Origin: Halarcobacter anaerophilus
GTDB lineage: Bacteria > Campylobacterota > Campylobacteria > Campylobacterales > Arcobacteraceae
Direction: 5' to 3'
DNA: 64,000 bases
Assembly (NCBI RefSeq): GCF_006459125.1
Contig: NZ_CP041070.1
Span: 2,542,001 to 2,606,000 of the forward strand
Shown: one piece after another, positions 1 to 64,000 of the stretch
Position numbering within the stretch: the first letter of the stretch is position 1
Layout of the letters: each line of letters starts with the position of its first letter
The notes under the pieces: model-generated
The model's input: only the letters and a program-made list of their open reading frames with translations
Databases searched by the model: none
Told to the model about the DNA's origin: nothing
Made by a program: the position numbers and the translations under genes

Positions 1-613
1 TGCCGCACTTATGCAAGATGATCTTAAAAGAATGTTTGCATACTCTTCGGCATCACACTTAAGTTTTATAGCTGCAGGAATTTTTTCACTTAATGAATTT
101 GGTATAAACGGAGCTTTATACTTAATTATTGCCCATGCAATTGCAACAGGTGCACTTTTCTTACTTGTAGGAATTATTCATGATGAAACAGGGTACAAAA
201 CAATTAAAGATTTAGGCGGTTTAGCTAAACAGTCTCCGATTTTTACGACAGTATTTGCAATTATGCTTTTGGCAAATATAGGACTTCCGGGGACAAACGG
301 ATTTGTTTCTGAACTTTTAATTATCTTTGGAGTATATGAATTTAACCATACTTTAGGTTATATCTCCGCTCTTACTGTTATTATAGGGGCATCATATATG
401 TTATGGATGTTCCAAAGAGCAATTTTAGTTAAAAGAGAAGCAGGTGAAGATTTAAAATTCAGAGATTTAAAAATCAAAGAGATCATTGGTTTAACTCCTT
501 GGATAATTTTAATATTTTTAATGGGTCTTTATCCGGATATCTTTATAAACAAATTTGAACCTACGGTTACCCATTACCTAAATGATATTTTACAAATTGG
601 AGCAACAAAATGA
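1..613 (+). CDS. nuoM: NADH-quinone oxidoreductase subunit M, C-terminal part
   Basis: Proton-pumping antiporter-like subunit of respiratory Complex I in the inner membrane. Only the last 200 or so residues are inside the window; the frame is open to the left edge, so the ATG at 11 is an internal Met and the gene is cut by the window. The segment [16 protein letters not shown] is the family's conserved loop (usually QxDLKRLxAYSS), followed by several hydrophobic helices. Full NuoM proteins have about 500 residues, so roughly 300 are missing. The stop overlaps the nuoN start (ATGA), which indicates translational coupling at the end of a nuo operon. Confidence 0.93.
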
Positions 614-2115
614 GTCAGTTTATTCACATATTACCTGTATTAACAGTATTAGTAGCAGCCGTTGCTTTAATGTTTATGAGTATGTATCAAAATAAATTCT
701 CCGTAAAAACATATATTACTGTTTCATCAATAATTTTAGTTGCGACATTGGCATTTGTATTTGTACCTTTCGGTGAAACTTTTTCCGTAAAACCATATAG
801 TTCGATATTTAACAATGTTTTAATATTTGATACTTTTTCAAACTTCTTTTATGTTTTATTAATAGGAGGTACACTGTTTACTCTTCTAATAGGAGAACAC
901 TATTTCCAACACAGAAGTTATTTTACAGGGGAGTTTTTCTCAATTTTGCTCTTCTCTTTATTCGGTATGTTACTTTTAGCAAATGCAAATGAGCTTATAA
1001 CAGCATATGTTGCTTTGGAAATAGCATCATTCTCCGTATATATTATGGTTGGATACAATTCAGAAGATTCAAGAAGAGTAGAAGCTATTTTTAAATACCT
1101 TGTATTAGGTTCGTTTATGGGAGCTTTCTATCTTCTAGGGGTAGTATTGGTTTACGGAGCAACACAAACAACAAATTTAAGTGAAATTGCTACGTTTATT
1201 GCAAATAACAATATAAGTGATATGCCTCTTCTTTATATTGGTTTAACACTTATTTTATTTATATTTTTATTTAAAATTTCAGCTTTTCCGTTCCAACAAT
1301 GGGTATTAGATGTTTATAGAGGTGCGCCAATGATAATTACTGCATTTATGGCATCTACATTTAAAATTGCAATATTCTCTTTCTTCCTAAGAGCTATGTT
1401 GCAAGATATAAAACCTATGATAGGATTCTGGGATTCTATAATATATGTAGTAATAGTATTAACCTTAGTATTCGGTACATGGTTGGCAATTACGCAAAAA
1501 ATTATAAAAAGAATGCTTGCAGCTTCGTCAATCGTTCATACAGGTTATTTATTACTTGCATTTATTGCAATAGGAAAAAATATAGATGCGGCTTATGCAA
1601 TTGTATTTTATCTTATAGCCTATTTACTATCGGCACTAGGTTCATTTGGTCTTGTTTCTCATATTATTTCCGAAACGAAAGTAAGAGTTACTTATGATGA
1701 TTTTAAAGGATTAGCTCATGAAAGACCTTTTTTAGCTGCAATGATGACCGTATTTATGTTCTCTCTTGCGGGTATTCCCTCAACAATAGGATTTATGGGA
1801 AAACTTTACGTATTTACGGAAACTATTAATGCAGGATATGCAGGACTTGCAGTATTGGCAATATTGGCAACTATTGTATCGGTTTATTACTATTTTAAAC
1901 TTATTGCAATGATGTATTTTTATCCTACAAATGAAAAATGTATGTCAAATGATTTCAATGACAAAAGAATCTCAACTTATGCTATAGCATTTTTAGCAAT
2001 TCTTACGGTAATAGGCGGTATTGGTAGTGCAATAGTGTTCTTTATCCCTGCACTTAACATCGATACTTTAATTGATTTAACACAAATTTCTATTCAGTCA
2101 TTATTGATAAAATAG
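610..2115 (+). CDS. nuoN: NADH-quinone oxidoreductase subunit N
   Basis: Last gene of the nuo operon, 501 residues, very hydrophobic with about 14 predicted membrane helices, as expected of the NuoL/M/N antiporter-like family. Recognisable family features are the acidic helix residue in [14 protein letters not shown], the lysine segment KYLVLGSF and the loop [16 protein letters not shown], which matches the QxxIKRMLAYSSI region of NuoN. It begins four bases before the nuoM stop. A hairpin after the gene (about 2184-2203) probably ends the operon. The identification is firm; pumping follows from the family. Confidence 0.95.
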
Positions 2116-2183
2116 TGATGTGTTAATATGTAACATGTATGCATAATTTTTTAAAATTATGTATACTTTTTTAACACTTTATA

Positions 2184-2207
2184 AAGCCCTAAAATAGGGT
2201 TTTATTA
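2184..2207 (+). terminator. probable terminator of the nuo operon
   Basis: The stem AAGCCCTA / TAGGGTTT (one G-T pair) closes a short A-rich loop and is followed by a T-rich stretch. It lies about 70 bases after the nuoN stop. Confidence 0.6.
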
Positions 2208-2216
2208 CTTTAAAAA

Positions 2217-2242
2217 TGTACAATTTGTACAATTTTTGTACA
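2217..2242. promoter_or_regulatory. three TGTACA palindromes upstream of frdCAB
   Basis: TGTACA occurs at 2217-2222, 2226-2231 and 2237-2242, so the start-to-start spacings are 9 and 11 bases, about one helical turn. The middle copy is the longer palindrome TTGTACAA. The cluster lies about 50 bases upstream of a -10-like TATAAT at 2290-2295, a suitable place for an activator or repressor. The regulator is unknown; calling this an operator is inference. Confidence 0.4.
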
Positions 2243-2289
2243 TTTCTTTTACATAATTGTATTTACCATTATAAGGCTAATTAAGCTAT

Positions 2290-2295
2290 TATAAT
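2290..2295 (+). promoter_or_regulatory. probable -10 element of the frdCAB promoter
   Basis: A perfect TATAAT lies 41 bases before the frdC ATG. I see no good -35 at standard spacing, which is common in Campylobacterota and fits control by a factor binding upstream. The leader ends in the ribosome binding site GAAAGGA (2324-2330). Confidence 0.5.
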
Positions 2296-2336
2296 GCTAT
2301 TAATAAACTATAAATTTAATAACGAAAGGATGTCAA

Positions 2337-3128
2337 ATGAGTGACCTAATAGAAGGTTATTTAGGTAAGACTGTAGAGGGGAAAAAGAGTAGAGTACCAG
2401 CAAAACTTGACTATTTACAAAGTGCGACTGGATTATTTCTAGGTCTTTTTATGTGGGGACATATGTTTTTAGTGTCTTCAATTTTAATTAGTAAAGACTT
2501 CATGTACGCCGTTACAAAATTCTTTGAGGCGAGTTTTATTTTTGATGGTGGAGAACCAATAATAGTATCGGGTGTAGTATTATTCGTATTCATCGTATTT
2601 ATTACTCATGCTGCAATGGGTATGAGAAAACTTCCTTCAAACTTTAAACAATATCAAGTAATTAAAGCTCATGCAAAAAGTATGGGACATGAAGATACCA
2701 AATTATGGTTTATCCAAGCATACACTGGTTTTGCTATGTTCTTCTTAGGTTCAGTTCACCTATATATCATGATGACAAATGCAGATGCAATCGGTCCTTA
2801 TGCAAGTGCTGAGAGAGTTTGGTCGGCATGGATGTGGCCTTTATATATCCTTTTACTATTAGCAGTTGAATTACACGGTTCTATTGGATTGTATAGACTT
2901 GCTGTTAAATGGGGTTGGTTTGACGGTAAAGATCCTAAAGCTACAAGAAAAAGATTAAAAGTATGGAAAAAAGCATTAACTTGGTTCTTCTTAATCTTAG
3001 GATTTGCTACACTTGCAGCTTACATAAAAATAGGTTATGAAAATCAACAAGCAGGTAAAATCGGTGAAAGATATGTTCCAACTGCACAAATTATGGAATA
3101 TAAAATTAATAATGGGAGAGTTGCATAA
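2337..3128 (+). CDS. frdC: Fumarate reductase cytochrome b subunit (diheme)
   Basis: Membrane anchor of the quinol:fumarate reductase / succinate:quinone oxidoreductase, 263 residues with five helices. It resembles Wolinella succinogenes FrdC: His42, His91, His141 and His180 match the four axial haem ligands known there (H44, H93, H143, H182) with a constant offset of two. Glu64 and Glu178 match the Wolinella glutamates E66 (menaquinol site) and E180 (proton path). It therefore looks like a menaquinone-reactive diheme enzyme. It is first in frdCAB, with a good ribosome binding site (GAAAGGA), and its stop overlaps the frdA ATG. The in vivo direction, fumarate reduction or succinate oxidation, cannot be read from sequence. 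Confidence 0.95.
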
Positions 3129-5113
3129 TGAAGATTAATTATTGTGATGCATTAGTAATCGGTGGAGGATTAGCAGGACTTAGAGCTGCGGTTGCCGCAC
3201 AGAAAAAAGGATTAAGTACAATCGTTTTATCTTTAGTTCCTGTTAAAAGATCTCACTCAGCAGCTGCTCAAGGTGGTATGCAAGCTAGTTTAGGTAACTC
3301 AAAAATGAGTGAAGGTGATAATGAAGATTTACACTTTGCCGATACAGTTAAAGGTTCAGACTGGGGATGTGACCAAGAAGTTGCAAGAATGTTCGTTACA
3401 ACTGCACCAAAAGCTATTAGAGAATTGGCATCTTGGGGTGTTCCTTGGAGTAGAGTTAAAGCAGGTCCTCATAATGCAGTTATTAATGCTAAAAAAACGA
3501 CTATTACGGAAGAAGAAGACAGACATGGATTAATCACATCAAGAGACTTTGGTGGGACTAAAAAATGGAGAACATGTTATACAGCCGATGCAACAGGACA
3601 TACAATGTTATTCGGTGTGGCAAATGAAGCACTTAAACATGATGTTGACATTAGAGATAGAAAAGAAGCCTTATCAATAATACATGAAGACGGTAGATGT
3701 TACGGTGCCGTTGTAAGAGATCTAATTACGGGTGAATTAGAAGCTTATGTGTCAAAAGGTACATGTATAGCAACAGGTGGATACGGTAGAGTATTTAAAC
3801 AAACTACAAATGCCGTAATCTGCGAAGGTACAGGAGCTGCAATTGCTCTTGAAACAGGTATTGCCGCATTATCAAATATGGAAGCTGTACAGTTCCACCC
3901 TACTCCAATCGTTCCTTCAGGTATTCTTTTAACTGAAGGTTGTAGAGGTGACGGTGGTGTTTTAAGAGATGTTGACGGTCACAGATTTATGCCTGATTAT
4001 GAACCTGAGAAAAAAGAACTTGCAAGTAGAGACGTTGTAAGTAGAAGAATGATTGAACATATTAGAAACGGTAAAGGTGTTCCTTCACCTTACGGATATC
4101 ACGTATGGTTAGATATCTCAATTTTAGGTAGAGAGCATATTGAAAGAAACTTAAGAGACGTTCAAGAAATTTGTCAAATCTTCAACGGAATTGATCCTGC
4201 CGATGAGGGACCAAAAGGTTGGGCTCCTGTTCTTCCAATGCAACACTACTCAATGGGAGGAATCAGAACTAAACCAACAGGTGAATCAAGTAGATTAGCC
4301 GGACTTTTCGCTTGCGGTGAAGCTGCTTGTTGGGATATGCACGGATTTAACAGACTTGGAGGTAACTCAGTATCTGAAACAGTTGTTGCAGGTATGATTA
4401 TCGGTAACTATTTTGCTGATTATTGTTTAGAAAACGATGTAACAATTCCAACTAAAACAGTACAAAAATTCGTTGATGCACAAGATGCTTACTTAGATCA
4501 AATTTTAGCATATAACGGAAAAGAAGATATCTTTAAAATCAAAAATAGAATGAAAGAAATCATGGATGAAAAAGTTGGTATCTTTAGAGACGGCCCACAC
4601 TTAGAAGCTGCTGTTGAAGAGTTAAAAGAGTTATTACAAAAAACTAAACATATCTCTGTAAAATCAAAAGAGAGAGTTGGAAATCCGGAACTTGAAGAAG
4701 CATACAGAGTTCCAAGAATGTTAAAAGTTGCATTATGCGTAGCAAAAGGTGCAAGAGATAGAACAGAATCTAGAGGTGCACACTATAGAGAAGATTACCT
4801 AAAAAGAGATGATGCAAACTGGTTAAAAAGAACTCTTTGCACTTGGGCAAACCCTGATGATATAGAACCTACACTTGAATATGCTCCTTTAGACATTATG
4901 AAAATGGAAATGCCGCCGGCATTTAGAGGTTACGGGGCAAAAGGAATGATTATAGAAAATGAATTGTCTGCAAAAAGACAAGAAGAAGTTGATTCTATTA
5001 GAGAGAAAATGGAAGCAGATGGAAAAGACAGATACGAAATTCAAGACACATTAATGCCTTTTGAATTACCAATGAACTACAAAGATAAAAATGAAAGAGC
5101 AGGAGATAAATAA
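3128..5113 (+). CDS. frdA: Fumarate reductase flavoprotein subunit
   Basis: Catalytic FAD subunit, 661 residues, cytoplasmic side. The N-terminal dinucleotide fold GGGLAG (residues 12-17) is followed by [14 protein letters not shown], in which His43 is the expected covalent FAD attachment, the same number as in Wolinella FrdA. The substrate-site segments [18 protein letters not shown] and HYSMGGI are intact, as is the capping-domain Arg region [10 protein letters not shown]. The gene overlaps frdC by one base and frdB by one base, so all three subunits are made from one coupled message. Confidence 0.97.
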
Positions 5114-5844
5114 TGAGTACACAAAAAGGTAGAGAAATAACTATTTCCGTACTTAAATTTAATCCAAGAAGTGCAGTTTCAAAACCTCACTATGTGGATT
5201 ATAAACTAGAAGAGACATCGGGAATGACTCTTTTTATAGCATTAAATTATATTAGAGAAAATCTAGATCCGGATTTATCTTTTGACTTCGTTTGTAGAGC
5301 AGGAATCTGCGGAAGCTGCGGTATGGTTGTAAACGGTAAACCTACACTTGCTTGTAGAACGCTTATTGCAAACTATCCTGAAGGGAAATTAACTCTTCTT
5401 CCAATGCCTGCATTTGAACTTATTAAAGATTTATCTGTAAATACAGGTAAATGGATGGACGGTATGAGTAAAAGAGTTGAATCTTGGGTTCACTCAGACC
5501 ATGAAGTTGATATTTCAAAACTTGAAGACAGAATTGATCCTGAAGTTGCAAATGACACATTTGAGTTAGATAGATGTATTGAGTGTGGAATTTGTGTAGC
5601 TTCATGCGGTACAATGCTTATGAGACCAAATTTCGTAGGACCTGTTGGATTAAACAGAGTTGCAAGATTTGAAATCGATCCTCATGATAAGAGAACAGCC
5701 GATGATTATTATGAATTAATCGGTGATGATGACGGGATCTTTGGATGTATGTCATTAATGGCTTGTGAAGATCATTGTCCAAAACACTTACCGTTACAAA
5801 ATAAGATAGCATATCTAAGAAGAAAATTAGTTGCTCTTAGATAA
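5113..5844 (+). CDS. frdB: Fumarate reductase iron-sulfur subunit
   Basis: Electron-transfer subunit, 243 residues, linking the FAD of FrdA to the haems of FrdC. The [2Fe-2S] ligands are Cys61, 66, 69 and 81 ([11 protein letters not shown]). The [4Fe-4S] and [3Fe-4S] clusters are formed by Cys155, 158, 161, 165 and Cys212, 218, 222 ([11 protein letters not shown] and [12 protein letters not shown]). All ligands are present. It is the last gene of frdCAB and is followed by two inverted repeats, the second a strong terminator. Confidence 0.97.
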
Positions 5845-5872
5845 TTATATGAGAGGATTCCTCTCATATAAT
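5844..5872 (+). repeat. perfect inverted repeat after frdB
   Basis: A 14-base perfect inverted repeat with a single central base starts in the frdB stop codon. It has no T-run, so it may protect the 3' end of the message or slow RNA polymerase before the true terminator at 5881. Confidence 0.6.
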
Positions 5873-5880
5873 TGATGTAA

Positions 5881-5918
5881 AAAAAGTCAATTACTCTTTG
5901 GAGTGATTGACTTTTTCT
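5881..5918 (+). terminator. rho-independent terminator of frdCAB
   Basis: The stem AAAAAGTCAATTACTC pairs imperfectly with GAGTGATTGACTTTTT around a short loop and ends in a T-run. This is a classical intrinsic terminator. Confidence 0.85.
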
Positions 5919-6043
5919 ATTTTAGAGCTAAAAAAATTAATTTAAAAATCTAATATTTATTTAATGATTATTAAATATAAAAGCCTTATTAAAGTCATAT
6001 TGCTAGGCTATTATTATGTTTTTGATATAAAAAGGTTGATAAT

Positions 6044-8386
6044 TTGAGTTTAGAAAAAGACTATTTTTTATTATATCATGGAATAAATGATATTGAACAA
6101 ACTTCCACATACGGTACAAATGAAAATAAAGATAAAGATGAGTTTTTTGATATAGCCTCTTTAGTTTTAAGTGCCACAAGAAGAGATTATGAAAAATTTA
6201 TTACTCTTGACAGTTTTAAAAAACTTGTATCTAAAATAACAAATAAAGAGGTAAAAAACCTGGATGAACTCTATCAATTACAATTTTGTTTAATTGATGC
6301 AATTGAAAATGATTCAAGAAATTGTAATATTGAGAGAATGCATGAAAGTTTTGAATATCTTAAAAATGAAAATATAATAGGACAATTTGAATATAACAAA
6401 TTGATTTCACTCTTTGATCCAAAAGAGCTTGCGTCTTGCGATGATGAAATAGATGTTGAAGATGAATTAAAAGTAGATGAAAAAAAACCTTTCAAAGAAG
6501 CCAAAAACGAACTTGACGATCTTATTTTAGAACTTAAATCAATTTTTATAACAGATGATTTTAAAAAAGAATTAGATGAGACTTCAAACTACCTCTCAAA
6601 CCAAAAGTTTTCTATCGGTATCACGGGTGTTATGAATGCAGGGAAATCAACAATGTTAAATGCCCTGATGGGACAAGAGATTTTAGGAAGTGCAGTTGTT
6701 CCGGAAACTGCAAATTTAACAATCGTAAAACACGGTAAACCAAGTGCAAAAGTATTTTACTGGAATAAAGAAGAATGGCAAAAAATTGAGCAGAGTGCAA
6801 ATGAAATAAAATCTATAAAAGATTTTGTAGATGAAACAAAAAAAGTATTCGGTGATAAATTAAGCGATTTAATAAAAGAGGATTCTTTAAGCGAAGAGGT
6901 AAATATAAACAGCCTTGCCTCATATACTTCTGCTGAAGCCAGCGGAAAAAAATGCAACCTTGTAAAATATGTAGAACTTAGATCAGACCTAAATTTTTTA
7001 AGTGAAGGTATCGAAATTGTAGATACTCCCGGATTAGACGATCCTGTAATACAAAGAGAAGAGATTACAAAAGAGTATATTTCAGATTGTGATTTGATGA
7101 TTCATCTAATGAATGTAAGCCAAAGTGCGACATTAAAAGATGTAGAATTTATCATTGATGCCCTGCTCTATCAAAATATAACAAAACTTTTAATAGTAAT
7201 TACAAGAGCAGACACCGTTACAAAAGAGCAACTAGAAGAAGTAATAAACTATACGAAATCATCAATTCAAAGACAACTTAAAGCACAAAATAAAGACAGC
7301 AAACTAAATTATATATTGGAGCATATAAAATTTATCCCTATTTCGGGGAAAATGGCGCTTTATCATAGAACAGGAAGAAGTGAAGAGGCAATAAAAAACG
7401 GTTTTAATCTTGAAGATACGGGAATTTTGGAAATTGAAGATTATTTAAACGAAACCCTGTTCGGAGCTGACTCTTCAAAATCAGATTTAATTATAAAAAG
7501 TGCCCTAATACAATTACAAAAAATAATTACAAAAGAGCTTAAATCTTTTAACTATGAATTGGTATTGCTTTCAAAATCAAAAGATGAATTATTAAAAGAT
7601 TTAGAAGAGTTTACAAAGAAAAAAGATACAAATAAAAGAATCTTTGCCTCTTTAAAAGAGGATATAAATTTATATAAAAGTGATGCAACAAACTATTTAG
7701 AAACTTTAGAAGCTTTTCTTTCAAGTGAATTAATCGAATTGCAAAATATTATAAAACAAAGAGTTTTTAATGATGTAAAATACTCTTTAGAAAAAGATAA
7801 AAGAAAACCTGAGAACAGTAGAATCAAAACCATTGTCGAAACAGCAATAAAAGACGGTATTATTGACATAATAAGAGACTATAGATATAAATTTATTAAA
7901 AAATCTCAAAGTATTGGAGAGATTTGTGAACAGAAATATCAAGATTTAGGTTTTGTAATGGGGCATAAAAACGATAATTTCGATGCAAGAGGCTTTTTCC
8001 AAGATGATTTCAAATCAGGATTTTTAACCTCTTCAAACCAACTACTTATAAATAAAATATTAAAAGAGCTAAAAGATACAAAACAGAGCAAACTCTTAGA
8101 ATTTGACAGGGCAATAGAGACTCAAATAAAAGAAGAATTTAGTTCTATTGAAAAAACAATAAAAGAGAAAGCAAAAAAAATCTCCGAAATGCTGATTGAG
8201 AACTTTTTTAGAGCTATTGCCGAACCTTTAAATGTATTTGAACACAAATTAAAAAAAGATGAAAAACTGCTCCAAGACAGAATTGAAAACTTCGAAGAAA
8301 AAGAGAAAAACAAAGAAGTAGTAACTATGGATATACATAAAAAAATAAAAAGACTTGAATCAGTTATGAAAGGACTTAAAGCATGA
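6044..8386 (+). CDS. Dynamin-like GTPase (first of a pair)
   Basis: Large GTPase of the bacterial dynamin-like family, 780 residues. About 190 N-terminal residues precede the GTPase domain. P-loop GVMNAGKS is at 195-202, switch motif DTPG at 327-330 and the base-recognition motif TRAD at about 387-390 (Arg where Lys is usual). The C-terminal half is charged and strongly helical, as expected for the stalk. The start is TTG, chosen because AAAGG lies 8 bases upstream. It overlaps the second GTPase by ATGA. The arrangement matches the C. jejuni pair Cj0411/Cj0412 (Cj-DLP1/2), which assembles and tethers membranes. Expected role: membrane remodelling or tethering at the inner membrane (inference). 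Confidence 0.88.
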   Translation: MSLEKDYFLLYHGINDIEQTSTYGTNENKDKDEFFDIASLVLSATRRDYEKFITLDSFKKLVSKITNKEVKNLDELYQLQFCLIDAIENDSRNCNIERMHESFEYLKNENIIGQFEYNKLISLFDPKELASCDDEIDVEDELKVDEKKPFKEAKNELDDLILELKSIFITDDFKKELDETSNYLSNQKFSIGITGVMNAGKSTMLNALMGQEILGSAVVPETANLTIVKHGKPSAKVFYWNKEEWQKIEQSANEIKSIKDFVDETKKVFGDKLSDLIKEDSLSEEVNINSLASYTSAEASGKKCNLVKYVELRSDLNFLSEGIEIVDTPGLDDPVIQREEITKEYISDCDLMIHLMNVSQSATLKDVEFIIDALLYQNITKLLIVITRADTVTKEQLEEVINYTKSSIQRQLKAQNKDSKLNYILEHIKFIPISGKMALYHRTGRSEEAIKNGFNLEDTGILEIEDYLNETLFGADSSKSDLIIKSALIQLQKIITKELKSFNYELVLLSKSKDELLKDLEEFTKKKDTNKRIFASLKEDINLYKSDATNYLETLEAFLSSELIELQNIIKQRVFNDVKYSLEKDKRKPENSRIKTIVETAIKDGIIDIIRDYRYKFIKKSQSIGEICEQKYQDLGFVMGHKNDNFDARGFFQDDFKSGFLTSSNQLLINKILKELKDTKQSKLLEFDRAIETQIKEEFSSIEKTIKEKAKKISEMLIENFFRAIAEPLNVFEHKLKKDEKLLQDRIENFEEKEKNKEVVTMDIHKKIKRLESVMKGLKA

Positions 8387-10398
8387 GTATTTTAAGTAGT
8401 TTTATAAAAGAGTATAATGATAAATTTATCCAAAAAGAAGAGGAGTTTGAAAAAGGAATAACAGGAGATATCAAAAGAGTCAGAGCGAAACTTTTAGATA
8501 GTAAATTCCTTCCTTCAATCCAACTAAGAAATATTTTAGACAAACAAATCAGACGTGCCAGATATCCGATGGAAGTAGCAATTACAGGTCAATTTTCTTC
8601 AGGTAAATCTACATTTCTAAATGCCCTGCTTTCAAAAAATATTCTTCCTACGGGAATTACTCCTGTTACATCAAAAGTTAATTTTATAAATTACGGCGAA
8701 GAGTATAAATTAAAAATTACTTACTACTCAGGAGCCCAAGAGTATGCTCCTATTGAAGCTATTGCGGATTTCACAGACCAAAGAAAAAATGAAATGAGTG
8801 AAATAAAATATCTAACTTTATATGCCCCTATGGATATTTTAAAAGATATCTCTTTTGTCGATACTCCGGGACTTAATTCCCAATCTCAAAGTGACACGGA
8901 TACTACAAGAAGAGTATTAAGAGACGTAGGCGGAATTATCTGGCTAACGTTAATTGATAATGCGGGGAAAATGTCTGAAGCTCAAGTTTTAGAAGAGTAT
9001 ATGGAACATTTTAAAAATAAATCTTTGTGCGTCTTAAATCAAAAAGATAAATTTACTAAAGAACAAATAGAAACAACAACAAAATATATAAGTGAAAAGT
9101 TTGATAAATATTTTGCCGAAGTAGTTCCTATTTCAGCCAAAATGGCACTTGAATCAAGAGCTGCACACAGCGATATTTTAATTCATGACGAATATGAAAA
9201 ATTTATAAAAAAATTCAAAGAGGATTTAAGAGTTAATGATGTTAAATCTCTGAATTTTTTTGAAAAAGATTTTAATGAATATAAAAGAAAAGTCCAAAAA
9301 ATTCAAGAAACAGACTCAACGGATAATACAAAACTATTAGAAGAATCAAATATCTTAAAAGTTTTGGATTTTATTGAAAATACAATAAGACCCCAGGCTC
9401 AAGAATCAAAAGAGTATGCTATAAAAAAAGATTTAAGAGGTATTTGTGATATTTTAATAAAAGAGTATGAAACAATAATTGCAGTATATGATTCTTTGAT
9501 ATCAATACTTAAAAATGCCCAAGACGATGTTTTGGAAAGTTTTGACGATATCCATAAAAGATACTCAAAAGAGCTCTTTTCCGTTTATAATTCATTAGAA
9601 GTTATTATGGAAAAAATGGCTCATGAAACCTATAAAAATATAAAAAAACAAAAAGCTTCGAGATTTGAAAGAAAAAACGGTTTTTTAAAAAAAGACAGTT
9701 TTGAAAAAATTGAATATGAAACCTATTGGATAGATTCAGACAATGTATATAAAGTTCTTTTTTATGACGATCAAACAATAGATAAAATGTTTAAAAGAGC
9801 AATAAAAGAGTTAAAACAAGTCGAACTTGATACAAATGAAGCCTATAGAAATGTTTACAGAAATATAAAACAAAAAATCCACAGATGGCAAGAACCTTAT
9901 GAACAGCTAAAAAAACACAGGGAAATTGCTTCTGATATGGAGTTTTCTTCAACACGGCACTTTGCAGCAAAAGTATATGAAAATGTATTAAAAAGTTTTC
10001 ATAGAGCAATTTTGGAAAATATCTCTGCACTTAGAAAAAAGTTTGCTTACTTTAACGGAGCTTTATCTTATTCATATATCCAAACAACCCAAGCAACAAT
10101 TGCACACTTTGAACAACAAATTGCCGAATCAGTCCAATTATATGAAAAAGAGCCTACGAAATTCTCTATTTATCATCCAAGAGAAGATGAAATATTAACA
10201 AAATTAAAAGCAAATTTCGGATTCGAAAAAATTGAAGATTTTTTAACTTCAAAAAGAAATTATCTATTTAAGATATCACAATACTCTAAAAACCAATATA
10301 TAGAAATAAATAAAGACAGAATAAAATTTGTTGAATCAAAAAAATTAGAATATCTTGAAAAAATTGAAGATATAAAAGCTATAAAAGAGGATATTTAA
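8383..10398 (+). CDS. Dynamin-like GTPase (second of a pair)
   Basis: Partner of the upstream gene, 671 residues, with the GTPase domain nearer the N-terminus: P-loop GQFSSGKS at 69-76, DTPG at 160-163, base-recognition NQKD at 219-222. A long helical C-terminal region follows, with a short hydrophobic stretch around the segment IIAVYDSLISILK that could be a membrane paddle. Translationally coupled to the first GTPase by a four-base overlap, which suits a fixed-ratio hetero-oligomer as described for C. jejuni Cj-DLP1/2. A terminator overlaps the stop codon, so the two genes form their own operon. Confidence 0.88.
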   Translation: MSILSSFIKEYNDKFIQKEEEFEKGITGDIKRVRAKLLDSKFLPSIQLRNILDKQIRRARYPMEVAITGQFSSGKSTFLNALLSKNILPTGITPVTSKVNFINYGEEYKLKITYYSGAQEYAPIEAIADFTDQRKNEMSEIKYLTLYAPMDILKDISFVDTPGLNSQSQSDTDTTRRVLRDVGGIIWLTLIDNAGKMSEAQVLEEYMEHFKNKSLCVLNQKDKFTKEQIETTTKYISEKFDKYFAEVVPISAKMALESRAAHSDILIHDEYEKFIKKFKEDLRVNDVKSLNFFEKDFNEYKRKVQKIQETDSTDNTKLLEESNILKVLDFIENTIRPQAQESKEYAIKKDLRGICDILIKEYETIIAVYDSLISILKNAQDDVLESFDDIHKRYSKELFSVYNSLEVIMEKMAHETYKNIKKQKASRFERKNGFLKKDSFEKIEYETYWIDSDNVYKVLFYDDQTIDKMFKRAIKELKQVELDTNEAYRNVYRNIKQKIHRWQEPYEQLKKHREIASDMEFSSTRHFAAKVYENVLKSFHRAILENISALRKKFAYFNGALSYSYIQTTQATIAHFEQQIAESVQLYEKEPTKFSIYHPREDEILTKLKANFGFEKIEDFLTSKRNYLFKISQYSKNQYIEINKDRIKFVESKKLEYLEKIEDIKAIKEDI

Positions 10399-10409
10399 CT
10401 CCTCTTTTT
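10383..10409 (+). terminator. terminator of the dynamin pair, overlapping the stop codon
   Basis: AAAAGAGGA (10383-10391) pairs with TCCTCTTTT (10400-10408) around an 8-base loop, and the descending arm runs into Ts. The stem begins inside the last codons of the second GTPase. Confidence 0.75.
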
Positions 10410-10521
10410 CACTTTTTTAATATAATTTAAATTCCATATAAAAAATATATTTTTTTAATATTATAAAAGAACGTTAAATAAATATCTTAAAGGAAATGTA
10501 ATATTATAAAAGCGATTGTGT

Positions 10522-10531
10522 CGAAATTTCG
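10522..10531. promoter_or_regulatory. palindrome CGAAATTTCG just upstream of a promoter
   Basis: A perfect 10-base palindrome, GC-rich for this window, lies 14 bases before the -35 element at 10546. Position and symmetry suggest a dimeric regulator site. No regulator is identified. Confidence 0.35.
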
Positions 10532-10545
10532 CATTTAGATCAAAA

Positions 10546-10574
10546 TTGGTATAAAGTGGTTACATAATTATAAT
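10546..10574 (+). promoter_or_regulatory. sigma-70 promoter of the ThDP enzyme gene
   Basis: TTGGTA (10546-10551) and TATAAT (10569-10574) are separated by exactly 17 bases. The predicted start near 10581 would leave a leader of about 65 bases before the ATG at 10646. Confidence 0.7.
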
Positions 10575-10645
10575 ACTTAACATCAATTTAAAATAAATTG
10601 TGTGAAAATCCTCAGTATAATTTAATAAATAAAAATGGAGATAAG

Positions 10646-12295
10646 ATGAAAGCATCTGACTTATTTGTAAAAGCGTTAGAAAACGAAGGTGTCGAATATA
10701 TTTTTGGTATCCCGGGCGAGGAAAACTTAGATTTACTAGAATCACTGAGAAAATCAAAACAAATCAAACTTATTTTGACAAGGCATGAACAAGGTGCAGG
10801 TTTTATGGCTGCAACATACGGAAGATTAACAGGTAAAGTAGGAGTATGTATCTCAACTTTAGGACCTGGAGCTACTAACTTTGCTACAGCGGCAGCTTAC
10901 GCACAACTTGGCGGTATGCCGATGATGATGATTACAGGTCAAAAACCAATCAAAAAATCAAAACAAGGTAGATTCCAGATAGTTGATATTGTCGGAATGA
11001 TGAAACCTATGACAAAATATGCAAAACAGATAGTAAACGGAAATAATATTCCATCTATGGTTAGAGATGCATTTAAAATTGCAACAACTGAAAGACCTGG
11101 TGCAGTTCATCTTGAATTACCTGAAGATATTGCGGCAGAAGAAGCAGAAGACAATATTTATCCGGTAAAAAACTTTAGATACCCATATGCAGGGAAAACA
11201 GCTATTTTAGAAGCTGTAAAAAGAATTGAAAAAGCAAAAAGACCTCTTTTATTAGTTGGAGCAGGTGCAAACAGAAGAAGAATAGGTGATGCTTTAACTA
11301 ACTTCGTTAATGAAACAGGTATTCCGTTTTTCTCAACTCAAATGGGTAAAGGTGTAATTGATGAAAATCATAAATTATGTTTAAGTACTGCAGCATTATC
11401 AAAAGATGATTTTATTCACTGCGCAATTGAAAGAGCAGATTTGATAATCAATGTAGGACATGATGTAATTGAAAAACCGCCTTTCTTTATGGAAAATAAA
11501 CCAGATGCAACAAAAGTTATCCATGTTAACTACTTCCCGTCAGAAGTTGATGATACTTATTTCCCACAAATGGATCTAATCGGTGATATTGCTTCTAATA
11601 TGCAACAAATCACTTATGCAATTTCAAAACAAGAACATTGGGATTTTGATTACTATGTTAGAATGGCAGATGAAATTAGAACAAGACTTTCTAAATATTT
11701 CGGTGATACAAGATTCCCTATCTTACCTCAAAGAGCAGTAAGAACTATTAGACAAACATTAGATGAAGAAGATATCGTAACTCTTGATAACGGAGTATAT
11801 AAAATCTGGTTTGCAAGAAACTATAGATGTGCAAAACCAAATACACTTTTACTTGACAATGCACTTGCTACAATGGGAGCAGGTCTTCCATCTGGTATGG
11901 CGGCAAAAATGGTAAACCCTGATAAAAAAGTAGTTGCAGTTTGTGGAGACGGTGGATTTATGATGAATTCACAAGAATTAGAGACAGCTGTAAGATTAGG
12001 TTTAGATTTAACTGTTATTATATTAAACGATAACGCTTACGGAATGATTAAATGGAAACAAACAGGAATGGGATTTGATACATTCGGTCTTGACCTTGGT
12101 AATCCTGATTTTGTTAAATATGCAGAAAGCTACGGAGCAACAGGACACAGACCTGAATCTTGCGAAGAGTTTGAAAAAACTTTAACTGAATGCGTTAACG
12201 GTAAAGGTGTGCATTTAATCGACTTAGCGGTAGATTACTCTTTAAATCACTCAATTTTAAATGAGTTACTAGCTAAAAAACAGTGTTTATTATAA
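10646..12295 (+). CDS. ThDP-dependent enzyme of the acetolactate synthase family; possible 2-oxoglutarate decarboxylase
   Basis: 549 residues from the ATG at 10646, preferred over an in-frame ATG at 10598 because GGAG lies just before it. Three ThDP-enzyme domains: the PYR domain with catalytic Glu48 (TRHEQGAGFMAA), the central domain, and the PP domain with GDGG at 434-437 and the NDNAYGM Mg/ThDP segment. No separate small (regulatory) subunit gene is next to it, so it is unlikely to be the IlvBN enzyme of valine synthesis. Its N-terminus (ENEGVEYIFGIPGEEN) looks like the cyanobacterial acetolactate-synthase-like 2-oxoglutarate decarboxylase. With an aldehyde dehydrogenase 30 bases downstream and sucCD after that, 2-oxoglutarate decarboxylation is a plausible role (inference). 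Catabolic acetolactate synthase is the main alternative. Confidence 0.8.
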   Translation: MKASDLFVKALENEGVEYIFGIPGEENLDLLESLRKSKQIKLILTRHEQGAGFMAATYGRLTGKVGVCISTLGPGATNFATAAAYAQLGGMPMMMITGQKPIKKSKQGRFQIVDIVGMMKPMTKYAKQIVNGNNIPSMVRDAFKIATTERPGAVHLELPEDIAAEEAEDNIYPVKNFRYPYAGKTAILEAVKRIEKAKRPLLLVGAGANRRRIGDALTNFVNETGIPFFSTQMGKGVIDENHKLCLSTAALSKDDFIHCAIERADLIINVGHDVIEKPPFFMENKPDATKVIHVNYFPSEVDDTYFPQMDLIGDIASNMQQITYAISKQEHWDFDYYVRMADEIRTRLSKYFGDTRFPILPQRAVRTIRQTLDEEDIVTLDNGVYKIWFARNYRCAKPNTLLLDNALATMGAGLPSGMAAKMVNPDKKVVAVCGDGGFMMNSQELETAVRLGLDLTVIILNDNAYGMIKWKQTGMGFDTFGLDLGNPDFVKYAESYGATGHRPESCEEFEKTLTECVNGKGVHLIDLAVDYSLNHSILNELLAKKQCLL

Positions 12296-12325
12296 TAAAA
12301 AAATTTTATAAGGAGAAAGAATAAA

Positions 12326-13720
12326 ATGAGTAGTACAATAGAAGTAACATCACCATATGATGATAGCGTAGTAGGGACAGTTCCATTTAATACACAAGAA
12401 GAAGTTGAAGCAGCATTAGATTTAGCTCACAAAACTTTTTTAGATAGAAAAAACTGGATTCCTAGATATAAAAGAGTAGAAATTTTAGAAAAACTTGTTG
12501 AAATTATGTCTTCTCAAGTTGAAGATCTTACTAAACTTTGTGCAAGTGAAGGCGGTAAACCTTACGTTGATTCTAAGGTTGAAGTTTTAAGAGCTATCAA
12601 CAGTGTTAAACTTGCTATTGAGCATTTAGGTGTTTATGAAGGGAAAGAGATCTCTATGGGTCAAACTCCTACTTCTGCAAATAGAATTGCTTATACTTTT
12701 AAAGAACCTATAGGTGTTGCTGTTGCAATCTCTGCTTTTAACCACCCTATGAATCTTGCTATAGGACAAGTTATCCCTGCTGTTGCTGTTGGTTGTCCTG
12801 TTATTATCAGACCTGCAACGCAAACTCCGATGTCTGCACTTAAAGTTGTTGAGATGTTAAAAGAAGCCGGTCTTCCTGAAGGTTGGGCTCAAGGTATTGT
12901 TTGTGATAGAAAAGGAAGTGAATATTTAGCAACTTCTCCTAAAACTTCTTTCTTAACATTTATCGGTTCTGCTTCTGTTGGTTGGTATTTAAGTTCAAAA
13001 GTTGCTCCTGGTACTAGAGTTGCTTTGGAACACGGTGGTGTTGCTCCTGTTATTGTTGCTAAAGATGCCGACATTGATGCTATGATTCCTGATTTGGCTA
13101 AAGGTGGTTTTTATCATGCCGGTCAAGTTTGTATCTCTGTTCAAAGAGTTTTCGTTCATGAGTCAATTGTAGATGAAGTTGCAACTAAACTTGCTGCTGT
13201 TGCTTCTAAACTTGTTGTTGGAAATCAGTTAGATCCTAAAACTGAAGTTGGTCCTTTAGTTAACAACGGGGAAGTTGACAGAGTTGAAGAGTGGGTAAAT
13301 GAAGCTATTGAAAAAGGTGCTAAAGTTTTAACAGGTGGTAAAAGAATCTCTAAATCTTGTTATGAACCTACAGTTCTTTTAAATCCGTCTGAGGATTCTA
13401 TTGTTTCTAAAAAAGAGGTATTTGGACCTGTTGTTTGCGTTTATTCTTATAGTGACATTGACGATGCTATTGCTAAAGCAAATTCACTTAACGTTTCTTT
13501 CCAGGCAGCTGTATTTAGTAAAAACATTGATACTTGTTTAAAATGTGTTAAAGAGTTAAACGGTACTGCTGTTATTGTTAACGACCATACTGCATTTAGA
13601 GTTGACTGGATGCCGTTTGGCGGTGCTAAAGAGAGTGGTATCGGTGTTGGTGGTGTTCCTCACGTTATGGAAGATATGTCTAACGAAAAAATGATGGTTA
13701 TTAAATCTCCGGTTTTATAA
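12326..13720 (+). CDS. NAD(P)-dependent aldehyde dehydrogenase; possible succinate-semialdehyde dehydrogenase
   Basis: 464 residues of the aldehyde dehydrogenase superfamily. Catalytic Asn139 (FNHPMN), general base Glu235 (EHGG) and nucleophile Cys269 (GQVCIS) are present, as is EVFGPV. Two oddities: the cofactor-site Lys is Arg162 (IRPATQTP), and the usual ELGG is EHGG. The gene follows the ThDP enzyme by 30 bases with ribosome binding site AAGGAGAA, so the two are probably one operon and the aldehyde made by the first is the likely substrate of the second. The middle of the gene is unusually rich in T-ending codons (gct, gtt, cct) compared with its neighbours. Substrate is not readable from sequence. 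Confidence 0.85.
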   Translation: MSSTIEVTSPYDDSVVGTVPFNTQEEVEAALDLAHKTFLDRKNWIPRYKRVEILEKLVEIMSSQVEDLTKLCASEGGKPYVDSKVEVLRAINSVKLAIEHLGVYEGKEISMGQTPTSANRIAYTFKEPIGVAVAISAFNHPMNLAIGQVIPAVAVGCPVIIRPATQTPMSALKVVEMLKEAGLPEGWAQGIVCDRKGSEYLATSPKTSFLTFIGSASVGWYLSSKVAPGTRVALEHGGVAPVIVAKDADIDAMIPDLAKGGFYHAGQVCISVQRVFVHESIVDEVATKLAAVASKLVVGNQLDPKTEVGPLVNNGEVDRVEEWVNEAIEKGAKVLTGGKRISKSCYEPTVLLNPSEDSIVSKKEVFGPVVCVYSYSDIDDAIAKANSLNVSFQAAVFSKNIDTCLKCVKELNGTAVIVNDHTAFRVDWMPFGGAKESGIGVGGVPHVMEDMSNEKMMVIKSPVL

Positions 13721-13730
13721 CTCTTTATTA

Positions 13731-13753
13731 GTGAAGAGGCTCCTCCTCTTCAC
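13731..13753 (+). terminator. hairpin after the aldehyde dehydrogenase gene
   Basis: GTGAAGAGG pairs perfectly with CCTCTTCAC around a 5-base loop, 11 bases after the stop. There is no T-run, so termination may be partial and sucCD may be partly read from upstream. Confidence 0.5.
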
Positions 13754-13866
13754 CTCTTCAAGATATAAAATACTTATATTTTACTTAAGCACACTTATAT
13801 TATTATTTTGGTATAAACATCTATTTAAAACACAAGAATCAGTAATCAAAAACTTATAGGAAAATT

Positions 13867-15036
13867 ATGAATTTACATGAATATCAAACAAAAAATTTAT
13901 TTAGGAAATATGATATTCCAACAACCAAGGGTAAACTTTTAACTCACCCCTCTCAACTTGATGATATATTAAGAAGATTAGGCGGAGATAGATGGGTTAT
14001 TAAAGCACAAGTTCACGCAGGAGGAAGAGGAAAAGCCGGAGGAGTAGTAGTAGCTGAGTCAAAGCAAGAGGCTAATGAAGAAGTTAGAAGACTACTTGGA
14101 AGTAAACTTGTAACCCACCAGACTACAAAAGAGGGACAGCCTATAAACTCTATCTATATAGAACAACCTTGTGATGTAGAAAAACAGATATATATAGCTT
14201 TTATGGTTGACAGAACTACCCAAAGAATTATGATAATAACTTCCAGTGAAGGTGGTGTTGAGATTGAAGAGGTTGCTCAAAAACATCCTGAAAAAATATT
14301 AAGAAATGCAATTAACCCTGTAGTAGGAATAATGCCTGCACAATGTAGACAGATTTGTGATGATTTAGGATTAGATAAAACACTAAGTGCCCAAATGATT
14401 GATTTAATGCAAAAAATGTATAAAATGTTTGTAAAAAATGATTTATCTTTAATTGAAGTAAACCCTTTAGTTGTTTCAAAACAAGGAAGACTTTTATGTC
14501 TTGACGGAAAAGCTTCCGTAGATAATTCGGCACTATATAGACAACCTAAAATAAATGAAATCAGAGATGAAACCCAAGAAAATGCAAGAGAACTGAAAGC
14601 TGAAAAACTTGACCTAAATTACGTTTCACTAGACGGAAACATTGCTTGTATGGTAAACGGTGCGGGTCTTGCAATGGCAACAATGGATCTAATCAAAGCT
14701 CATGGAGCCAACCCCGCAAACTTTTTGGACGTGGGCGGAAGCGTAAATGAAAAAAGAGTAATCGAAGCTTTTGAAATTATATTATCAGATGAAAAAGTAA
14801 ACGGTATTTTGGTAAATATTTTCGGTGGAATTGTAAGATGTGATGTTATTGCCTCAGGTATTATAGAAGCCGCAAAAAAGATGGATTTAAATGTACCTAT
14901 TGTTGTAAGACTTGAAGGAACAAATGCAAAAGAGGGATTAGAATTGATTAGAGAATCTAGCGTATCCGTATATGAAGAGGCTGACTTGGATAAAGCTGCA
15001 CAAAAAATTATTGAACTTACAAAAGGGACTAACTAA
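13867..15036 (+). CDS. sucC: Succinate-CoA ligase (ADP-forming) beta subunit
   Basis: Beta subunit of succinyl-CoA synthetase, 389 residues, the usual length. The N-terminal ATP-grasp domain starts [12 protein letters not shown] and has the nucleotide-site segment [15 protein letters not shown]; the C-terminal ligase domain has the phosphohistidine-facing region [10 protein letters not shown]. It interconverts succinyl-CoA and succinate with ATP formation. The stop overlaps the sucD start (TAATG), so the two subunits are coupled. It is close to the ThDP/aldehyde dehydrogenase pair, but about 145 bases and a hairpin separate them. Confidence 0.95.
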
Positions 15037-15905
15037 TGGCTATTTTAATTGATAAAAATACAAAAGTATTAGTACAAGGTCTAACAGGTTCACAGGCAAG
15101 TTTTCATACCCAAAGAGCAATAGCATACGGAACAACTGTAGTAAGCGGTGTAGTTCCCGGTAAAAGGGGACAAAGACATTTAGATCTTCCCATTTACAAT
15201 ACGGTTGAATGTGCAAAAAGATTAACAGGAGCAAATGCTTCAATTATCTATGTTCCTGCACCTTTTTGTAAAGATGCTATTATAGAAGCAAGTGAGAACG
15301 GGATTGAGACTATTGTTTGTATAACAGAAGGTATTCCTACAATTGATATGTTAGATGTTAAAGCTGCCGTTGATTTAAACGGTTCTAGACTTATAGGTCC
15401 AAACTGCCCGGGGGTAATAACTCCAAATCAATGTAAAATGGGAATTATGCCTGAATCAATTCATATGCCAGGAAGCGTGGGAATTATTTCTCGTTCGGGA
15501 ACTCTAACTTATGAAGCCGTAAATCAATCAACTCTTGCAGGATTTGGACAAAGCACTTGTGTCGGAATCGGAGGAGATCCTGTTCCAGGTTCCGATTTTA
15601 TAGATATCCTAAAAATGTTTGAAGAAGACGATGAAACAAAAGCAATCGTAATGATTGGAGAAATCGGAGGAGCAAAAGAAGAAGCGGCAGCTGAATATAT
15701 TAAATCAAATATTACAAAACCCGTTGTATCTTATATTGCAGGTGTTACTGCACCTAAAGGGAAAAGAATGGGACATGCAGGAGCAATTATAGACGGAAGC
15801 AAAGGAACAGCCCAAGAGAAATATACAGCTCTTGAAAGAGCAGGTGTTTGTACCGTAAAAACTATTACTTCTATTGCCGATGCTTTAAAAGAAGTACACC
15901 CTTAA
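15036..15905 (+). CDS. sucD: Succinate-CoA ligase (ADP-forming) alpha subunit
   Basis: CoA-binding and phosphorylated subunit, 289 residues, cytoplasmic. The CoA-binding Rossmann motif [13 protein letters not shown] and the active-site segment GHAGAI with the phosphorylated His are present, as is [15 protein letters not shown]. Partner of SucC from the same transcript. Confidence 0.96.
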
Positions 15906-15925
15906 TACAAAAAACTAAATTACTT

Positions 15926-15970
15926 ATATTATAACCGTAAAATTAAATTACAAAATTAAGGTTATAATAT
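15926..15970. repeat. 11-base inverted repeat downstream of sucD
   Basis: ATATTATAACC (15926-15936) and GGTTATAATAT (15960-15970) are perfect complements around a 23-base AT-rich loop. It has no T-run. It could be a weak terminator or message-stabilising structure of sucCD, or a protein site. The rest of the 248-base gap up to ald is AT-rich and I see nothing else definite in it. Confidence 0.45.
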
Positions 15971-16153
15971 GAGAAACCTCAAAACTAAAACAGCAACTCT
16001 TTTTTATCCTTTAATCTTTATAAAATAATTTACTTATACTAAATAATATTTTAATAAAACTAAAATATTGTATATATTTTCTACATTATTATTTAATTTA
16101 ATTAAATATATTGTGTTATTCTTTTATAAATTTAATATAATTAAAAAGGATAA

Positions 16154-17263
16154 ATGATGAAAATAGGATTAGTAAAAGAGATTAAAGTCCATGAATACAG
16201 AGTCGGATTGACTCCAAGTTGTGTTGAAGCCTATGTAGAAAACGGTCATACCGTCTTTGTTGAAAAAGATGCTGGAACAGGTGCAGGATTTGAAAATAGT
16301 GAATATGAAAAAGCAGGAGCAACAATTGTTGAAGATAAAAAGAAGATTTTTGATGAAAGTGAAATGATTGTAAAAGTAAAAGAACCTCTTCCCCAAGAGT
16401 ATGAATACTTTCATGAAGGGCAAATTTTATATACCTATTTACATATTGCAGCAGACAGACCTCAAGCTGAAATGTTGCTAAATAAAAAAATAAAAGCAGT
16501 AGCTTATGAAACAATAACAAACAATCAAGGAGGTCTTCCGTGTTTAACACCAATGAGTGAAATTGCAGGACGACTGGCAGTTCAAGAAGGAGCTAAATTT
16601 TTAGAAAAACCTTTTGGAGGAAGAGGAGTTTTATTAGGAGGAGTTCCGGGTGTACAAAGAGGTAATGTTGTAATTGTAGGGGGAGGTATAGTAGGACTAA
16701 ATGCTTGTAAAATGGCAGTAGGATTAGGTGCAAACGTAACCGTACTTGATATTTCAGCTTCAAGATTAGCTTTTTATGATGATTTATTCGGCTCACAAGT
16801 AACAACGCTTTTTTCTAATAAAACAAATCTTATAAAATCTATAAAAGAAGCAGATTTGGTAATCGGTGCCGTATTGATCCCCGGTGCAACAACTCCGAAA
16901 CTAATCAAAAAAGAGGATTTAAAACTTATGAAGAAAAATTCTGTTTTAGTAGATGTTGCCATAGATCAAGGTGGATGTTTTGAAACATCAAAAGCCACAT
17001 ATCATGATAATCCAACATATATTGTAAACGATGTAGTACACTATTGTGTTGCAAATATGCCAGGAGCAGTATCATTAACATCAACTTTGGCATTAACTGC
17101 CACTACATTAAATCATGGTTTGGCTATTGCAAACAAAGGTTTAGAAAAAGCTCTTCATGATGATATTCACTTATCAAACGGATTAAATACTTATGAAGGG
17201 AAATTAACAAATAAAGCAGTAGCCGAAAGTTTGAAGATTCCTTATGAAGCAATAAAATTTTAA
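16154..17263 (+). CDS. ald: Alanine dehydrogenase
   Basis: NAD-dependent interconversion of alanine with pyruvate and ammonia, 369 residues, typical family length. It starts MMKIGLVKEIKVHEYRVGL; the second ATG at 16157 is an equally possible start, with AAGGA upstream. The NAD Rossmann motif VIVGGGIVGLNA and the catalytic-region segment YLHIAADRPQ are intact. Single gene with its own bidirectional terminator. Together with the Sbp/ABC and exporter genes it points to amino acids as carbon and nitrogen sources. Confidence 0.94.
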   Translation: MMKIGLVKEIKVHEYRVGLTPSCVEAYVENGHTVFVEKDAGTGAGFENSEYEKAGATIVEDKKKIFDESEMIVKVKEPLPQEYEYFHEGQILYTYLHIAADRPQAEMLLNKKIKAVAYETITNNQGGLPCLTPMSEIAGRLAVQEGAKFLEKPFGGRGVLLGGVPGVQRGNVVIVGGGIVGLNACKMAVGLGANVTVLDISASRLAFYDDLFGSQVTTLFSNKTNLIKSIKEADLVIGAVLIPGATTPKLIKKEDLKLMKKNSVLVDVAIDQGGCFETSKATYHDNPTYIVNDVVHYCVANMPGAVSLTSTLALTATTLNHGLAIANKGLEKALHDDIHLSNGLNTYEGKLTNKAVAESLKIPYEAIKF

Positions 17264-17291
17264 AGAAGAAGGATATAAATCCTTCTTTTTT
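17264..17291. terminator. bidirectional terminator between ald and the XRE regulator
   Basis: AAGAAGGAT pairs with ATCCTTCTT around a 4-base loop (17266-17287). A T-run follows on the plus strand, and the AAA upstream gives one on the minus strand. Confidence 0.8.
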
Positions 17292-17292
17292 A

Positions 17293-17889
17293 CTAAAAAG
17301 AGACAGGAGTAATTACAGATAAATAAGAGGCTTTAAAAGAACTTCTGTTCTCTATTTTATGGGGAATTTCAGGATTAAATCTTATTGAATCTCCTTTTTT
17401 AAGAAGAAACTCTTTTTTTCTTAAAGTAACAACAATTTCACCTTCTAGAACATAATCACACTCTTCCCCACCTTTAGTATGGGGAATTACATCCTCGGTA
17501 ATTCTATTTGGTTCCATATTTACTTGTAAAAGTTCTATTTCACCTTGCAAATCAGGAACAAGCAATTCACATGTATATAAAGGATCGGGAAAAGAGATTT
17601 TTTTTCTCTCGTTTTTTCTTACCACATATGATTTTTCATTTTCCAAATTTTCAGAAGTTATAGCCAACTCTTCTTCTTTGTTGTTTGTAAAAAGATGTGC
17701 CAAAGTTACGTCAAGTACTTTTGCTATTTTTCTTAATGTCTCAACAGAGCCTTGAGTAGAACCTTTTTCCAGTTGAGACAGCATACCGAAAGATATTCCG
17801 GCTTCACCTGCAAGCTGTTTTGCCGGCATATTTTTTGCAGTTCTTAAACTTTTTATTTTTTTACCTACATCTAACTCTTCTTCAAGCAC
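17293..17889 (-). CDS. XRE-family regulator with C-terminal cupin domain
   Basis: 198 residues. Residues about 10-65 form a helix-turn-helix of XRE type (IKSLRTAKNMPAKQLAGEAG, SQLEKGSTQGS); residues about 120-195 are a cupin barrel (PHTKGGEECDYVLEGEIVV, GDSIRFNPEIPHKIEN). This architecture is found in PuuR/ClgR-like regulators of amine or amino-acid metabolism that sense a small ligand in the barrel. The start is GTG with AAGG upstream. It is convergent with ald, so control of ald is possible but not indicated by position. The ligand is unknown. Confidence 0.85.
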   Translation of the reverse strand: MLEEELDVGKKIKSLRTAKNMPAKQLAGEAGISFGMLSQLEKGSTQGSVETLRKIAKVLDVTLAHLFTNNKEEELAITSENLENEKSYVVRKNERKKISFPDPLYTCELLVPDLQGEIELLQVNMEPNRITEDVIPHTKGGEECDYVLEGEIVVTLRKKEFLLKKGDSIRFNPEIPHKIENRSSFKASYLSVITPVSF

Positions 17890-17988
17890 TTTTATTAACC
17901 TTAAAATTTTTTAAAAATAGTATAGCTAAAATTGATTGAAAATATAATAGCTGTAGTTTAAGAGGAAAATCCCCTTAAACTGCCTATT

Positions 17989-18414
17989 TTAATAACTTAG
18001 TGTTGAATATTCGTTGTTTAATAGCTCTTTAGCTACATTTTGAGGTTTTGCAACATTTATTCCCTCTAGTAAAACAGATTTATCTAAATTTGCATTGGGT
18101 AAATAAAGAGGACAAACTTCAACTTTAGCCCCACTTTTTATAAGTGCTTGAAGCATCATTTTAGGTGATTTGTTTTTCGGTTTTAATAAAGGACTCTCTT
18201 TACCTTTTACTGCCAAATCTCCCGCACTTGAACATAAAGTCATATTAACAGCTTTTTTTTGTTTCAAAGTCATCATAGACAGAACCATTGCCATCATTTG
18301 AGTTTGAGCATCTTTTGCCGTAAGAACTACGTTTAACCCCTTATTTTCTCCTGCTATTGCACTTGAAGAGAAAAGAAAAGCACCTAAAGCCGCTACTGAT
18401 AAAAACTTTTTCAT
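17989..18414 (-). CDS. Periplasmic DsrE-family protein
   Basis: 141 residues with a clear Sec signal peptide (MKKFLSVAALGAFLFSSSAIA) followed by a DsrE/DsrF-like fold. Cys101 in KVEVCPLYLPN is at the position of the conserved DsrE cysteine; Cys61 is a second one. Soluble DsrE proteins carry or transfer sulfur in sulfur-relay pathways; an exported version may act in periplasmic sulfur or thiol chemistry (inference). It is a lone gene, divergent from the PhyH gene, with a 215-base AT-rich gap in between that must hold both promoters. Confidence 0.75.
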   Translation of the reverse strand: MKKFLSVAALGAFLFSSSAIAGENKGLNVVLTAKDAQTQMMAMVLSMMTLKQKKAVNMTLCSSAGDLAVKGKESPLLKPKNKSPKMMLQALIKSGAKVEVCPLYLPNANLDKSVLLEGINVAKPQNVAKELLNNEYSTLSY

Positions 18415-18629
18415 TTAGTTTCCTTTTTGATAATGTTTTAATCAATTTCCATGCATGACAAAATTATAGAGAATAGATACTTAGATAAATATTTAAAAAA
18501 TAATATAGATTGTCACTATTAATATAATTTTAAATTATGATAAAAATAATTTTAACAAATTTAACCTTGCTAATATGAAAACTAAAGTACAATTACACCC
18601 TAAAATTAAACTAGTATGGAATAGATAAA

Positions 18630-19364
18630 ATGCAACTTACCCAAGAAGAGTTAAAAGAATTTAATGACAACGGTTTTTTAGTGATAAAAAACTTTGTTTC
18701 AAAAGAGTATTGTGACGAAATTTTAGAAAAAGCAAAAGTTCATCTTGAAAAAAAAGAGGCTCCAATAGAGAGCGAACAAGAGTATATGCATCTTGATGAA
18801 AATAAAATCACAGTTAGAAGATTAAGACAAGTTTACGATAGAGAAGAGATTTTCAAAGAGTGGATGACAAATAAAGAGATAAGACCTATGTTAAAACAAA
18901 TATTAAATGATACTCCTGTTTTAACTTTAGCCCACCATAACTCTATTATGACAAAAATGCCCCATGAGAGTACAAGAACTTTTTGGCATCAAGACAGACG
19001 TTACTGGCACTTTGAAAATGATGATTTAGTCTCTGTATGGCTGGCACTTGATGATGAATTTTTAGATAATGGTTTGCTTGAATTTATTCCAAAAACACAT
19101 AAAATGAATTTTTCTAAAGATAGGTTTGATAAAGTATCAAACTTTTTGGATGAACATGAAGAAAATAAAAAAATAATAGAGAAAAGAGTTCACCAAAATT
19201 TAGAAAAAGGAGATATTGTTCTTTTTCATTGTAAAACTCTGCACCATGCAAGTAAAAATATAACAGATAAACCTAAAATCTCTTTTGTATATACAGTTAG
19301 AGCACAAAGCAACAGACCTTTAAAAAATACAAGAAGTGATTATAAGGAAGTAGTTCTTGACTAA
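18630..19364 (+). CDS. Phytanoyl-CoA dioxygenase (PhyH) family Fe(II)/2-oxoglutarate oxygenase
   Basis: 244 residues. The double-stranded beta-helix has the metal site His120-x-Asp122 (FWHQDRRYWH) and distal His206 (LHHASKN), with a probable 2-oxoglutarate-binding Arg shortly after (YTVRAQ). Typical bacterial PhyH proteins hydroxylate small molecules; the substrate cannot be deduced. The end overlaps the start of tex by 8 bases, so the two are co-translated although no functional link is known. Confidence 0.82.
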   Translation: MQLTQEELKEFNDNGFLVIKNFVSKEYCDEILEKAKVHLEKKEAPIESEQEYMHLDENKITVRRLRQVYDREEIFKEWMTNKEIRPMLKQILNDTPVLTLAHHNSIMTKMPHESTRTFWHQDRRYWHFENDDLVSVWLALDDEFLDNGLLEFIPKTHKMNFSKDRFDKVSNFLDEHEENKKIIEKRVHQNLEKGDIVLFHCKTLHHASKNITDKPKISFVYTVRAQSNRPLKNTRSDYKEVVLD

Positions 19365-21471
19365 TGCTTTATTAGAACTACTGCAAGAAAAAACATCTCT
19401 TAACAAAAAAGTTATTGAAAATATAATCAAACTTTTAGATGAAGGGTGTACTATCCCTTTTATTGCACGTTATAGAAAAGATTTGACAAACAGTGCAACA
19501 GATGAAGAATTAAGAGCCTTTGAAGAAATTTTTAACTACTCAAAAAAAGTTTTTGAAAGAAAAGAGGAGATAAAAAATCTTCTACTTGAGAAAAACTTCC
19601 TTAATGAAAAAGTTCAAAAAGCCCTAGATGAAGCCCAAACGCTACAAGTTTTGGAAGATATATATGCTCCTTTTAAAGAAAAAAAATCTTCAAGAACAAC
19701 AAAAGCAATAGAAAACGGTCTTGAACCTTTGGCAAATATAATTCACTGTATGAAATATACCCGTGAAGAGATAGATAAAAAAGCCCAAAACTTTTTAAAT
19801 AAAGATATTCAAACTATTAATGAGGCACTAAACGGCGCAAAAGATATTATTGCCCAAAGATATGCAGATGATTTTAAGTCAAAAGAGGTTTTAAGAAATC
19901 TTCTTTTAAACTGGGGGACTTTAGAGATAAAAGAGGCAAAAGAGTTTGATAAAAATGGAGTTTACTCAAACTTTGCAGAACAAAATGAGAAGATAAAATA
20001 TATAAAATCATATAGAACTCTTGCAATATTAAGAGGAGAAAAAGAGAAGCAGTTAAACGTAAAAGTTCAAATAGATGAAAACCATATTTTAGAAAATATA
20101 AAAAAATATAAAATCCCTTCATGGGCAAACTCTTCCAAAGAGTTGGTTTTTGAAGCTTACAAAGATGGACTAAAAAGACTCCTTCTTCCAAGTCTGAAAA
20201 GAGAAGTTTTAGCAACATTAAAAGAGAAAGCATCAAAAGAGGCAATCGAACTATTCGGCAAAAACCTAAAAGAATTACTTCTAACAGCACCCTTGGTAAA
20301 TCAAATTATACTTGGTATGGATCCCGGATATAAAACAGGTTGTAAACTTGCAGTTATAGATAAAGACGGAAAATATCTAAACTCAAATGTTATCTATCCA
20401 ACCAAACCAAAAGAGGATATAATAAACTCCTCAAAAATAGTTTTAGATTTAATCAAAAAATACAGCATTACTGCAATTGCCATTGGAAACGGTACTGCTT
20501 CAAGGGAGACAGCCTCTTTTATAGCAAACCTAATAGAAGAAAAGAGTTTAAATATAAACTATGCAATAGTTAGTGAAATAGGTGCAAGTGTATACTCTGC
20601 TTCAAAAATAGCAAGTATGGAATATCCAAACTTAGATGTTACAATAAGAGGAGCAATCTCAATTGCAAGCAGACTGCGAGATCCTATGGCTGCTTTGGTA
20701 AAAATTGACCCAAAATCACTTGGAATTGGACAATATCAACACGATGTAAATCAAAAAGAGTTAGGTCAAAAGCTAGAAAATATTACGGTGGATTTGGTAA
20801 ATAAAGTTGGAGTTGATTTAAATTCAGCCTCATACAAACTCTTATCTTTTGTCTCAGGAATCTCTGAAAAACTTGCTTTAAATATAGTTGAATACAGAGA
20901 GAAAATAGGTAAATTTTCTACTAAAACCCAACTTTTGAAAGTAAAAGGCTTAGGAGAGAAAGCTTATGAACAAAGTGTCGGTTTTTTTAGAATCAAAGAC
21001 GGTGAATCAATTTTTGACAATACCTCTATTCACCCCGAAGATTATGAGATAGCAAAAAAAATCCAAAAAAATTATGAGATAAAAGAGCTAAATCTTCAAG
21101 ATTATGAAAAAGTTGCAAAGGAACTTAATATCTCAATAGTAAAAGTAAGAGATATTGTAACTGAGTTAAACCGTCCTGGATATGATGTAAGAGAAGAGTT
21201 TAATCAAGTAAAATTTGCAAGTGATATAACTAAAATCGAGGATTTAAAGCAAGGCGACACTCTAAGCGGTATTGTTAGAAACATAACAGACTTTGGAGCC
21301 TTTGTAGATATAGGACTTAAAAATGATGCCCTACTTCATATTTCACAAATAAGCAATAAAAGAATCTCTCATCCAAGCGAAGTTTTAAGTATAAATCAAA
21401 ACTTGGAGAATATAAAAATTTTAGATGTAGATTTAGAAAAACAAAGAGTTAGTTTGAGTTTAAAAAACTAG
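19357..21471 (+). CDS. tex: Tex-family RNA-binding transcription accessory protein
   Basis: 704 residues with the standard Tex layout: N-terminal helical domain, YqgF-like RNase H fold (ILGMDPGYKTGCKLAVID, about residues 318-440), helix-hairpin-helix repeats (VKGLGEKAYEQSVGFFRI) and a C-terminal S1 domain (GDTLSGIVRNITDFGAFVD). A nucleic-acid-binding factor related to eukaryotic Spt6. The start is TTG at 19357 with AAGGA 8 bases upstream. It ends in a strong bidirectional terminator. Confidence 0.94.
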   Translation: MTNALLELLQEKTSLNKKVIENIIKLLDEGCTIPFIARYRKDLTNSATDEELRAFEEIFNYSKKVFERKEEIKNLLLEKNFLNEKVQKALDEAQTLQVLEDIYAPFKEKKSSRTTKAIENGLEPLANIIHCMKYTREEIDKKAQNFLNKDIQTINEALNGAKDIIAQRYADDFKSKEVLRNLLLNWGTLEIKEAKEFDKNGVYSNFAEQNEKIKYIKSYRTLAILRGEKEKQLNVKVQIDENHILENIKKYKIPSWANSSKELVFEAYKDGLKRLLLPSLKREVLATLKEKASKEAIELFGKNLKELLLTAPLVNQIILGMDPGYKTGCKLAVIDKDGKYLNSNVIYPTKPKEDIINSSKIVLDLIKKYSITAIAIGNGTASRETASFIANLIEEKSLNINYAIVSEIGASVYSASKIASMEYPNLDVTIRGAISIASRLRDPMAALVKIDPKSLGIGQYQHDVNQKELGQKLENITVDLVNKVGVDLNSASYKLLSFVSGISEKLALNIVEYREKIGKFSTKTQLLKVKGLGEKAYEQSVGFFRIKDGESIFDNTSIHPEDYEIAKKIQKNYEIKELNLQDYEKVAKELNISIVKVRDIVTELNRPGYDVREEFNQVKFASDITKIEDLKQGDTLSGIVRNITDFGAFVDIGLKNDALLHISQISNKRISHPSEVLSINQNLENIKILDVDLEKQRVSLSLKN

Positions 21472-21490
21472 AAGAACTCTTCTAGTTTTT
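21462..21490. terminator. bidirectional terminator between tex and ridA
   Basis: A 13-base perfect stem, AAAAACTAGAAGA with TCTTCTAGTTTTT, and only AC between the arms. It has a T-run in both directions and overlaps the ends of both convergent genes. Confidence 0.9.
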
Positions 21491-21865
21491 ATAAGCTATT
21501 ACTTCTACTTCAACAAATACGTTTTTTGGAAGTGTTTTAACAGCAACCGTACTTCTAGCTGGAGCAGTTGCAGCTTCAAAGTATTCACCGTAAATTTCAT
21601 TGAATGCAGCAAAATCATTCATATCAGCTAAAAAGCAAGTTGTTTTTAATACGTTTTCAAAAGAGCTTCCGGCTTCATTTAATACAGCTTTTAAGTTTTC
21701 CATAACTTGTGTTGACTGCTCTTTTACTCCACCTTCAACTATTTCCATAGTTTCAGGATTTAAAGCAATTTGACCTGAAGTAAAAATTAAATTTTCAAAT
21801 GCAGATGCTTGATTATACGGTCCTATTGCATCAGGAGCTTTTTTTGTTGAGATTATTTTTTTCAT
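21482..21865 (-). CDS. ridA: RidA family enamine/imine deaminase
   Basis: 127 residues, the normal size of the YjgF/YER057c/UK114 family. RidA hydrolyses reactive 2-aminoacrylate formed by PLP enzymes, protecting the cell. The conserved Arg is in PARSTVAV, the GPYNQA segment near residue 16 and the C-terminal VEVEVIAY are present. Forms trimers in relatives. Single gene or first of the leftward group. Confidence 0.93.
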   Translation of the reverse strand: MKKIISTKKAPDAIGPYNQASAFENLIFTSGQIALNPETMEIVEGGVKEQSTQVMENLKAVLNEAGSSFENVLKTTCFLADMNDFAAFNEIYGEYFEAATAPARSTVAVKTLPKNVFVEVEVIAYKN

Positions 21866-21906
21866 TTCTGTCCTTTTAAATGGTTCTTTTAAAATTTTGT
21901 GATGTA

Positions 21907-22686
21907 TTATACATCCTTATAACTTGTAATTGGAAAAAAGAGTTCAAAATCTTTTTTTATATGAGTTAGTGTTTCTTGATTTGTTTTTATAAATCCTTTG
22001 TTTTCCAAAGCTGTTTGAACAATCGCTTTTGAATAATCATGAACATTTTCATCTTTTAAATACTCATCCACATCTACCCATTTTGCATCCAGAATTTCAT
22101 AGGTGTCTTTTATATCAATTTTCAAACTTAAAGGTTTTGCCAAACATAAAACATACAAATTTGATTTATGAAATTGGTGGGGATAGAAGTGTCCTAAAGA
22201 GATTATCTTTTCAAATTCGATTTTTATTCCAGTTTCTTCATAAACTTCTCTAAGAGCAGCTGTTGTAATCATCTCTTTATCATCGATATGACCTCCAGGA
22301 ATTTTATATCCTACATTCGAAATTTTCTCTTTTACTACAAGTAATTCATTTTTTTCGTTTATTACTACTATCCCTACTCCTAAAGTGTGATTGGCTGCTG
22401 TTGGGATAACTGCATTTTTCTTTAATCTTTTTACCAATAAAATATAATCTTCACCGCAAGAGTGGAAAAAAAATCCTTTTTTTGTAGCAGTTGATATAAA
22501 TTCTGCTTTTTTTATATCTATATATATCCAGATAAGATTTCTTCTGTTTTTGACCTCTTCTATCAAAAGCTCAAGATTTTTCTCAAATTGAGTTAATAAT
22601 AGAGGTAAATCTTTAGAATCTATCGTGATTCCGTTATATGGGTCTAAAATTGTTTTAAAACATCCGATATTTTCAATACTTGTCAA
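21907..22686 (-). CDS. Nudix hydrolase with NUDT6-like N-terminal domain
   Basis: 259 residues. The Nudix box fits the GX5EX7REUXEEXGU consensus exactly at 132-154 (REVYEETGI). The first 100 residues resemble the N-terminal domain of NUDT6-type proteins (DPYNGITIDSKDLP, then FISTATKKGFFFHSC). Nudix enzymes hydrolyse nucleoside diphosphates linked to another group; the substrate is unknown. It lies 9 bases after the amino-acid exporter gene in the same direction and is probably the last gene of marC - argO-like - nudix. Confidence 0.85.
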   Translation of the reverse strand: MTSIENIGCFKTILDPYNGITIDSKDLPLLLTQFEKNLELLIEEVKNRRNLIWIYIDIKKAEFISTATKKGFFFHSCGEDYILLVKRLKKNAVIPTAANHTLGVGIVVINEKNELLVVKEKISNVGYKIPGGHIDDKEMITTAALREVYEETGIKIEFEKIISLGHFYPHQFHKSNLYVLCLAKPLSLKIDIKDTYEILDAKWVDVDEYLKDENVHDYSKAIVQTALENKGFIKTNQETLTHIKKDFELFFPITSYKDV

Positions 22687-22695
22687 ATAAAACCT

Positions 22696-23313
22696 TTATA
22701 ATACTATTAAATCTTTTAATGAGTAAGCAATATACAACATCAATACTGCAATTATAATATCCAAAATTTTCCAAGTTAAAGGTTTTTTAAATAAAGGAAT
22801 TAGAAGTCTTGCCCCGTATCCCAATAGAAAAAACCAAAGAGCTGAAGCACCTGCACAGCCAAAAACAAAAAAGATTTTTGCATTTTCTTCTAAATTTGCT
22901 CCGATTCCTCCTATTAAAAGAACCGTATCCAAATATACGTGGGGATTTAAATAAGTAAACATAAAAAGAAGAGTAAAAACCTCTTTTATGGGGTTTGTTT
23001 TTATCTCATTATCTATTTTAAGACTCTCGTTTTTTAAAGCTGATTTAAAAGACAAGATTGCATATGAGACTAAAAAGAGTATTCCGAAAATTGCAATTGA
23101 GTTTATTAATAATTGATTCCCTTTAATAAAGAAACCAAGTCCCAAAACACCTGCACTTATTAAAATAATATCTGAAAAAATACAAAAAAGTACCGCTTTT
23201 AAAACATGTTGTTTAAGAAGTCCCAGCTTAAGAATATAAGCATTTTGTGCGCCGATTGCCACAATTAGTGAAATTGCAACAATAAATCCCTTGAAAAAAG
23301 CTTCAATTTCCAT
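22696..23313 (-). CDS. LysE/ArgO-type amino-acid exporter
   Basis: 205 residues, six membrane helices. The family signature near the N-terminus, VAIGAQNAYILKLGL, is the LysE/ArgO motif (GAQNAF in the reference proteins), and the loop LNPHVYLDTVLLIG matches it too. Likely exports basic amino acids such as lysine or arginine. It abuts marC: the marC stop and this ATG overlap by one base. A different branch from the RhtB-like protein at 32282. Confidence 0.85.
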   Translation of the reverse strand: MEIEAFFKGFIVAISLIVAIGAQNAYILKLGLLKQHVLKAVLFCIFSDIILISAGVLGLGFFIKGNQLLINSIAIFGILFLVSYAILSFKSALKNESLKIDNEIKTNPIKEVFTLLFMFTYLNPHVYLDTVLLIGGIGANLEENAKIFFVFGCAGASALWFFLLGYGARLLIPLFKKPLTWKILDIIIAVLMLYIAYSLKDLIVL

Positions 23314-23936
23314 TAGAAGTAACCTTTTGCTAAATGAACAACTCCTGAGATTATAAATTGTACCGCAAGTGCTCCAACAATAAGCCCCATAAGTTTTGTA
23401 ACTATATTTTGTCCTGTAACGCCTATATACTTTTTAATATATATTGAGTTTTTTAAAACCAGATAAAAAACAAGTGCATTTACGCAAAAAGAGATTACCA
23501 ATGAAAAGAGTTCAACACTGCTTGCAGCTTGATTTTTAAAAATTATAATTGTAGTAAAAAGTCCCGTACCAAAAGCAATGGGAATTCCAATCGGAATTAT
23601 TGCAAGCTCTTCATCGTTTTTATCGCTATTCTCTTTTTTATTTACGGTTACACTTCCTCTTACCATTGTAATTGCCATAAGAAGAAGAATTATTCCACCC
23701 ATGACTTTTAATGAATCTTCATGTATACCAAAGAGTTTTAAAACTAAATCCCCTGTTATTAGAACTACGAAAAAAGCGATTAAAATAGTTGAAGTAGTCT
23801 TTTTTGCAATAATTGCAATTTGAGTTTTAGTAATATTCGGACTCAATAAAGATAATGCAATAGCACTAACTCCTATTGGGTCCATAATTGCAAACAGTGT
23901 TATTGTCTGCTGTAGAAAATTTTGAAAAAGTTCCAA
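23313..23936 (-). CDS. MarC-family membrane protein
   Basis: 207 residues, six predicted helices. The typical start (FAIMDPIGVSAIALSLL) and the segment IPIGIPIAFGTG are MarC-family features. The physiological role of the family is unsettled. Directly coupled to the downstream LysE-type gene and one base from the end of the ABC permease, so the leftward genes from 27314 to 21907 may form one long transcript. Confidence 0.85.
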   Translation of the reverse strand: MELFQNFLQQTITLFAIMDPIGVSAIALSLLSPNITKTQIAIIAKKTTSTILIAFFVVLITGDLVLKLFGIHEDSLKVMGGIILLLMAITMVRGSVTVNKKENSDKNDEELAIIPIGIPIAFGTGLFTTIIIFKNQAASSVELFSLVISFCVNALVFYLVLKNSIYIKKYIGVTGQNIVTKLMGLIVGALAVQFIISGVVHLAKGYF

Positions 23937-24902
23937 TTAACTCATTCCGCCTTTTGCTGCCATTCTTTTCTCTATTTTATGTCCTATAAGACTTAAAGTT
24001 GATGTTATAGTAAGATACAATAAAGCAACCACAATCCAAGTTTCAAAAGGAGAAAAAGTATTTGCAACAATCTCTTTACCCACTTTTGTTAAATCTGTAA
24101 TAGAGATAACAGAAACCAAAGATGAATCTTTTACCAAAGCAATCATTTCACCCACAAGTGTAGGCAAAGCTCTTTTAAAAGCCTGAGGCAAAATAATATA
24201 TCTCATAGCTTGAAGTTTTGTGATTCCCAAAGAACTTGCAGCTTCTAATTGACCTTTATCAATAGATTGGATTGCACCTCTTAAAATTTCAGCCATATAA
24301 GCACCGAAGAAAATCCCAAGAGATAAAACTCCTGCTACAAATCTATCAAGTTCAAAAATATTTGCAACAATAAAATAGAAAAGAAAGATTTGAACCAGTA
24401 AAGGCGTTCCTCTTACAATCGTAATATAAACAGTTGCTATATCTTTTAAAAACTGATAAGAAGACAACTTCATAAAAGCAACGATTATTCCCACAAAGAA
24501 AGTTAATAATGCCGCAAAAAACGATATTTTAAGAGTAGTCCATAAACCGTTTAAAACAGGTCCTGCTTTTAACTCCTCTTTTGAAGCTATATAATCACCC
24601 TCATAAACTTTTTCATTAACTTGATAATCAAATGAAAAACTACTATCCAATTTTTTTAATTCGACTTTTTCATCACCGTCAACATAATATTTACCATTCT
24701 CAAACAGTAGTTTTCCATCAATCGGGGCTTCTATAGTTATAGTCTCATTATATGCAAAATATTTAGGAACAGAATTCCACTTCCAAACATAATTCATATT
24801 TGATGCAGCTGCATAAAAAAAGTAAGCAACCAGCACAAAAAAACATAAGGCAATAAGATGCCCTAAGTTTTTATTTTGTGTCCAAGATTCTTTTCTAGCC
24901 AT
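23937..24902 (-). CDS. Polar amino-acid ABC transporter permease with an extra periplasmic segment
   Basis: 321 residues; HisM/GlnP-type permeases usually have about 220. The core (about residues 115-315) has the membrane helices and the EAA loop (EAASSLGITKLQAMRYIILP). Before it lies an N-terminal helix (about 14-33) and then some 80 residues rich in beta-type, charged sequence (ITIEAPIDGKLLFENGKYY), predicted to sit in the periplasm. Part of an importer with two binding proteins and an ATPase, all on this strand with gaps of 3 to 14 bases. Confidence 0.88.
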   Translation of the reverse strand: MARKESWTQNKNLGHLIALCFFVLVAYFFYAAASNMNYVWKWNSVPKYFAYNETITIEAPIDGKLLFENGKYYVDGDEKVELKKLDSSFSFDYQVNEKVYEGDYIASKEELKAGPVLNGLWTTLKISFFAALLTFFVGIIVAFMKLSSYQFLKDIATVYITIVRGTPLLVQIFLFYFIVANIFELDRFVAGVLSLGIFFGAYMAEILRGAIQSIDKGQLEAASSLGITKLQAMRYIILPQAFKRALPTLVGEMIALVKDSSLVSVISITDLTKVGKEIVANTFSPFETWIVVALLYLTITSTLSLIGHKIEKRMAAKGGMS

Positions 24903-24905
24903 ATG

Positions 24906-25721
24906 CTATTGAACTCTTTTTAACCAGTCAGTATCAACTAACCATTTTTTATAAAGTTCATCGGAAAATCCAACTACTTTATCCTCTTGCATTTGTCTTA
25001 AAAAGTTATTTAACCAGTTTAAGAAATCAGGATCACCTTTTCTAACAGCCCATGCTAACGGCTCATAAGTAAGAGGTTTATCTAAATGAATAAGTTTCCC
25101 TTTTCCTTTATCAGACATGAAAAGTACGTTATACGGTTGATCATAAACCATAGCATCTGCTTTTCCGTTTAAAACTTCAGATGCAGCATCCGCTTCTGTT
25201 TCAAATGTTATAATTTTTGCATTTTTAAAGAATTTTCTAGTTGCAACTTCCCCTGTGACACCTAATTTAGTAACTACAGTGTACTCAGGTTTATCTAAAT
25301 CTTTTGCAGATTTGATTTTACCTTCTAACTCTTTTTTCATCATTATTGTTTGACCTACTACTACGTAAGGGTCTGCAAAATTGATTTTTAAATTTCTTTG
25401 TTGAGTAATTGTCATACCCGACATAATAATATCACATTTACCCGTAACAAGTGCCGCAATAATACCGTCCCAAGCTGTTGGAAGAAGTTTTAGTTTTACT
25501 CCCATATCTTTTGCCATTTTTTTGGCAAAATCCACATCATAACCTATAATTCTTCCTTTTTTATCTTTCATTTCAAAAGGCATATACCCAGGTTCCATAC
25601 ATACTTGTAATTCACCTCTTTCTAAAATCTTGTTTAAAGTAGATTTCTTCCATAAGTTTATATCATCTGCAAATACAGATGAAGACAAAAGCACTGCTAA
25701 TGCTAAAATTAATCTTTTCAT
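24906..25721 (-). CDS. Amino-acid ABC transporter substrate-binding protein (copy 1)
   Basis: About 271 residues from the ATG at 25721. An upstream GTG at 25727 is inside the ribosome binding site AGGAGTG and is rejected. The signal peptide MKRLILALAVLLSSSVFA is followed by a family 3 solute-binding domain (GELQVCMEPGYMPFEM, GMTITQQRNLKINFADPY). It delivers a polar amino acid to the permease. It is a close paralogue of the next gene upstream. This copy has a cysteine at CMEPGY where the other has G. Confidence 0.9.
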   Translation of the reverse strand: MKRLILALAVLLSSSVFADDINLWKKSTLNKILERGELQVCMEPGYMPFEMKDKKGRIIGYDVDFAKKMAKDMGVKLKLLPTAWDGIIAALVTGKCDIIMSGMTITQQRNLKINFADPYVVVGQTIMMKKELEGKIKSAKDLDKPEYTVVTKLGVTGEVATRKFFKNAKIITFETEADAASEVLNGKADAMVYDQPYNVLFMSDKGKGKLIHLDKPLTYEPLAWAVRKGDPDFLNWLNNFLRQMQEDKVVGFSDELYKKWLVDTDWLKRVQ

Positions 25722-25740
25722 TTTCACTCCTATTTTAAGA

Positions 25741-26562
25741 TTATTGAACTTTTTTTAACCAATCAGTTTCAATAAACCATTTTTTATATAATTTTTCATG
25801 TAAATTAATAACTTTGTCATTTTTTATTTGCCGTAAAAAGTTATTTAACCAATTTAAAAAATCCGGATCACCTTTTCTAACGGCAAAAGCCAAAGGTTCA
25901 TAAGTTAAAGATTTATCCAGATGTATAAGTTTGTCTTTACCTTTAGCGTCCATAAACATTGCATTATAAGGTTGGTCATTTACAAAAGCCGCGGCTTTAC
26001 CATTTAAGACTTCCGCAACTGCTTCGGCTTCCGTGTCAAAGGTATTTATTTTTGCACTTTTAAAAAATTTTCTTGCAACAATTTCACCTGTTTGTCCCAG
26101 TTTTGCAGTTATAGTATATTTTTCATTATCCAAATTTTTTGCCGTTCTTATTTCATCTTTAAACTTTTTATCTAAAAGTATTGTTTGACCTACGACAAGA
26201 TAAGGATCGGAAAAGTTTATTTTTAGATTTCTTTGTTGAGTTATCGTCATTCCGGCAATAATAATATCAAATTTATTTGTCAAAAGTCCTGCAATTATTC
26301 CGTCAAATGCCGTAGGAATAATTTTTAGTTTAACGTCCATTGCTTTTGCTATTGCTTTTGCCATATCAACATCGTAACCTATTATTCTACCTCTTTTATC
26401 TTTCATCTCAAAAGGCATATAACCGGGTTCCAAACCTACTCTTAACTCTCCTCTTTCTAATATTTCATTCAAAGTTGATTTTTTCCAAATACTTATATCA
26501 TCAGCTAATAAAAGATTAATATTAAATATAAAAAGTAGTATTAATATAAATTTTTTTATCAT
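25741..26562 (-). CDS. Amino-acid ABC transporter substrate-binding protein (copy 2)
   Basis: 273 residues, the tandem paralogue of the neighbouring binding protein: the same length, the same segment order and most residues shared from DDI(S/N)LWKKSTL to the C-terminal TDWLK(R/K)VQ. Signal peptide MIKKFILILLFIFNINLLLA. Differences cluster in the ligand-facing and hinge parts (for example TAWDGIIAALVTGKCD against TAFDGIIAGLLTNKFD), so the two may bind different amino acids for one permease (inference). It uses more A/T-ending codons than copy 1. Confidence 0.9.
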   Translation of the reverse strand: MIKKFILILLFIFNINLLLADDISIWKKSTLNEILERGELRVGLEPGYMPFEMKDKRGRIIGYDVDMAKAIAKAMDVKLKIIPTAFDGIIAGLLTNKFDIIIAGMTITQQRNLKINFSDPYLVVGQTILLDKKFKDEIRTAKNLDNEKYTITAKLGQTGEIVARKFFKSAKINTFDTEAEAVAEVLNGKAAAFVNDQPYNAMFMDAKGKDKLIHLDKSLTYEPLAFAVRKGDPDFLNWLNNFLRQIKNDKVINLHEKLYKKWFIETDWLKKVQ

Positions 26563-26576
26563 AATTTTGCAGCCTC

Positions 26577-27314
26577 TTAATGTGTTAAAATTTCTTTTAA
26601 AAAGTTTTGAGCTCTTTGACTTTTAGGATGGGCAAAAAACTCTTCGGGAGTATTTTCTTCAACAATAACTCCGTTATCCATAAATATAATTCTGTCTCCA
26701 ACCTCTTTTGCAAACCCCATTTCATGAGTTACGCAAACGATTGTATATTTTTCATAAGCCAGATCTTTCATCACGGAAAGCACATCTCCGATAGTTTCTG
26801 GATCAAGTGCGGAAGTGGGTTCATCAAAAAGGATAACTTTGGGTTTCATTGCCAGACTTCTGGCAATTGCAACTCTTTGTTTTTGTCCTCCGCTTAAATC
26901 AGCAGGATAAGCATCTGCTTTGTGTTCTAACTTCACTTTTTTAAGAAGTTCCATAGCTATCTTTTTAGCTTCCTCTTTTTTTACTTTTTTTACAAGTCCC
27001 GGAGCTAAAGTTATATTTTCCAATATTGTTAAGTGAGGGAAAAGATTAAAGTGTTGAAATACCATTCCTACTTCACCTCTTATTTTTTGTAGATCTTTCT
27101 CACTTTTACAGTTTATTCCATCTACTATAATATCTCCGCTGTCAATTTTTTCCAAACCGTTAATACATCTTATCAAAGTAGATTTTCCAGAACCTGAAGG
27201 ACCGCAGACAACTACTATTTCACCTCTTTTTACATAAAAGTTTATACCTTTTAAAACATGGAAATCATCATAAAATTTCTCAATTTTATCCATACTTATA
27301 ATATTGTTATCCAT
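26577..27314 (-). CDS. Amino-acid ABC transporter ATP-binding protein
   Basis: 245 residues, GlnQ/HisP-like. Walker [10 protein letters not shown], signature LSGGQKQR, Walker [15 protein letters not shown] and the H-loop VTHEMG are all present. It energises the importer encoded downstream (two binding proteins and a permease) and is the first gene of that operon; its promoter must be in the 149-base gap shared with the divergent EamA gene. Confidence 0.94.
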
Positions 27315-27463
27315 TCTCTCTCTTTTTTTAGTCTAAACGATTATAATATAATAAATAGATTTAAACCTGAATATAAATGTGTAACAATTATACAATTTTC
27401 CAAAAATTAAAACTTTAATAAACTTAGAGGTATAATTCCCTTCTTTATTTTTAGGAGAGATTA

Positions 27464-28339
27464 TTGTACAGAAAAAAATTACTTGAATTAAGAGCAGATC
27501 TTTTACTGTTGACCGTTGCCATTGCTTGGGGTGTAACGTTTCTAATGGTTCAAGAAGCTATTGAAAAAGTTCCTGTTTACTCTTTTTTATTTTGGCGGTT
27601 TTTAATTGCAACTATTTTAATGGGAATCATTTCATATAAATTTTATGACAAGATAAATAAACAAACTATTTTTTACGGATTTGTATTGGGAACATTCCTT
27701 TTTTCGGCTTTTGCTACGCAAACCTTTGGATTATCATATACAAAAAGTTCAATTGTTGCTTTTATAACAGGCTTAAATGTAATATTAGTGCCCTTTTTTG
27801 CATATGTTATTTTTAAAGATCATGTAAGAAAAATGGTTTTTATAGGTTCTATTATCGCTGTTATAGGACTCTATTTACTTACAATGAGCGGCAGACTAAC
27901 TATTGGTTTTGGAGAAGCTTTAACTCTTATATGCTCGGCACTTTTTGCTTTACAGATACTTTTTACGGATAAATATTCAAAAAGAGTTAACGTCTTTATG
28001 TTGGTACTGTTTCAATTTTTAACCGTAACTATCTACTCTTTGCTCTTTTCTTTGTCTTTGGATGAAGTAACTTTTAATGTTGATTTTAATCCAACTTTTT
28101 TAAAAGCTGTTATAGTAACTTCTTTGTTTGCCACTGTTTATGCTTTTTTAGTTCAAACATATATGCAACAATTTACGACTCCTACTAAAACTGCCATTAT
28201 TTTTACTATGGAACCTGTAAGTGCGGGAGTATACGGATATTTTGTAGGAAATGAAATTTTAACATCAATTCAAATTTTAGGTGCGGTTTTTATTATAATT
28301 GCGGTTCTTCTAGCAGAAGTAAAACTAAAAAAAGAGTAA
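27464..28339 (+). CDS. EamA/DMT-family membrane transporter
   Basis: 291 residues, ten predicted helices in two EamA repeats (first around VAIAWGVTFLMVQEA, second around LTLICSALFALQILF). Such proteins export metabolites such as amino acids or nucleobases; the substrate is unknown. TTG start with TAGGAGAG seven bases upstream. A bidirectional terminator follows. Confidence 0.85.
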   Translation: MYRKKLLELRADLLLLTVAIAWGVTFLMVQEAIEKVPVYSFLFWRFLIATILMGIISYKFYDKINKQTIFYGFVLGTFLFSAFATQTFGLSYTKSSIVAFITGLNVILVPFFAYVIFKDHVRKMVFIGSIIAVIGLYLLTMSGRLTIGFGEALTLICSALFALQILFTDKYSKRVNVFMLVLFQFLTVTIYSLLFSLSLDEVTFNVDFNPTFLKAVIVTSLFATVYAFLVQTYMQQFTTPTKTAIIFTMEPVSAGVYGYFVGNEILTSIQILGAVFIIIAVLLAEVKLKKE

Positions 28340-28358
28340 AACGAATTTACTCTTTTTT
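28327..28358. terminator. bidirectional terminator between the EamA and alcohol dehydrogenase genes
   Basis: GAGTAAA pairs with TTTACTC around ACGAA, flanked by A-run and T-run, so it works in both directions for two convergent genes. Confidence 0.85.
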
Positions 28359-28368
28359 ATTCTTACAT

Positions 28369-29535
28369 TTAGAAATCTACTTTTATTCCTTTGAAAGTAC
28401 ATTCAAAAAGTTTTGCCATTGTTTTATCATCGATTTCTCTTGGATTTGAAGCCGTACAAGCATCTAAAACCGCATTGTGAGCGATAAAATCCAAATTTTT
28501 ATTAAACTCGTTTTCATCTATTCCATACTCTTTCATTGAGTGGGGAATATTTAATTTATCGTTCATTTCATCTATATATTCAATAAAAGAATCGACTAAT
28601 TGCGCCTCATTATCACCTTTTAACTCTAAAGCTTTTGCAATATCGGCATATCTGTATTCACAGGCTTTTCTGTTATAAGAAATAACATAAGGTAAAAATA
28701 TTGCATTTGCACATCCATGAGGAATTCCAAATACCGCTCCTACTTTGTGTGCCATTGAATGAGTAATTCCCAGTAAAGCATTTGAAAATGCCATCCCTGC
28801 CAAACATTGAGCTTCGTGCATAAACTCTTTTGCTTTTTCATTTTCATTATATGAATCAATTAAATTCTCTTTTATCATTGTTAATGCTTTTAAAGCTAAA
28901 GGATCCGTAAAATTAGAGTGTAAAGAAGCAACATAAGCTTCAGTTGCATGAGTTAAAGCATCCATTCCCGTATGAGCGACTAATTTTTTAGGCATTGTTT
29001 TGGCAATATCAGGATCAACTATTGCAATATCAGGCGTAATATTAAAATCTGCCATAGGATATTTAATTCTCTCTTTATAATCAGTAATTACCGAAAATGC
29101 AGTAACTTCTGTTGCCGTACCGCTTGTTGAAGGAATTGCAACGAAAATTGCTTTTTGTCTTAAAGTAGGAAGATTAAAAGGAATAACAGCCTCTTTAAAA
29201 GTAAAATCAGGATATTCGTAAAATATCCACATCGCTTTAGCGGCATCAATTGCAGAACCTCCACCCATTGATACGATAATATCGGGATTAAATTCAAGCA
29301 TTTTTTTAGAACCGTTCATTACCGTTTCAACACCTGGATCAGGTTCAACTCCTTCAATAGTCTCAACTTCCAAACCTGCTTCTTTTAGATAATTAACAGC
29401 TTTGTCTAAAAAACCGAATTTTTTCATTGAATGTCCGCCGACTATTAAAATTGCTTTTTTACCTTTTAAATTTTTCAACTCTTTTAAAGAACCTGCACCG
29501 TAATATATATCCCTTGGTAACGTAAAACGAGCCAT
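28369..29535 (-). CDS. Iron-containing (type III) alcohol dehydrogenase
   Basis: 388 residues from the ATG at 29535; the GTG at 29541 lies in the ribosome binding site (AAAGGAGTG) and is rejected. NAD site GGGSAIDAAKA, metal ligands in the family positions (Asp in DALTHATEAY, His in MAHKVG and GIPHG). Reduces or oxidises short-chain alcohols and aldehydes. Lone gene, divergent from a glycosyltransferase. The substrate cannot be read; ethanol, butanol and 1,3-propanediol-type enzymes share this fold. Confidence 0.9.
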   Translation of the reverse strand: MARFTLPRDIYYGAGSLKELKNLKGKKAILIVGGHSMKKFGFLDKAVNYLKEAGLEVETIEGVEPDPGVETVMNGSKKMLEFNPDIIVSMGGGSAIDAAKAMWIFYEYPDFTFKEAVIPFNLPTLRQKAIFVAIPSTSGTATEVTAFSVITDYKERIKYPMADFNITPDIAIVDPDIAKTMPKKLVAHTGMDALTHATEAYVASLHSNFTDPLALKALTMIKENLIDSYNENEKAKEFMHEAQCLAGMAFSNALLGITHSMAHKVGAVFGIPHGCANAIFLPYVISYNRKACEYRYADIAKALELKGDNEAQLVDSFIEYIDEMNDKLNIPHSMKEYGIDENEFNKNLDFIAHNAVLDACTASNPREIDDKTMAKLFECTFKGIKVDF

Positions 29536-29708
29536 ATTCACTCCTTTATATCTTAATTTTTATCATTATATAATCTAGAATATAACCTAAATAATCTTTG
29601 TAGAAACTTATTAGTTTTTCAAAAATTTATAATAAAAATATATAAAATGCTTTTTTTTTGCGACTAATTGAGTATATAATTTTTGATACCTTATAAAAGG
29701 AGATATGC

Positions 29709-30821
29709 ATGAGAAAACTTTTATATATTACAGACCAGGATGAATATACGGATCACAGTTTTATAGGACCTCTATTTGAAAAGTATTTAAAAAAGTTCTA
29801 TGATGTCGATATTATATATTTTAGTGAATTTAAAGCTGAATTTGAGAAAAGAGATAAAAACAGATTTATTTTTCCCCTTAATTCAAAAAAAAATCTGATA
29901 AAAGAGTTAAAAAACTCTAAAATAGATATATCCTCTTACTATTATATAGTAGTTAGAAATGATGCAAAAATACTCAAAAATATATTAAACAGCAGCAAAG
30001 AGTATAATTACAAAGTTGGATACAGACTCTCTTTTCCAAAAAGAAGAGCCAAACTAGAAGTAGATAAAGCAAATAGAAAATCAAATATTTTTAAGGATTT
30101 AAATACGATTATTGTAACAAGTTTGGAAAAAAATCTAATAAATCAATGTGATATTTTTCTACCTGCATCAAGACAGCTAAAAGAGGAGTATTTCAAAGAT
30201 GTTACGGCAAAAACTTTTATCTGCCCGCCGGCAATTGATCCTGAAATTTTACATGAAAATGTTCAACACAAAGGAAGTGAAAAAAGATTTTTTTATGCGG
30301 GAACATTAGATAAATTAAGAGAGTTTGAAACGGTTTTGGAAGCTTTTTCTTCTTTAAACAGTACAAACTGGAAACTTATAATATCTACAAAAGATCCGCA
30401 ATATGCAAAAGAAGTAATTAATAGTTTTGATAATCTAAAACAGAATATAGAAATACATAATGCCAAAACAAAAAAAGAACTTCTTGATTTAATATCAGAA
30501 GCTGATATCGGAGTCTCCATTCTTCCTAGTATTCCGCTTTTTGATACCTCAACTCCCGTTAAAATTATAGATTATTACTCATCTGCTATTCCTTGTATTA
30601 TGACCGATAATGCAAACAGCAGTGAAATTTTTATAAATGACAAAGAAGCGTGGTTTTGTGAATTTTCAAAAGATACTATAAAAAAGAAACTGGAATATAT
30701 TTTAGATCTTCCAAAAGAGGAAGTGGCGCAAGTTGGAATGGCAGGACAAAAAAAACTTCTTGCTACTAGAAATTATGAAAGAATAGCTGCCGATTTGGCT
30801 CATCAGCTAGATATATTATAA
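29709..30821 (+). CDS. Glycosyltransferase (GT-B fold, group 1-like)
   Basis: 370 residues. The C-terminal half carries the group 1 nucleotide-sugar site pattern (FFYAGTLDKLREFETVLEAF, and then STPVKIIDYYSSAIPCI with the final acidic residue at NSSEIF). The N-terminal half is divergent. It may add a sugar to a surface polymer; donor and acceptor are unknown. A single gene far from any visible polysaccharide cluster. Ribosome binding site AAAGGAG at 29696-29702. Confidence 0.75.
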   Translation: MRKLLYITDQDEYTDHSFIGPLFEKYLKKFYDVDIIYFSEFKAEFEKRDKNRFIFPLNSKKNLIKELKNSKIDISSYYYIVVRNDAKILKNILNSSKEYNYKVGYRLSFPKRRAKLEVDKANRKSNIFKDLNTIIVTSLEKNLINQCDIFLPASRQLKEEYFKDVTAKTFICPPAIDPEILHENVQHKGSEKRFFYAGTLDKLREFETVLEAFSSLNSTNWKLIISTKDPQYAKEVINSFDNLKQNIEIHNAKTKKELLDLISEADIGVSILPSIPLFDTSTPVKIIDYYSSAIPCIMTDNANSSEIFINDKEAWFCEFSKDTIKKKLEYILDLPKEEVAQVGMAGQKKLLATRNYERIAADLAHQLDIL

Positions 30822-30844
30822 AACAGGAGTTTTTCTCTTGTTTT
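30820..30844. terminator. bidirectional terminator after the glycosyltransferase gene
   Basis: AAAACAGGAG pairs with CTCTTGTTTT (one G-T pair) around a five-T loop. It overlaps the ends of both convergent genes. Confidence 0.7.
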
Positions 30845-31754
30845 AGCCCTTCTCTCTTTTTGACCAATAACCTGCTAATATTGAACCTGAAATATTATGC
30901 CAGATACTAAAAATTGCTCCTGGAAGTGCACTTAAAGGTGTAAAATATTTCATAGCTAAAACTACGGCTAATCCCGAGTTTTGCATGCCGACTTCTATTG
31001 CTACTGTTTTACAGCTTCTATTATCAAAACCGAAGATTTTTGAAAAATAATAGCCTCCTAGCAATCCTGCAAGATTATGAAAAATAATTGCAAGCATTAA
31101 AGGTAAAGCGATAGTTGAAATTTTACTTTGATTTATTCCTATTATAACTCCTATTATAAATACTATTGAGATTATCGATAAAAAGGCAAAAACATCATGT
31201 CTTTTATCTATATATTTACTGAAAAAATGGTTTAAAACAAGACCTACTACAACAGGTACGAAAACTATTTTTAAAATACTCAAAAGCATACTAAAAGCAG
31301 GAACAGGAACGGTTTGCCCCACATACAAAAGTGTTAGGTATGGAGTAACTATTATTGACAAAAGAGTAGAAACAACCGTCATTGTAATTGATAAAGCTAC
31401 ATCGGCTTTTGCCAAATAAGCAATTACATTAGAGGCCGTTCCACCTGAAACTGCCCCTACAAGTACCATTCCAACCATAAGTTCGGTAGATAAGTTAAAC
31501 AATTTTGAGACTATAAAAGCTATAAAAGGCATTAGTAAAAATTGCAAAACTACTGCCAAAGCAATAAGTTTCGGTCTTTTTAAAACTCTTTTAAAATCCT
31601 CTATTTTAAGAGTAATTCCCATACAGAACATAATAAGTATTAAAAGAGGAATTATCCAACTTTTAAAATCTACTACCAGCTGCGGTTGTAAATATGTAAT
31701 AATCGAAAAACCAATAGCCCATAAAGGGAAAAGCGCCGAAATCTTCTTTATCAT
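30843..31754 (-). CDS. Bile acid:sodium symporter (BASS) family transporter
   Basis: 303 residues, about nine to ten helices. The family segments GAVSGGTASNVIAYLAKADVALS and VEVGMQNSGLAVVLA-like residues (IEVGMQNSGLAVVL) hold the crossover motifs of the Na+-coupled fold. In bacteria, members carry organic anions such as pantoate or 2-oxo acids. Substrate unknown. Twenty-one bases after the EF-hand gene, perhaps co-transcribed. Confidence 0.85.
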   Translation of the reverse strand: MIKKISALFPLWAIGFSIITYLQPQLVVDFKSWIIPLLILIMFCMGITLKIEDFKRVLKRPKLIALAVVLQFLLMPFIAFIVSKLFNLSTELMVGMVLVGAVSGGTASNVIAYLAKADVALSITMTVVSTLLSIIVTPYLTLLYVGQTVPVPAFSMLLSILKIVFVPVVVGLVLNHFFSKYIDKRHDVFAFLSIISIVFIIGVIIGINQSKISTIALPLMLAIIFHNLAGLLGGYYFSKIFGFDNRSCKTVAIEVGMQNSGLAVVLAMKYFTPLSALPGAIFSIWHNISGSILAGYWSKREKG

Positions 31755-31775
31755 ACTAAAAAAAGAGGTGAACTT

Positions 31776-32174
31776 TTAGTTCATACCTTTTCCCATTCCT
31801 TGATTCATCCCTTTACCCATTCCGCCTTGACCGTATCCGCCTTTATTTAATCTTCTATTTTGCATTTGAGCATTTTGCCCTTTTAGAAGTTCCGTTTCGG
31901 TTAATTTCCCATCGCCGTTTGCGTCAAATTGGCTGAAATCAGGTGCATTTCCCACATTTCTCATTGGCATACCCTGTTCAACTTTTTGTTGAATTCTTTT
32001 TGCTCTTACATCATAAAACTCTTTTTCGGTTACAAAACCGTCTCCGTTCGTATCATATGTTGAAAAAGAAATAGGACCTCTAGCAGGTAAAGTTTCAGCA
32101 TTTAAACTTGAAACACATAACAGAGAACCAAACAAAATGGTACAAAGACCTAATTTTTTTGTTATATTTTTCAT
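31776..32174 (-). CDS. Secreted EF-hand protein with a Met/Gly-rich tail
   Basis: 132 residues: signal peptide (about 1-26), two canonical EF-hand loops (DTNGDGFVTEKE at 41-52 and DANGDGKLTETE at 84-95), then a short tail from about 112 made of repeated G-M-G-K-G-M-N units. Both loops have every expected Ca2+ ligand, so calcium binding in the periplasm is likely. The Met-rich tail could bind a soft metal such as copper (speculative). No partner is evident; the neighbouring BASS transporter may share its transcript. Confidence 0.8.
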   Translation of the reverse strand: MKNITKKLGLCTILFGSLLCVSSLNAETLPARGPISFSTYDTNGDGFVTEKEFYDVRAKRIQQKVEQGMPMRNVGNAPDFSQFDANGDGKLTETELLKGQNAQMQNRRLNKGGYGQGGMGKGMNQGMGKGMN

Positions 32175-32281
32175 AATGAACTCCTTTTTTATTTATTCAT
32201 TATTTACATCTTTTAATCAAAAGTTTTCACTTTTTAATTAAAACACAAAACTTGAACACTATTGTAATTCATATTTATCTA

Positions 32282-32914
32282 TTACTTGCTTAAAGCCACT
32301 TTTATACCTAAAGTAATCAAAACCGTTCCGACTACTCTGTCAAACCATTTTCCAAAAGAGTTTAAAAAAGTTCTTACTTTATTGTGACTAAGAACAAAAG
32401 ATACTCCTACAAACCAAACCATAGTTGCCAAAATACAGAAAACTCCATATAAACTTTGTATATATAAAGGCGTATCAATACTAATTACCACTGTAAACAT
32501 AGAGAGAAAAAAGAGTGTAGCTTTAGGATTTAAAGCATTGCACAAAAAACCCGTTGAGAAAGATTTAAGATCGCTTATATTTTCATTTTCTTTTTCACCG
32601 CTGTTTTCAAATTTTATACCTTTTGATTTTAAACTTTGATATCCAAGATAGATTAGATATATAGCACCTAGATATTTGATTATATTAAAAAGAATAATTG
32701 ATTTGGAGATAATAAGTCCGATTCCCAAAATAGAATATACTATATGAACGGAGATTCCGCAGCCTATACCGATACTTGCAAAAATTGAGGCTCTTTTCCC
32801 GTAACTTACGCTTTGTTTTAATATCATTGCAAAATCAGGTCCTGGAGACAAAAGAGCAAAAAACATTGCCGATGCCAAAATCAAAAACTCATGTAAATAT
32901 AATGAATAATCCAT
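32282..32914 (-). CDS. LysE/RhtB-family amino-acid exporter
   Basis: 210 residues, six helices. LSPGPDFAMILKQSVSYGKR is the RhtB-type signature at the N-terminus and LNPKATLFFLSMF the second. Likely exports an amino acid such as homoserine, threonine or leucine. It starts one base after the stop of the regulator at 32916-33893, so that protein may control it as well. Confidence 0.87.
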   Translation of the reverse strand: MDYSLYLHEFLILASAMFFALLSPGPDFAMILKQSVSYGKRASIFASIGIGCGISVHIVYSILGIGLIISKSIILFNIIKYLGAIYLIYLGYQSLKSKGIKFENSGEKENENISDLKSFSTGFLCNALNPKATLFFLSMFTVVISIDTPLYIQSLYGVFCILATMVWFVGVSFVLSHNKVRTFLNSFGKWFDRVVGTVLITLGIKVALSK

Positions 32915-32915
32915 A

Positions 32916-33893
32916 TTAATTCCTTTTTTGCCCGGGCTTTGGAGCCGTAACTTGTTTTTGTAAATCCGTACTTAGATTATGATAAAAAAGTTCTCCGTAA
33001 TCTGTTGTTCTGTTAATTGTTTCATACGCTTGCAGTATTGTATTATTATACTTTAAAGCATCTTGCAAAATTTTTATTATTTTAACCGATTCCAAAAAAT
33101 TTACATGGTTTGGAGCTTCAATAGGAGAAGAGTAATATTTATGCATTCTTTCTACCAGATTCTTATTTCGAATCTCTATAAATACTGATTCTATGGGAGA
33201 TTTAAAAAACAGAACTTTTTGTCTTACGTTTATTGAAATATATGTAGTTTCTGTACCGTAAATTTTTCTTGAAAAAGAGTCAAATAAAAAAAGTTTTTTA
33301 TTATAATTATTATTAAAAAGTTCATACATAAGCTCTAAGATTCTGATCTTCTCCTCTTTTGTATAAAAGTTTCCTATACTTGCAAAACAGAAGCTTAAAA
33401 TAGATTTTATAGAGTACCATTCCGTAGTATCATAATCATATCTTAACATTTGATCGATTCTTTTTTGTTTTAACTCTTCAATTTCAGAATTTGTTTTTGT
33501 TCTATATACTCTTTTTACGGCACTATCTCTATACATAGGTCCAGGAAATTGCGCTTGAATTACAAACCTTCTGTTTTTTTCAAGTTCAATAATATATTTT
33601 AAACGCCCCGTATAATCTTCATCAATAATTCTTACCTCTTTTTGCGGGATTTGAGTAATTGATTTGATAAACTCTTCACCGCTGCACCCTTCATCCCAGA
33701 TAAAATCAGGGTATCTAAAAACGTGACAGATTCTGTCTTTTACATCATTATTAGGTTCTATATCCGAAATATTATCTATCCATGAGGTGACAGTTCTTCT
33801 GTCTTTTTGGATTAACGAAGCAAATTTAGATATGCTGAGATTAGATCTTTTAAAAATTTCTATAAATTTTTCAATCCCGTTTTTATATGTCAT
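32916..33893 (-). CDS. Unclassified regulator divergent from the methylcitrate operon
   Basis: 325 residues from the ATG at 33893 (AAAGGTGG just upstream); a start 15 codons earlier lacks a good ribosome binding site. Residues about 10-45 read as a helix-turn-helix (SISKFASLIQKDRRTVTSWI). The remaining 280 residues, largely alpha/beta with many aromatic and basic residues, match no domain I can name. It is not PrpR (no sigma-54 activator domain) and has no GntR shape. Position, back to back with prpB across a 172-base promoter region, makes it the likely regulator of prpBC-acnD-prpF (inference). Downstream it leads into an amino-acid exporter. Confidence 0.6.
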   Translation of the reverse strand: MTYKNGIEKFIEIFKRSNLSISKFASLIQKDRRTVTSWIDNISDIEPNNDVKDRICHVFRYPDFIWDEGCSGEEFIKSITQIPQKEVRIIDEDYTGRLKYIIELEKNRRFVIQAQFPGPMYRDSAVKRVYRTKTNSEIEELKQKRIDQMLRYDYDTTEWYSIKSILSFCFASIGNFYTKEEKIRILELMYELFNNNYNKKLFLFDSFSRKIYGTETTYISINVRQKVLFFKSPIESVFIEIRNKNLVERMHKYYSSPIEAPNHVNFLESVKIIKILQDALKYNNTILQAYETINRTTDYGELFYHNLSTDLQKQVTAPKPGQKRN

Positions 33894-33979
33894 TAACCAC
33901 CTTTCTTTTTTTTCATTTATTGTACCATTTATATACATAAGAACAAATATTGTACAAAACTACTCTTTTGAAAAAAAAA

Positions 33980-33997
33980 TTGTTTTTTCCAAAACAA
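33980..33997. promoter_or_regulatory. possible operator upstream of prpB
   Basis: TTGTTTT and AAAACAA form a perfect 7-base inverted repeat separated by TTCC, ending 10 bases before the prpB -35. A TTGTACAA palindrome lies 22 bases further upstream (33950-33957). Either could be the site of the divergent regulator. Confidence 0.4.
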
Positions 33998-34007
33998 AAA
34001 CTATACA

Positions 34008-34035
34008 TTGCACAGACAATAAAGAGTTGTATAAT
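34008..34035 (+). promoter_or_regulatory. sigma-70 promoter of prpB
   Basis: TTGCAC (34008-34013) and TATAAT (34030-34035) with a 16-base spacer. The predicted start near 34042 leaves a short leader containing GAAGGA before the ATG at 34066. Confidence 0.75.
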
Positions 34036-34065
34036 AAAAACCAAACTAAATTTTGAAGGATTTAT

Positions 34066-34953
34066 ATGACAAGCGCAGGAAAAAGATTTAGAGAAGCACT
34101 TAAAGAAGAATCTCCACTACAAATAGTAGGGACAATTAATGCTTATCAAGCATTACAGGCTACAAGAGTAGGATTTAAAGCAATTTATATTTCAGGTGGA
34201 GGAGTTGCAAACGCTTCTTACGGTTTACCTGATTTAGGTATGACAATGATTGAAGATGTTTGTATTGATATAAGAAGAATTACATCTATTTGTGACACAC
34301 CTTTAATCGTTGATGCAGATACAGGTTGGGGACATGCATTTAATGTTGCTAGAACAGTTAAAGAGTTTATTAGAGCAGGAGCTGCAGGATTACATATTGA
34401 AGATCAAGTTGCTGCAAAAAGATGTGGACACAGACCAAACAAAGAGTTAGTTTCAACAGAAGAGATGTGTGACAGAATCAGAGCTGCAGTTGATGCAAAA
34501 AAAGATTTAGATCCTGATTTTTACATTATTGCAAGAACTGATGCTCATGCAAGCGAAGGTCAACAAGCTGCAATTGACAGAGCTTTGGCTTATGCAGAAG
34601 CTGGAGCAGATGCAATTTTTGCCGAAGCGATTCACACTTTAAAAGAGTATAAAGAGTTTACAGATGCAGTTGGTATCCCTGTATTAGCAAATATTACTGA
34701 ATTCGGTGCAACTCCAATGTTCACTGTTGAAGAGCTTGGAAGCGTTGGTATTGATATGGTTCTTTACCCGTTATCAGCATTTAGAGCAATGAATAAAGCT
34801 GCATTAAACGTATATAAAGAATTAAGAGAAAAAGGAACACAAGAGGGTGTTTTAGATACTATGCAAACAAGAATGGAACTTTATGATATGTTAGGGTACC
34901 ATAATTATGAGCAAAAAATGGATGAACTATTTGCTAAGGGAAAAGCAAAATAA
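34066..34953 (+). CDS. prpB: 2-methylisocitrate lyase
   Basis: Cleaves 2-methylisocitrate to pyruvate and succinate, the last step of propionate oxidation by the methylcitrate cycle. 295 residues, isocitrate lyase superfamily. The catalytic loop KRCGH is at 118-122 with Cys120; the Mg2+ acidic residues are in VDADTGWG (82-89) and the segment HIEDQV. First gene of prpB-prpC-acnD-prpF, driven by the promoter at 34008-34035. Confidence 0.95.
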
Positions 34954-35020
34954 TTTAACTAAAAAAATATAGAAAAAAAGTAAAATCTAGGGAAAAGAAA
35001 TTTTTACAAAAGGAGAAAAT

Positions 35021-36127
35021 ATGAGTGGATTAGCAGGTGTTATCGCTGGAGAATCAGCAATCTGTACTTGTGGTTTAGGAAACGGTCTTAATTATAGAGG
35101 TTATGATATTGCGGATTTAGCTTTAAAATGTGAATTTGAAGAGGTAGCTTATTTATTATTAAACGGTGAATTACCGAATAAATCTCAACTTGAAGGTTTT
35201 AGAAAAGATATTATAGCAGGAAGAGAATTACCTCAAAATGTTAAAGATGTATTAAAAGCAATTCCGGCAACATCTCATCCAATGGATGTTATGAAAACTG
35301 CAACTTCAGCTTTAGGTTGCTGTGAACCAGAAGCAGACGATTTCTCTGATCAAGAAGAAAAAATTAAAAGATTATTAGGGGCATTCCCATCATTTTTAGT
35401 TTATTGGCATCACTGGCACAAAAACGGAAAAGAGATTGAATTAGCATCAGATGAAACAAATATTGCAGGATATATTTTAGAAAGACTTAAAGAAAAAACT
35501 CCAGAAGCAGTTGAAGTAAAAGCAATGAATGCAATGCTTACTTTATATGCAGAACATGAGTTTAATGCTTCTACTTTTGCAAATAGAATTACAGCTTCTA
35601 CACTATCTGATATCTACTCTTGTATGACTACAGGAATCGGTACTTTAAAAGGACACTTACACGGTGGAGCAAATGAAGTTGCTATTAAATTCGTTCTTCA
35701 ATTTGATAATGTTGAACACGCATTAAAAGAAGTTGATGCAATCTTCGCAAGAAAAGAAAAAATCATGGGATTCGGACACAGAGTTTATAGAAACCTAGAC
35801 CCTAGATCTCCTATCGGATTTGAACTTGCAAGAGAATTAAAAGAGTTACCTACAAGTGATCCAAAACTATTTGATATTGCAAAAGCAGTTAGAGACAAAG
35901 TTAGAGATGACAAAGGTTTACCTGATAATATCGACTTCTTCGGTGGTTTAATCTATCACTATATGCAAATTGAAAGATTATATTATACTCCGCTATTTAT
36001 TATGAGTAGAGCTGCTGGATGGGCTGCTCACGCATTTGAACAAAGAGCAAACAATAGAATTATTAGACCAGGTTCTGAATATACAGGACCAGCTCCAAGA
36101 GATTTCGTTCCAATGGAAAAAAGATAA
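35021..36127 (+). CDS. prpC: 2-methylcitrate synthase
   Basis: Condenses propionyl-CoA with oxaloacetate. 368 residues, citrate synthase superfamily; the catalytic triad is His214 (GHLHGGANE), His253 (GFGHRVY) and Asp305 (IDFFGGL). The length and the genomic setting between prpB and acnD decide for PrpC over GltA. Ribosome binding site AAAGGAG. The stop codon is inside a small hairpin (36121-36140), and two more hairpins follow before acnD. Confidence 0.93.
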   Translation: MSGLAGVIAGESAICTCGLGNGLNYRGYDIADLALKCEFEEVAYLLLNGELPNKSQLEGFRKDIIAGRELPQNVKDVLKAIPATSHPMDVMKTATSALGCCEPEADDFSDQEEKIKRLLGAFPSFLVYWHHWHKNGKEIELASDETNIAGYILERLKEKTPEAVEVKAMNAMLTLYAEHEFNASTFANRITASTLSDIYSCMTTGIGTLKGHLHGGANEVAIKFVLQFDNVEHALKEVDAIFARKEKIMGFGHRVYRNLDPRSPIGFELARELKELPTSDPKLFDIAKAVRDKVRDDKGLPDNIDFFGGLIYHYMQIERLYYTPLFIMSRAAGWAAHAFEQRANNRIIRPGSEYTGPAPRDFVPMEKR

Positions 36128-36212
36128 GAACTCTTATCTTATTTGGAAAACAAACATAAAAACAACTTTTAGTTAAAAACTAAAAGTTGTACTAGTGCCG
36201 CCTAAAAGCGGC
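36121..36212 (+). repeat. three successive hairpins between prpC and acnD
   Basis: Hairpin 1: AAGATAAG (36121-36128) with CTTATCTT (36133-36140), including the prpC stop. Hairpin 2: 13-base perfect stem, 36162-36174 with 36178-36190, loop AAA. Hairpin 3: GCCGC (36197-36201) with GCGGC (36208-36212), notably GC-rich for this genome. None is followed by a T-run. They may stabilise or process the prpBC message, or attenuate acnD-prpF. Confidence 0.65.
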
Positions 36213-36274
36213 TAAAGTGCTTACAGAAAATCGCTGATATAGCAAAAAATATACTTTTATACGGGATATAGAAA

Positions 36275-38866
36275 ATGACAAATGATAAATATCTTAAACA
36301 ATTAGATGGTTTAGATGTTAAGTATTATGATATTAAAAGCGCTGTTGAAGATATTCAACCTGGTTCTTTTGAAAAACTTAACTATACATCTAGAGTTTTA
36401 GCAGAAAATTTAATTAGAAAATGTCCAAGCGAAGATTTAAAAGATTCTCTTATTCAACTTATTGAAAAAAGAACAGATAAAGATTTTCCTTGGTTTCCTA
36501 GTCGTGTAGTATGCCACGATATTCTAGGACTTACGGCATTTGTTGACCTTGCGGGGTTAAGAGAAGCTATTGCTAAAGAAGGAGGAGATCCTGAAAAAGT
36601 TAATCCGGTTGTTCCTACTCAATTAATCGTTGACCACTCTTTGGCAGTTGAATGCGGTGGGTTTGATCCTGATGCATTTAATAAAAACAGAGCAATAGAA
36701 GATAGAAGAAATGCAGATAGATTCCACTTTATTAACTGGACTAAAGAAGCATTTAACAATGTAGATGTTATTCCTCCTGGTAACGGTATTATGCACCAAA
36801 TCAACTTGGAAAAAATGTCTCCGGTTGTTCATAACAGAGACGGAATTGCATTCCCTGATACTTTAGTCGGAACAGATTCACACACTCCGCATGTAGATTC
36901 ACTTGGTGTTATTGCTGTCGGTGTAGGTGGATTAGAAGCTGAAAACGTAATGCTTGGAAATCCTTCTTATATGAGAGTTCCCGAAATTATCGGTGTAAAA
37001 ATCGTAGGAGATAGAAAAGAAGGAATTACTGCAACTGATATCGCTTTATCAATGACAAGTTTCTTAAGAGAGAACAATGTAATTTCTGCTTACCTTGAGT
37101 TTGTAGGTGAAGGTTTAAAACACTTAACATTAGGAGATAGAGCAACTATTTCAAATATGACTCCTGAATACGGTGCAAGTGCCGCAATGTTTGCAATTGA
37201 TGAACAAACAATTGATTACTTAAAATTAACAGGAAGAACACCTGAACAAGTTGATTTAGTAGAAAAATATGCAAAAGCAAACGGTCTTTGGGCAAATGAA
37301 TTAGAAAAAGCTACTTATGCAAGAGAGTTAGTATTTGATTTATCTACAGTTACAAGAAGTTTGGCAGGTCCTTCTAAACCTCATAAATTAGTACCTACTT
37401 CAACTTTAGAAGAAGAAGGAATTACTAAACATATAGAGATTAAAGATGACAAAATGCCAGACGGTGCTGTTTTAATTGCGGCAATTACTTCTTGTACAAA
37501 TACATCAAATCCTAGAAATGTTGTAGCAGCCGGATTATTGGCTAAAAAAGCAAATGAATTAGGACTTAAAAGAAAACCATGGGTTAAATCTTCATTGGCT
37601 CCGGGTTCAAAAGTTGTTGAAGAGTATTTAGAAGATTCACATCTTCTTTCAGAACTTGAGAAATTAGGATTCGGAATCGTAGGTTTTGCATGTACTACTT
37701 GTAACGGAATGAGTGGAGCACTTGATCCGAAAATTCAAAAAGAAGCAGTAGATAACGATATTTATACAACTGCCGTATTATCTGGAAATAGAAACTTTGA
37801 CGGTAGAATCCACCCATACGTAAAAGAGGCATTCTTAGCTTCACCTCCGTTAGTTATTGCTTATGCAATTGCAGGAAGTATCAGATTTGATATTGAAAAA
37901 GATGCTTTAGGAACAGACAAAAACGGAAATCCTATTACATTAAAAGATATTTGGCCTACAGATGCAGAGATTGATGAAGTAGTAAATAAATCGGTTAGAC
38001 CTTCAATGTTTACCGAAGTTTATGACCCGATGTTTGCAAAAAATCCATTGGCAAATGTAAAAATCGATCCTTTTTACAACTGGAATTCAAGATCTACATA
38101 TATTCAAAAACCACCATACTGGGATGATGAATTTATGGGTATGCCTGCATTAAAAGGAATGAGAGCATTAGGTGTGTTCCCTGATAATATCACAACAGAC
38201 CACTTGTCTCCTTCAAATGCAATTTTACCTGAGAGCGCATCGGGTGAATATTGTATTAAAATGGGACTTCCTGTTGAAGATTTAAACTCTTACGCAACGC
38301 ACAGAGGAGATCATAATACTGCTAGCCGTGCAACATTGGCAAATCCAAAACTATTTAATGAAATGGTTAAAGATGAAAACGGAAACGTAAAACAAGGTTC
38401 ATTGACTAAAATTATGCCTGAAGGTAAAGAGTCTAGAATGTGGGAAGCTATTCAGACTTACCAACAGAGAAAACAACCTCTTATTATAATTGCAGGAACA
38501 AACTACGGTCAAGGATCTTCAAGAGACTGGGCTGCAAAAGGTGTAAGACTTGCAGGTGTTGAAGTTGTGGTTGCTGAAAGTATTGAAAGAATTCACAGAA
38601 CAAATCTTGTTGGAATGGGTGTTCTTCCTCTACAGTTTAAAGATGGTGATACTAGACACACTTATAATATCGACGGAACTGAAACATTTGAAGTTGTAGG
38701 TGAAATTACACCAAGAACAACTCTTACTTTAGTTATGACAAGAGCAAACGGCGAAAAAGTTGAAATCCCTGTAACTTGCAGATTAGATACTTCAGCAGAA
38801 GTTGAAGTTTACAAAGCAGGTGGTATTTTACAAAAATTTGCTAAAGACTTTGTAGCTAAAAAATAA
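36275..38866 (+). CDS. acnD: Fe/S-dependent 2-methylisocitrate dehydratase
   Basis: 863 residues, aconitase superfamily. The three cluster cysteines are Cys407 (SCTNTSNPRN) and Cys473/Cys476 (CTTCNG); the C-terminal swivel domain is recognisable by NYGQGSSRDWAAKG. AcnD dehydrates 2-methylcitrate in organisms without PrpD and makes an isomer that needs PrpF. The prpF gene is 9 bases downstream, which confirms AcnD rather than a housekeeping aconitase. Confidence 0.93.
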   Translation: MTNDKYLKQLDGLDVKYYDIKSAVEDIQPGSFEKLNYTSRVLAENLIRKCPSEDLKDSLIQLIEKRTDKDFPWFPSRVVCHDILGLTAFVDLAGLREAIAKEGGDPEKVNPVVPTQLIVDHSLAVECGGFDPDAFNKNRAIEDRRNADRFHFINWTKEAFNNVDVIPPGNGIMHQINLEKMSPVVHNRDGIAFPDTLVGTDSHTPHVDSLGVIAVGVGGLEAENVMLGNPSYMRVPEIIGVKIVGDRKEGITATDIALSMTSFLRENNVISAYLEFVGEGLKHLTLGDRATISNMTPEYGASAAMFAIDEQTIDYLKLTGRTPEQVDLVEKYAKANGLWANELEKATYARELVFDLSTVTRSLAGPSKPHKLVPTSTLEEEGITKHIEIKDDKMPDGAVLIAAITSCTNTSNPRNVVAAGLLAKKANELGLKRKPWVKSSLAPGSKVVEEYLEDSHLLSELEKLGFGIVGFACTTCNGMSGALDPKIQKEAVDNDIYTTAVLSGNRNFDGRIHPYVKEAFLASPPLVIAYAIAGSIRFDIEKDALGTDKNGNPITLKDIWPTDAEIDEVVNKSVRPSMFTEVYDPMFAKNPLANVKIDPFYNWNSRSTYIQKPPYWDDEFMGMPALKGMRALGVFPDNITTDHLSPSNAILPESASGEYCIKMGLPVEDLNSYATHRGDHNTASRATLANPKLFNEMVKDENGNVKQGSLTKIMPEGKESRMWEAIQTYQQRKQPLIIIAGTNYGQGSSRDWAAKGVRLAGVEVVVAESIERIHRTNLVGMGVLPLQFKDGDTRHTYNIDGTETFEVVGEITPRTTLTLVMTRANGEKVEIPVTCRLDTSAEVEVYKAGGILQKFAKDFVAKK

Positions 38867-38875
38867 GGAAGAATA

Positions 38876-40051
38876 ATGAGTGATGCACCACAAATTACCG
38901 TACCTGCCACATATATGCGTGGAGGTACGAGTAAAGGGACTTTTTTTAGAATAGAAGATTTACCGAAAATTGCTCAAGAAAATCAAGGAGCAAAAGATAA
39001 ACTGCTTTTAAGAGTAGTTGGAAGTCCTGATCCATACGGTAAACAAATTGACGGTATGGGTGGAGCTACTTCAAGTACAAGTAAAACTGTACTTGTTGGT
39101 AAAAGTTCTGTACCTAACCATGATGTAGATTACTATTTTGGACAAGTTTCTATTGACAAACCTTTTATGGATTGGTCGGGGAACTGCGGTAACTTATCTT
39201 CGGCTGTTGGACCTTTTGCTATTAAATCAGGTTATGTAGAAAATGTAGTACAAAACGGTATCCAAACAGTTAGAATTTGGCAAGCAAATATCAAAAAAAC
39301 TATTCTTTGTCACGTACCTATAAAAGACGGTAGAGTTCAAGAAATAGGTGATTATGAAATTGACGGTGTTGCTTTCCCTGCTGCTGAAATCAAATTAGAG
39401 TTTGTAGAACCTGTTGATCCTAGTGAAGAGCTTTTCCCTACAGGTAATTTGGTTGATGATTTGGAAGTTCCGGGAGTAGGAACTTTTAAAGCTACAATGA
39501 TCACAGCAGGAATCCCTACGATTTTTCTAAATGCAGATGAAATCGGATACAAAGGAACAGAGCTTCAAAATGACATTAATTCAGATAAAGAGGCTTTAAA
39601 AAGATTTGAAACAATTAGAGCCTACGGTGCTATTAAAATGGGACTTATTTCTGATGTTAAAGAGGCAGAAACAAGAGCTCATACACCTAAAGTTGCTTTT
39701 GTATCAAAATCTCAAAACTATACAGCTTCAAGCGGTAAAGAGATAACTGTTGATGATATAGACTTAAATGTTAGAGCTTTATCAATGGGACAACTTCATC
39801 ATGCTATGATGGGAACAGCTTCAGTTGCAATAGGTGTTGCAGCTTGTATCCCCGGAACATTAGTTAATCTAGCTGCAGGTGGAGCAGATTTAGATTCCGT
39901 AACTTTTGGACACCCATCGGGAACTCTAAAAGTTGGGGCATCAATTAGCAAAGAGAACGGAAAATTCAAAGTTGAAAAAGCTAGTATGAGCAGAAGTGCA
40001 AGAATTATTATGGAAGGTAAAGTTCACGTTCCTGCAGATACAATGGAATAA
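38876..40051 (+). CDS. prpF: 2-methylaconitate cis-trans isomerase
   Basis: 391 residues, diaminopimelate-epimerase-like fold in two lobes. It starts with the family signature ATYMRGGTSKGTFFR; SGNCGNLSSAVGPFAI and GVAACIPGTLVNLA are further PrpF segments. It converts the AcnD product so that an aconitase (not in this window) can make 2-methylisocitrate for PrpB. Last gene of the operon, ended by a strong terminator. Confidence 0.93.
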   Translation: MSDAPQITVPATYMRGGTSKGTFFRIEDLPKIAQENQGAKDKLLLRVVGSPDPYGKQIDGMGGATSSTSKTVLVGKSSVPNHDVDYYFGQVSIDKPFMDWSGNCGNLSSAVGPFAIKSGYVENVVQNGIQTVRIWQANIKKTILCHVPIKDGRVQEIGDYEIDGVAFPAAEIKLEFVEPVDPSEELFPTGNLVDDLEVPGVGTFKATMITAGIPTIFLNADEIGYKGTELQNDINSDKEALKRFETIRAYGAIKMGLISDVKEAETRAHTPKVAFVSKSQNYTASSGKEITVDDIDLNVRALSMGQLHHAMMGTASVAIGVAACIPGTLVNLAAGGADLDSVTFGHPSGTLKVGASISKENGKFKVEKASMSRSARIIMEGKVHVPADTME

Positions 40052-40087
40052 TTAAATATTTGAAGATAACTCGTAAGTAAGATTTAT

Positions 40088-40122
40088 AAGGGGAAGGAGA
40101 TTAGATTTCCTTCCCCTTTTTT
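40088..40122 (+). terminator. rho-independent terminator of the prp operon
   Basis: AAGGGGAAGGA (40088-40098) pairs perfectly with TCCTTCCCCTT (40108-40118), 9-base loop, followed by a T-run to 40122. Confidence 0.92.
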
Positions 40123-40123
40123 A

Positions 40124-40137
40124 TTGATTCAAATCAA
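40124..40137. promoter_or_regulatory. FNR/NNR-type box upstream of nnrS
   Basis: TTGATTCAAATCAA is a perfect TTGAT-N4-ATCAA palindrome. Its centre is about 41 bases before the predicted start site, the class II activator position. A CRP/FNR-superfamily protein responding to oxygen limitation or NO is the expected binder. Confidence 0.8.
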
Positions 40138-40152
40138 TGATAATAGTTATCA
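40138..40152. promoter_or_regulatory. Fur-box-like 7-1-7 palindrome upstream of nnrS
   Basis: TGATAATAGTTATCA fits the TGATAAT-N-ATTATCA consensus with one mismatch. It begins at the very next base after the FNR-type box and reaches toward the -10, so Fur binding would repress and exclude polymerase. Confidence 0.5.
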
Positions 40153-40159
40153 TTTATGT

Positions 40160-40165
40160 CATACT
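40160..40165 (+). promoter_or_regulatory. probable -10 of nnrS
   Basis: CATACT, about 30 bases after the centre of the FNR-type box, as for class II sites. A -35 is absent, as expected for an activated promoter. Confidence 0.5.
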
Positions 40166-40186
40166 TTTAAAAAAATAGGATGACAT

Positions 40187-41350
40187 ATGCAATTTTCAAC
40201 AACAATCCCCCAATATCAAGAAAAAAACTCTTGGTGGCAGAGATTTATCTCCCAGCCGCACCAACTATTTTTCAGCTCAGCTCTCTTTTTTGCTATTTTT
40301 ATAATGCTTTTAACACTTTGTTCCTTAACGGGAATTCTTAACTTGGATTTTAGTCTGATTCATGGCTTTGGGTTTAATTATGCACTTTTTACAAATGCCT
40401 TTTTAGGTTTTTTAATTACTGTCATACCCAAATATAACGCAACACAAGCCATTAATAAAGATAAATATTTAAATCCTTGGATTCTTTATCAAATAGGTAT
40501 TTTTATTACACTTTTTATAAATATTACTTTAGGAAAGATTCTACTATCTTTTGTACTTTTCTATTTTGTGAAACTCTTTTATGAAACAATAAAAAAAGGT
40601 AAAGCATCTGTAAAAACCGATAGTATTTATATAAATTTTATTCTATTTTTAGGAGCACTTATGCTTTTGATTGAAGCAGTAAGTTCATCAAATCTCTCGG
40701 AACTTATATTCTTTTGTTTTTTAATCTCTATGGTTTTTATTATTGCTTTAAAAATGATTCCCGCATTTTATTTCGGTTATACTGGAATATCTCCTTGGCA
40801 AAGACCAAAATATATCCCTTTTATATCTATAACTTTGATTTTTTTAACAGGTATTTCTATGCAGTTTGAGTTAGATTTACTTTTAAAAACAGTATCTCTT
40901 TTATCATCTGTATTTTTTGGATATGTTCTTTTTAAATTGAATTTATTTAAAAAAACTCCTGCTATTTTATCAATCCTTGTTTTAGGTCTTGTTTGGTTTG
41001 AGCTTGCTTATATTTCACTGTTTTTGGAATCTATGTTTTTAGATTACACCTTTAAACTCTCATTTCATATCTTTGCAATTGGTTTTATGACCACTTTGTT
41101 AATAGGTTTTGGAAGCAGAGTTATAAGAGGACATGCCGTTCCTGCTCAAACAATTCAAGCAGATAAAATTACAAAAGCTCTTTTTGTTTTCACTCAAATT
41201 GTTCTGCTTACAAGAATTTTTGCCTCAATTAGTTTTATAGCACAATCTTCATTTTTTACATATCTTCTAAATTTAAGTTCTATATTTTGGATATTACTGT
41301 TTGTCATATGGACATTAAGATATGCAAAAACTCTTTTAAGAATAAAATAG
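40187..41350 (+). CDS. nnrS: NnrS family membrane protein
   Basis: 387 residues, about 12 helices. The N-terminal QPHQLFF and the segments FGSRVIRGHAVPAQT and KMIPAFYFGYTGISPWQRP are NnrS features; His residues of these parts are proposed haem-copper ligands. NnrS proteins help cells withstand nitric oxide and are typically controlled by NO-responsive FNR-type regulators, which fits the box at 40124-40137. It is a single gene; no denitrification genes are seen in the window. Confidence 0.87.
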   Translation: MQFSTTIPQYQEKNSWWQRFISQPHQLFFSSALFFAIFIMLLTLCSLTGILNLDFSLIHGFGFNYALFTNAFLGFLITVIPKYNATQAINKDKYLNPWILYQIGIFITLFINITLGKILLSFVLFYFVKLFYETIKKGKASVKTDSIYINFILFLGALMLLIEAVSSSNLSELIFFCFLISMVFIIALKMIPAFYFGYTGISPWQRPKYIPFISITLIFLTGISMQFELDLLLKTVSLLSSVFFGYVLFKLNLFKKTPAILSILVLGLVWFELAYISLFLESMFLDYTFKLSFHIFAIGFMTTLLIGFGSRVIRGHAVPAQTIQADKITKALFVFTQIVLLTRIFASISFIAQSSFFTYLLNLSSIFWILLFVIWTLRYAKTLLRIK

Positions 41351-41370
41351 AACCTTTAAAAGGTTCTATT
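41346..41370. terminator. hairpin between nnrS and the GGDEF gene
   Basis: AATAGAACCTTT and AAAGGTTCTATT are perfect complements around a single A. No strong T-run on either side; it overlaps both stops and probably serves both convergent genes. Confidence 0.55.
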
Positions 41371-42784
41371 ATTTGATAACAACTCTGTTTTTACCCCTGT
41401 TTTTTGCTTTATATAAAAGGCTGTCCGCTCTTTTATAAATAGTTTCAATATCATCTCCTTCATTTACTTCCGTAAGACCTATGCTGACTGTTACTTTTCT
41501 GTTTTTTATGCAGTTTAACTCTTTTTCAATTATAATTCTTATTTTTTGGGCAACTTCTTGTGCCTCTTGAAAAGAGGTTTGACTAAGTAAAACTACAAAC
41601 TCTTCTCCTCCCACTCTGAAAAAATAATCGTTTGCTCTAATATGAGAAGAGACTAAAGAGGTTAAATCAATTAATACTTTGTCTCCGGCTGCATGACCGT
41701 AAGTATCATTGATAGCTTTAAAATCATCAATATCAAAAATCAAAAATGAAAATTTATCCTCATATCTTTTATATAAAGATAGAAGTTCATTAAGTTTTTC
41801 ATTAAAAAATTTTCTATTGTATATATTAGTAAGACCGTCTTTGTATGTACGCTCTTTAAGTTTTCTATGAATAGTTTTTAGTCTTTGATTTTGTATTTTT
41901 AAAATATTCGTTTTATTTTTTATCTCTTCTTGTAAAATATCTTTTGTAATAAGCCATCTTTTTTTGCTTAAGAAATAAAAAATTACAATTAATGTGGTAA
42001 GAGAGACTCCAAAGAAAGTTATTATTAAAAATATAGTCTCACTTTTACTTAACTGAATAAAACTCTTTTTACCGAACCACTTTTCATATATTTTTTTATA
42101 CTCTCCGTCTAATTTTAGTTGGGTAATGGCTTCATTAAATTTCGGTAATAGATGAAATTGAGCTTTTGATACACCTATTCCTCTTTTTATCTCTTTAATT
42201 GATCTGGGAAAAGGAACAATAAGTGAGCTTGTAAGTTCATGTTCAATTAAGGGTTGAGGATAACAAAAAGCATCTATTTTATCCATCTTTAATGCTGTTA
42301 ACATATCTTCAAAATGTTTAAAATATATTTTTTGATTTGTTAAATCTTTGTTTATCAGTTTATTGCAGATATTTCTTTTTACTACTCCGATTTTTTTATC
42401 TTTTAAATCTTTGATATTTTTATAAGTTGCATTAGTTTTTTTATAAATATTTATAAAAAAACTATCCGTTTCCTGGGTAAATAAAAAAAGATTTTCTCTT
42501 GATTGAGTTATTCCTATATTTGGAATAATATCCGCTTTTTTCTCTTCAAAAAGTTTAAATACTTCATCAAAATCATCTACAATTATATATTCATATTTTA
42601 GATCAATACTTTTTGCCACTTTTTCAAAAAGCTCAATAGCATAACCTTCAGGTTTGCCGTTTTCATTAACAAAATAGTATGGTTCCCAATTTTTTACCAC
42701 TGCAACTTTATGTATCTCTTTATCATTTGCAGATAAAAAAAATGGAAATATTAAGATAATTAGTAGTAAAAATAATTTTTCCAT
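41369..42784 (-). CDS. Membrane-bound diguanylate cyclase with periplasmic solute-binding domain
   Basis: 471 residues. A signal peptide or N-terminal anchor (1-18), a periplasmic family 3 solute-binding domain (about 22-245, with VKNWEPYYFVNENGKPEGYA), a membrane helix (about 258-280), a short coiled coil and a GGDEF domain. The active site is GGEEF at 392-396. The inhibitory site RxxD (RAND) lies five residues before it, so product inhibition by c-di-GMP is expected. It probably senses an amino acid or other small ligand outside and makes c-di-GMP inside (domain knowledge plus inference). Confidence 0.9.
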   Translation of the reverse strand: MEKLFLLLIILIFPFFLSANDKEIHKVAVVKNWEPYYFVNENGKPEGYAIELFEKVAKSIDLKYEYIIVDDFDEVFKLFEEKKADIIPNIGITQSRENLFLFTQETDSFFINIYKKTNATYKNIKDLKDKKIGVVKRNICNKLINKDLTNQKIYFKHFEDMLTALKMDKIDAFCYPQPLIEHELTSSLIVPFPRSIKEIKRGIGVSKAQFHLLPKFNEAITQLKLDGEYKKIYEKWFGKKSFIQLSKSETIFLIITFFGVSLTTLIVIFYFLSKKRWLITKDILQEEIKNKTNILKIQNQRLKTIHRKLKERTYKDGLTNIYNRKFFNEKLNELLSLYKRYEDKFSFLIFDIDDFKAINDTYGHAAGDKVLIDLTSLVSSHIRANDYFFRVGGEEFVVLLSQTSFQEAQEVAQKIRIIIEKELNCIKNRKVTVSIGLTEVNEGDDIETIYKRADSLLYKAKNRGKNRVVIK

Positions 42785-42880
42785 ACTAAATTATACTACA
42801 AAAAAATAATTTAATATAAGAAATATTTACTTTAGAATTTTTTTAATCTTTTTTTAAAGTATCAGTAAAATAGAAAAAAT

Positions 42881-43423
42881 CTATTTTACTAATTTTGATA
42901 TCTCTTTAAATACGGGATGTTTTGCATTTGCAGTAAGTTCAAAAAGCAAAGATTCATAAGTTGTAGGAATCACACCTGCTTGAATAAGTCTTTGTATTGC
43001 AGTATCTTTATCTTTTTGTTTTCTTGAACTAACACAATCAGTAACAATTACGACAGAAAAACCCTCTTCTAATAAATCAAGTGCAGTTTGTAGAACACAT
43101 ACGTGAGTCTCTATTCCTGCTAATATTACGGTTTTTTTACCCTCTACTTTAATTGCGGCTAAGCCCTCTTCATTCCCGCAGCAAGAAAAAGTTGTTTTTT
43201 CAAAGTGGGGATATTCATCGACTAGCTCTCTTAAACTTGGAATTGTTTCACCTATTCCTTTTTTATACTGTTCATTTATTATAAAAGGGATATTATGAAG
43301 TTTTAAACCTTTTAATAAAATAATTAGATTTTTTTCTAACTCTTCGTTATTTGAAATAAAAGGGAAAAGTTTTTCTTGAATATCTACTTGAATAAAAACG
43401 CAATCTTCAGCTTTTATTTTCAT
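42881..43423 (-). CDS. Isochorismatase-family cysteine hydrolase (YcaC-like)
   Basis: 180 residues from the ATG at 43423; the GTG at 43429 sits in the ribosome binding site AAGGAGTG and is rejected. Catalytic Asp in VQVDIQEKLF and nucleophilic Cys in LAGIETHVCVLQTA; the Lys between them is in FEKTTFS. The cis-peptide region AGIE is typical. Substrates in the family range from isochorismate to nicotinamide and unknown amides. Single gene. A second member is at 62799-63365. Confidence 0.87.
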   Translation of the reverse strand: MKIKAEDCVFIQVDIQEKLFPFISNNEELEKNLIILLKGLKLHNIPFIINEQYKKGIGETIPSLRELVDEYPHFEKTTFSCCGNEEGLAAIKVEGKKTVILAGIETHVCVLQTALDLLEEGFSVVIVTDCVSSRKQKDKDTAIQRLIQAGVIPTTYESLLFELTANAKHPVFKEISKLVK

Positions 43424-43541
43424 CTTCACTCCTTAAAAAATATTTGCTTGATAGATATATAATACAAGAAGAGATAAAAAAAGTCTAGTTTGAAACAGAG
43501 CTTTTCGAAGATTTTCAAGGGTAATTTATACAAATTTCAAA

Positions 43542-43560
43542 GAAGGGGACAAAGCCCTTC
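43542..43560 (-). terminator. possible terminator after hemC
   Basis: GAAGGG and CCCTTC pair around a 7-base loop. Read leftwards the stem is followed by TTTGAAATTT, a weak T-run. Confidence 0.5.
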
Positions 43561-43566
43561 AAAATG

Positions 43567-44505
43567 CTATTTAAATGCTACTTTTTCAGCTTTTTCAAGA
43601 AGCTCTTTTGCACCTTGATCTATAAAAGTTTGTGCCAGATTTTGACCTAATATTTTATACTCTTCAATATCTGCTGTTATATCTTCTTCAATATATTCGC
43701 TGCCGTCAGGCATTCCTACTACAGCTTGTACTCTTACTGAATTTTCGTCCATGATTGTTGCTTTTACTCCGATTGGAACTTGACAACCTCCTTGAAGAGT
43801 ATCTACAAAACTTCTTTCAATAGTTGATTCAATATGTGCATTTTCATCATTTAATACGGAAACTAATTCTACAATCTCTTTATTATCTGTTGTTTCAATT
43901 CCCAAAGTTGCTTGTCCCATAGAAGGAATCATTTTATCGGTTGAAAGAGGAAGGAAATATTTTACTTCATCTTCTATTTGAAGTTTTTGCACTCCCGTAG
44001 CAGCTAAAATAATAGCATCATATTCCCCTGCTTTTAGTTTTGCAATTCTTGTATTAATATTTCCTCTTAAATCTTTAAGAGTAATATCAGGTCTTAAAAG
44101 TTTTAACTCCATTCTTCTTCTTAGACTTGTAGTACCTACAACAGCACCATTTGGCAACTCTTCTAAAGAAGTATATTTTTCACTTAAAAAAGCGTCTCTT
44201 GGGTCAAATCTTTTTGTAACAGCCGCAAGTTGTAAGCCAGGTTCAAATTGAGTAGGAACATCTTTTAAGGAATGAACCGCAAGATGCGCATTTCCCTCTA
44301 ACATTGCAACTTCAAGCTCTTTTGTAAAAAGACCTTTCCCTCCGATTTTTGCTAAAGGAACATCTAATATTTTATCCCCTTTTGTAGAGAATTCCTGTAA
44401 TTCAATCTCTAAAGAGGGATAATGTTTTTGCAACTCTTGTTTTACATATTCACTTTGCCAAATTGCTAATTTACTTTTTCTTGTTGCTATTACTAGTTTT
44501 TCCAT
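43567..44505 (-). CDS. hemC: Hydroxymethylbilane synthase (porphobilinogen deaminase)
   Basis: Polymerises four porphobilinogens in haem and tetrapyrrole synthesis. 312 residues, normal length. The N-terminus IATRKSKLAIWQSE, the substrate-site Arg segment TTSLRRRMEL and the dipyrromethane-cofactor Cys in GGCQVPIGV are present. It begins 4 bases after the Dsb-like gene and is probably co-transcribed with it, a layout with no obvious functional meaning. Confidence 0.95.
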   Translation of the reverse strand: MEKLVIATRKSKLAIWQSEYVKQELQKHYPSLEIELQEFSTKGDKILDVPLAKIGGKGLFTKELEVAMLEGNAHLAVHSLKDVPTQFEPGLQLAAVTKRFDPRDAFLSEKYTSLEELPNGAVVGTTSLRRRMELKLLRPDITLKDLRGNINTRIAKLKAGEYDAIILAATGVQKLQIEDEVKYFLPLSTDKMIPSMGQATLGIETTDNKEIVELVSVLNDENAHIESTIERSFVDTLQGGCQVPIGVKATIMDENSVRVQAVVGMPDGSEYIEEDITADIEEYKILGQNLAQTFIDQGAKELLEKAEKVAFK

Positions 44506-44509
44506 ATAT

Positions 44510-45346
44510 CTACTTTCCTAAATTCTCATATTTTAATTTTGATTTATCTTTTTCACCGTTTATAAAAACAGTCGGGGTTCCTTGAACAAGAACCTCTTCT
44601 CCCATTTTTATATCATCGGCAACTTCAAGTTTTAATTTACTGTTTTTTAGCTCATCATTTGTTATACTGGTTTTAAATTCACTGTTAAAAGCTTTTAAGA
44701 TTTTGTTTTCATCTATTTCATTTGAATCAAAATATTTATCCCAGTCTTTAGTGTAAACTTTTAATTCAACATCTTTTATTCCTCTGTTTTTTGCCAAAAT
44801 CATTAATCTTGTCAAAGCGTTAGAAGCAGGATGCATTCTTAGAAGAGGAAAATGATAATAGTATAATGCAATTTTATCTTTATGCTTTTTAACATAATTA
44901 ATTACATCAGGTACGTAATCCATACAAAAAGGGCATAAAGGATCTGAGAAGATAACTATTTTATCTTTTGCATTAACATTACCTGCTATTAATTTACTTT
45001 TATCATAATAGGCTTTTGTAAGTTTCGGCGTCATCAAATCTTTAAGAGGATTTCCCGATTTTATATCATATAACTCGGGGGCAATCAACTCTCCGTTTGA
45101 AAATACTACATCTTTTGCTTTTACATCTTTTCCTGCAAATTTAAGATCTAAATCTATAATATATCCATACCAATCTTTTTGAGGCAGATTCTTTTTCATA
45201 TTAACGCTAATATCTTTTATCTGAACTCTTTCATTATTTGAAAATCTGCTTTTTTCAAAATCCAAAACCAAAGTATCAATACTTGTATTAGCAACTAAAC
45301 TGCTTACTAATAGGGAACTAAGAGTAAAAAACTTAATTAATTTCAT
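44510..45346 (-). CDS. Periplasmic thioredoxin-fold disulfide oxidoreductase (DsbA/DsbG-like)
   Basis: 278 residues with a signal peptide (1-19), an N-terminal domain of about 100 residues that resembles the dimerisation domain of DsbC/DsbG in size, and a thioredoxin-fold domain with active site CPFC at 138-141 (FSDPLCPFCMDY) and the cis-Pro loop GTPTVFING near the end. Expected to oxidise or isomerise disulfides in exported proteins. Whether it oxidises like DsbA or isomerises like DsbC cannot be decided from sequence. Confidence 0.82.
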   Translation of the reverse strand: MKLIKFFTLSSLLVSSLVANTSIDTLVLDFEKSRFSNNERVQIKDISVNMKKNLPQKDWYGYIIDLDLKFAGKDVKAKDVVFSNGELIAPELYDIKSGNPLKDLMTPKLTKAYYDKSKLIAGNVNAKDKIVIFSDPLCPFCMDYVPDVINYVKKHKDKIALYYYHFPLLRMHPASNALTRLMILAKNRGIKDVELKVYTKDWDKYFDSNEIDENKILKAFNSEFKTSITNDELKNSKLKLEVADDIKMGEEVLVQGTPTVFINGEKDKSKLKYENLGK

Positions 45347-45410
45347 AAAAATCCTTTTAATTTTTGCATATCTAAATCGGGCATTATTATATTGTTTAAA
45401 GACTTAAATA

Positions 45411-47555
45411 TTAAGTTTTGGTTTTTACCGTGATTTTTTTGACTCTTAGAAGCTCTTTTGCTGCATTTAACTGAGGTGAATTTAATATATCATTTAACTG
45501 CAACTCTTTTTGGGAAGGCGTCGGGTTTACAACTTTATTCATATCTGCAACACAACCTGAGCCAACTTCAATATCTTCAATCATAGAACCTGTTTCATTT
45601 TCATTATTTTCCAAAGCATCAGGTTCTTTTTTCTCCTCTTTTACTTCGCTTTGGAAATCAGACTTTTTTTCAACACTCTCCTGTGTAGGTTCTGCTTTTA
45701 TAAATTTAATCTCAATATCATTACCGAAAATATCATATATAAAGAGTTTTAATACTCCATAATGTTTAAGCAGAGTTTTTCTTTCGTCTCCTACGGCATA
45801 AGAGCTTATCTCTAATCTTTTATCTTCAAAATTTTTATATAAAAAGTTTTTTTCAAAAAGTTCCCCTAAATCATAATCTCTTTCATAAACTTTTTCGATA
45901 AGTTTTTTATATAAACGTTCATTTTCACTAAGCTGTTTTGGTTCTTCTTCAACTTGCGGTTCTACAATAGGCTCATAAACAACCTCTTCTACTTCCTCTT
46001 TAGAAGGCTCTTCGTTAATTTCCTCTTTTTCTTCTTTTTCAACAGGAGCTTCTTTTAATTCTTCAATTTTTAAAGGTTCTTCAAGCTTTACGGATTCTTC
46101 AAGCTTTTCCTCTACGGCTTCAAAATCATCACTCTCTTCAAATTCATCAAAAGGAGTAGGAAAAGCATAAGGACTGCTTTTTTGAACAAAAGACTCTTTT
46201 ACACTCTCTTTACTCTCTTCTTTTTCTTCATTTTGTAGTTCTTCTAAACTTTCAACTTCTTCTATAGGAGGAACAGTAGGTATTGCATTTACGCTATCAA
46301 TAGAAAGTGTTGTTTCATTTTCTACATTGATTATCTCATCATTTGGATTATCAATTTGCTTTTTATTCTCAAAATATTGTTTATCTAAAGTAACTTTTTG
46401 ATCATCATAAACATGATTTTTATCATTAACAGAGTGTTCAATCACTTTTTTTGTGGAGATAGCCTCTTTTACGACAGGTTTAACTTCTATCTCTTCAACT
46501 TGATTGATAATATCATCAATAGTTTTTAAATTTGTTGCTTCAATCATTTTAGACAGAGTTAAAATCAGAACAAAACCTCCGTCTGAATTCATAGACAAAA
46601 GATGTTTTGCATCACTTAAAATTCTAAAAAATCTATCAAAAACAAGAAGATCGAATCTTGCATCTTTTTCCAGCATTTTCTGTTTTAAATAGATTGTCAT
46701 TTCATCGCAAACTTGTGAAATTTCATAGTTTTCAAGCTCTTTTACAATCTCAAAAGTATCACCTTTTTTAAGAATGATATCAAAAAGTTTTTCCATAAGT
46801 TTAGGTTCAATAAGACCTAACATATCTACGACTGCAGTTGTCGTAACTTTGCCTTTTGAGAAAATTATTGCTTGATCTAAAAGAGTCAAAGTATCTCTTA
46901 AACTTCCCTGCCCGCTTCTTGTAAGAATCTCAAGAGCAGGTGTTTCAAAATCAATATTCTCTTCATTTAAAATATGTGAAAGATGATGTAAAACATCGGA
47001 AGGTGCAATTTTATTAAATCTAAAATGTTGCGTTCTGCTAAGAATTGTTGCAGGAAGTTTAAGAGGATCGGTTGTTGCTAAAATAAATTTCACAAACCCA
47101 GGAGGTTCTTCCAAGGTTTTAAGAAGAGCGTTAAAAGCTTGAGTTGTAAGCATATGAACCTCATCTATAATAAAAACTTTGAATCTTGCACTGCTTGGTT
47201 TGTATTTCGTATGTTCAATTAAATCTTTAATATCATCGATACCTCTGTTTGAAGCGGCATCCATCTCTATAATATCTAAGTGTCTGTTTGCATTTGCACT
47301 TTTACAGTTTTCACAAACTTCACAAGGTTTTGATGTCGGTCCGTTTGAACATAAGAGTGCTTTTGCCATAATTCTTGCCGTACTGGTTTTCCCTGAACCT
47401 CTAAGTCCTGAGAAGAGATATGCATGTGATAATCTATTTGAATCAAGAGCCAAAGACAGAGTTTGGGAAATAGTACTTTGACCAACTAAATCCTCAAATC
47501 TTTTCGGTCTGTATTTTAATGCTAAAACCTTCTTTTCCATCTGTTCTTCACTCAT
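45411..47555 (-). CDS. dnaX: DNA polymerase III subunit gamma/tau
   Basis: Clamp-loader ATPase subunit, 714 residues. Walker A GLRGSGKTS (50-58), zinc ligands Cys69, 78, 81 and 84, Walker B DEVH (130-133) and the sensor-1 region TTDPLKLPATILSRTQ are intact. The region from about 420 to 580 is a very Glu/Lys-rich linker of low complexity, longer than in many relatives, before the tau-like C-terminal part. It overlaps the end of murI by 8 bases. I see no obvious slippery heptamer with downstream hairpin for a gamma form, but did not exclude it. Confidence 0.94.
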   Translation of the reverse strand: MSEEQMEKKVLALKYRPKRFEDLVGQSTISQTLSLALDSNRLSHAYLFSGLRGSGKTSTARIMAKALLCSNGPTSKPCEVCENCKSANANRHLDIIEMDAASNRGIDDIKDLIEHTKYKPSSARFKVFIIDEVHMLTTQAFNALLKTLEEPPGFVKFILATTDPLKLPATILSRTQHFRFNKIAPSDVLHHLSHILNEENIDFETPALEILTRSGQGSLRDTLTLLDQAIIFSKGKVTTTAVVDMLGLIEPKLMEKLFDIILKKGDTFEIVKELENYEISQVCDEMTIYLKQKMLEKDARFDLLVFDRFFRILSDAKHLLSMNSDGGFVLILTLSKMIEATNLKTIDDIINQVEEIEVKPVVKEAISTKKVIEHSVNDKNHVYDDQKVTLDKQYFENKKQIDNPNDEIINVENETTLSIDSVNAIPTVPPIEEVESLEELQNEEKEESKESVKESFVQKSSPYAFPTPFDEFEESDDFEAVEEKLEESVKLEEPLKIEELKEAPVEKEEKEEINEEPSKEEVEEVVYEPIVEPQVEEEPKQLSENERLYKKLIEKVYERDYDLGELFEKNFLYKNFEDKRLEISSYAVGDERKTLLKHYGVLKLFIYDIFGNDIEIKFIKAEPTQESVEKKSDFQSEVKEEKKEPDALENNENETGSMIEDIEVGSGCVADMNKVVNPTPSQKELQLNDILNSPQLNAAKELLRVKKITVKTKT

Positions 47556-48345
47556 TTTCTTCCTTTATTTCTATCTTGCCGCCGTCTTGCCAGTTTTCCA
47601 AAATTATATTTATCATATCTTTTTTAATTTTTCCCGTATAAAAAACTTCTATTTTAAGCTCACTTCTATCGCAGTGCCCTTTTTTTGAGCACAATTCATC
47701 TAATCTTCTTGCTATTGCTTCTCCTGTCTCTATAAGTTCGATATTTGCTCCCATAATATCCCTTATTACATCGCTTATTAAAGGGTAATGGGTACAACCT
47801 AAAACAATAGTGTCAACCCCGTTTTCTTTCATAGGGTCAAGCCATTTTTTCAACATTGCATGGGTATCTGGATGAAAAATTTTTCCGTCTTCTATTTGAT
47901 CCATTAATCCTGCACAAGCTGTTTCATAAACATTAATTTCCGAATCTTTAGACAATTTTGCGACTAAATCTTTGTATTTTTCTCCATTTAGCGTTGCAGG
48001 AGTTGCCAAAACACCTATATTTTTTGTTTGTGTTTTTGAGATTGCGGGTTTAACTCCGGGTTCTGTTCCTATTACAATCAGATTTTTAAACTTTTGTCTT
48101 AACTCTTTTATTGCAGCAGATGTAGCAGTATTGCAAGCTACTATCAAAGCCTCTATTTCATACTTTCTTAAAAGATAGTTTGTGATATTCAAACTTCTAT
48201 TTAATATCTGCTCTTTTGATTTTTCTCCGTAAGGAGCAAAAAGAGTATCAGCTATATAAAATATCTCTGCACCTTTAAAAAATTTGCTTATTGCTTCTAC
48301 TACGGTTAAACCGCCTAGACCAGAATCAAAAACTCCTACTTTCAA
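47548..48345 (-). CDS. murI: Glutamate racemase
   Basis: Makes D-glutamate for peptidoglycan. 265 residues. Both catalytic cysteines are there, in VACNTATSAA and LGCTHYPLI, as is the N-terminal DSGLGGLTV. First gene of a murI-dnaX pair with overlapping ends. The upstream gap to the divergent UDG-like gene (139 bases) should hold its promoter. Confidence 0.96.
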   Translation of the reverse strand: MKVGVFDSGLGGLTVVEAISKFFKGAEIFYIADTLFAPYGEKSKEQILNRSLNITNYLLRKYEIEALIVACNTATSAAIKELRQKFKNLIVIGTEPGVKPAISKTQTKNIGVLATPATLNGEKYKDLVAKLSKDSEINVYETACAGLMDQIEDGKIFHPDTHAMLKKWLDPMKENGVDTIVLGCTHYPLISDVIRDIMGANIELIETGEAIARRLDELCSKKGHCDRSELKIEVFYTGKIKKDMINIILENWQDGGKIEIKEENE

Positions 48346-48484
48346 AAATTACCTTTATTTAAATTGGCATGATTATAGCAAAAAAGTTATAACTACTATG
48401 TTAAATTATAACAATATTTATACTAACGCTTCACTAAGTTTTTTAAAAGGATAATTTCTTTAATATCACAAAAAAAGGATACTT

Positions 48485-49147
48485 TTGTTTTCACATTTTC
48501 ACCCCTTTAAACCCTTTTTAAATAAAGATACAAAAGCTATAATAGTAGGAACACTTCCTCCTCCTAGATTTTGCACAAAAGAGTATAAAAAAGAGGATGT
48601 ACTTTTTTGTTACGGCTCAAAAGACAATCTTCTTTGGCAAATAATAGACAAAATATATAAACTTGATCTTCCTTTTGATAATACAAATGAAGCTGTAAGT
48701 AAAAGAGAAGAGTTTTTAAAAGAGTATAAAATAGGAATATGCGATATTGTGGATTCTTGCAAAAGAGAAAAAATAGATGCAAGTGATTTAGGAATGAAAG
48801 ATGTCAAGTTAAGAGATATTCTTTGGTTTTTAAAAGAGTATAAAGATATAAAAACTCTTATTTTTACGGGCAGTTATTCAAAAAATTCTCCTGAATACTT
48901 TTTTAGGCAAGTTTTAAAAGAGAATAAAATAGAGTATAAAGCAGTTGATAATAATACTCCTAAAATAAACTCTTTTATTTATGACAATAGAGCTTTTCAA
49001 ACTATAAGTTTAACTTCACCTTCAAATGCCGCTAATAGATATATAGGTTCAAATAAACTCTATAAAGAGAAAAAAGAGAAAAATTCCGCCTACTCTACCT
49101 TTGATTTTAGACTTGAGCAGTATGAAAAAGTTTTCAAAGCCCTTTAG
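48485..49147 (+). CDS. Uracil-DNA glycosylase superfamily protein
   Basis: 220 residues. The start VGTLPPPR with a downstream CYGSKDNLLWQII is the active-site pattern of MUG-like members of the superfamily (GxxPP and Phe/Tyr-x-x-x-N-x-W), and SLTSPSNAANR has the position of the DNA-intercalating motif. May remove damaged or mismatched bases, but several groups of this fold have no proven activity. TTG start with AAAGGATA upstream. Confidence 0.65.
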   Translation: MFSHFHPFKPFLNKDTKAIIVGTLPPPRFCTKEYKKEDVLFCYGSKDNLLWQIIDKIYKLDLPFDNTNEAVSKREEFLKEYKIGICDIVDSCKREKIDASDLGMKDVKLRDILWFLKEYKDIKTLIFTGSYSKNSPEYFFRQVLKENKIEYKAVDNNTPKINSFIYDNRAFQTISLTSPSNAANRYIGSNKLYKEKKEKNSAYSTFDFRLEQYEKVFKAL

Positions 49148-49222
49148 CTGAAATTTTACTTAAGAATATATTTAATTAATTTTTATTACAATAGTGAATG
49201 ATTATTCATTTAGGAGTTGCTT

Positions 49223-49318
49223 ATGTTTATTTCTGAAATAATGATGTTTGTAGTAGCTGGACTTGCTCTTTTTACTTTGGTTTCTTGGTTTATTACTTTT
49301 TTTGTAAAAGAAGATTAA
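49223..49318 (+). CDS. Small membrane protein of 31 residues (paralogue A)
   Basis: Starts MFISEIMMFV and ends ITFFVKED. One hydrophobic helix fills almost the whole protein, with a charged end FVKED. Good ribosome binding site AGGAG at 49212-49216 and a TACAAT -10-like element at 49187-49192. Without a gap, 13 of 29 positions equal those of the 30-residue ORF at 51952-52044, including MF, I, FV, GL, FT, S and FVK. Conservation between the two copies and a proper start signal argue that both are real. Function unknown. Confidence 0.7.
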   Translation: MFISEIMMFVVAGLALFTLVSWFITFFVKED

Positions 49319-49326
49319 TTAAAACT

Positions 49327-49355
49327 GTACTCAATCTAACTTTTAGATTGAGTAC
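49327..49355 (-). terminator. probable terminator of metNIQ
   Basis: A 13-base perfect stem, GTACTCAATCTAA with TTAGATTGAGTAC, loop CTT. Read leftwards the stem ends in AGTTTTAATT. It may also stop the small plus-strand gene. Confidence 0.65.
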
Positions 49356-49362
49356 ATAAAAT

Positions 49363-50187
49363 TTAGAATGCAGCTATAATAGCACCTTTATATTTCTCTT
49401 TTATAAAATCTTTTACCTCTTTTGAAGTAAGAACTTCATCTAAAGCTTTAATATAATCTTTATTTTCATTTCCCTCTTTTACTGCAACAATATTTGCATA
49501 AGGAGAATCTTTTGACTCAAGAACTATTGCATCATCTAATGGATTTAAATCTGCCGCTAAAGCATAGTTTGTATTAATAATTGCAGCATCAACTTCATCC
49601 AATATTCTTGGTAATTGAGGAGCATCTAACTCTTTTATAAAAAGATTTTTAGGGTTAGTTTTAATATCAAGTGCTGTTTTAAGAGCAACATCGTTAAATG
49701 TTAAAAGACCTTGTTTTTCTAAAATATCCAACGCTCTACTTTCGTTTGTAGGGTCATTAGGAACAGCAATAACTGCTTCATCTTTTAGTTCGTCTAATGA
49801 TTTGATTTTTTTAGAATAGAATCCCATTGGTTCTAAGTGAACACTTACGGTTTTTACTAAATGTGTTTTTTTATTTGAGTTAAACTCTGTTAAGTATGGA
49901 GAGTGTTGGAAAAAGTTTGCATCTAACTCCCCTTCATCTACCGCAATATTCGGTGTTACATAATCTGTAAATTCAACAATTTGTAAATCATACCCTTTTT
50001 TCTTTAAAAGTGGTTTTACAAACTCTAGAATCTCGGCATGAGGTACGGGAGTAGCTCCAACTTTAATAACTGTTTTAGCAGGTTCTGCTTGTTGAACAAC
50101 TTTTTCCTTTTTTTCTTCTTTTGTGCAAGCTGTAAGCCCTAAAGCCAATGCACCTGCTACTGCAATTTTTAAAAAATTTCTTAACAT
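49363..50187 (-). CDS. metQ: D-methionine-type ABC transporter substrate-binding lipoprotein
   Basis: 274 residues. The lipobox LTAC puts Cys21 or so at the lipidated N-terminus. The NlpA/MetQ family body is shown by VGATPVPHAEILEFVKPLL and VDEGELDANFFQHSPYL, and the conserved NDPTNESRAL. Captures methionine or a related compound for MetNI. Last gene of the metN-metI-metQ operon. Confidence 0.93.
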   Translation of the reverse strand: MLRNFLKIAVAGALALGLTACTKEEKKEKVVQQAEPAKTVIKVGATPVPHAEILEFVKPLLKKKGYDLQIVEFTDYVTPNIAVDEGELDANFFQHSPYLTEFNSNKKTHLVKTVSVHLEPMGFYSKKIKSLDELKDEAVIAVPNDPTNESRALDILEKQGLLTFNDVALKTALDIKTNPKNLFIKELDAPQLPRILDEVDAAIINTNYALAADLNPLDDAIVLESKDSPYANIVAVKEGNENKDYIKALDEVLTSKEVKDFIKEKYKGAIIAAF

Positions 50188-50196
50188 ACATATCCT

Positions 50197-50835
50197 TTAT
50201 TTTTTTGTGATTTTATATAAATAATCCCCTGCACTTTGTACAAGTTGAACAAGAACTATTAATATAATAACCGTATAAATCATAGTATCGGTTTGAAATC
50301 TGTAGTATCCGTATTTAATAGCTACATCTCCTAAACCTCCACCGCCTACTGCTCCAGCCATAGCTGAAAACCCGATAACAGTAATCAATGTTAAAGTAAT
50401 TGCCGATATTATACTAGGTAAAGCTTCAACAAGCATTACTCTAAAAATAATTTGCCAATCACTAGCTCCAAATGATTTAGCAGCTTCAATAACTCCAAAA
50501 TCAACCTCTTTTAACGCACTCTCTATTAGTCTTGCGATAAAAGGCGCCGCACCTAAAGTAAGAGGAATAATTGCAGCAGTCGTACCGATACTTTTTCCTA
50601 TTAAAAATTTTGTTAAAGGGAAAAGTACAATCATTAGGATGATAAAAGGGAAAGATCTTAAGGTGTTTATAATTACATCAAGTACTGAATAAATTTTTAA
50701 ATTTTGTCTTAATCCCCCTTTTGAGGTCAGAATTAAAATTATTGCTAAAAGAAATCCTATAACAACAGCCAAAAAAGTAGAAACGAAAGACATATAAATA
50801 GTTTCACCAAGTGCCGGCACTAAAATATCAACCAT
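50197..50835 (-). CDS. metI: Methionine ABC transporter permease
   Basis: About 212 residues from the ATG at 50835; an upstream TTG at 50850 is rejected because the ribosome binding site GGGAGG lies between them. Five helices and an EAA loop (EAAKSFGASDWQIIFRVMLVEALP). Overlaps the metN stop (TAATG). The SFPFIILMIVLFPLTK segment is typical of MetI. Confidence 0.93.
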   Translation of the reverse strand: MVDILVPALGETIYMSFVSTFLAVVIGFLLAIILILTSKGGLRQNLKIYSVLDVIINTLRSFPFIILMIVLFPLTKFLIGKSIGTTAAIIPLTLGAAPFIARLIESALKEVDFGVIEAAKSFGASDWQIIFRVMLVEALPSIISAITLTLITVIGFSAMAGAVGGGGLGDVAIKYGYYRFQTDTMIYTVIILIVLVQLVQSAGDYLYKITKK

Positions 50836-51791
50836 TATAAAACCTCCCAAACGATGTCATGCTTTTTGATATATTCAATAACGCTTTGTTCTTCTTCATC
50901 TTTTACGTTTATAACCATATTTCCTATAATATGAGAGTTTACCTCTTCAAGTTTTCCCCATACTATATTGAAATCCATATCAAGCTCTCTTGCCATAGTA
51001 GTTATAAAAGATTTATGAGCATTTTTTTTAGGAAAATAGAGTTTAATATTTACCCCTTTTTTAGGTACGACTTCAACTTCGCCTAAAAACTCTTTCATCT
51101 TTTCATCCGGTTTTAAAAATAGATCTTCCGTGTTATCAAAACCTATGATATTGCCGTGTTCCAATAAAAGCGCTTTTTGTGCAATCTGTTTTACAACATC
51201 CATTTCATGAGTTACCAAAACAATGGTAATATTCAATTTTTTATTAATCTTTTTTAAAAGATTTAAAATTGACGTTGTAGTATTTGGATCAAGAGCCGAT
51301 GTTGCCTCGTCTGATAATAAAACTTGAGGTTCCAAAGTCAAAGCTCTGGCTATAGCCACTCTTTGTTTTTGACCGCCGCTTAGCTGATTTGGATAAGAGT
51401 TTAGTTTACTTTTAAGACCTACTAAGGATAAAAGCTCTTTTACTTTTTTATCAATTTCATCTTTAGAGTAACCCCAAAGCTGCATTGGTAGAGCAACATT
51501 TTCATATACGTTTTTTCTTTGAATCAGTGAAAAGTGTTGAAAAATCATACCAATATTTTTTCTAAAACTTCGTAACTGCTCTTTACCTAACTCTTTTATC
51601 TCTTTACTATTAACTTTTAAAGAACCAGAACTATACTCTTCAAGTCCGTTCATACATCTTAAAAGTGTAGATTTTCCTGCTCCTGAGTGACCTACAATAG
51701 CAAAAATCTCACCGGCTTTTATATCAATAGAGATATCGTTTAGTACTTTTGAACTGCCGTAAAATTTATTCAAATTTTTAATACTAATCAT
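50835..51791 (-). CDS. metN: Methionine ABC transporter ATP-binding protein
   Basis: 318 residues. Walker [10 protein letters not shown], signature LSGGQKQR, Walker [14 protein letters not shown]. The C-terminal 80 residues form the NIL regulatory domain ([20 protein letters not shown]), which in MetN binds methionine and inhibits transport. First gene of the operon. Confidence 0.94.
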
Positions 51792-51951
51792 AAAACATCC
51801 TTATTAGAGGGGAATGTTATTCAAACTTTTATAAAGATAATGTTAAGTAAATATACAACTAGGCAAATTATATTTAAAAATAAAGTTTTAAATCGTATGA
51901 TATCTTTATTAATCTCATTTTTTTAAGTAAACTAAATAAAAAGGATTTAAA

Positions 51952-52044
51952 ATGTTTTTAACTCAAATTGCAATTTTTGTAATATGCGGCTTAGTTGCTT
52001 TTACAGTAATAAGCGGTATCGTAAGCATATTCGTAAAAGATTAA
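51952..52044 (+). CDS. Small membrane protein of 30 residues (paralogue B)
   Basis: Starts MFLTQIAIFVICGL and ends VSIFVKD. A single hydrophobic helix with a basic/acidic C-terminus. Ribosome binding site AAAAGGA at 51941-51947 or so. It is related to the 31-residue ORF at 49223-49318, at the other end of metNIQ; both are on the plus strand, opposite to metNIQ. A regulatory partner of a membrane complex is a reasonable guess, but nothing shows which. Confidence 0.7.
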   Translation: MFLTQIAIFVICGLVAFTVISGIVSIFVKD

Positions 52045-52052
52045 CACAAACT

Positions 52053-52358
52053 TTAGTGAAAAAGTTCTTTTTCTAAAACTCTTATATCACTTTCAACATT
52101 TTTTATATTTGTTGAAATATCTTCTAATGAATTTAATAATTTATTTCTGTCTAGTTTGTCAAACTCCAGATTCGTTTCAATACTGCTGCTAATTGCAGAA
52201 ATTACATATAAACGATTTTTAAACTTTTCAAACAATTCATTTGTCTGTTCTCGTTTCTGAAAGTTAAGATGATAAATCTCTTTTTTTAGTTTATAGACTT
52301 CTTTAAAAATAATCAAAAGTATGCAACAGTTGGTAAACACAAGCAATATTTCAACCAA
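52053..52358 (-). CDS. Membrane-anchored coiled-coil protein, unknown function
   Basis: 101 residues. N-terminal helix (about 3-18, ILLVFTNCCILLIIF), then a charged helical region with heptad-like spacing (EIYHLNFQKREQTNELFEKF; later NSLEDISTNIKNVESDIRVLEKEL). TTG start with AAAGGAG nine bases upstream. Convergent with small paralogue B, 8 bases apart. I do not recognise a family. Confidence 0.6.
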   Translation of the reverse strand: MVEILLVFTNCCILLIIFKEVYKLKKEIYHLNFQKREQTNELFEKFKNRLYVISAISSSIETNLEFDKLDRNKLLNSLEDISTNIKNVESDIRVLEKELFH

Positions 52359-52483
52359 TAAAAATTACTCCTTTACCCGTATTTTAATCATTTTTTTGAG
52401 ATAATTAGTTAATTACCTTAGCAATAATAGTATTACTATTTTTTGTTAAGTAACAGATTTGAGTGATGTACTTTTTTTATTTA

Positions 52484-52491
52484 TTGTACAA
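52484..52491. promoter_or_regulatory. TTGTACAA palindrome in the gap before the 58-residue HTH gene
   Basis: Same eight-base palindrome as upstream of frdC and prpB. The 230-base gap 52359-52588 is otherwise AT-rich with nothing else definite. Confidence 0.3.
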
Positions 52492-52588
52492 TTATTAAAA
52501 TAATCAAAAGGTAATTATTCCTTTTATTTGTAGAATTATAGTAAATAATTCCATGTATGTCAATACTTTTTAACAGGATTTTTATAAA

Positions 52589-52765
52589 ATGACAAAAAAA
52601 GAGCTAGCTCAAAGAATAAATGTAGATCCAAAAACTTTGAGAAACTGGGAAAAAACAAAACCAGAACTACTAAAACTAATATACTTGGGATTAGCTACAG
52701 AAGCACATTTGAAAGATGCTGAAAAATATATTGAGAAAATAAGGACGATAGATAAAATGTTGTAA
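52589..52765 (+). CDS. Small helix-turn-helix protein, 58 residues
   Basis: Starts MTKKELAQRINVDPKTLRNW, which reads as a helix-turn-helix of the type used to recognise DNA (ELAQRINVDPKTLRNWEK). The second half (HLKDAEKYIEKIRTIDKML) is an amphipathic helix that could dimerise. A weak ribosome binding site CAGGA lies 13 bases before the ATG. Convergent with rho. Targets unknown; TTGTACAA lies 98 bases upstream. Confidence 0.65.
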   Translation: MTKKELAQRINVDPKTLRNWEKTKPELLKLIYLGLATEAHLKDAEKYIEKIRTIDKML

Positions 52766-52816
52766 AAAATTATTTTATCTTTTTTCTTAGTTGAAAGTTA
52801 TTTTTTATAAATAAGT

Positions 52817-52842
52817 AAAAAAGCTTGAAAGTCAAGCCTTTT
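52817..52842 (-). terminator. terminator of rho
   Basis: GCTTGA and TCAAGC pair around AAG, extended by A/T pairs; the leftward strand ends in TTTTTTACTT. Confidence 0.75.
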
Positions 52843-52843
52843 A

Positions 52844-54187
52844 CTACTCATTCATTGAAGCGAAAAACTCTTCATTGTTTTTAGTTTTTTGCATTTTTGA
52901 ATACAAGAATTTAAGTGCTTCTACTTCATCCATTTGAGATATAGCATTTCTTAGTATCCAAGTTTTTTGTAAAATATCAGGTGTAAGAAGGATTTCCTCT
53001 TTTCTTGTTCCCGATTTGATAATATCAAGAGCAGGATAAACTCTTCTATTTGCTGCATTTCTACTTAATACGACTTCACTGTTACCTGTACCTTTAAACT
53101 CTTCAAAAATAACTTCGTCCATTTTTGAACCTGTTTCTATAAGAGCAGTTGAAATAATAGTCAGACTTCCGCCCTCTTCTATATTTCTTGCAGCACCGAA
53201 AAATCTTTTGGGTTTATGTAAAGCATTTGCATCAACCCCACCGCTTAATACTTTTCCTGAACTAGGAGTCACGGTATTATAAGCACGAGCTAATCTTGTG
53301 ATTGAATCAAGTAAAATTACAACATCTTTTTTCATTTCAACAAGTCTTTTTGCTTTTTCAATAACAATCTCGGCAACTCTTACATGGTTGTGAGCAGGAA
53401 GGTCAAATGTCGAAGAGTAAACCTCTCCTTTAACACTTCTTTGCATATCCGTAACCTCTTCAGGTCTCTCATCAATAAGTAAAACCATAAGATGTGTATC
53501 GGGATGATTTCTTGTAATCCCGTGAGCTAGTTCTTTTAAAAGCTCTGTTTTACCTGTTTTAGGAGGTGCTACGATAAGTCCTCTTTGTCCTTTTCCCATA
53601 GGTGCAAAAAGATCTAACATTCTTCCTGTCATTCTTGTTTGCTCATATTCAAATTTAAATCTCTCTGTAGGGAAAAGAGGAGTCAAGTTATCAAATAAAG
53701 GTCTGTTTTTTGATTCATTAATCGGAAGATAATTTATAGCTTCGATTTTAAGTAAAGCGTTATATTTTTCACTGTCTTTGTTTGGCGGTCTAACTTGCCC
53801 TGTTACAATATCGCCCGTTCTTAAAGCAAATTTTCTGATTTGTGTAGCAGATACGTATGAATCGTTTGAGGTGTCAGAAAAGTTACCGTCCATCGCTCTT
53901 AAGAATCCGAATCCTCCGTCTTTTATCTCTAAAATTCCCGTAAAAAGGATAAATCCACCCTGATCGATTTGAGATTTTAAAATATTAAACATCAAATCTT
54001 GTCTTTTTAATTCTTGTGGATTTTCTACATCTAAATCTTTTGCTATTTTTAGAAGATTTTCAAGGGGAAGTTCTCTTAACTGTTCAATCTTATAACCCTC
54101 TACGGGCACATGTGTTCTAGTCTTCTTTCCATTACCGTTAGAGGCTTTTGGATTTTTACTTTTTGTATGAGTTTTTGACTCTTCCAT
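52844..54187 (-). CDS. rho: Transcription termination factor Rho
   Basis: 447 residues. A short Lys/Asn/Gly-rich N-terminal tail, then the Rho N-terminal domain ([19 protein letters not shown]), cold-shock-like RNA-binding domain ([12 protein letters not shown]), and the RecA-like ATPase with P-loop [11 protein letters not shown] and Walker [14 protein letters not shown]. The Q-loop/R-loop region [20 protein letters not shown] is intact. Single gene with its own terminator. Confidence 0.96.
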
Positions 54188-54314
54188 TAGATTTTTTTGC
54201 CTTTAATAGATTTTACATATTAAGTTATGTAGTTTTCTGTAGTTTACGTTTAGTATTATTTAAGTAGCGTAATTTTAGTCTTTATTTTTAAATTTGTCAA
54301 TAAAACAAGTAGAC

Positions 54315-54349
54315 AAAAAAGGAAAGGTGCCTTTTACAGCACCTTTCCT
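54315..54349 (-). terminator. terminator of the peroxiredoxin gene
   Basis: AGGAAAGGTGC (54320-54330) pairs perfectly with GCACCTTTCCT (54339-54349). Leftward it is followed by a run of Ts, 54315-54320. Confidence 0.9.
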
Positions 54350-54360
54350 ATAAGTTTTTA

Positions 54361-54957
54361 TTATAAATCAGCTTCGTGTTTAGCAAGATATGAAGCAACA
54401 CCTTCTTTAGTATCTTTCATACCTTCATCACCTTTGTTCCATCCAGCAGGACAAACTTCACCATGTTCGTTAGTAAACTGCATAGTATCAACCATTCTAA
54501 TCATTTCATCAATATTTCTTCCAAGTGGTAAGTCATTGATAACTGCATGTCTTACAGTTCCGTCTTTGTCAATTAAAAATGAACCTCTAAGTGCAACAGA
54601 TTCTCCGAATAATACATCATAATCTCTAGAAATTTGTTTTGAAAGGTCAGAAACTAACGGAAATTTAACTCTTCCGATACCACCGTTTTCAACTGCTGTT
54701 TCTCTCCAAGCAAAGTGAGAATATTGAGAGTCGATTGAACAACCGATTACTTGAATTCCTCTTGATTCGAACTCTTCAATTCTTTTAGAGAATGCAATAA
54801 TTTCAGAAGGACAAACAAATGTAAAATCTAGTGGGTAGAAAAACAGTACCGCACCTTTTTCACCGATATTATCATATAAATTAAAATCCTCAACGATTTG
54901 ACCGTCTGCAAGTACAGCTGTTGCTGTGAAATCCGGAGCTTTTTTTGTTACTAACAT
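54361..54957 (-). CDS. 2-Cys peroxiredoxin (AhpC/Prx1 type)
   Basis: 198 residues. Peroxidatic Cys49 in FTFVCPSE and resolving Cys169 in GEVCPAGW mark a typical 2-Cys peroxiredoxin, which reduces hydrogen peroxide and organic peroxides in the cytoplasm. C-terminal YL motif-like ending SYLAKHEADL. The reductant, thioredoxin in most Campylobacterota, is not encoded here. Lone gene with its own strong terminator; the 255-base gap to the ferredoxin gene is AT-rich, must hold two promoters, and shows nothing more. Confidence 0.94.
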   Translation of the reverse strand: MLVTKKAPDFTATAVLADGQIVEDFNLYDNIGEKGAVLFFYPLDFTFVCPSEIIAFSKRIEEFESRGIQVIGCSIDSQYSHFAWRETAVENGGIGRVKFPLVSDLSKQISRDYDVLFGESVALRGSFLIDKDGTVRHAVINDLPLGRNIDEMIRMVDTMQFTNEHGEVCPAGWNKGDEGMKDTKEGVASYLAKHEADL

Positions 54958-55212
54958 GTAATTTCCTTTTTATAAAATTTGTTTTGAGATTGTAATTATA
55001 GTATAAATTTTTTAAAGAAAAAAAACTTTAAAACATAAATTTAAAATTTAAGACATACTTTATTTTTAGAAAAAAATTATCTTTTGTGAACAAGAATTAA
55101 TATGTTAACTTTTCTTAAATATAAATATTAATTTAACTTATATTCAGCAAATTTAAAGTTTAGTTTAATTTTTTCTGTGCTAAAGTTTTCTTAAAATTAC
55201 TAAGGAGTCAAG

Positions 55213-55482
55213 ATGGCAGTAAAAATTACTGATATATGCATTAACTGTGATGCATGTTTAGATGAATGTCCAACTGAATCAATTGTGGACAATGATGAAA
55301 ATCCAACAGGAGAAGATACATATTATGTAAATCCTGAAACATGTACAGAGTGTATAGGAGATAATGACTCTCCGGCATGTGCTGATGCCTGTCCAACAGA
55401 AGGATGTATCGTATGGGACGCAAGAAGCGGAGACCATATTAGAGAAGGTATGACAGAAGGGCAACCAGTAGTCGAAGATTAA
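55213..55482 (+). CDS. 2[4Fe-4S] ferredoxin, Alvin type
   Basis: 89 residues. Cluster ligands Cys9, 12, 15, 19 (CINCDACLDECP) and Cys44, 47, 56, 60. The eight-residue insertion between Cys47 and Cys56 and an extra Cys65 are marks of the Allochromatium-type ferredoxins, which have very low and split redox potentials. Probable electron carrier for pyruvate or 2-oxoglutarate:ferredoxin oxidoreductase. Ribosome binding site AAGGAG. Followed by a good terminator. Confidence 0.93.
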   Translation: MAVKITDICINCDACLDECPTESIVDNDENPTGEDTYYVNPETCTECIGDNDSPACADACPTEGCIVWDARSGDHIREGMTEGQPVVED

Positions 55483-55515
55483 TAATTAGAAATAGAATAA
55501 TCTTTATTTTTCTAA

Positions 55516-55556
55516 AAAAGGCAGGTAGTTTTTTCAAGCTACTTGCCTTTTTTTAT
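55516..55556 (+). terminator. terminator of the ferredoxin gene
   Basis: AAGGCAGGTAG pairs with CTACTTGCCTT (one G-T) around a 10-base loop, followed by a run of seven Ts. Confidence 0.88.
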
Positions 55557-55565
55557 TTTTTTAGG

Positions 55566-55571
55566 TATAAT
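55566..55571 (+). promoter_or_regulatory. -10 element of the ndk promoter
   Basis: TATAAT 34 bases before the ndk ATG, in a gap of 123 bases whose first half is the ferredoxin terminator. No clear -35. Confidence 0.55.
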
Positions 55572-55605
55572 CCGCGGCTTAAAAACTAAATGAGGATATA
55601 ATCAT

Positions 55606-56019
55606 ATGGAACAAACATTATCAATCATCAAACCAGATGCAGTTGCAAAAAATGTTGTCGGTAAAATTTTAGACAGATTCGAATCAAACGGATTAAGAAT
55701 TGCGGCAACTAAAAAAATTCAATTAAGTAAAGCCGATGCAGAAGCTTTTTATGCAGTACATGCGCAAAGACCTTTCTTCGGTGAATTAGTTGAATTCATG
55801 ATCTCTGGACCGGTTGTAGTTTCAGTATTAGAAGGTGAAAATGCAATGGCTAAAAACAGAGAATTAATGGGTGCTACAAATCCTAAAGAAGCAGCAGCTG
55901 GAACAATCAGAGCTGATTTCGCAGAATCAATTGATGCTAATGCAGTTCATGGTTCTGACTCTTTAGAGAATGCAGCGATTGAAATTAAATTTTTCTTTTC
56001 AGATAGAGAAATCTGCTAA
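55606..56019 (+). CDS. ndk: Nucleoside diphosphate kinase
   Basis: 137 residues, the usual length. Phosphorylated His115 in NAVHGSDS; nucleotide-site segments [10 protein letters not shown] and AQRPFFGEL. Balances nucleoside triphosphates. First of a run ndk - yceD - rpmF - plsX - fabH with small gaps (18, 15, overlap, 26 bases). Confidence 0.96.
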
Positions 56020-56037
56020 AATTATTTAATTTTAACT

Positions 56038-56415
56038 ATGAAAATAGAGTTTAGAAAAGTACCACAAAGCCCGAAAGAGTTTACAGCTGAATACAGTTCA
56101 GTTAAATTTGAAGGTACTTTTTGTAAAATATCGCCATCTTTAGTCAAAATCCAAGGACACCTTATTGGAAATTTGACACTTACATGTTCAAGATGTGGAA
56201 TAGAAGATACTGTTACATTAGATGAAAAATCTGATTTTTTATTAAGTGACGGTATTTATAAATCTGATTCAGATGAAGATGAATTAGTATTAGAAATAGA
56301 GAACGGGACAATTGATTTTGATGAAATACTTCAAAGTGAAATTGCCTCAATTCAAAGTGACTACCACATCTGCGCTTCATGTGAAGATTGTGATTTTGTC
56401 GAAAAAGAATATTAA
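56038..56415 (+). CDS. YceD/DUF177 family protein
   Basis: 125 residues. The CxxC in LTCSRCGIEDTV and a C-terminal cysteine group CASCEDC are family marks. Homologues take part in 23S rRNA accumulation and always sit just upstream of rpmF, as here. Confidence 0.85.
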   Translation: MKIEFRKVPQSPKEFTAEYSSVKFEGTFCKISPSLVKIQGHLIGNLTLTCSRCGIEDTVTLDEKSDFLLSDGIYKSDSDEDELVLEIENGTIDFDEILQSEIASIQSDYHICASCEDCDFVEKEY

Positions 56416-56430
56416 AAAAAGGAGATAAAA

Positions 56431-56583
56431 ATGGCAGTACCTAAGAGAAGAGTATCTCATACTAGAGCAGCTAAGAGAAGAACTCACTATAAAATTACTT
56501 TAAAAAGACCTGTAAAAGATAGTGACGGTAGTTGGAAAATGCCTCATATGGTTAATCCAAATACTGGTGAATATAAAAACTAA
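56431..56583 (+). CDS. rpmF: 50S ribosomal protein L32
   Basis: 50 residues, [20 protein letters not shown] at the start. The form without the zinc-binding cysteines. Ribosome binding site AAAGGAG. Its stop overlaps the plsX ATG (TAATG). Conserved yceD-rpmF-plsX-fabH order. Confidence 0.95.
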
Positions 56584-57575
56584 TGCTTAAAATAGCAATC
56601 GATGCGATGGGTGGGGACTTTGGTCCCGAACCTATCATGGAGGGGTTAATTTTAGCCCTAAGAAACAATAATAACTTCACCGCTATTGCAGTAGGTGATG
56701 AAGAACAATTAAAACCTTTAATTCCCAATTACCTTTCAAGCAGAATTAAAATAGTACATACCGAAGATGTAATCAGTATGTCAGATTCAGCTACAGATGC
56801 ACTTAAAAGAAAAGAATCTACAATTTACAAAGCAATTGAATTAGTAAAAGAAGGAGAAGCTGATGCCGTAGTATCAGCCGGTCATTCGGGTGCGACTATG
56901 TCTTTGGCAACACTTAGAATAGGAAGAATCAAAGGGGTAAGCAGACCTGCAATTGCAACACTAATGCCTACAAGCGAAAATCAAAATACTTTGGTACTTG
57001 ATGTGGGTGCAAATGTAGATTGTGAAGCAAAAAATCTTTATGAATTTGCCGTAATGGGGCAAGTTTACGTACAAGATGTCATGCAACTTGATGAACCCTT
57101 AATCGGACTTTTAAGTAACGGTGAAGAAGAGAGTAAAGGAAATGAAGTTACAAAAGAGGCATTTAAACTGATCTCAAAAGTACCGAATTTTGCAGGAAAT
57201 GTAGAAGGAAGTGATGTATTTAAAGGGACAGTAGATGTTGTTGTTTGTGATGGATTTATTGGTAATATTTTACTAAAAACTGCCGAAGGTGTAGCAGAAA
57301 CAATAAGTAAAATTATTAAAAAAAGTTTAAAAAGATCTCTTATCTCAATTGCCGGCGCAGTATTGATGAGAAAAGTATTTAAAAAATTAAAAGTTAGGGT
57401 TGATTATGCAGAGTACGGCGGTGCTCCTCTTCTTGGAGTAAAAGCACCTGTAATTATTGCTCACGGAAAATCAAATCCTAAAGCTATACAAAATGCAGTT
57501 TTCCAAGCAATTAACAGTGCAAGCTCTAATTTAAACAATGATATTGAAGAGAGATTAAAAAAATATAGTTCATAA
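56583..57575 (+). CDS. plsX: Phosphate acyltransferase PlsX
   Basis: 330 residues. Converts acyl-ACP to acyl phosphate for phospholipid synthesis. Starts [26 protein letters not shown] and [14 protein letters not shown] are family signatures. One-base overlap with rpmF. Confidence 0.95.
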
Positions 57576-57601
57576 AACTTTTTGTGTATTAAGGAATATT
57601 A

Positions 57602-58600
57602 ATGGCGTATGCAGCATTTAGATCAATTGGAGCTTATATCCCTCCTAAAATAATGACAAATTTTGATTTTGAGAAGATGATTGATACCTCTGATGAATGG
57701 ATTACCAAAAGAACTGGTATAAAAGAAAGAAGAGTGGCAGAAGATAATGAAGCTTCATCAGATTTAGGAGTAAGAGCAGCTCAACAAGCAATACAAAGAG
57801 CAGGAATATCAAAAGAGGATATAGATTTAGTAATCTGTGCAACCGTAACTCCTGACTATTTATGTATGCCTTCAACTGCTTGTTTAATAGCTTCAAAACT
57901 TGGATTACCTGAAGTTCAAGCTTTTGATATAAGTGCTGCTTGTACGGGATTTGTTTATGCAACTTCAGTGGCAAAAGCTTTTATTGAATCGGGAATGAAA
58001 AAAACGGTTTTAATAATCGGAGCCGAAAAATACAGTTCAATTTTGGATTATACGGATAGAACTACTTGTTTTCTTTTTGGAGACGGTGCGGGTGCCGCAA
58101 TTTTATCTGCAACAGATAAAAAAGAAGAAGCAATTATAGATATAAACTGTTTAAGTGACGGTAATCATGATGATTTAATCCAAACTCCGGGTGGAGGAAG
58201 TAAAAATCCTTGTTCTCAAGAAGTTGTTGATAATAAAATGGCTTGTATAAAAATGAAAGGTAACGAAACTTTCAAACTTGCCGTTAAAACTTTGACTTCG
58301 GATGTAAAAAAATTATTAGAAAAAAATAACTTAACAAATGAAAATATTAATCATTTTATTCCTCATCAAGCTAATTATAGAATTATAAAAGCCGTGGGAG
58401 ATGCGTTAAATCTTTCAGAAGAACAGATAATTTTAACAATTCAAAAATATGGAAACACTTCAGCTGCTTCAATTCCAATGGCAATGAATGATGCTTATGA
58501 AGAAGGAAGAATCAAAGCAGGAGATATTATACTTTTTGATGCATTTGGTTCAGGACTTACTTGGGGAAGTGCAATTTTCCCATTCTCACCAAACAAATAA
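57602..58600 (+). CDS. fabH: 3-oxoacyl-[acyl-carrier-protein] synthase III
   Basis: 332 residues. Starts fatty acid synthesis by condensing acetyl-CoA with malonyl-ACP. Catalytic Cys in SAACTGF, His in PHQANYR and Asn in GNTSAASIP are present. Last gene of the ndk-fabH run; a bidirectional terminator follows. Confidence 0.95.
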   Translation: MAYAAFRSIGAYIPPKIMTNFDFEKMIDTSDEWITKRTGIKERRVAEDNEASSDLGVRAAQQAIQRAGISKEDIDLVICATVTPDYLCMPSTACLIASKLGLPEVQAFDISAACTGFVYATSVAKAFIESGMKKTVLIIGAEKYSSILDYTDRTTCFLFGDGAGAAILSATDKKEEAIIDINCLSDGNHDDLIQTPGGGSKNPCSQEVVDNKMACIKMKGNETFKLAVKTLTSDVKKLLEKNNLTNENINHFIPHQANYRIIKAVGDALNLSEEQIILTIQKYGNTSAASIPMAMNDAYEEGRIKAGDIILFDAFGSGLTWGSAIFPFSPNK

Positions 58601-58601
58601 A

Positions 58602-58629
58602 TTATAAAAAAGCAAAAGCTTTTTTATAA
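58602..58629. terminator. bidirectional terminator between fabH and azlD
   Basis: TTATAAAAAAGC pairs perfectly with GCTTTTTTATAA around AAAA; T-rich arms work for both directions, overlapping the azlD stop. Confidence 0.85.
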
Positions 58630-58944
58630 AAATTGAACCAATCCCATATAAAATATAGTCCCAAAGAATATTGAAATCAAATAGTTTTTTAAACTAAGAT
58701 GCAAAATAACAGTAACAACAATAGCAAAAAGCTCTTTTAATCCGTAAGGATATGCTAAAAAATTTATATCTTTTATTGAATAAAAAATAAGTATTGTCAT
58801 AATAGTTGCGGGAAAAAATTTCTCTATAAAAAGCAAAGAAGAAGGCAACTCTTTTTTCGTAAAAAAAAGAAAAGGGAAAGCCCTTGTAAAAATATTTACC
58901 AAACTCATAACAGCAATAGCTAATAGCAACTGAATATCACTCAT
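58624..58944 (-). CDS. azlD: Branched-chain amino-acid exporter small subunit, AzlD type
   Basis: 106 residues, four helices. The family motif near the start is NIFTRAFPFLFF. Forms an exporter with AzlC, whose gene overlaps it by 8 bases. Confidence 0.87.
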   Translation of the reverse strand: MSDIQLLLAIAVMSLVNIFTRAFPFLFFTKKELPSSLLFIEKFFPATIMTILIFYSIKDINFLAYPYGLKELFAIVVTVILHLSLKNYLISIFFGTIFYMGLVQFL

Positions 58945-59626
58945 TTTTATTAACCTCTTTTCTAAAAAAGAATAAAATAAACAAAGATAAAAAAATAGAA
59001 GTTATAAGCATTTTATCGCTTGGAACTACTATTATCGCTAAAATTGAAGAAAATGACCCTATTAAAAAAGGTATTTTATTTTTTAAATTTTTATACTGTT
59101 CTATACATAAAACAACAAAAAGCGCTGTTAGAGAAAACTCCAATCCTGCCGTGTTAAAATCTACACTAGCTCCGATTAGGGCTCCTAAAGTTGAACCAAC
59201 AAGCCAATAAAATTGATTAAATGCAGTTAAAAAAAAGTAATACCATCTTTTTTTTAATTGTTCATCATCTTTTATAGTTGTTAATAAAGCATATGTTTCA
59301 TCTGTCAATCCAAAAATCAAATAAGGTTTTAGTTTACCAGTTTTTTTAAATCTTTTAAGAAGAGACAAGCCGTAAAAAGATTGTCTTAAATTTACAAACC
59401 AAGAGGCTATAGCTATATCAACCAAACCTGCTTTTAAATTAAAAAAATTTATAGCAACAAACTGTAAAGCACCTGCATAAATAAAAAAAGACATAACAGG
59501 AGCATAATACCAAGCATAATCAAAAGATACCAATAACAGTCCAAAAGCAAAACCTAAAACACTATATCCCATCATTACGGGAATAGATATTTTAAAGGCA
59601 CTCTTTATTTCCCTCTCATATTTCAA
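58937..59626 (-). CDS. azlC: Branched-chain amino-acid exporter large subunit, AzlC type
   Basis: 229 residues. IPVMMGYSVLGFAFGLL at the N-terminus, FIYAGALQFVAI and WFVNLRQSFYGLSL in the core are AzlC signatures. Partner of AzlD. It follows the SspB-like gene by 9 bases, so these three may share a transcript. Confidence 0.88.
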   Translation of the reverse strand: MKYEREIKSAFKISIPVMMGYSVLGFAFGLLLVSFDYAWYYAPVMSFFIYAGALQFVAINFFNLKAGLVDIAIASWFVNLRQSFYGLSLLKRFKKTGKLKPYLIFGLTDETYALLTTIKDDEQLKKRWYYFFLTAFNQFYWLVGSTLGALIGASVDFNTAGLEFSLTALFVVLCIEQYKNLKNKIPFLIGSFSSILAIIVVPSDKMLITSIFLSLFILFFFRKEVNKNE

Positions 59627-59635
59627 GAAAAATTC

Positions 59636-60073
59636 CTATTTCAAAAGATTTTTATTATTTGGATTGTTTTTAAATACGTTTAATGATTTTGCTTTTGGAT
59701 CTTTATTAAATTTATCTACGGTTGCCACTGAATTTATAAATAAAATTGATTCATCAACTATTATTTGAAATATCCCATACAGCGGAATTTTCACATTTGA
59801 ACCGAAGTTTTCACTTCCGAATCCTGCTTCAAAATAGATATAATCATCATCTATTTTTACTGTTGAATAAGTGTAGTTGCTTAAAACAAAAAGTGAAAAT
59901 TTTGAAAGCTGTGAAAAAATTGCATCGGGAAGTTGCGGTTCAAACTTTATTGAATCGATATTTGCGGTGATTGCAAACTCTTGACCCTGGCTTATTAAAA
60001 ACTCAATAGTTTGTTTTACTTGTGTACATATAAGTTCCTTGTAATCTTCATTTTCAATAATATTATTAATCAT
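59636..60073 (-). CDS. SspB-like protein, possible ClpXP adaptor
   Basis: 145 residues. The body (about 32-110) resembles the SspB substrate-binding fold: the strand pattern FEAGFGSENFGSNVKIPLYG recalls the SspB segment in which FGG is followed by VPL. A flexible, polar tail (from about 118, ending NPNNKNLLK) is in the place of the SspB tail that docks on the ClpX zinc domain. The match is at the level of pattern and length only. It starts at an ATG with AGGA 12 or so bases upstream and is followed by azlCD. Confidence 0.5.
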   Translation of the reverse strand: MINNIIENEDYKELICTQVKQTIEFLISQGQEFAITANIDSIKFEPQLPDAIFSQLSKFSLFVLSNYTYSTVKIDDDYIYFEAGFGSENFGSNVKIPLYGIFQIIVDESILFINSVATVDKFNKDPKAKSLNVFKNNPNNKNLLK

Positions 60074-60114
60074 TCTTTAATCCTACGTTCATTTTTGTTT
60101 TTGTATTATACCTT

Positions 60115-60756
60115 ATGAAACAGTTTATTTTTCTTATTCTTCTCTTTTCGGTTTTTTTAGATGCAAAAAGTATAATACTAACAAAAAACGATATAAAAAA
60201 AATTGATTCAAGCTATTATAGAAAAGCTATTTATCTTCGATTAAACGGATATATTGAACTAAAAAGAAAAGTAAAAAACTTTGATTTAACTAGAAAACTA
60301 AATTATGTAAACACTTTTTATAATCGTATTTTACCCGTAGATGATTCAAGAAAATATAACGTTGACGATCATTGGGCTACTCCAAAAGAGTTTTTAATAG
60401 AAGGCAGAGGTGATTGCGAAGATTATGCTATTGCCAAATATTTCACTCTTCTTGAAGTCGGTATTCCAAAAGATAAACTATTTTTTGCAATAGTAAAAGT
60501 AAAAGCCGCAACAAACTATCATATGGTACTTTTATATATAGAAAACAAAAACTCTATGCCTTTGGTTTTAGATAATTTAAGCTTCAAGATTCTACCTTTT
60601 GATAAAAGAGTAAGACTTCAACCAAAAGTTATTTTCAATGAAAAATCCTCATATGTTTTAAAAAATAAAAAAATCTATAAAAGAGCTAAAATAGATTGGG
60701 GAAAAGTAAACAAGTGGGAAAAACTATTAAACAGAGTCTATAAAAAAAATGAATAA
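60115..60756 (+). CDS. LapG-like periplasmic transglutaminase-type cysteine protease
   Basis: 213 residues with a signal peptide (1-17). BTLCP (C93) family: triad Cys101 (GRGDCEDYAIAKY), His136 (NYHMVLL) and Asp153 (LVLDNLS). LapG in Pseudomonas cuts the adhesin LapA when c-di-GMP falls. No adhesin or LapD homologue lies in the window. The 3' end overlaps the end of the convergent aminotransferase gene by 19 bases. Confidence 0.82.
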   Translation: MKQFIFLILLFSVFLDAKSIILTKNDIKKIDSSYYRKAIYLRLNGYIELKRKVKNFDLTRKLNYVNTFYNRILPVDDSRKYNVDDHWATPKEFLIEGRGDCEDYAIAKYFTLLEVGIPKDKLFFAIVKVKAATNYHMVLLYIENKNSMPLVLDNLSFKILPFDKRVRLQPKVIFNEKSSYVLKNKKIYKRAKIDWGKVNKWEKLLNRVYKKNE

Positions 60757-61301
60757 TCTTCTAAAATATCAAAATCTATCATAGCATTCATTAAAGCAAT
60801 TTTTTCTGCCTCTTTTAACATCTTTACAGTAATATCCTTTTCTATTAATTCTCCTTTTTCAAGAAGTCTTGCTCTGGTTGTACCTTCTAAAAGAGGTGTT
60901 TTGGGAGTCAACCAATTTGTTCCGTCAAATATTGCGATATTTGCAATTGAAGTATCGCTTACAAATGAGTTTTTTATAATAATTATCTCATCAGCCTCTT
61001 CTTTTTTTCTATAAAGTTCCTCTATTTTCTCTCTATTTAATAACTTCTTCGAATACTCTATTTTATCATCAAAAATCAATTTAAAAGATTTAATCTCTCT
61101 TTTTTGATAAGGATAATAATCAACTTTAATAACACCGTTTTCATCAAAAATAAGCTTACATCTTAAAAGCTCTTTTGAAGGAGCATAAATATAATCTTGC
61201 AAATTAAGATTTAATCCGATAGTTTTTGCAACTCTTTTTTCATGAAAAAGAAGATTAGATACTTCATAATCTTCACACTTTATTGTTTCAAAATATTCCA
61301 T
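60738..61301 (-). CDS. Class IV PLP aminotransferase-like protein (PabC type)
   Basis: About 187 residues from the ATG at 61301, preferred because AAGG lies six bases upstream; an earlier TTG at 61340 lacks one. It starts MEYFETIKCEDYEVSNLLFH. IIKNSFVSDTSIANIAIFDG and LLEGTTRARLLEKG are typical of the fold, with the ELL/TT motifs around the cofactor. Shorter than the about 270 residues of PabC/IlvE, so the N-terminal part is reduced. Possibly 4-amino-4-deoxychorismate lyase for folate (inference). Confidence 0.7.
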   Translation of the reverse strand: MEYFETIKCEDYEVSNLLFHEKRVAKTIGLNLNLQDYIYAPSKELLRCKLIFDENGVIKVDYYPYQKREIKSFKLIFDDKIEYSKKLLNREKIEELYRKKEEADEIIIIKNSFVSDTSIANIAIFDGTNWLTPKTPLLEGTTRARLLEKGELIEKDITVKMLKEAEKIALMNAMIDFDILEDYSFFL

Positions 61302-61363
61302 TGTAACCTTACTGTATTGCTTTTTTGTTATAATATCCAAAAATATTTTAGGAAACTTCAGTT

Positions 61364-62131
61364 TTGAGTGAGATTATAAAAACTTTAAAAAAATATGATA
61401 ATTTTAAAGATACCTACAAATATGCTTATATTGGTATTCCTAAAGGATTAGGCGGTCTGCAAAAACCTTTTTACGGACAGTTTAATAAATTTTTAAAACT
61501 TTATCCCAATTTTCTGCCTAAAAATAGACTTCCTTGTGTTTTATTTATGCATGGTTCAAAAGGACTAAACAAAGCAGAAACCTATAGAAAATGGCTAGTA
61601 GAAGCGGGATTTATATTTTTTGCTCCCAACTCTTTTAAAATAGAAAATAGACCTACATATAAAAATCCGGATAAAAAATCATCTTATGAGAAAGTGCATA
61701 AAGTAAGACAAGCAGAGATTTTTTATAATATAAGAAAGTTAAAAGATTTAAAATTTATAGATAAAAACAATATTTTTTTAATGGGAAACTCCGAAGGCGG
61801 TCTTGCAGCTGCTGCATACAAAGGAAGAGAATTTAGAGGAAGAATAGTTACGGCTTATTCTTGTGAAAACGGTTATTATTCAAAAGATTTTAAAATAGGA
61901 GCTAAAAAAAGCGATCCTTTTTTAAATATAATAGGTACAAATGATGAGTTTTTTAGTAAAAATTCTATCCCGAACAAAGAGTACAAAGTGCAAGGGCACT
62001 GTACAAAAGCTTTAAGGGAACATAAAAATGCCAAGGTTATTTTATTACCTTTGACAAAACATGACATAACTCAAAATATCTATGTAAAAAGTGATATTAT
62101 AAATTTTTTAAAGCTGTGGAGCAAAGCTTAA
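61364..62131 (+). CDS. Alpha/beta hydrolase (dienelactone hydrolase-like)
   Basis: 255 residues. Oxyanion-hole segment FMHGSKG (about 61-67), nucleophile elbow GNSEGG with Ser143, probable acid in GTNDEF and His in LTKHDITQ near the C-terminus, where the triad is expected. No signal peptide. Substrate unknown. TTG start with AGGAAA upstream. Its end overlaps the response regulator gene by 4 bases, tail to tail. Confidence 0.75.
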   Translation: MSEIIKTLKKYDNFKDTYKYAYIGIPKGLGGLQKPFYGQFNKFLKLYPNFLPKNRLPCVLFMHGSKGLNKAETYRKWLVEAGFIFFAPNSFKIENRPTYKNPDKKSSYEKVHKVRQAEIFYNIRKLKDLKFIDKNNIFLMGNSEGGLAAAAYKGREFRGRIVTAYSCENGYYSKDFKIGAKKSDPFLNIIGTNDEFFSKNSIPNKEYKVQGHCTKALREHKNAKVILLPLTKHDITQNIYVKSDIINFLKLWSKA

Positions 62132-62802
62132 TTTTGAATATTCAGTTTATATCCGATACCCGAATAGTTTTGCAAAATAGTTTTATAAGTTTTTTTTCTA
62201 AAATCTCTTATTAAAGATTTTAAAGCAGCACTTGTACATTCATTATCCCAAATATGATACGCCAACTCTTCATAAGTTATAACTCTATTTGAATTTTGTA
62301 TAAAAAGGTTTACTAAAATAGACTCTTTTTTATTTAATATAAAAACTTTTCCCTCTTTTGTAATACTTTGTGTTTGGAAGTTAAACAATATACCCCTTCC
62401 TAAATTTACATTACTATAAATTCTACTTTCAATAACTTCAAGAGATTTTTCCAAGCCTAAAAGCAACTCTTCTTTTTTAAACGGTTTTAAAATATATTTT
62501 GTAATATAAAGTTCCATTAGCTCATAAAGATATTTATTTGTTTTATTATTACTTAAAACTAAAAATGCCGTTTTTATATCACTTTGCCTAATCTCTTGAA
62601 GAAATTTCACCATTGTATTATCAAAAAAAGAATCATCTACAATGATAATACAAGGGGAATACTTCCTATAACAACTTTGGGCTTGTTTTAAACTATTTGC
62701 AATAAATACCTTTTTTAACTTCTTCTCCAAAAGAGATAAAACTTCATTTTTAGAAGATGTTTTATCAAAAACGTATAAAACAAATAAGTTATTTAATTTC
62801 AA
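62128..62802 (-). CDS. OmpR-family response regulator with degenerate receiver
   Basis: 224 residues. Residues 1-120 are a receiver-like domain: phosphoacceptor Asp56 or 57 (IIIVDDSFF) and the conserved Lys106 (KYILKPF) are there, but the acidic pair at the end of the first strand is reduced to one Asp (YVFDKT). Residues about 135-220 are a winged helix (LNKKESILVNLFI, SLIRDFRKK, GIGYKL). No histidine kinase gene is adjacent. It overlaps the cysteine hydrolase gene (ATGA), so the two are coupled. Confidence 0.8.
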   Translation of the reverse strand: MKLNNLFVLYVFDKTSSKNEVLSLLEKKLKKVFIANSLKQAQSCYRKYSPCIIIVDDSFFDNTMVKFLQEIRQSDIKTAFLVLSNNKTNKYLYELMELYITKYILKPFKKEELLLGLEKSLEVIESRIYSNVNLGRGILFNFQTQSITKEGKVFILNKKESILVNLFIQNSNRVITYEELAYHIWDNECTSAALKSLIRDFRKKTYKTILQNYSGIGYKLNIQN

Positions 62803-63365
62803 GTATCAAAACCTTTTAAAAAATTTTCAGTATTTTCCACTTTTGCATAAGCAAATTCAAAAGCAGCCATAAAACTTCTTTGAACATCAGAAGAAGAAAC
62901 TTTTTCCCCCTCAAACTCTAAATCTTTTGTAGCACACGCATCATTTACAACCGTACAATTATATCCAAAATCTTTTGCGGCTCTAACTGTTGCATCAACA
63001 CACATATGAGTCATTGCACCCACAATTATTAAAGAATTTATACCTTTTTCATCCAAATACTCTTTTAACTTTGTTTGTAAAAAAGAGTTTGGAAAGCTTT
63101 TAGTTATCACAAGCTCATTTTTAAGAGGCTCTACACTTTTATGAATATCTGCTCCTGTTGAAGCTGCTTTAAAAAAAGGTGCATAAGCATTTGAATTTTC
63201 ATGTCTTATGTGAATTATATCCAAAGATCTATTTCTAAACTCTTCTAAAATTTTTGAGGCATTAGAAGATGCCTTTTCACAATTATTCAAAGGAAATTTT
63301 GAACCTTCAAAACTTGAAAAATAATCATTTTGAAAATCTACTAGAAGTAATGCTTTTTTTCCCAT
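62799..63365 (-). CDS. Isochorismatase-family cysteine hydrolase
   Basis: 188 residues from the ATG at 63365; the ATG at 63371 touches the ribosome binding site (AAAAGG) and is less likely. Catalytic Asp in LLVDFQNDYF, Lys in VITKSFPNSF and Cys in VGAMTHMCVDATVRAA. Resembles nicotinamidase-like or N-carbamoyl-type hydrolases. Encoded upstream of and coupled to an orphan response regulator. Confidence 0.87.
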   Translation of the reverse strand: MGKKALLLVDFQNDYFSSFEGSKFPLNNCEKASSNASKILEEFRNRSLDIIHIRHENSNAYAPFFKAASTGADIHKSVEPLKNELVITKSFPNSFLQTKLKEYLDEKGINSLIIVGAMTHMCVDATVRAAKDFGYNCTVVNDACATKDLEFEGEKVSSSDVQRSFMAAFEFAYAKVENTENFLKGFDT

Positions 63366-63431
63366 ACTCATCCTTTTATTTTTTATTTAATAAATTATAA
63401 AAAGATATAGAGGGGAAAAAGTAGGATAAAC

Positions 63432-64000
63432 TTACTTTTTTTTAGTTTTTTTCTCTTTTTTTACAAAAACTTTTGCCACCTCTTTTGCATATTGAAGCTC
63501 AGTAGTAATTCCTACACAAGAGCAGTTTATTTCAGATAAGATATATTTGTCTTTACCCTTTTCATCAAAATCCATAATATAATCCATAGTCCAAAGCAGA
63601 GGATAATTCTGACCGTTTAGAAAAGGTTTTATATCTTTTAACCCTTTAATAGTAAGATCAACCACTTCTTTCCACTTAGGTTCCTCAGGTGAATCATATT
63701 TATACTCTGCTCCACTAAACAAAGTTGCGGAGAACTCCCCTTCTTGAGGTTTTTTATGAACAACAGAGATTGCTTTGTCATTTACAAGCAAAACTCTAAT
63801 CTCACCTTCACTGATTCTTTCTAAATATCGGCAGCCTACAAAACCTGTCTTACCTTTAAAATAAGCGGCATTTTCCGATTCTTCCTCAAATTTGACTTCA
63901 AATTTTTCTAAAAATTCCGTTATATTGTCATAATAATACTTTTCATTGTTTACAGCCTCAACCGAGAAAATTGAACCGTCATCTTTTTTTGATACAAGGT
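63432..64000 (-). CDS. ATP-grasp-like protein, C-terminal part (cut by window edge)
   Basis: The frame is open from the stop at 63432 to the right edge, giving about 189 residues; a TTG at 63791 is internal and not a start. Segments such as GKTGFVGCRYLERISEGEIR, LLVNDKAISVVHKKPQ and YILSEINCSCVGIT follow the last strands of an ATP-grasp domain, where Glu and Asn of EINCS would bind Mg2+. It is similar in style to the uncharacterised Campylobacter Cj0069 family, from memory only. A Lys-rich tail ends the protein. The start and nucleotide site are outside the window. Confidence 0.55.
   Translation of the reverse strand, partial: LVSKKDDGSIFSVEAVNNEKYYYDNITEFLEKFEVKFEEESENAAYFKGKTGFVGCRYLERISEGEIRVLLVNDKAISVVHKKPQEGEFSATLFSGAEYKYDSPEEPKWKEVVDLTIKGLKDIKPFLNGQNYPLLWTMDYIMDFDEKGKDKYILSEINCSCVGITTELQYAKEVAKVFVKKEKKTKKK

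Follow-up and report, generated by a model that had tools for sequence, protein, structure and literature searches.

Two very small open reading frames stand one past each end of the methionine transporter genes metNIQ of Halarcobacter anaerophilus, on the opposite strand, and raise the question of whether such short frames are genes and what their products might serve. An earlier note on this DNA had read them as paralogous single-helix membrane proteins of a regulatory or accessory kind and had tied them to the transporter that they bracket. We followed both frames in the window (the whole stretch of 64,000 nucleotides analysed; contig NZ_CP041070.1, positions 2,542,001 to 2,606,000) and in related genomes. 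The frames, their coordinates, their ribosome binding sites and their orientation are as the note had them, with gene starts taken from a simple ORF caller:

49212-49216, + strand: ribosome binding site of A, AGGAG, a few nucleotides 5' of the ATG, read from the sequence
49223-49318, + strand: mini-gene A, 31 amino acids MFISEIMMFVVAGLALFTLVSWFITFFVKED, single membrane helix, type A
49326-49356, no strand assigned: terminator-like perfect hairpin of 14 bp between the stop codons of A and metQ
49363-50187, 50197-50850 and 50835-51791, - strand: metQ, metI and metN (NCBIfam names), which adjoin the mini-genes through gene order alone
51952-52044, + strand: mini-gene B, 30 amino acids MFLTQIAIFVICGLVAFTVISGIVSIFVKD, a paralogue of A without operator

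The start codon of B is preceded by the ribosome binding site AAAGGA. The hairpin folds at -17.5 kcal/mol (z -6.5) and satisfies the T-tail rule on the metQ strand.

A family of single-helix mini-proteins

A and B are identical at 13 of 30 ungapped positions (13 of 29 by the note's count). We built a hidden Markov model from type-A proteins only and scored it against 20,000 composition-matched shuffled peptides as a control. The four B proteins reached 41-50 bits and the best shuffle 16, so that the resemblance of A and B is not due to chance. The same model gave 24-49 bits to proteins of a third type, C, absent from the earlier note, against 21 for the best shuffle. AlphaFold2 predicted one helix, residues 3-27, with a mean pLDDT of 90.8, in agreement with the single membrane helix first proposed, and the hydropathy maxima of the mini-proteins are 2.4-2.8. 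Conservation of the frame in relatives, the check that the note had set, was borne out: six-frame searches of related genomes found the A and B frames both intact, dN/dS was 0.06-0.22 within groups of close orthologues and third codon positions varied most. Judged by these substitutions, the family is under strong purifying selection, and A and B are real genes that had been overlooked. Conservation peaks on one side of the helix (moment at 100 degrees, p 0.002), and the conserved face of A comprises I6, V10, G13, F17, V20 and residue 24. F17 is invariant, and L14 and I6 are kept in 35 of 36 sequences. The proteins thus have a single helix of about 30-40 amino acids with a conserved contact face, and in such an alignment one-face conservation is what one expects of a helix packed against a partner.

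The new family, with types A, B and C of 30-38 amino acids, gave convincing matches only in genera g1, g9, g10, g13 and g15 among 104 genomes of Arcobacteraceae. The mini-proteins have no significant match in Pfam, NCBIfam, PDB (by sequence), PADLOC or PHROG, and we found no description of the family, and nothing relevant on Arcobacter small proteins, in the open-licence literature. Tiny families such as CoxIIa and B12D matched only at E 0.02-0.5, which was treated as noise, and the best NCBIfam match of any member (0.0014, to a polyprenyltransferase fragment) as chance similarity between helices. Profile matches in genus g11 (E 0.0005-0.006) belong to a protein of 53-62 amino acids at a different locus, which we judged unrelated.

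Type C proteins have 32-38 amino acids and a longer basic tail (L064-L075, for example L064:6001-6108). They are encoded between thiC-mrp and hisIE/hflK-like genes in twelve genomes, where the contig lets this be seen, and none was found in the window genome. Genome G024 carries a tandem pair of mini-genes (L063:6001-6093 and 6283-6375), each with a separate copy of the operator, at a locus distinct from those of rho and metNIQ. Trees of 30-residue proteins are weakly resolved, and two of their features are usable: a split (99/98) with type C and the G024 pair on one side and every other A and every B on the other, and, in the DNA tree, a single clade of B (97/83). This clade lies beside the single slot genes of G005 and G008, with weak support (82/75).

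Gene order around the methionine transporter

We compared gene order across 30 stretches. The orthologous slot lies between a 220-amino-acid protein without Pfam match (48485-49147) and rho, and on this comparison the interval between the uncharacterised gene and rho is the ancestral site of A. The full arrangement A-metNIQ-B occurs only in the window genome and in G002, G007 and G011, so that B is present in only four genomes. One mini-gene accompanies metNIQ in G004, G006, G009, G013 and G015, and in G001 it adjoins metQ in a rearranged locus. A single mini-gene occupies the slot without metNIQ in G005 and G027; the contig of G008 breaks off directly after its mini-gene, and that genome yielded no metQ. 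Conversely, metNIQ occupies the slot without a mini-gene in G003, G010 and G014, and the metQ genes of G027 and G029 lie away from any mini-gene. Linkage to metNIQ is therefore not constant, and we rejected a functional tie to the transporter on gene order. The bracketing that the note had found striking does exist; we saw it only in the window genome and in three genomes close to it. Its position in the tree makes B most simply a slot-local duplicate of A's lineage, lacking the operator, and bracketing a by-product of gene order; as these loci read, A and B flank the methionine transporter by accident.

Several features of these loci are recorded for their own sake. The 220-amino-acid neighbour is conserved, and a scan of named genomes with it as query gave no match. 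A 101-amino-acid neighbour without Pfam match (52053-52358) was seen only in the window among the stretches compared. G011 and G002 have a second metQ at the 5' end of metNIQ (L051:8658-9470 and L052:8649-9503), about 70% identical to that of the window. The metQ of G001 (L054:5175-5999) has an in-frame TAA; its MetQ may be broken, and mini-gene A is kept.

An operator, its regulon and a candidate repressor

Type A genes have a conserved promoter operator, also absent from the earlier note, which in the window lies as follows:

49178-49193, + strand: type-A promoter, -10 region, placed by aligning 20 loci; its best hexamer, TACAAT, stands 2 nt upstream of the operator
49195-49210, + strand: palindromic operator TGAATGATTATTCATT over the expected transcription start, its centre 20 nt before the start codon of A

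The motif TGAATGANTATTCATT or its reverse complement was found upstream of all 20 type-A genes, in genera g1, g10 and g13, with 14-16 of 16 positions matching and its centre 20-36 nt before the ATG. Upstream of the 4 B and 12 C genes the best match was only 9-12 of 16, and the operator was found in none of the 16, so the tie to the regulon does not extend to the whole family. Types B and C were set apart from A by locus first, not by operator, and the G024 pair was counted as A. Type C is a differently regulated paralogue, and B and C, being controlled in another way, may contribute an activity equal or related to that of A. At 20 of 20 type-A loci the operator is preceded, at a distance of 1-15 nt (mostly 1-10), by a TATAAT-like hexamer; the operator therefore covers the expected transcription start, the place of a repressor. 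A promoter scan of the region gave no excess over shuffles, and the placement of the -10 region thus rests on the alignment of the 20 loci. A Fur box upstream of A, the first guess for AATGATTATTCATT, was dropped; the motif is TGAATGANTATTCATT, with hydrogenase and respiratory genes as co-targets. No description of the operator motif was found in the open-licence literature.

Type-A genes gave the motif, which then served as the query genome-wide, so that enrichment at sites other than those of A is independent of its derivation. In the window genome five sites were found at one mismatch or less (control, 1), and they precede A, a hydrogenase small subunit with TAT signal, a PhsA-like molybdopterin oxidoreductase, a DUF3373 gene and aspA. 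The exact 15-mer occurs 33 times in 12 related genomes and the reversed pattern twice; as these genomes are not independent of one another, the 33 sites represent fewer than 33 separate events. Hydrogenase small subunits follow 14 of the sites, type A 8 and the PhsA-like gene 4; the remainder precede DUF3373 (3), nrfHA (1), a flavocytochrome c (1) and others (2). Altogether, 31 of the 33 sites precede type A, genes of hydrogenases or anaerobic respiration, or DUF3373. A generalised site taken from the tetR promoter, ATGAATNTTCATTYA, has exactly four perfect matches in the window genome, before the PhsA-like gene, tetR and both hydrogenase operons. At one mismatch it also marks an anaerobic C4-dicarboxylate transporter (dcu), an NrfH-type cytochrome followed by a multihaem protein, and a cytochrome b561/dihaem gene; these sites and that of aspA are weaker, suggestive evidence, since one-mismatch matches number 27 against 15 in the control, near background. 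We note that the DUF3373 protein (L123:13163-14809; relatives in L107, L112 and L118) has the operator in four genomes and that its gene adjoins one for a small 107-amino-acid protein with a signal-like N terminus, possibly of the same respiratory regulon.

Shared promoter sites of this kind make it very probable that type A is expressed together with genes for hydrogen and anaerobic respiration. That A's operator is common to these genes suggests that A serves their machinery and not the transporter. The mini-gene is not essential to the regulon, since three members of the genus, G003, G010 and G014, have the regulator and lack the mini-gene.

The candidate regulator is a TetR protein of 197 amino acids, encoded by the first gene of a hydrogenase cluster (genome position 1127664). 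This gene overlaps that of a hydrogenase small subunit without TAT-signal match, and the large subunit follows:

L122:3665-6515 (genome C1:1127664-1130514): tetR and a TAT-less [NiFe]-hydrogenase small and large subunit pair

Its TetR_N domain scored 50 bits against a gathering score of 24, which places it in the TetR family, and its best NCBIfam match, Bacillus FadR (NF053878, 3.7e-11), reached 43.2 bits against a cut-off of 200. The protein is 78-91% identical in the relatives searched, the most distant excepted, and a scan of named genomes with the TetR alignment found close relatives in Halarcobacter, Malaciobacter, Poseidonibacter and Arcobacter. Of 24 tetR orthologues, about 18 have the palindrome in their own promoter, and for most of these at most one shuffle in 300 matched as well. 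We think it likely, from these sites and this gene order, that this TetR binds the palindrome and represses.

Across Campylobacterota, tetR overlaps or directly precedes the hydrogenase small-subunit gene at nearly all of 80 loci taken from genome contigs (L182-L261), and tetR with the TAT-less small and large subunit pair may form an undescribed sensor unit for H2 or redox state; we found no description of such a unit in Campylobacterota in the open-licence literature. A C-x4-C pair is present in TetR at 78 of the 80 loci, the frame being cut short in the other two, and C119 and C124 are also invariant in the smaller TetR alignment. The pair suggests that the protein senses redox state or a metal, or is linked to H2. 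The regulatory hydrogenases HupUV and HoxBC signal through a histidine kinase. They resemble this unit in the genetic link between a cytoplasmic [NiFe]-hydrogenase pair and a protein that regulates hydrogenase genes, and differ in that the fixed partner here is a TetR protein, not a histidine kinase.

A proposed role in anaerobic electron transport

We favour, with a confidence somewhat better than even, the reading that A, under repression by TetR, is a peptide that assists or regulates a membrane complex belonging to the regulon of H2 and anaerobic respiration. A would most likely be translated, as a membrane micro-protein of one helix, from a gene that has its own promoter, operator, ribosome binding site and hairpin. 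Where transcription of A starts, the palindrome is most likely occupied by the TetR of the hydrogenase cluster, which would also bind the start regions of the hydrogenases, of the PhsA-like molybdoenzyme and of its own gene, probably with dcu, aspA and the multihaem cytochromes as further targets. On release of the repressor, for which H2, redox state or a metabolite are candidate signals, A would be made together with the machinery of anaerobic and hydrogen-linked electron transport. An acidic N terminus and a basic C terminus suggest that the former is probably periplasmic and the latter cytoplasmic. The conserved face would then pack against one of that machinery's membrane subunits and stabilise or tune it, as CydX and CioY do for bd-type oxidases; that A acts by such packing is a possibility we rate just short of even. 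The accessory or regulatory helix of the earlier note survives as a conserved single-helix protein, probably a peptide of a membrane complex, and its tie to metNIQ does not, as the mini-gene and metNIQ each occur in the slot without the other and the operator of A is common to genes for hydrogenases and anaerobic respiration.

Known small membrane proteins offer partial parallels. MgtS of Escherichia coli is a stand-alone, tightly regulated protein of 31 amino acids under the control of Mg2+ limitation. That control sets it apart from A, which shares its size, its stand-alone gene, a regulated promoter of its own and presumed binding to a membrane protein, a resemblance in general features that does not imply homology. 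CydX and AppX of the E. coli bd oxidases are operon-encoded single-helix accessory peptides with paralogues. A is like them in its single helix and its paralogues, and in its proposed accessory role, and differs in sequence, with no significant Pfam or NCBIfam match to any oxidase peptide. CioY of Campylobacter jejuni, a 34-amino-acid subunit of the CioAB oxidase, binds CioA and is encoded in the 3' UTR of the oxidase operon (PMC11955535). Like A it is a single-helix protein of the same phylum and size class, missed by annotation and tied to respiration (a tie proposed in the case of A); unlike it, A is monocistronic, far from any oxidase in the stretches examined, under its own operator and without a family match. 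A works, as we propose, most like CydX and CioY. We have not filed it as a peptide of the CydX, CioY or CcoQ type, because in gene order across more than 20 genomes it was not in or beside an oxidase operon, or next to any respiratory gene, and because Pfam, NCBIfam and PDB gave no sequence match to a known family.

Other readings were weighed against the same evidence. It is very improbable that the MetNIQ transporter has A and B as subunits, accessory or regulatory: both flank it in the window genome and three relatives and A lies beside metQ in six more, and against this the same slot holds mini-genes without metNIQ and metNIQ without mini-genes, metNIQ is unaccompanied at other loci, type C sits at an unrelated locus, and the mini-genes lie on the opposite strand, with A under an operator that it shares with hydrogenases. 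Hydrophobic peptides of type I toxins, which depolarise the membrane and are normally silenced by antisense RNA, would fit the size, single helix, stand-alone genes and lineage-restricted distribution of the family, as well as the tandem pair in G024 (L063). The window has no Rfam match of any kind, though an antisense RNA of a new sort may exist; PADLOC and PHROG gave no match, and strong purifying selection with one conserved face and an operator common to respiratory genes also speak against a toxin, which we regard as rather unlikely.

The operator itself admits two further readings. A could be a micro-protein of lipid or envelope stress that tunes the membrane when a FadR-like regulator senses acyl-CoA or another lipid. 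The best NCBIfam model for this TetR is that of Bacillus FadR, and the operator of B. subtilis FadR is presumably close to our palindrome; the score lies below cut-off, the other targets are respiratory and not fatty acid genes, and tetR overlaps or touches hydrogenase genes phylum-wide, which leaves this reading quite improbable. Alternatively, another factor, for example of CRP/FNR type, may bind the palindrome, with tetR as merely one more target. The 5-4-5 spacing of TGAAT-N4-ATTCA and the anaerobic gene content of the targets agree with this; the type-A operator, placed over the start region, is unsuited to a class II activator, and A. butzleri, of a different genus, has no FNR or CRP homologue according to a review (PMC6682613). 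We consider such a factor unlikely.

More speculatively, the TetR repressor whose gene overlaps that of a cytoplasmic [NiFe]-hydrogenase could be a Campylobacterota switch for sensing H2 or redox state that governs hydrogen and anaerobic respiration in Arcobacteraceae in place of FNR, with a 31-amino-acid membrane peptide that tunes a respiratory complex among its outputs; we offer this tentatively and hold it doubtful as a whole. If true, it would be a candidate answer to how Arcobacter-type bacteria turn on hydrogen and anaerobic respiration, a question left open by PMC6682613, which reports no function for other Arcobacter regulators. A respiration-linked family of micro-proteins missed by curated family libraries would be added, and the defined regulon, with TetR, its operator and about ten target promoters named, would offer a way to find the partner of the micro-protein.
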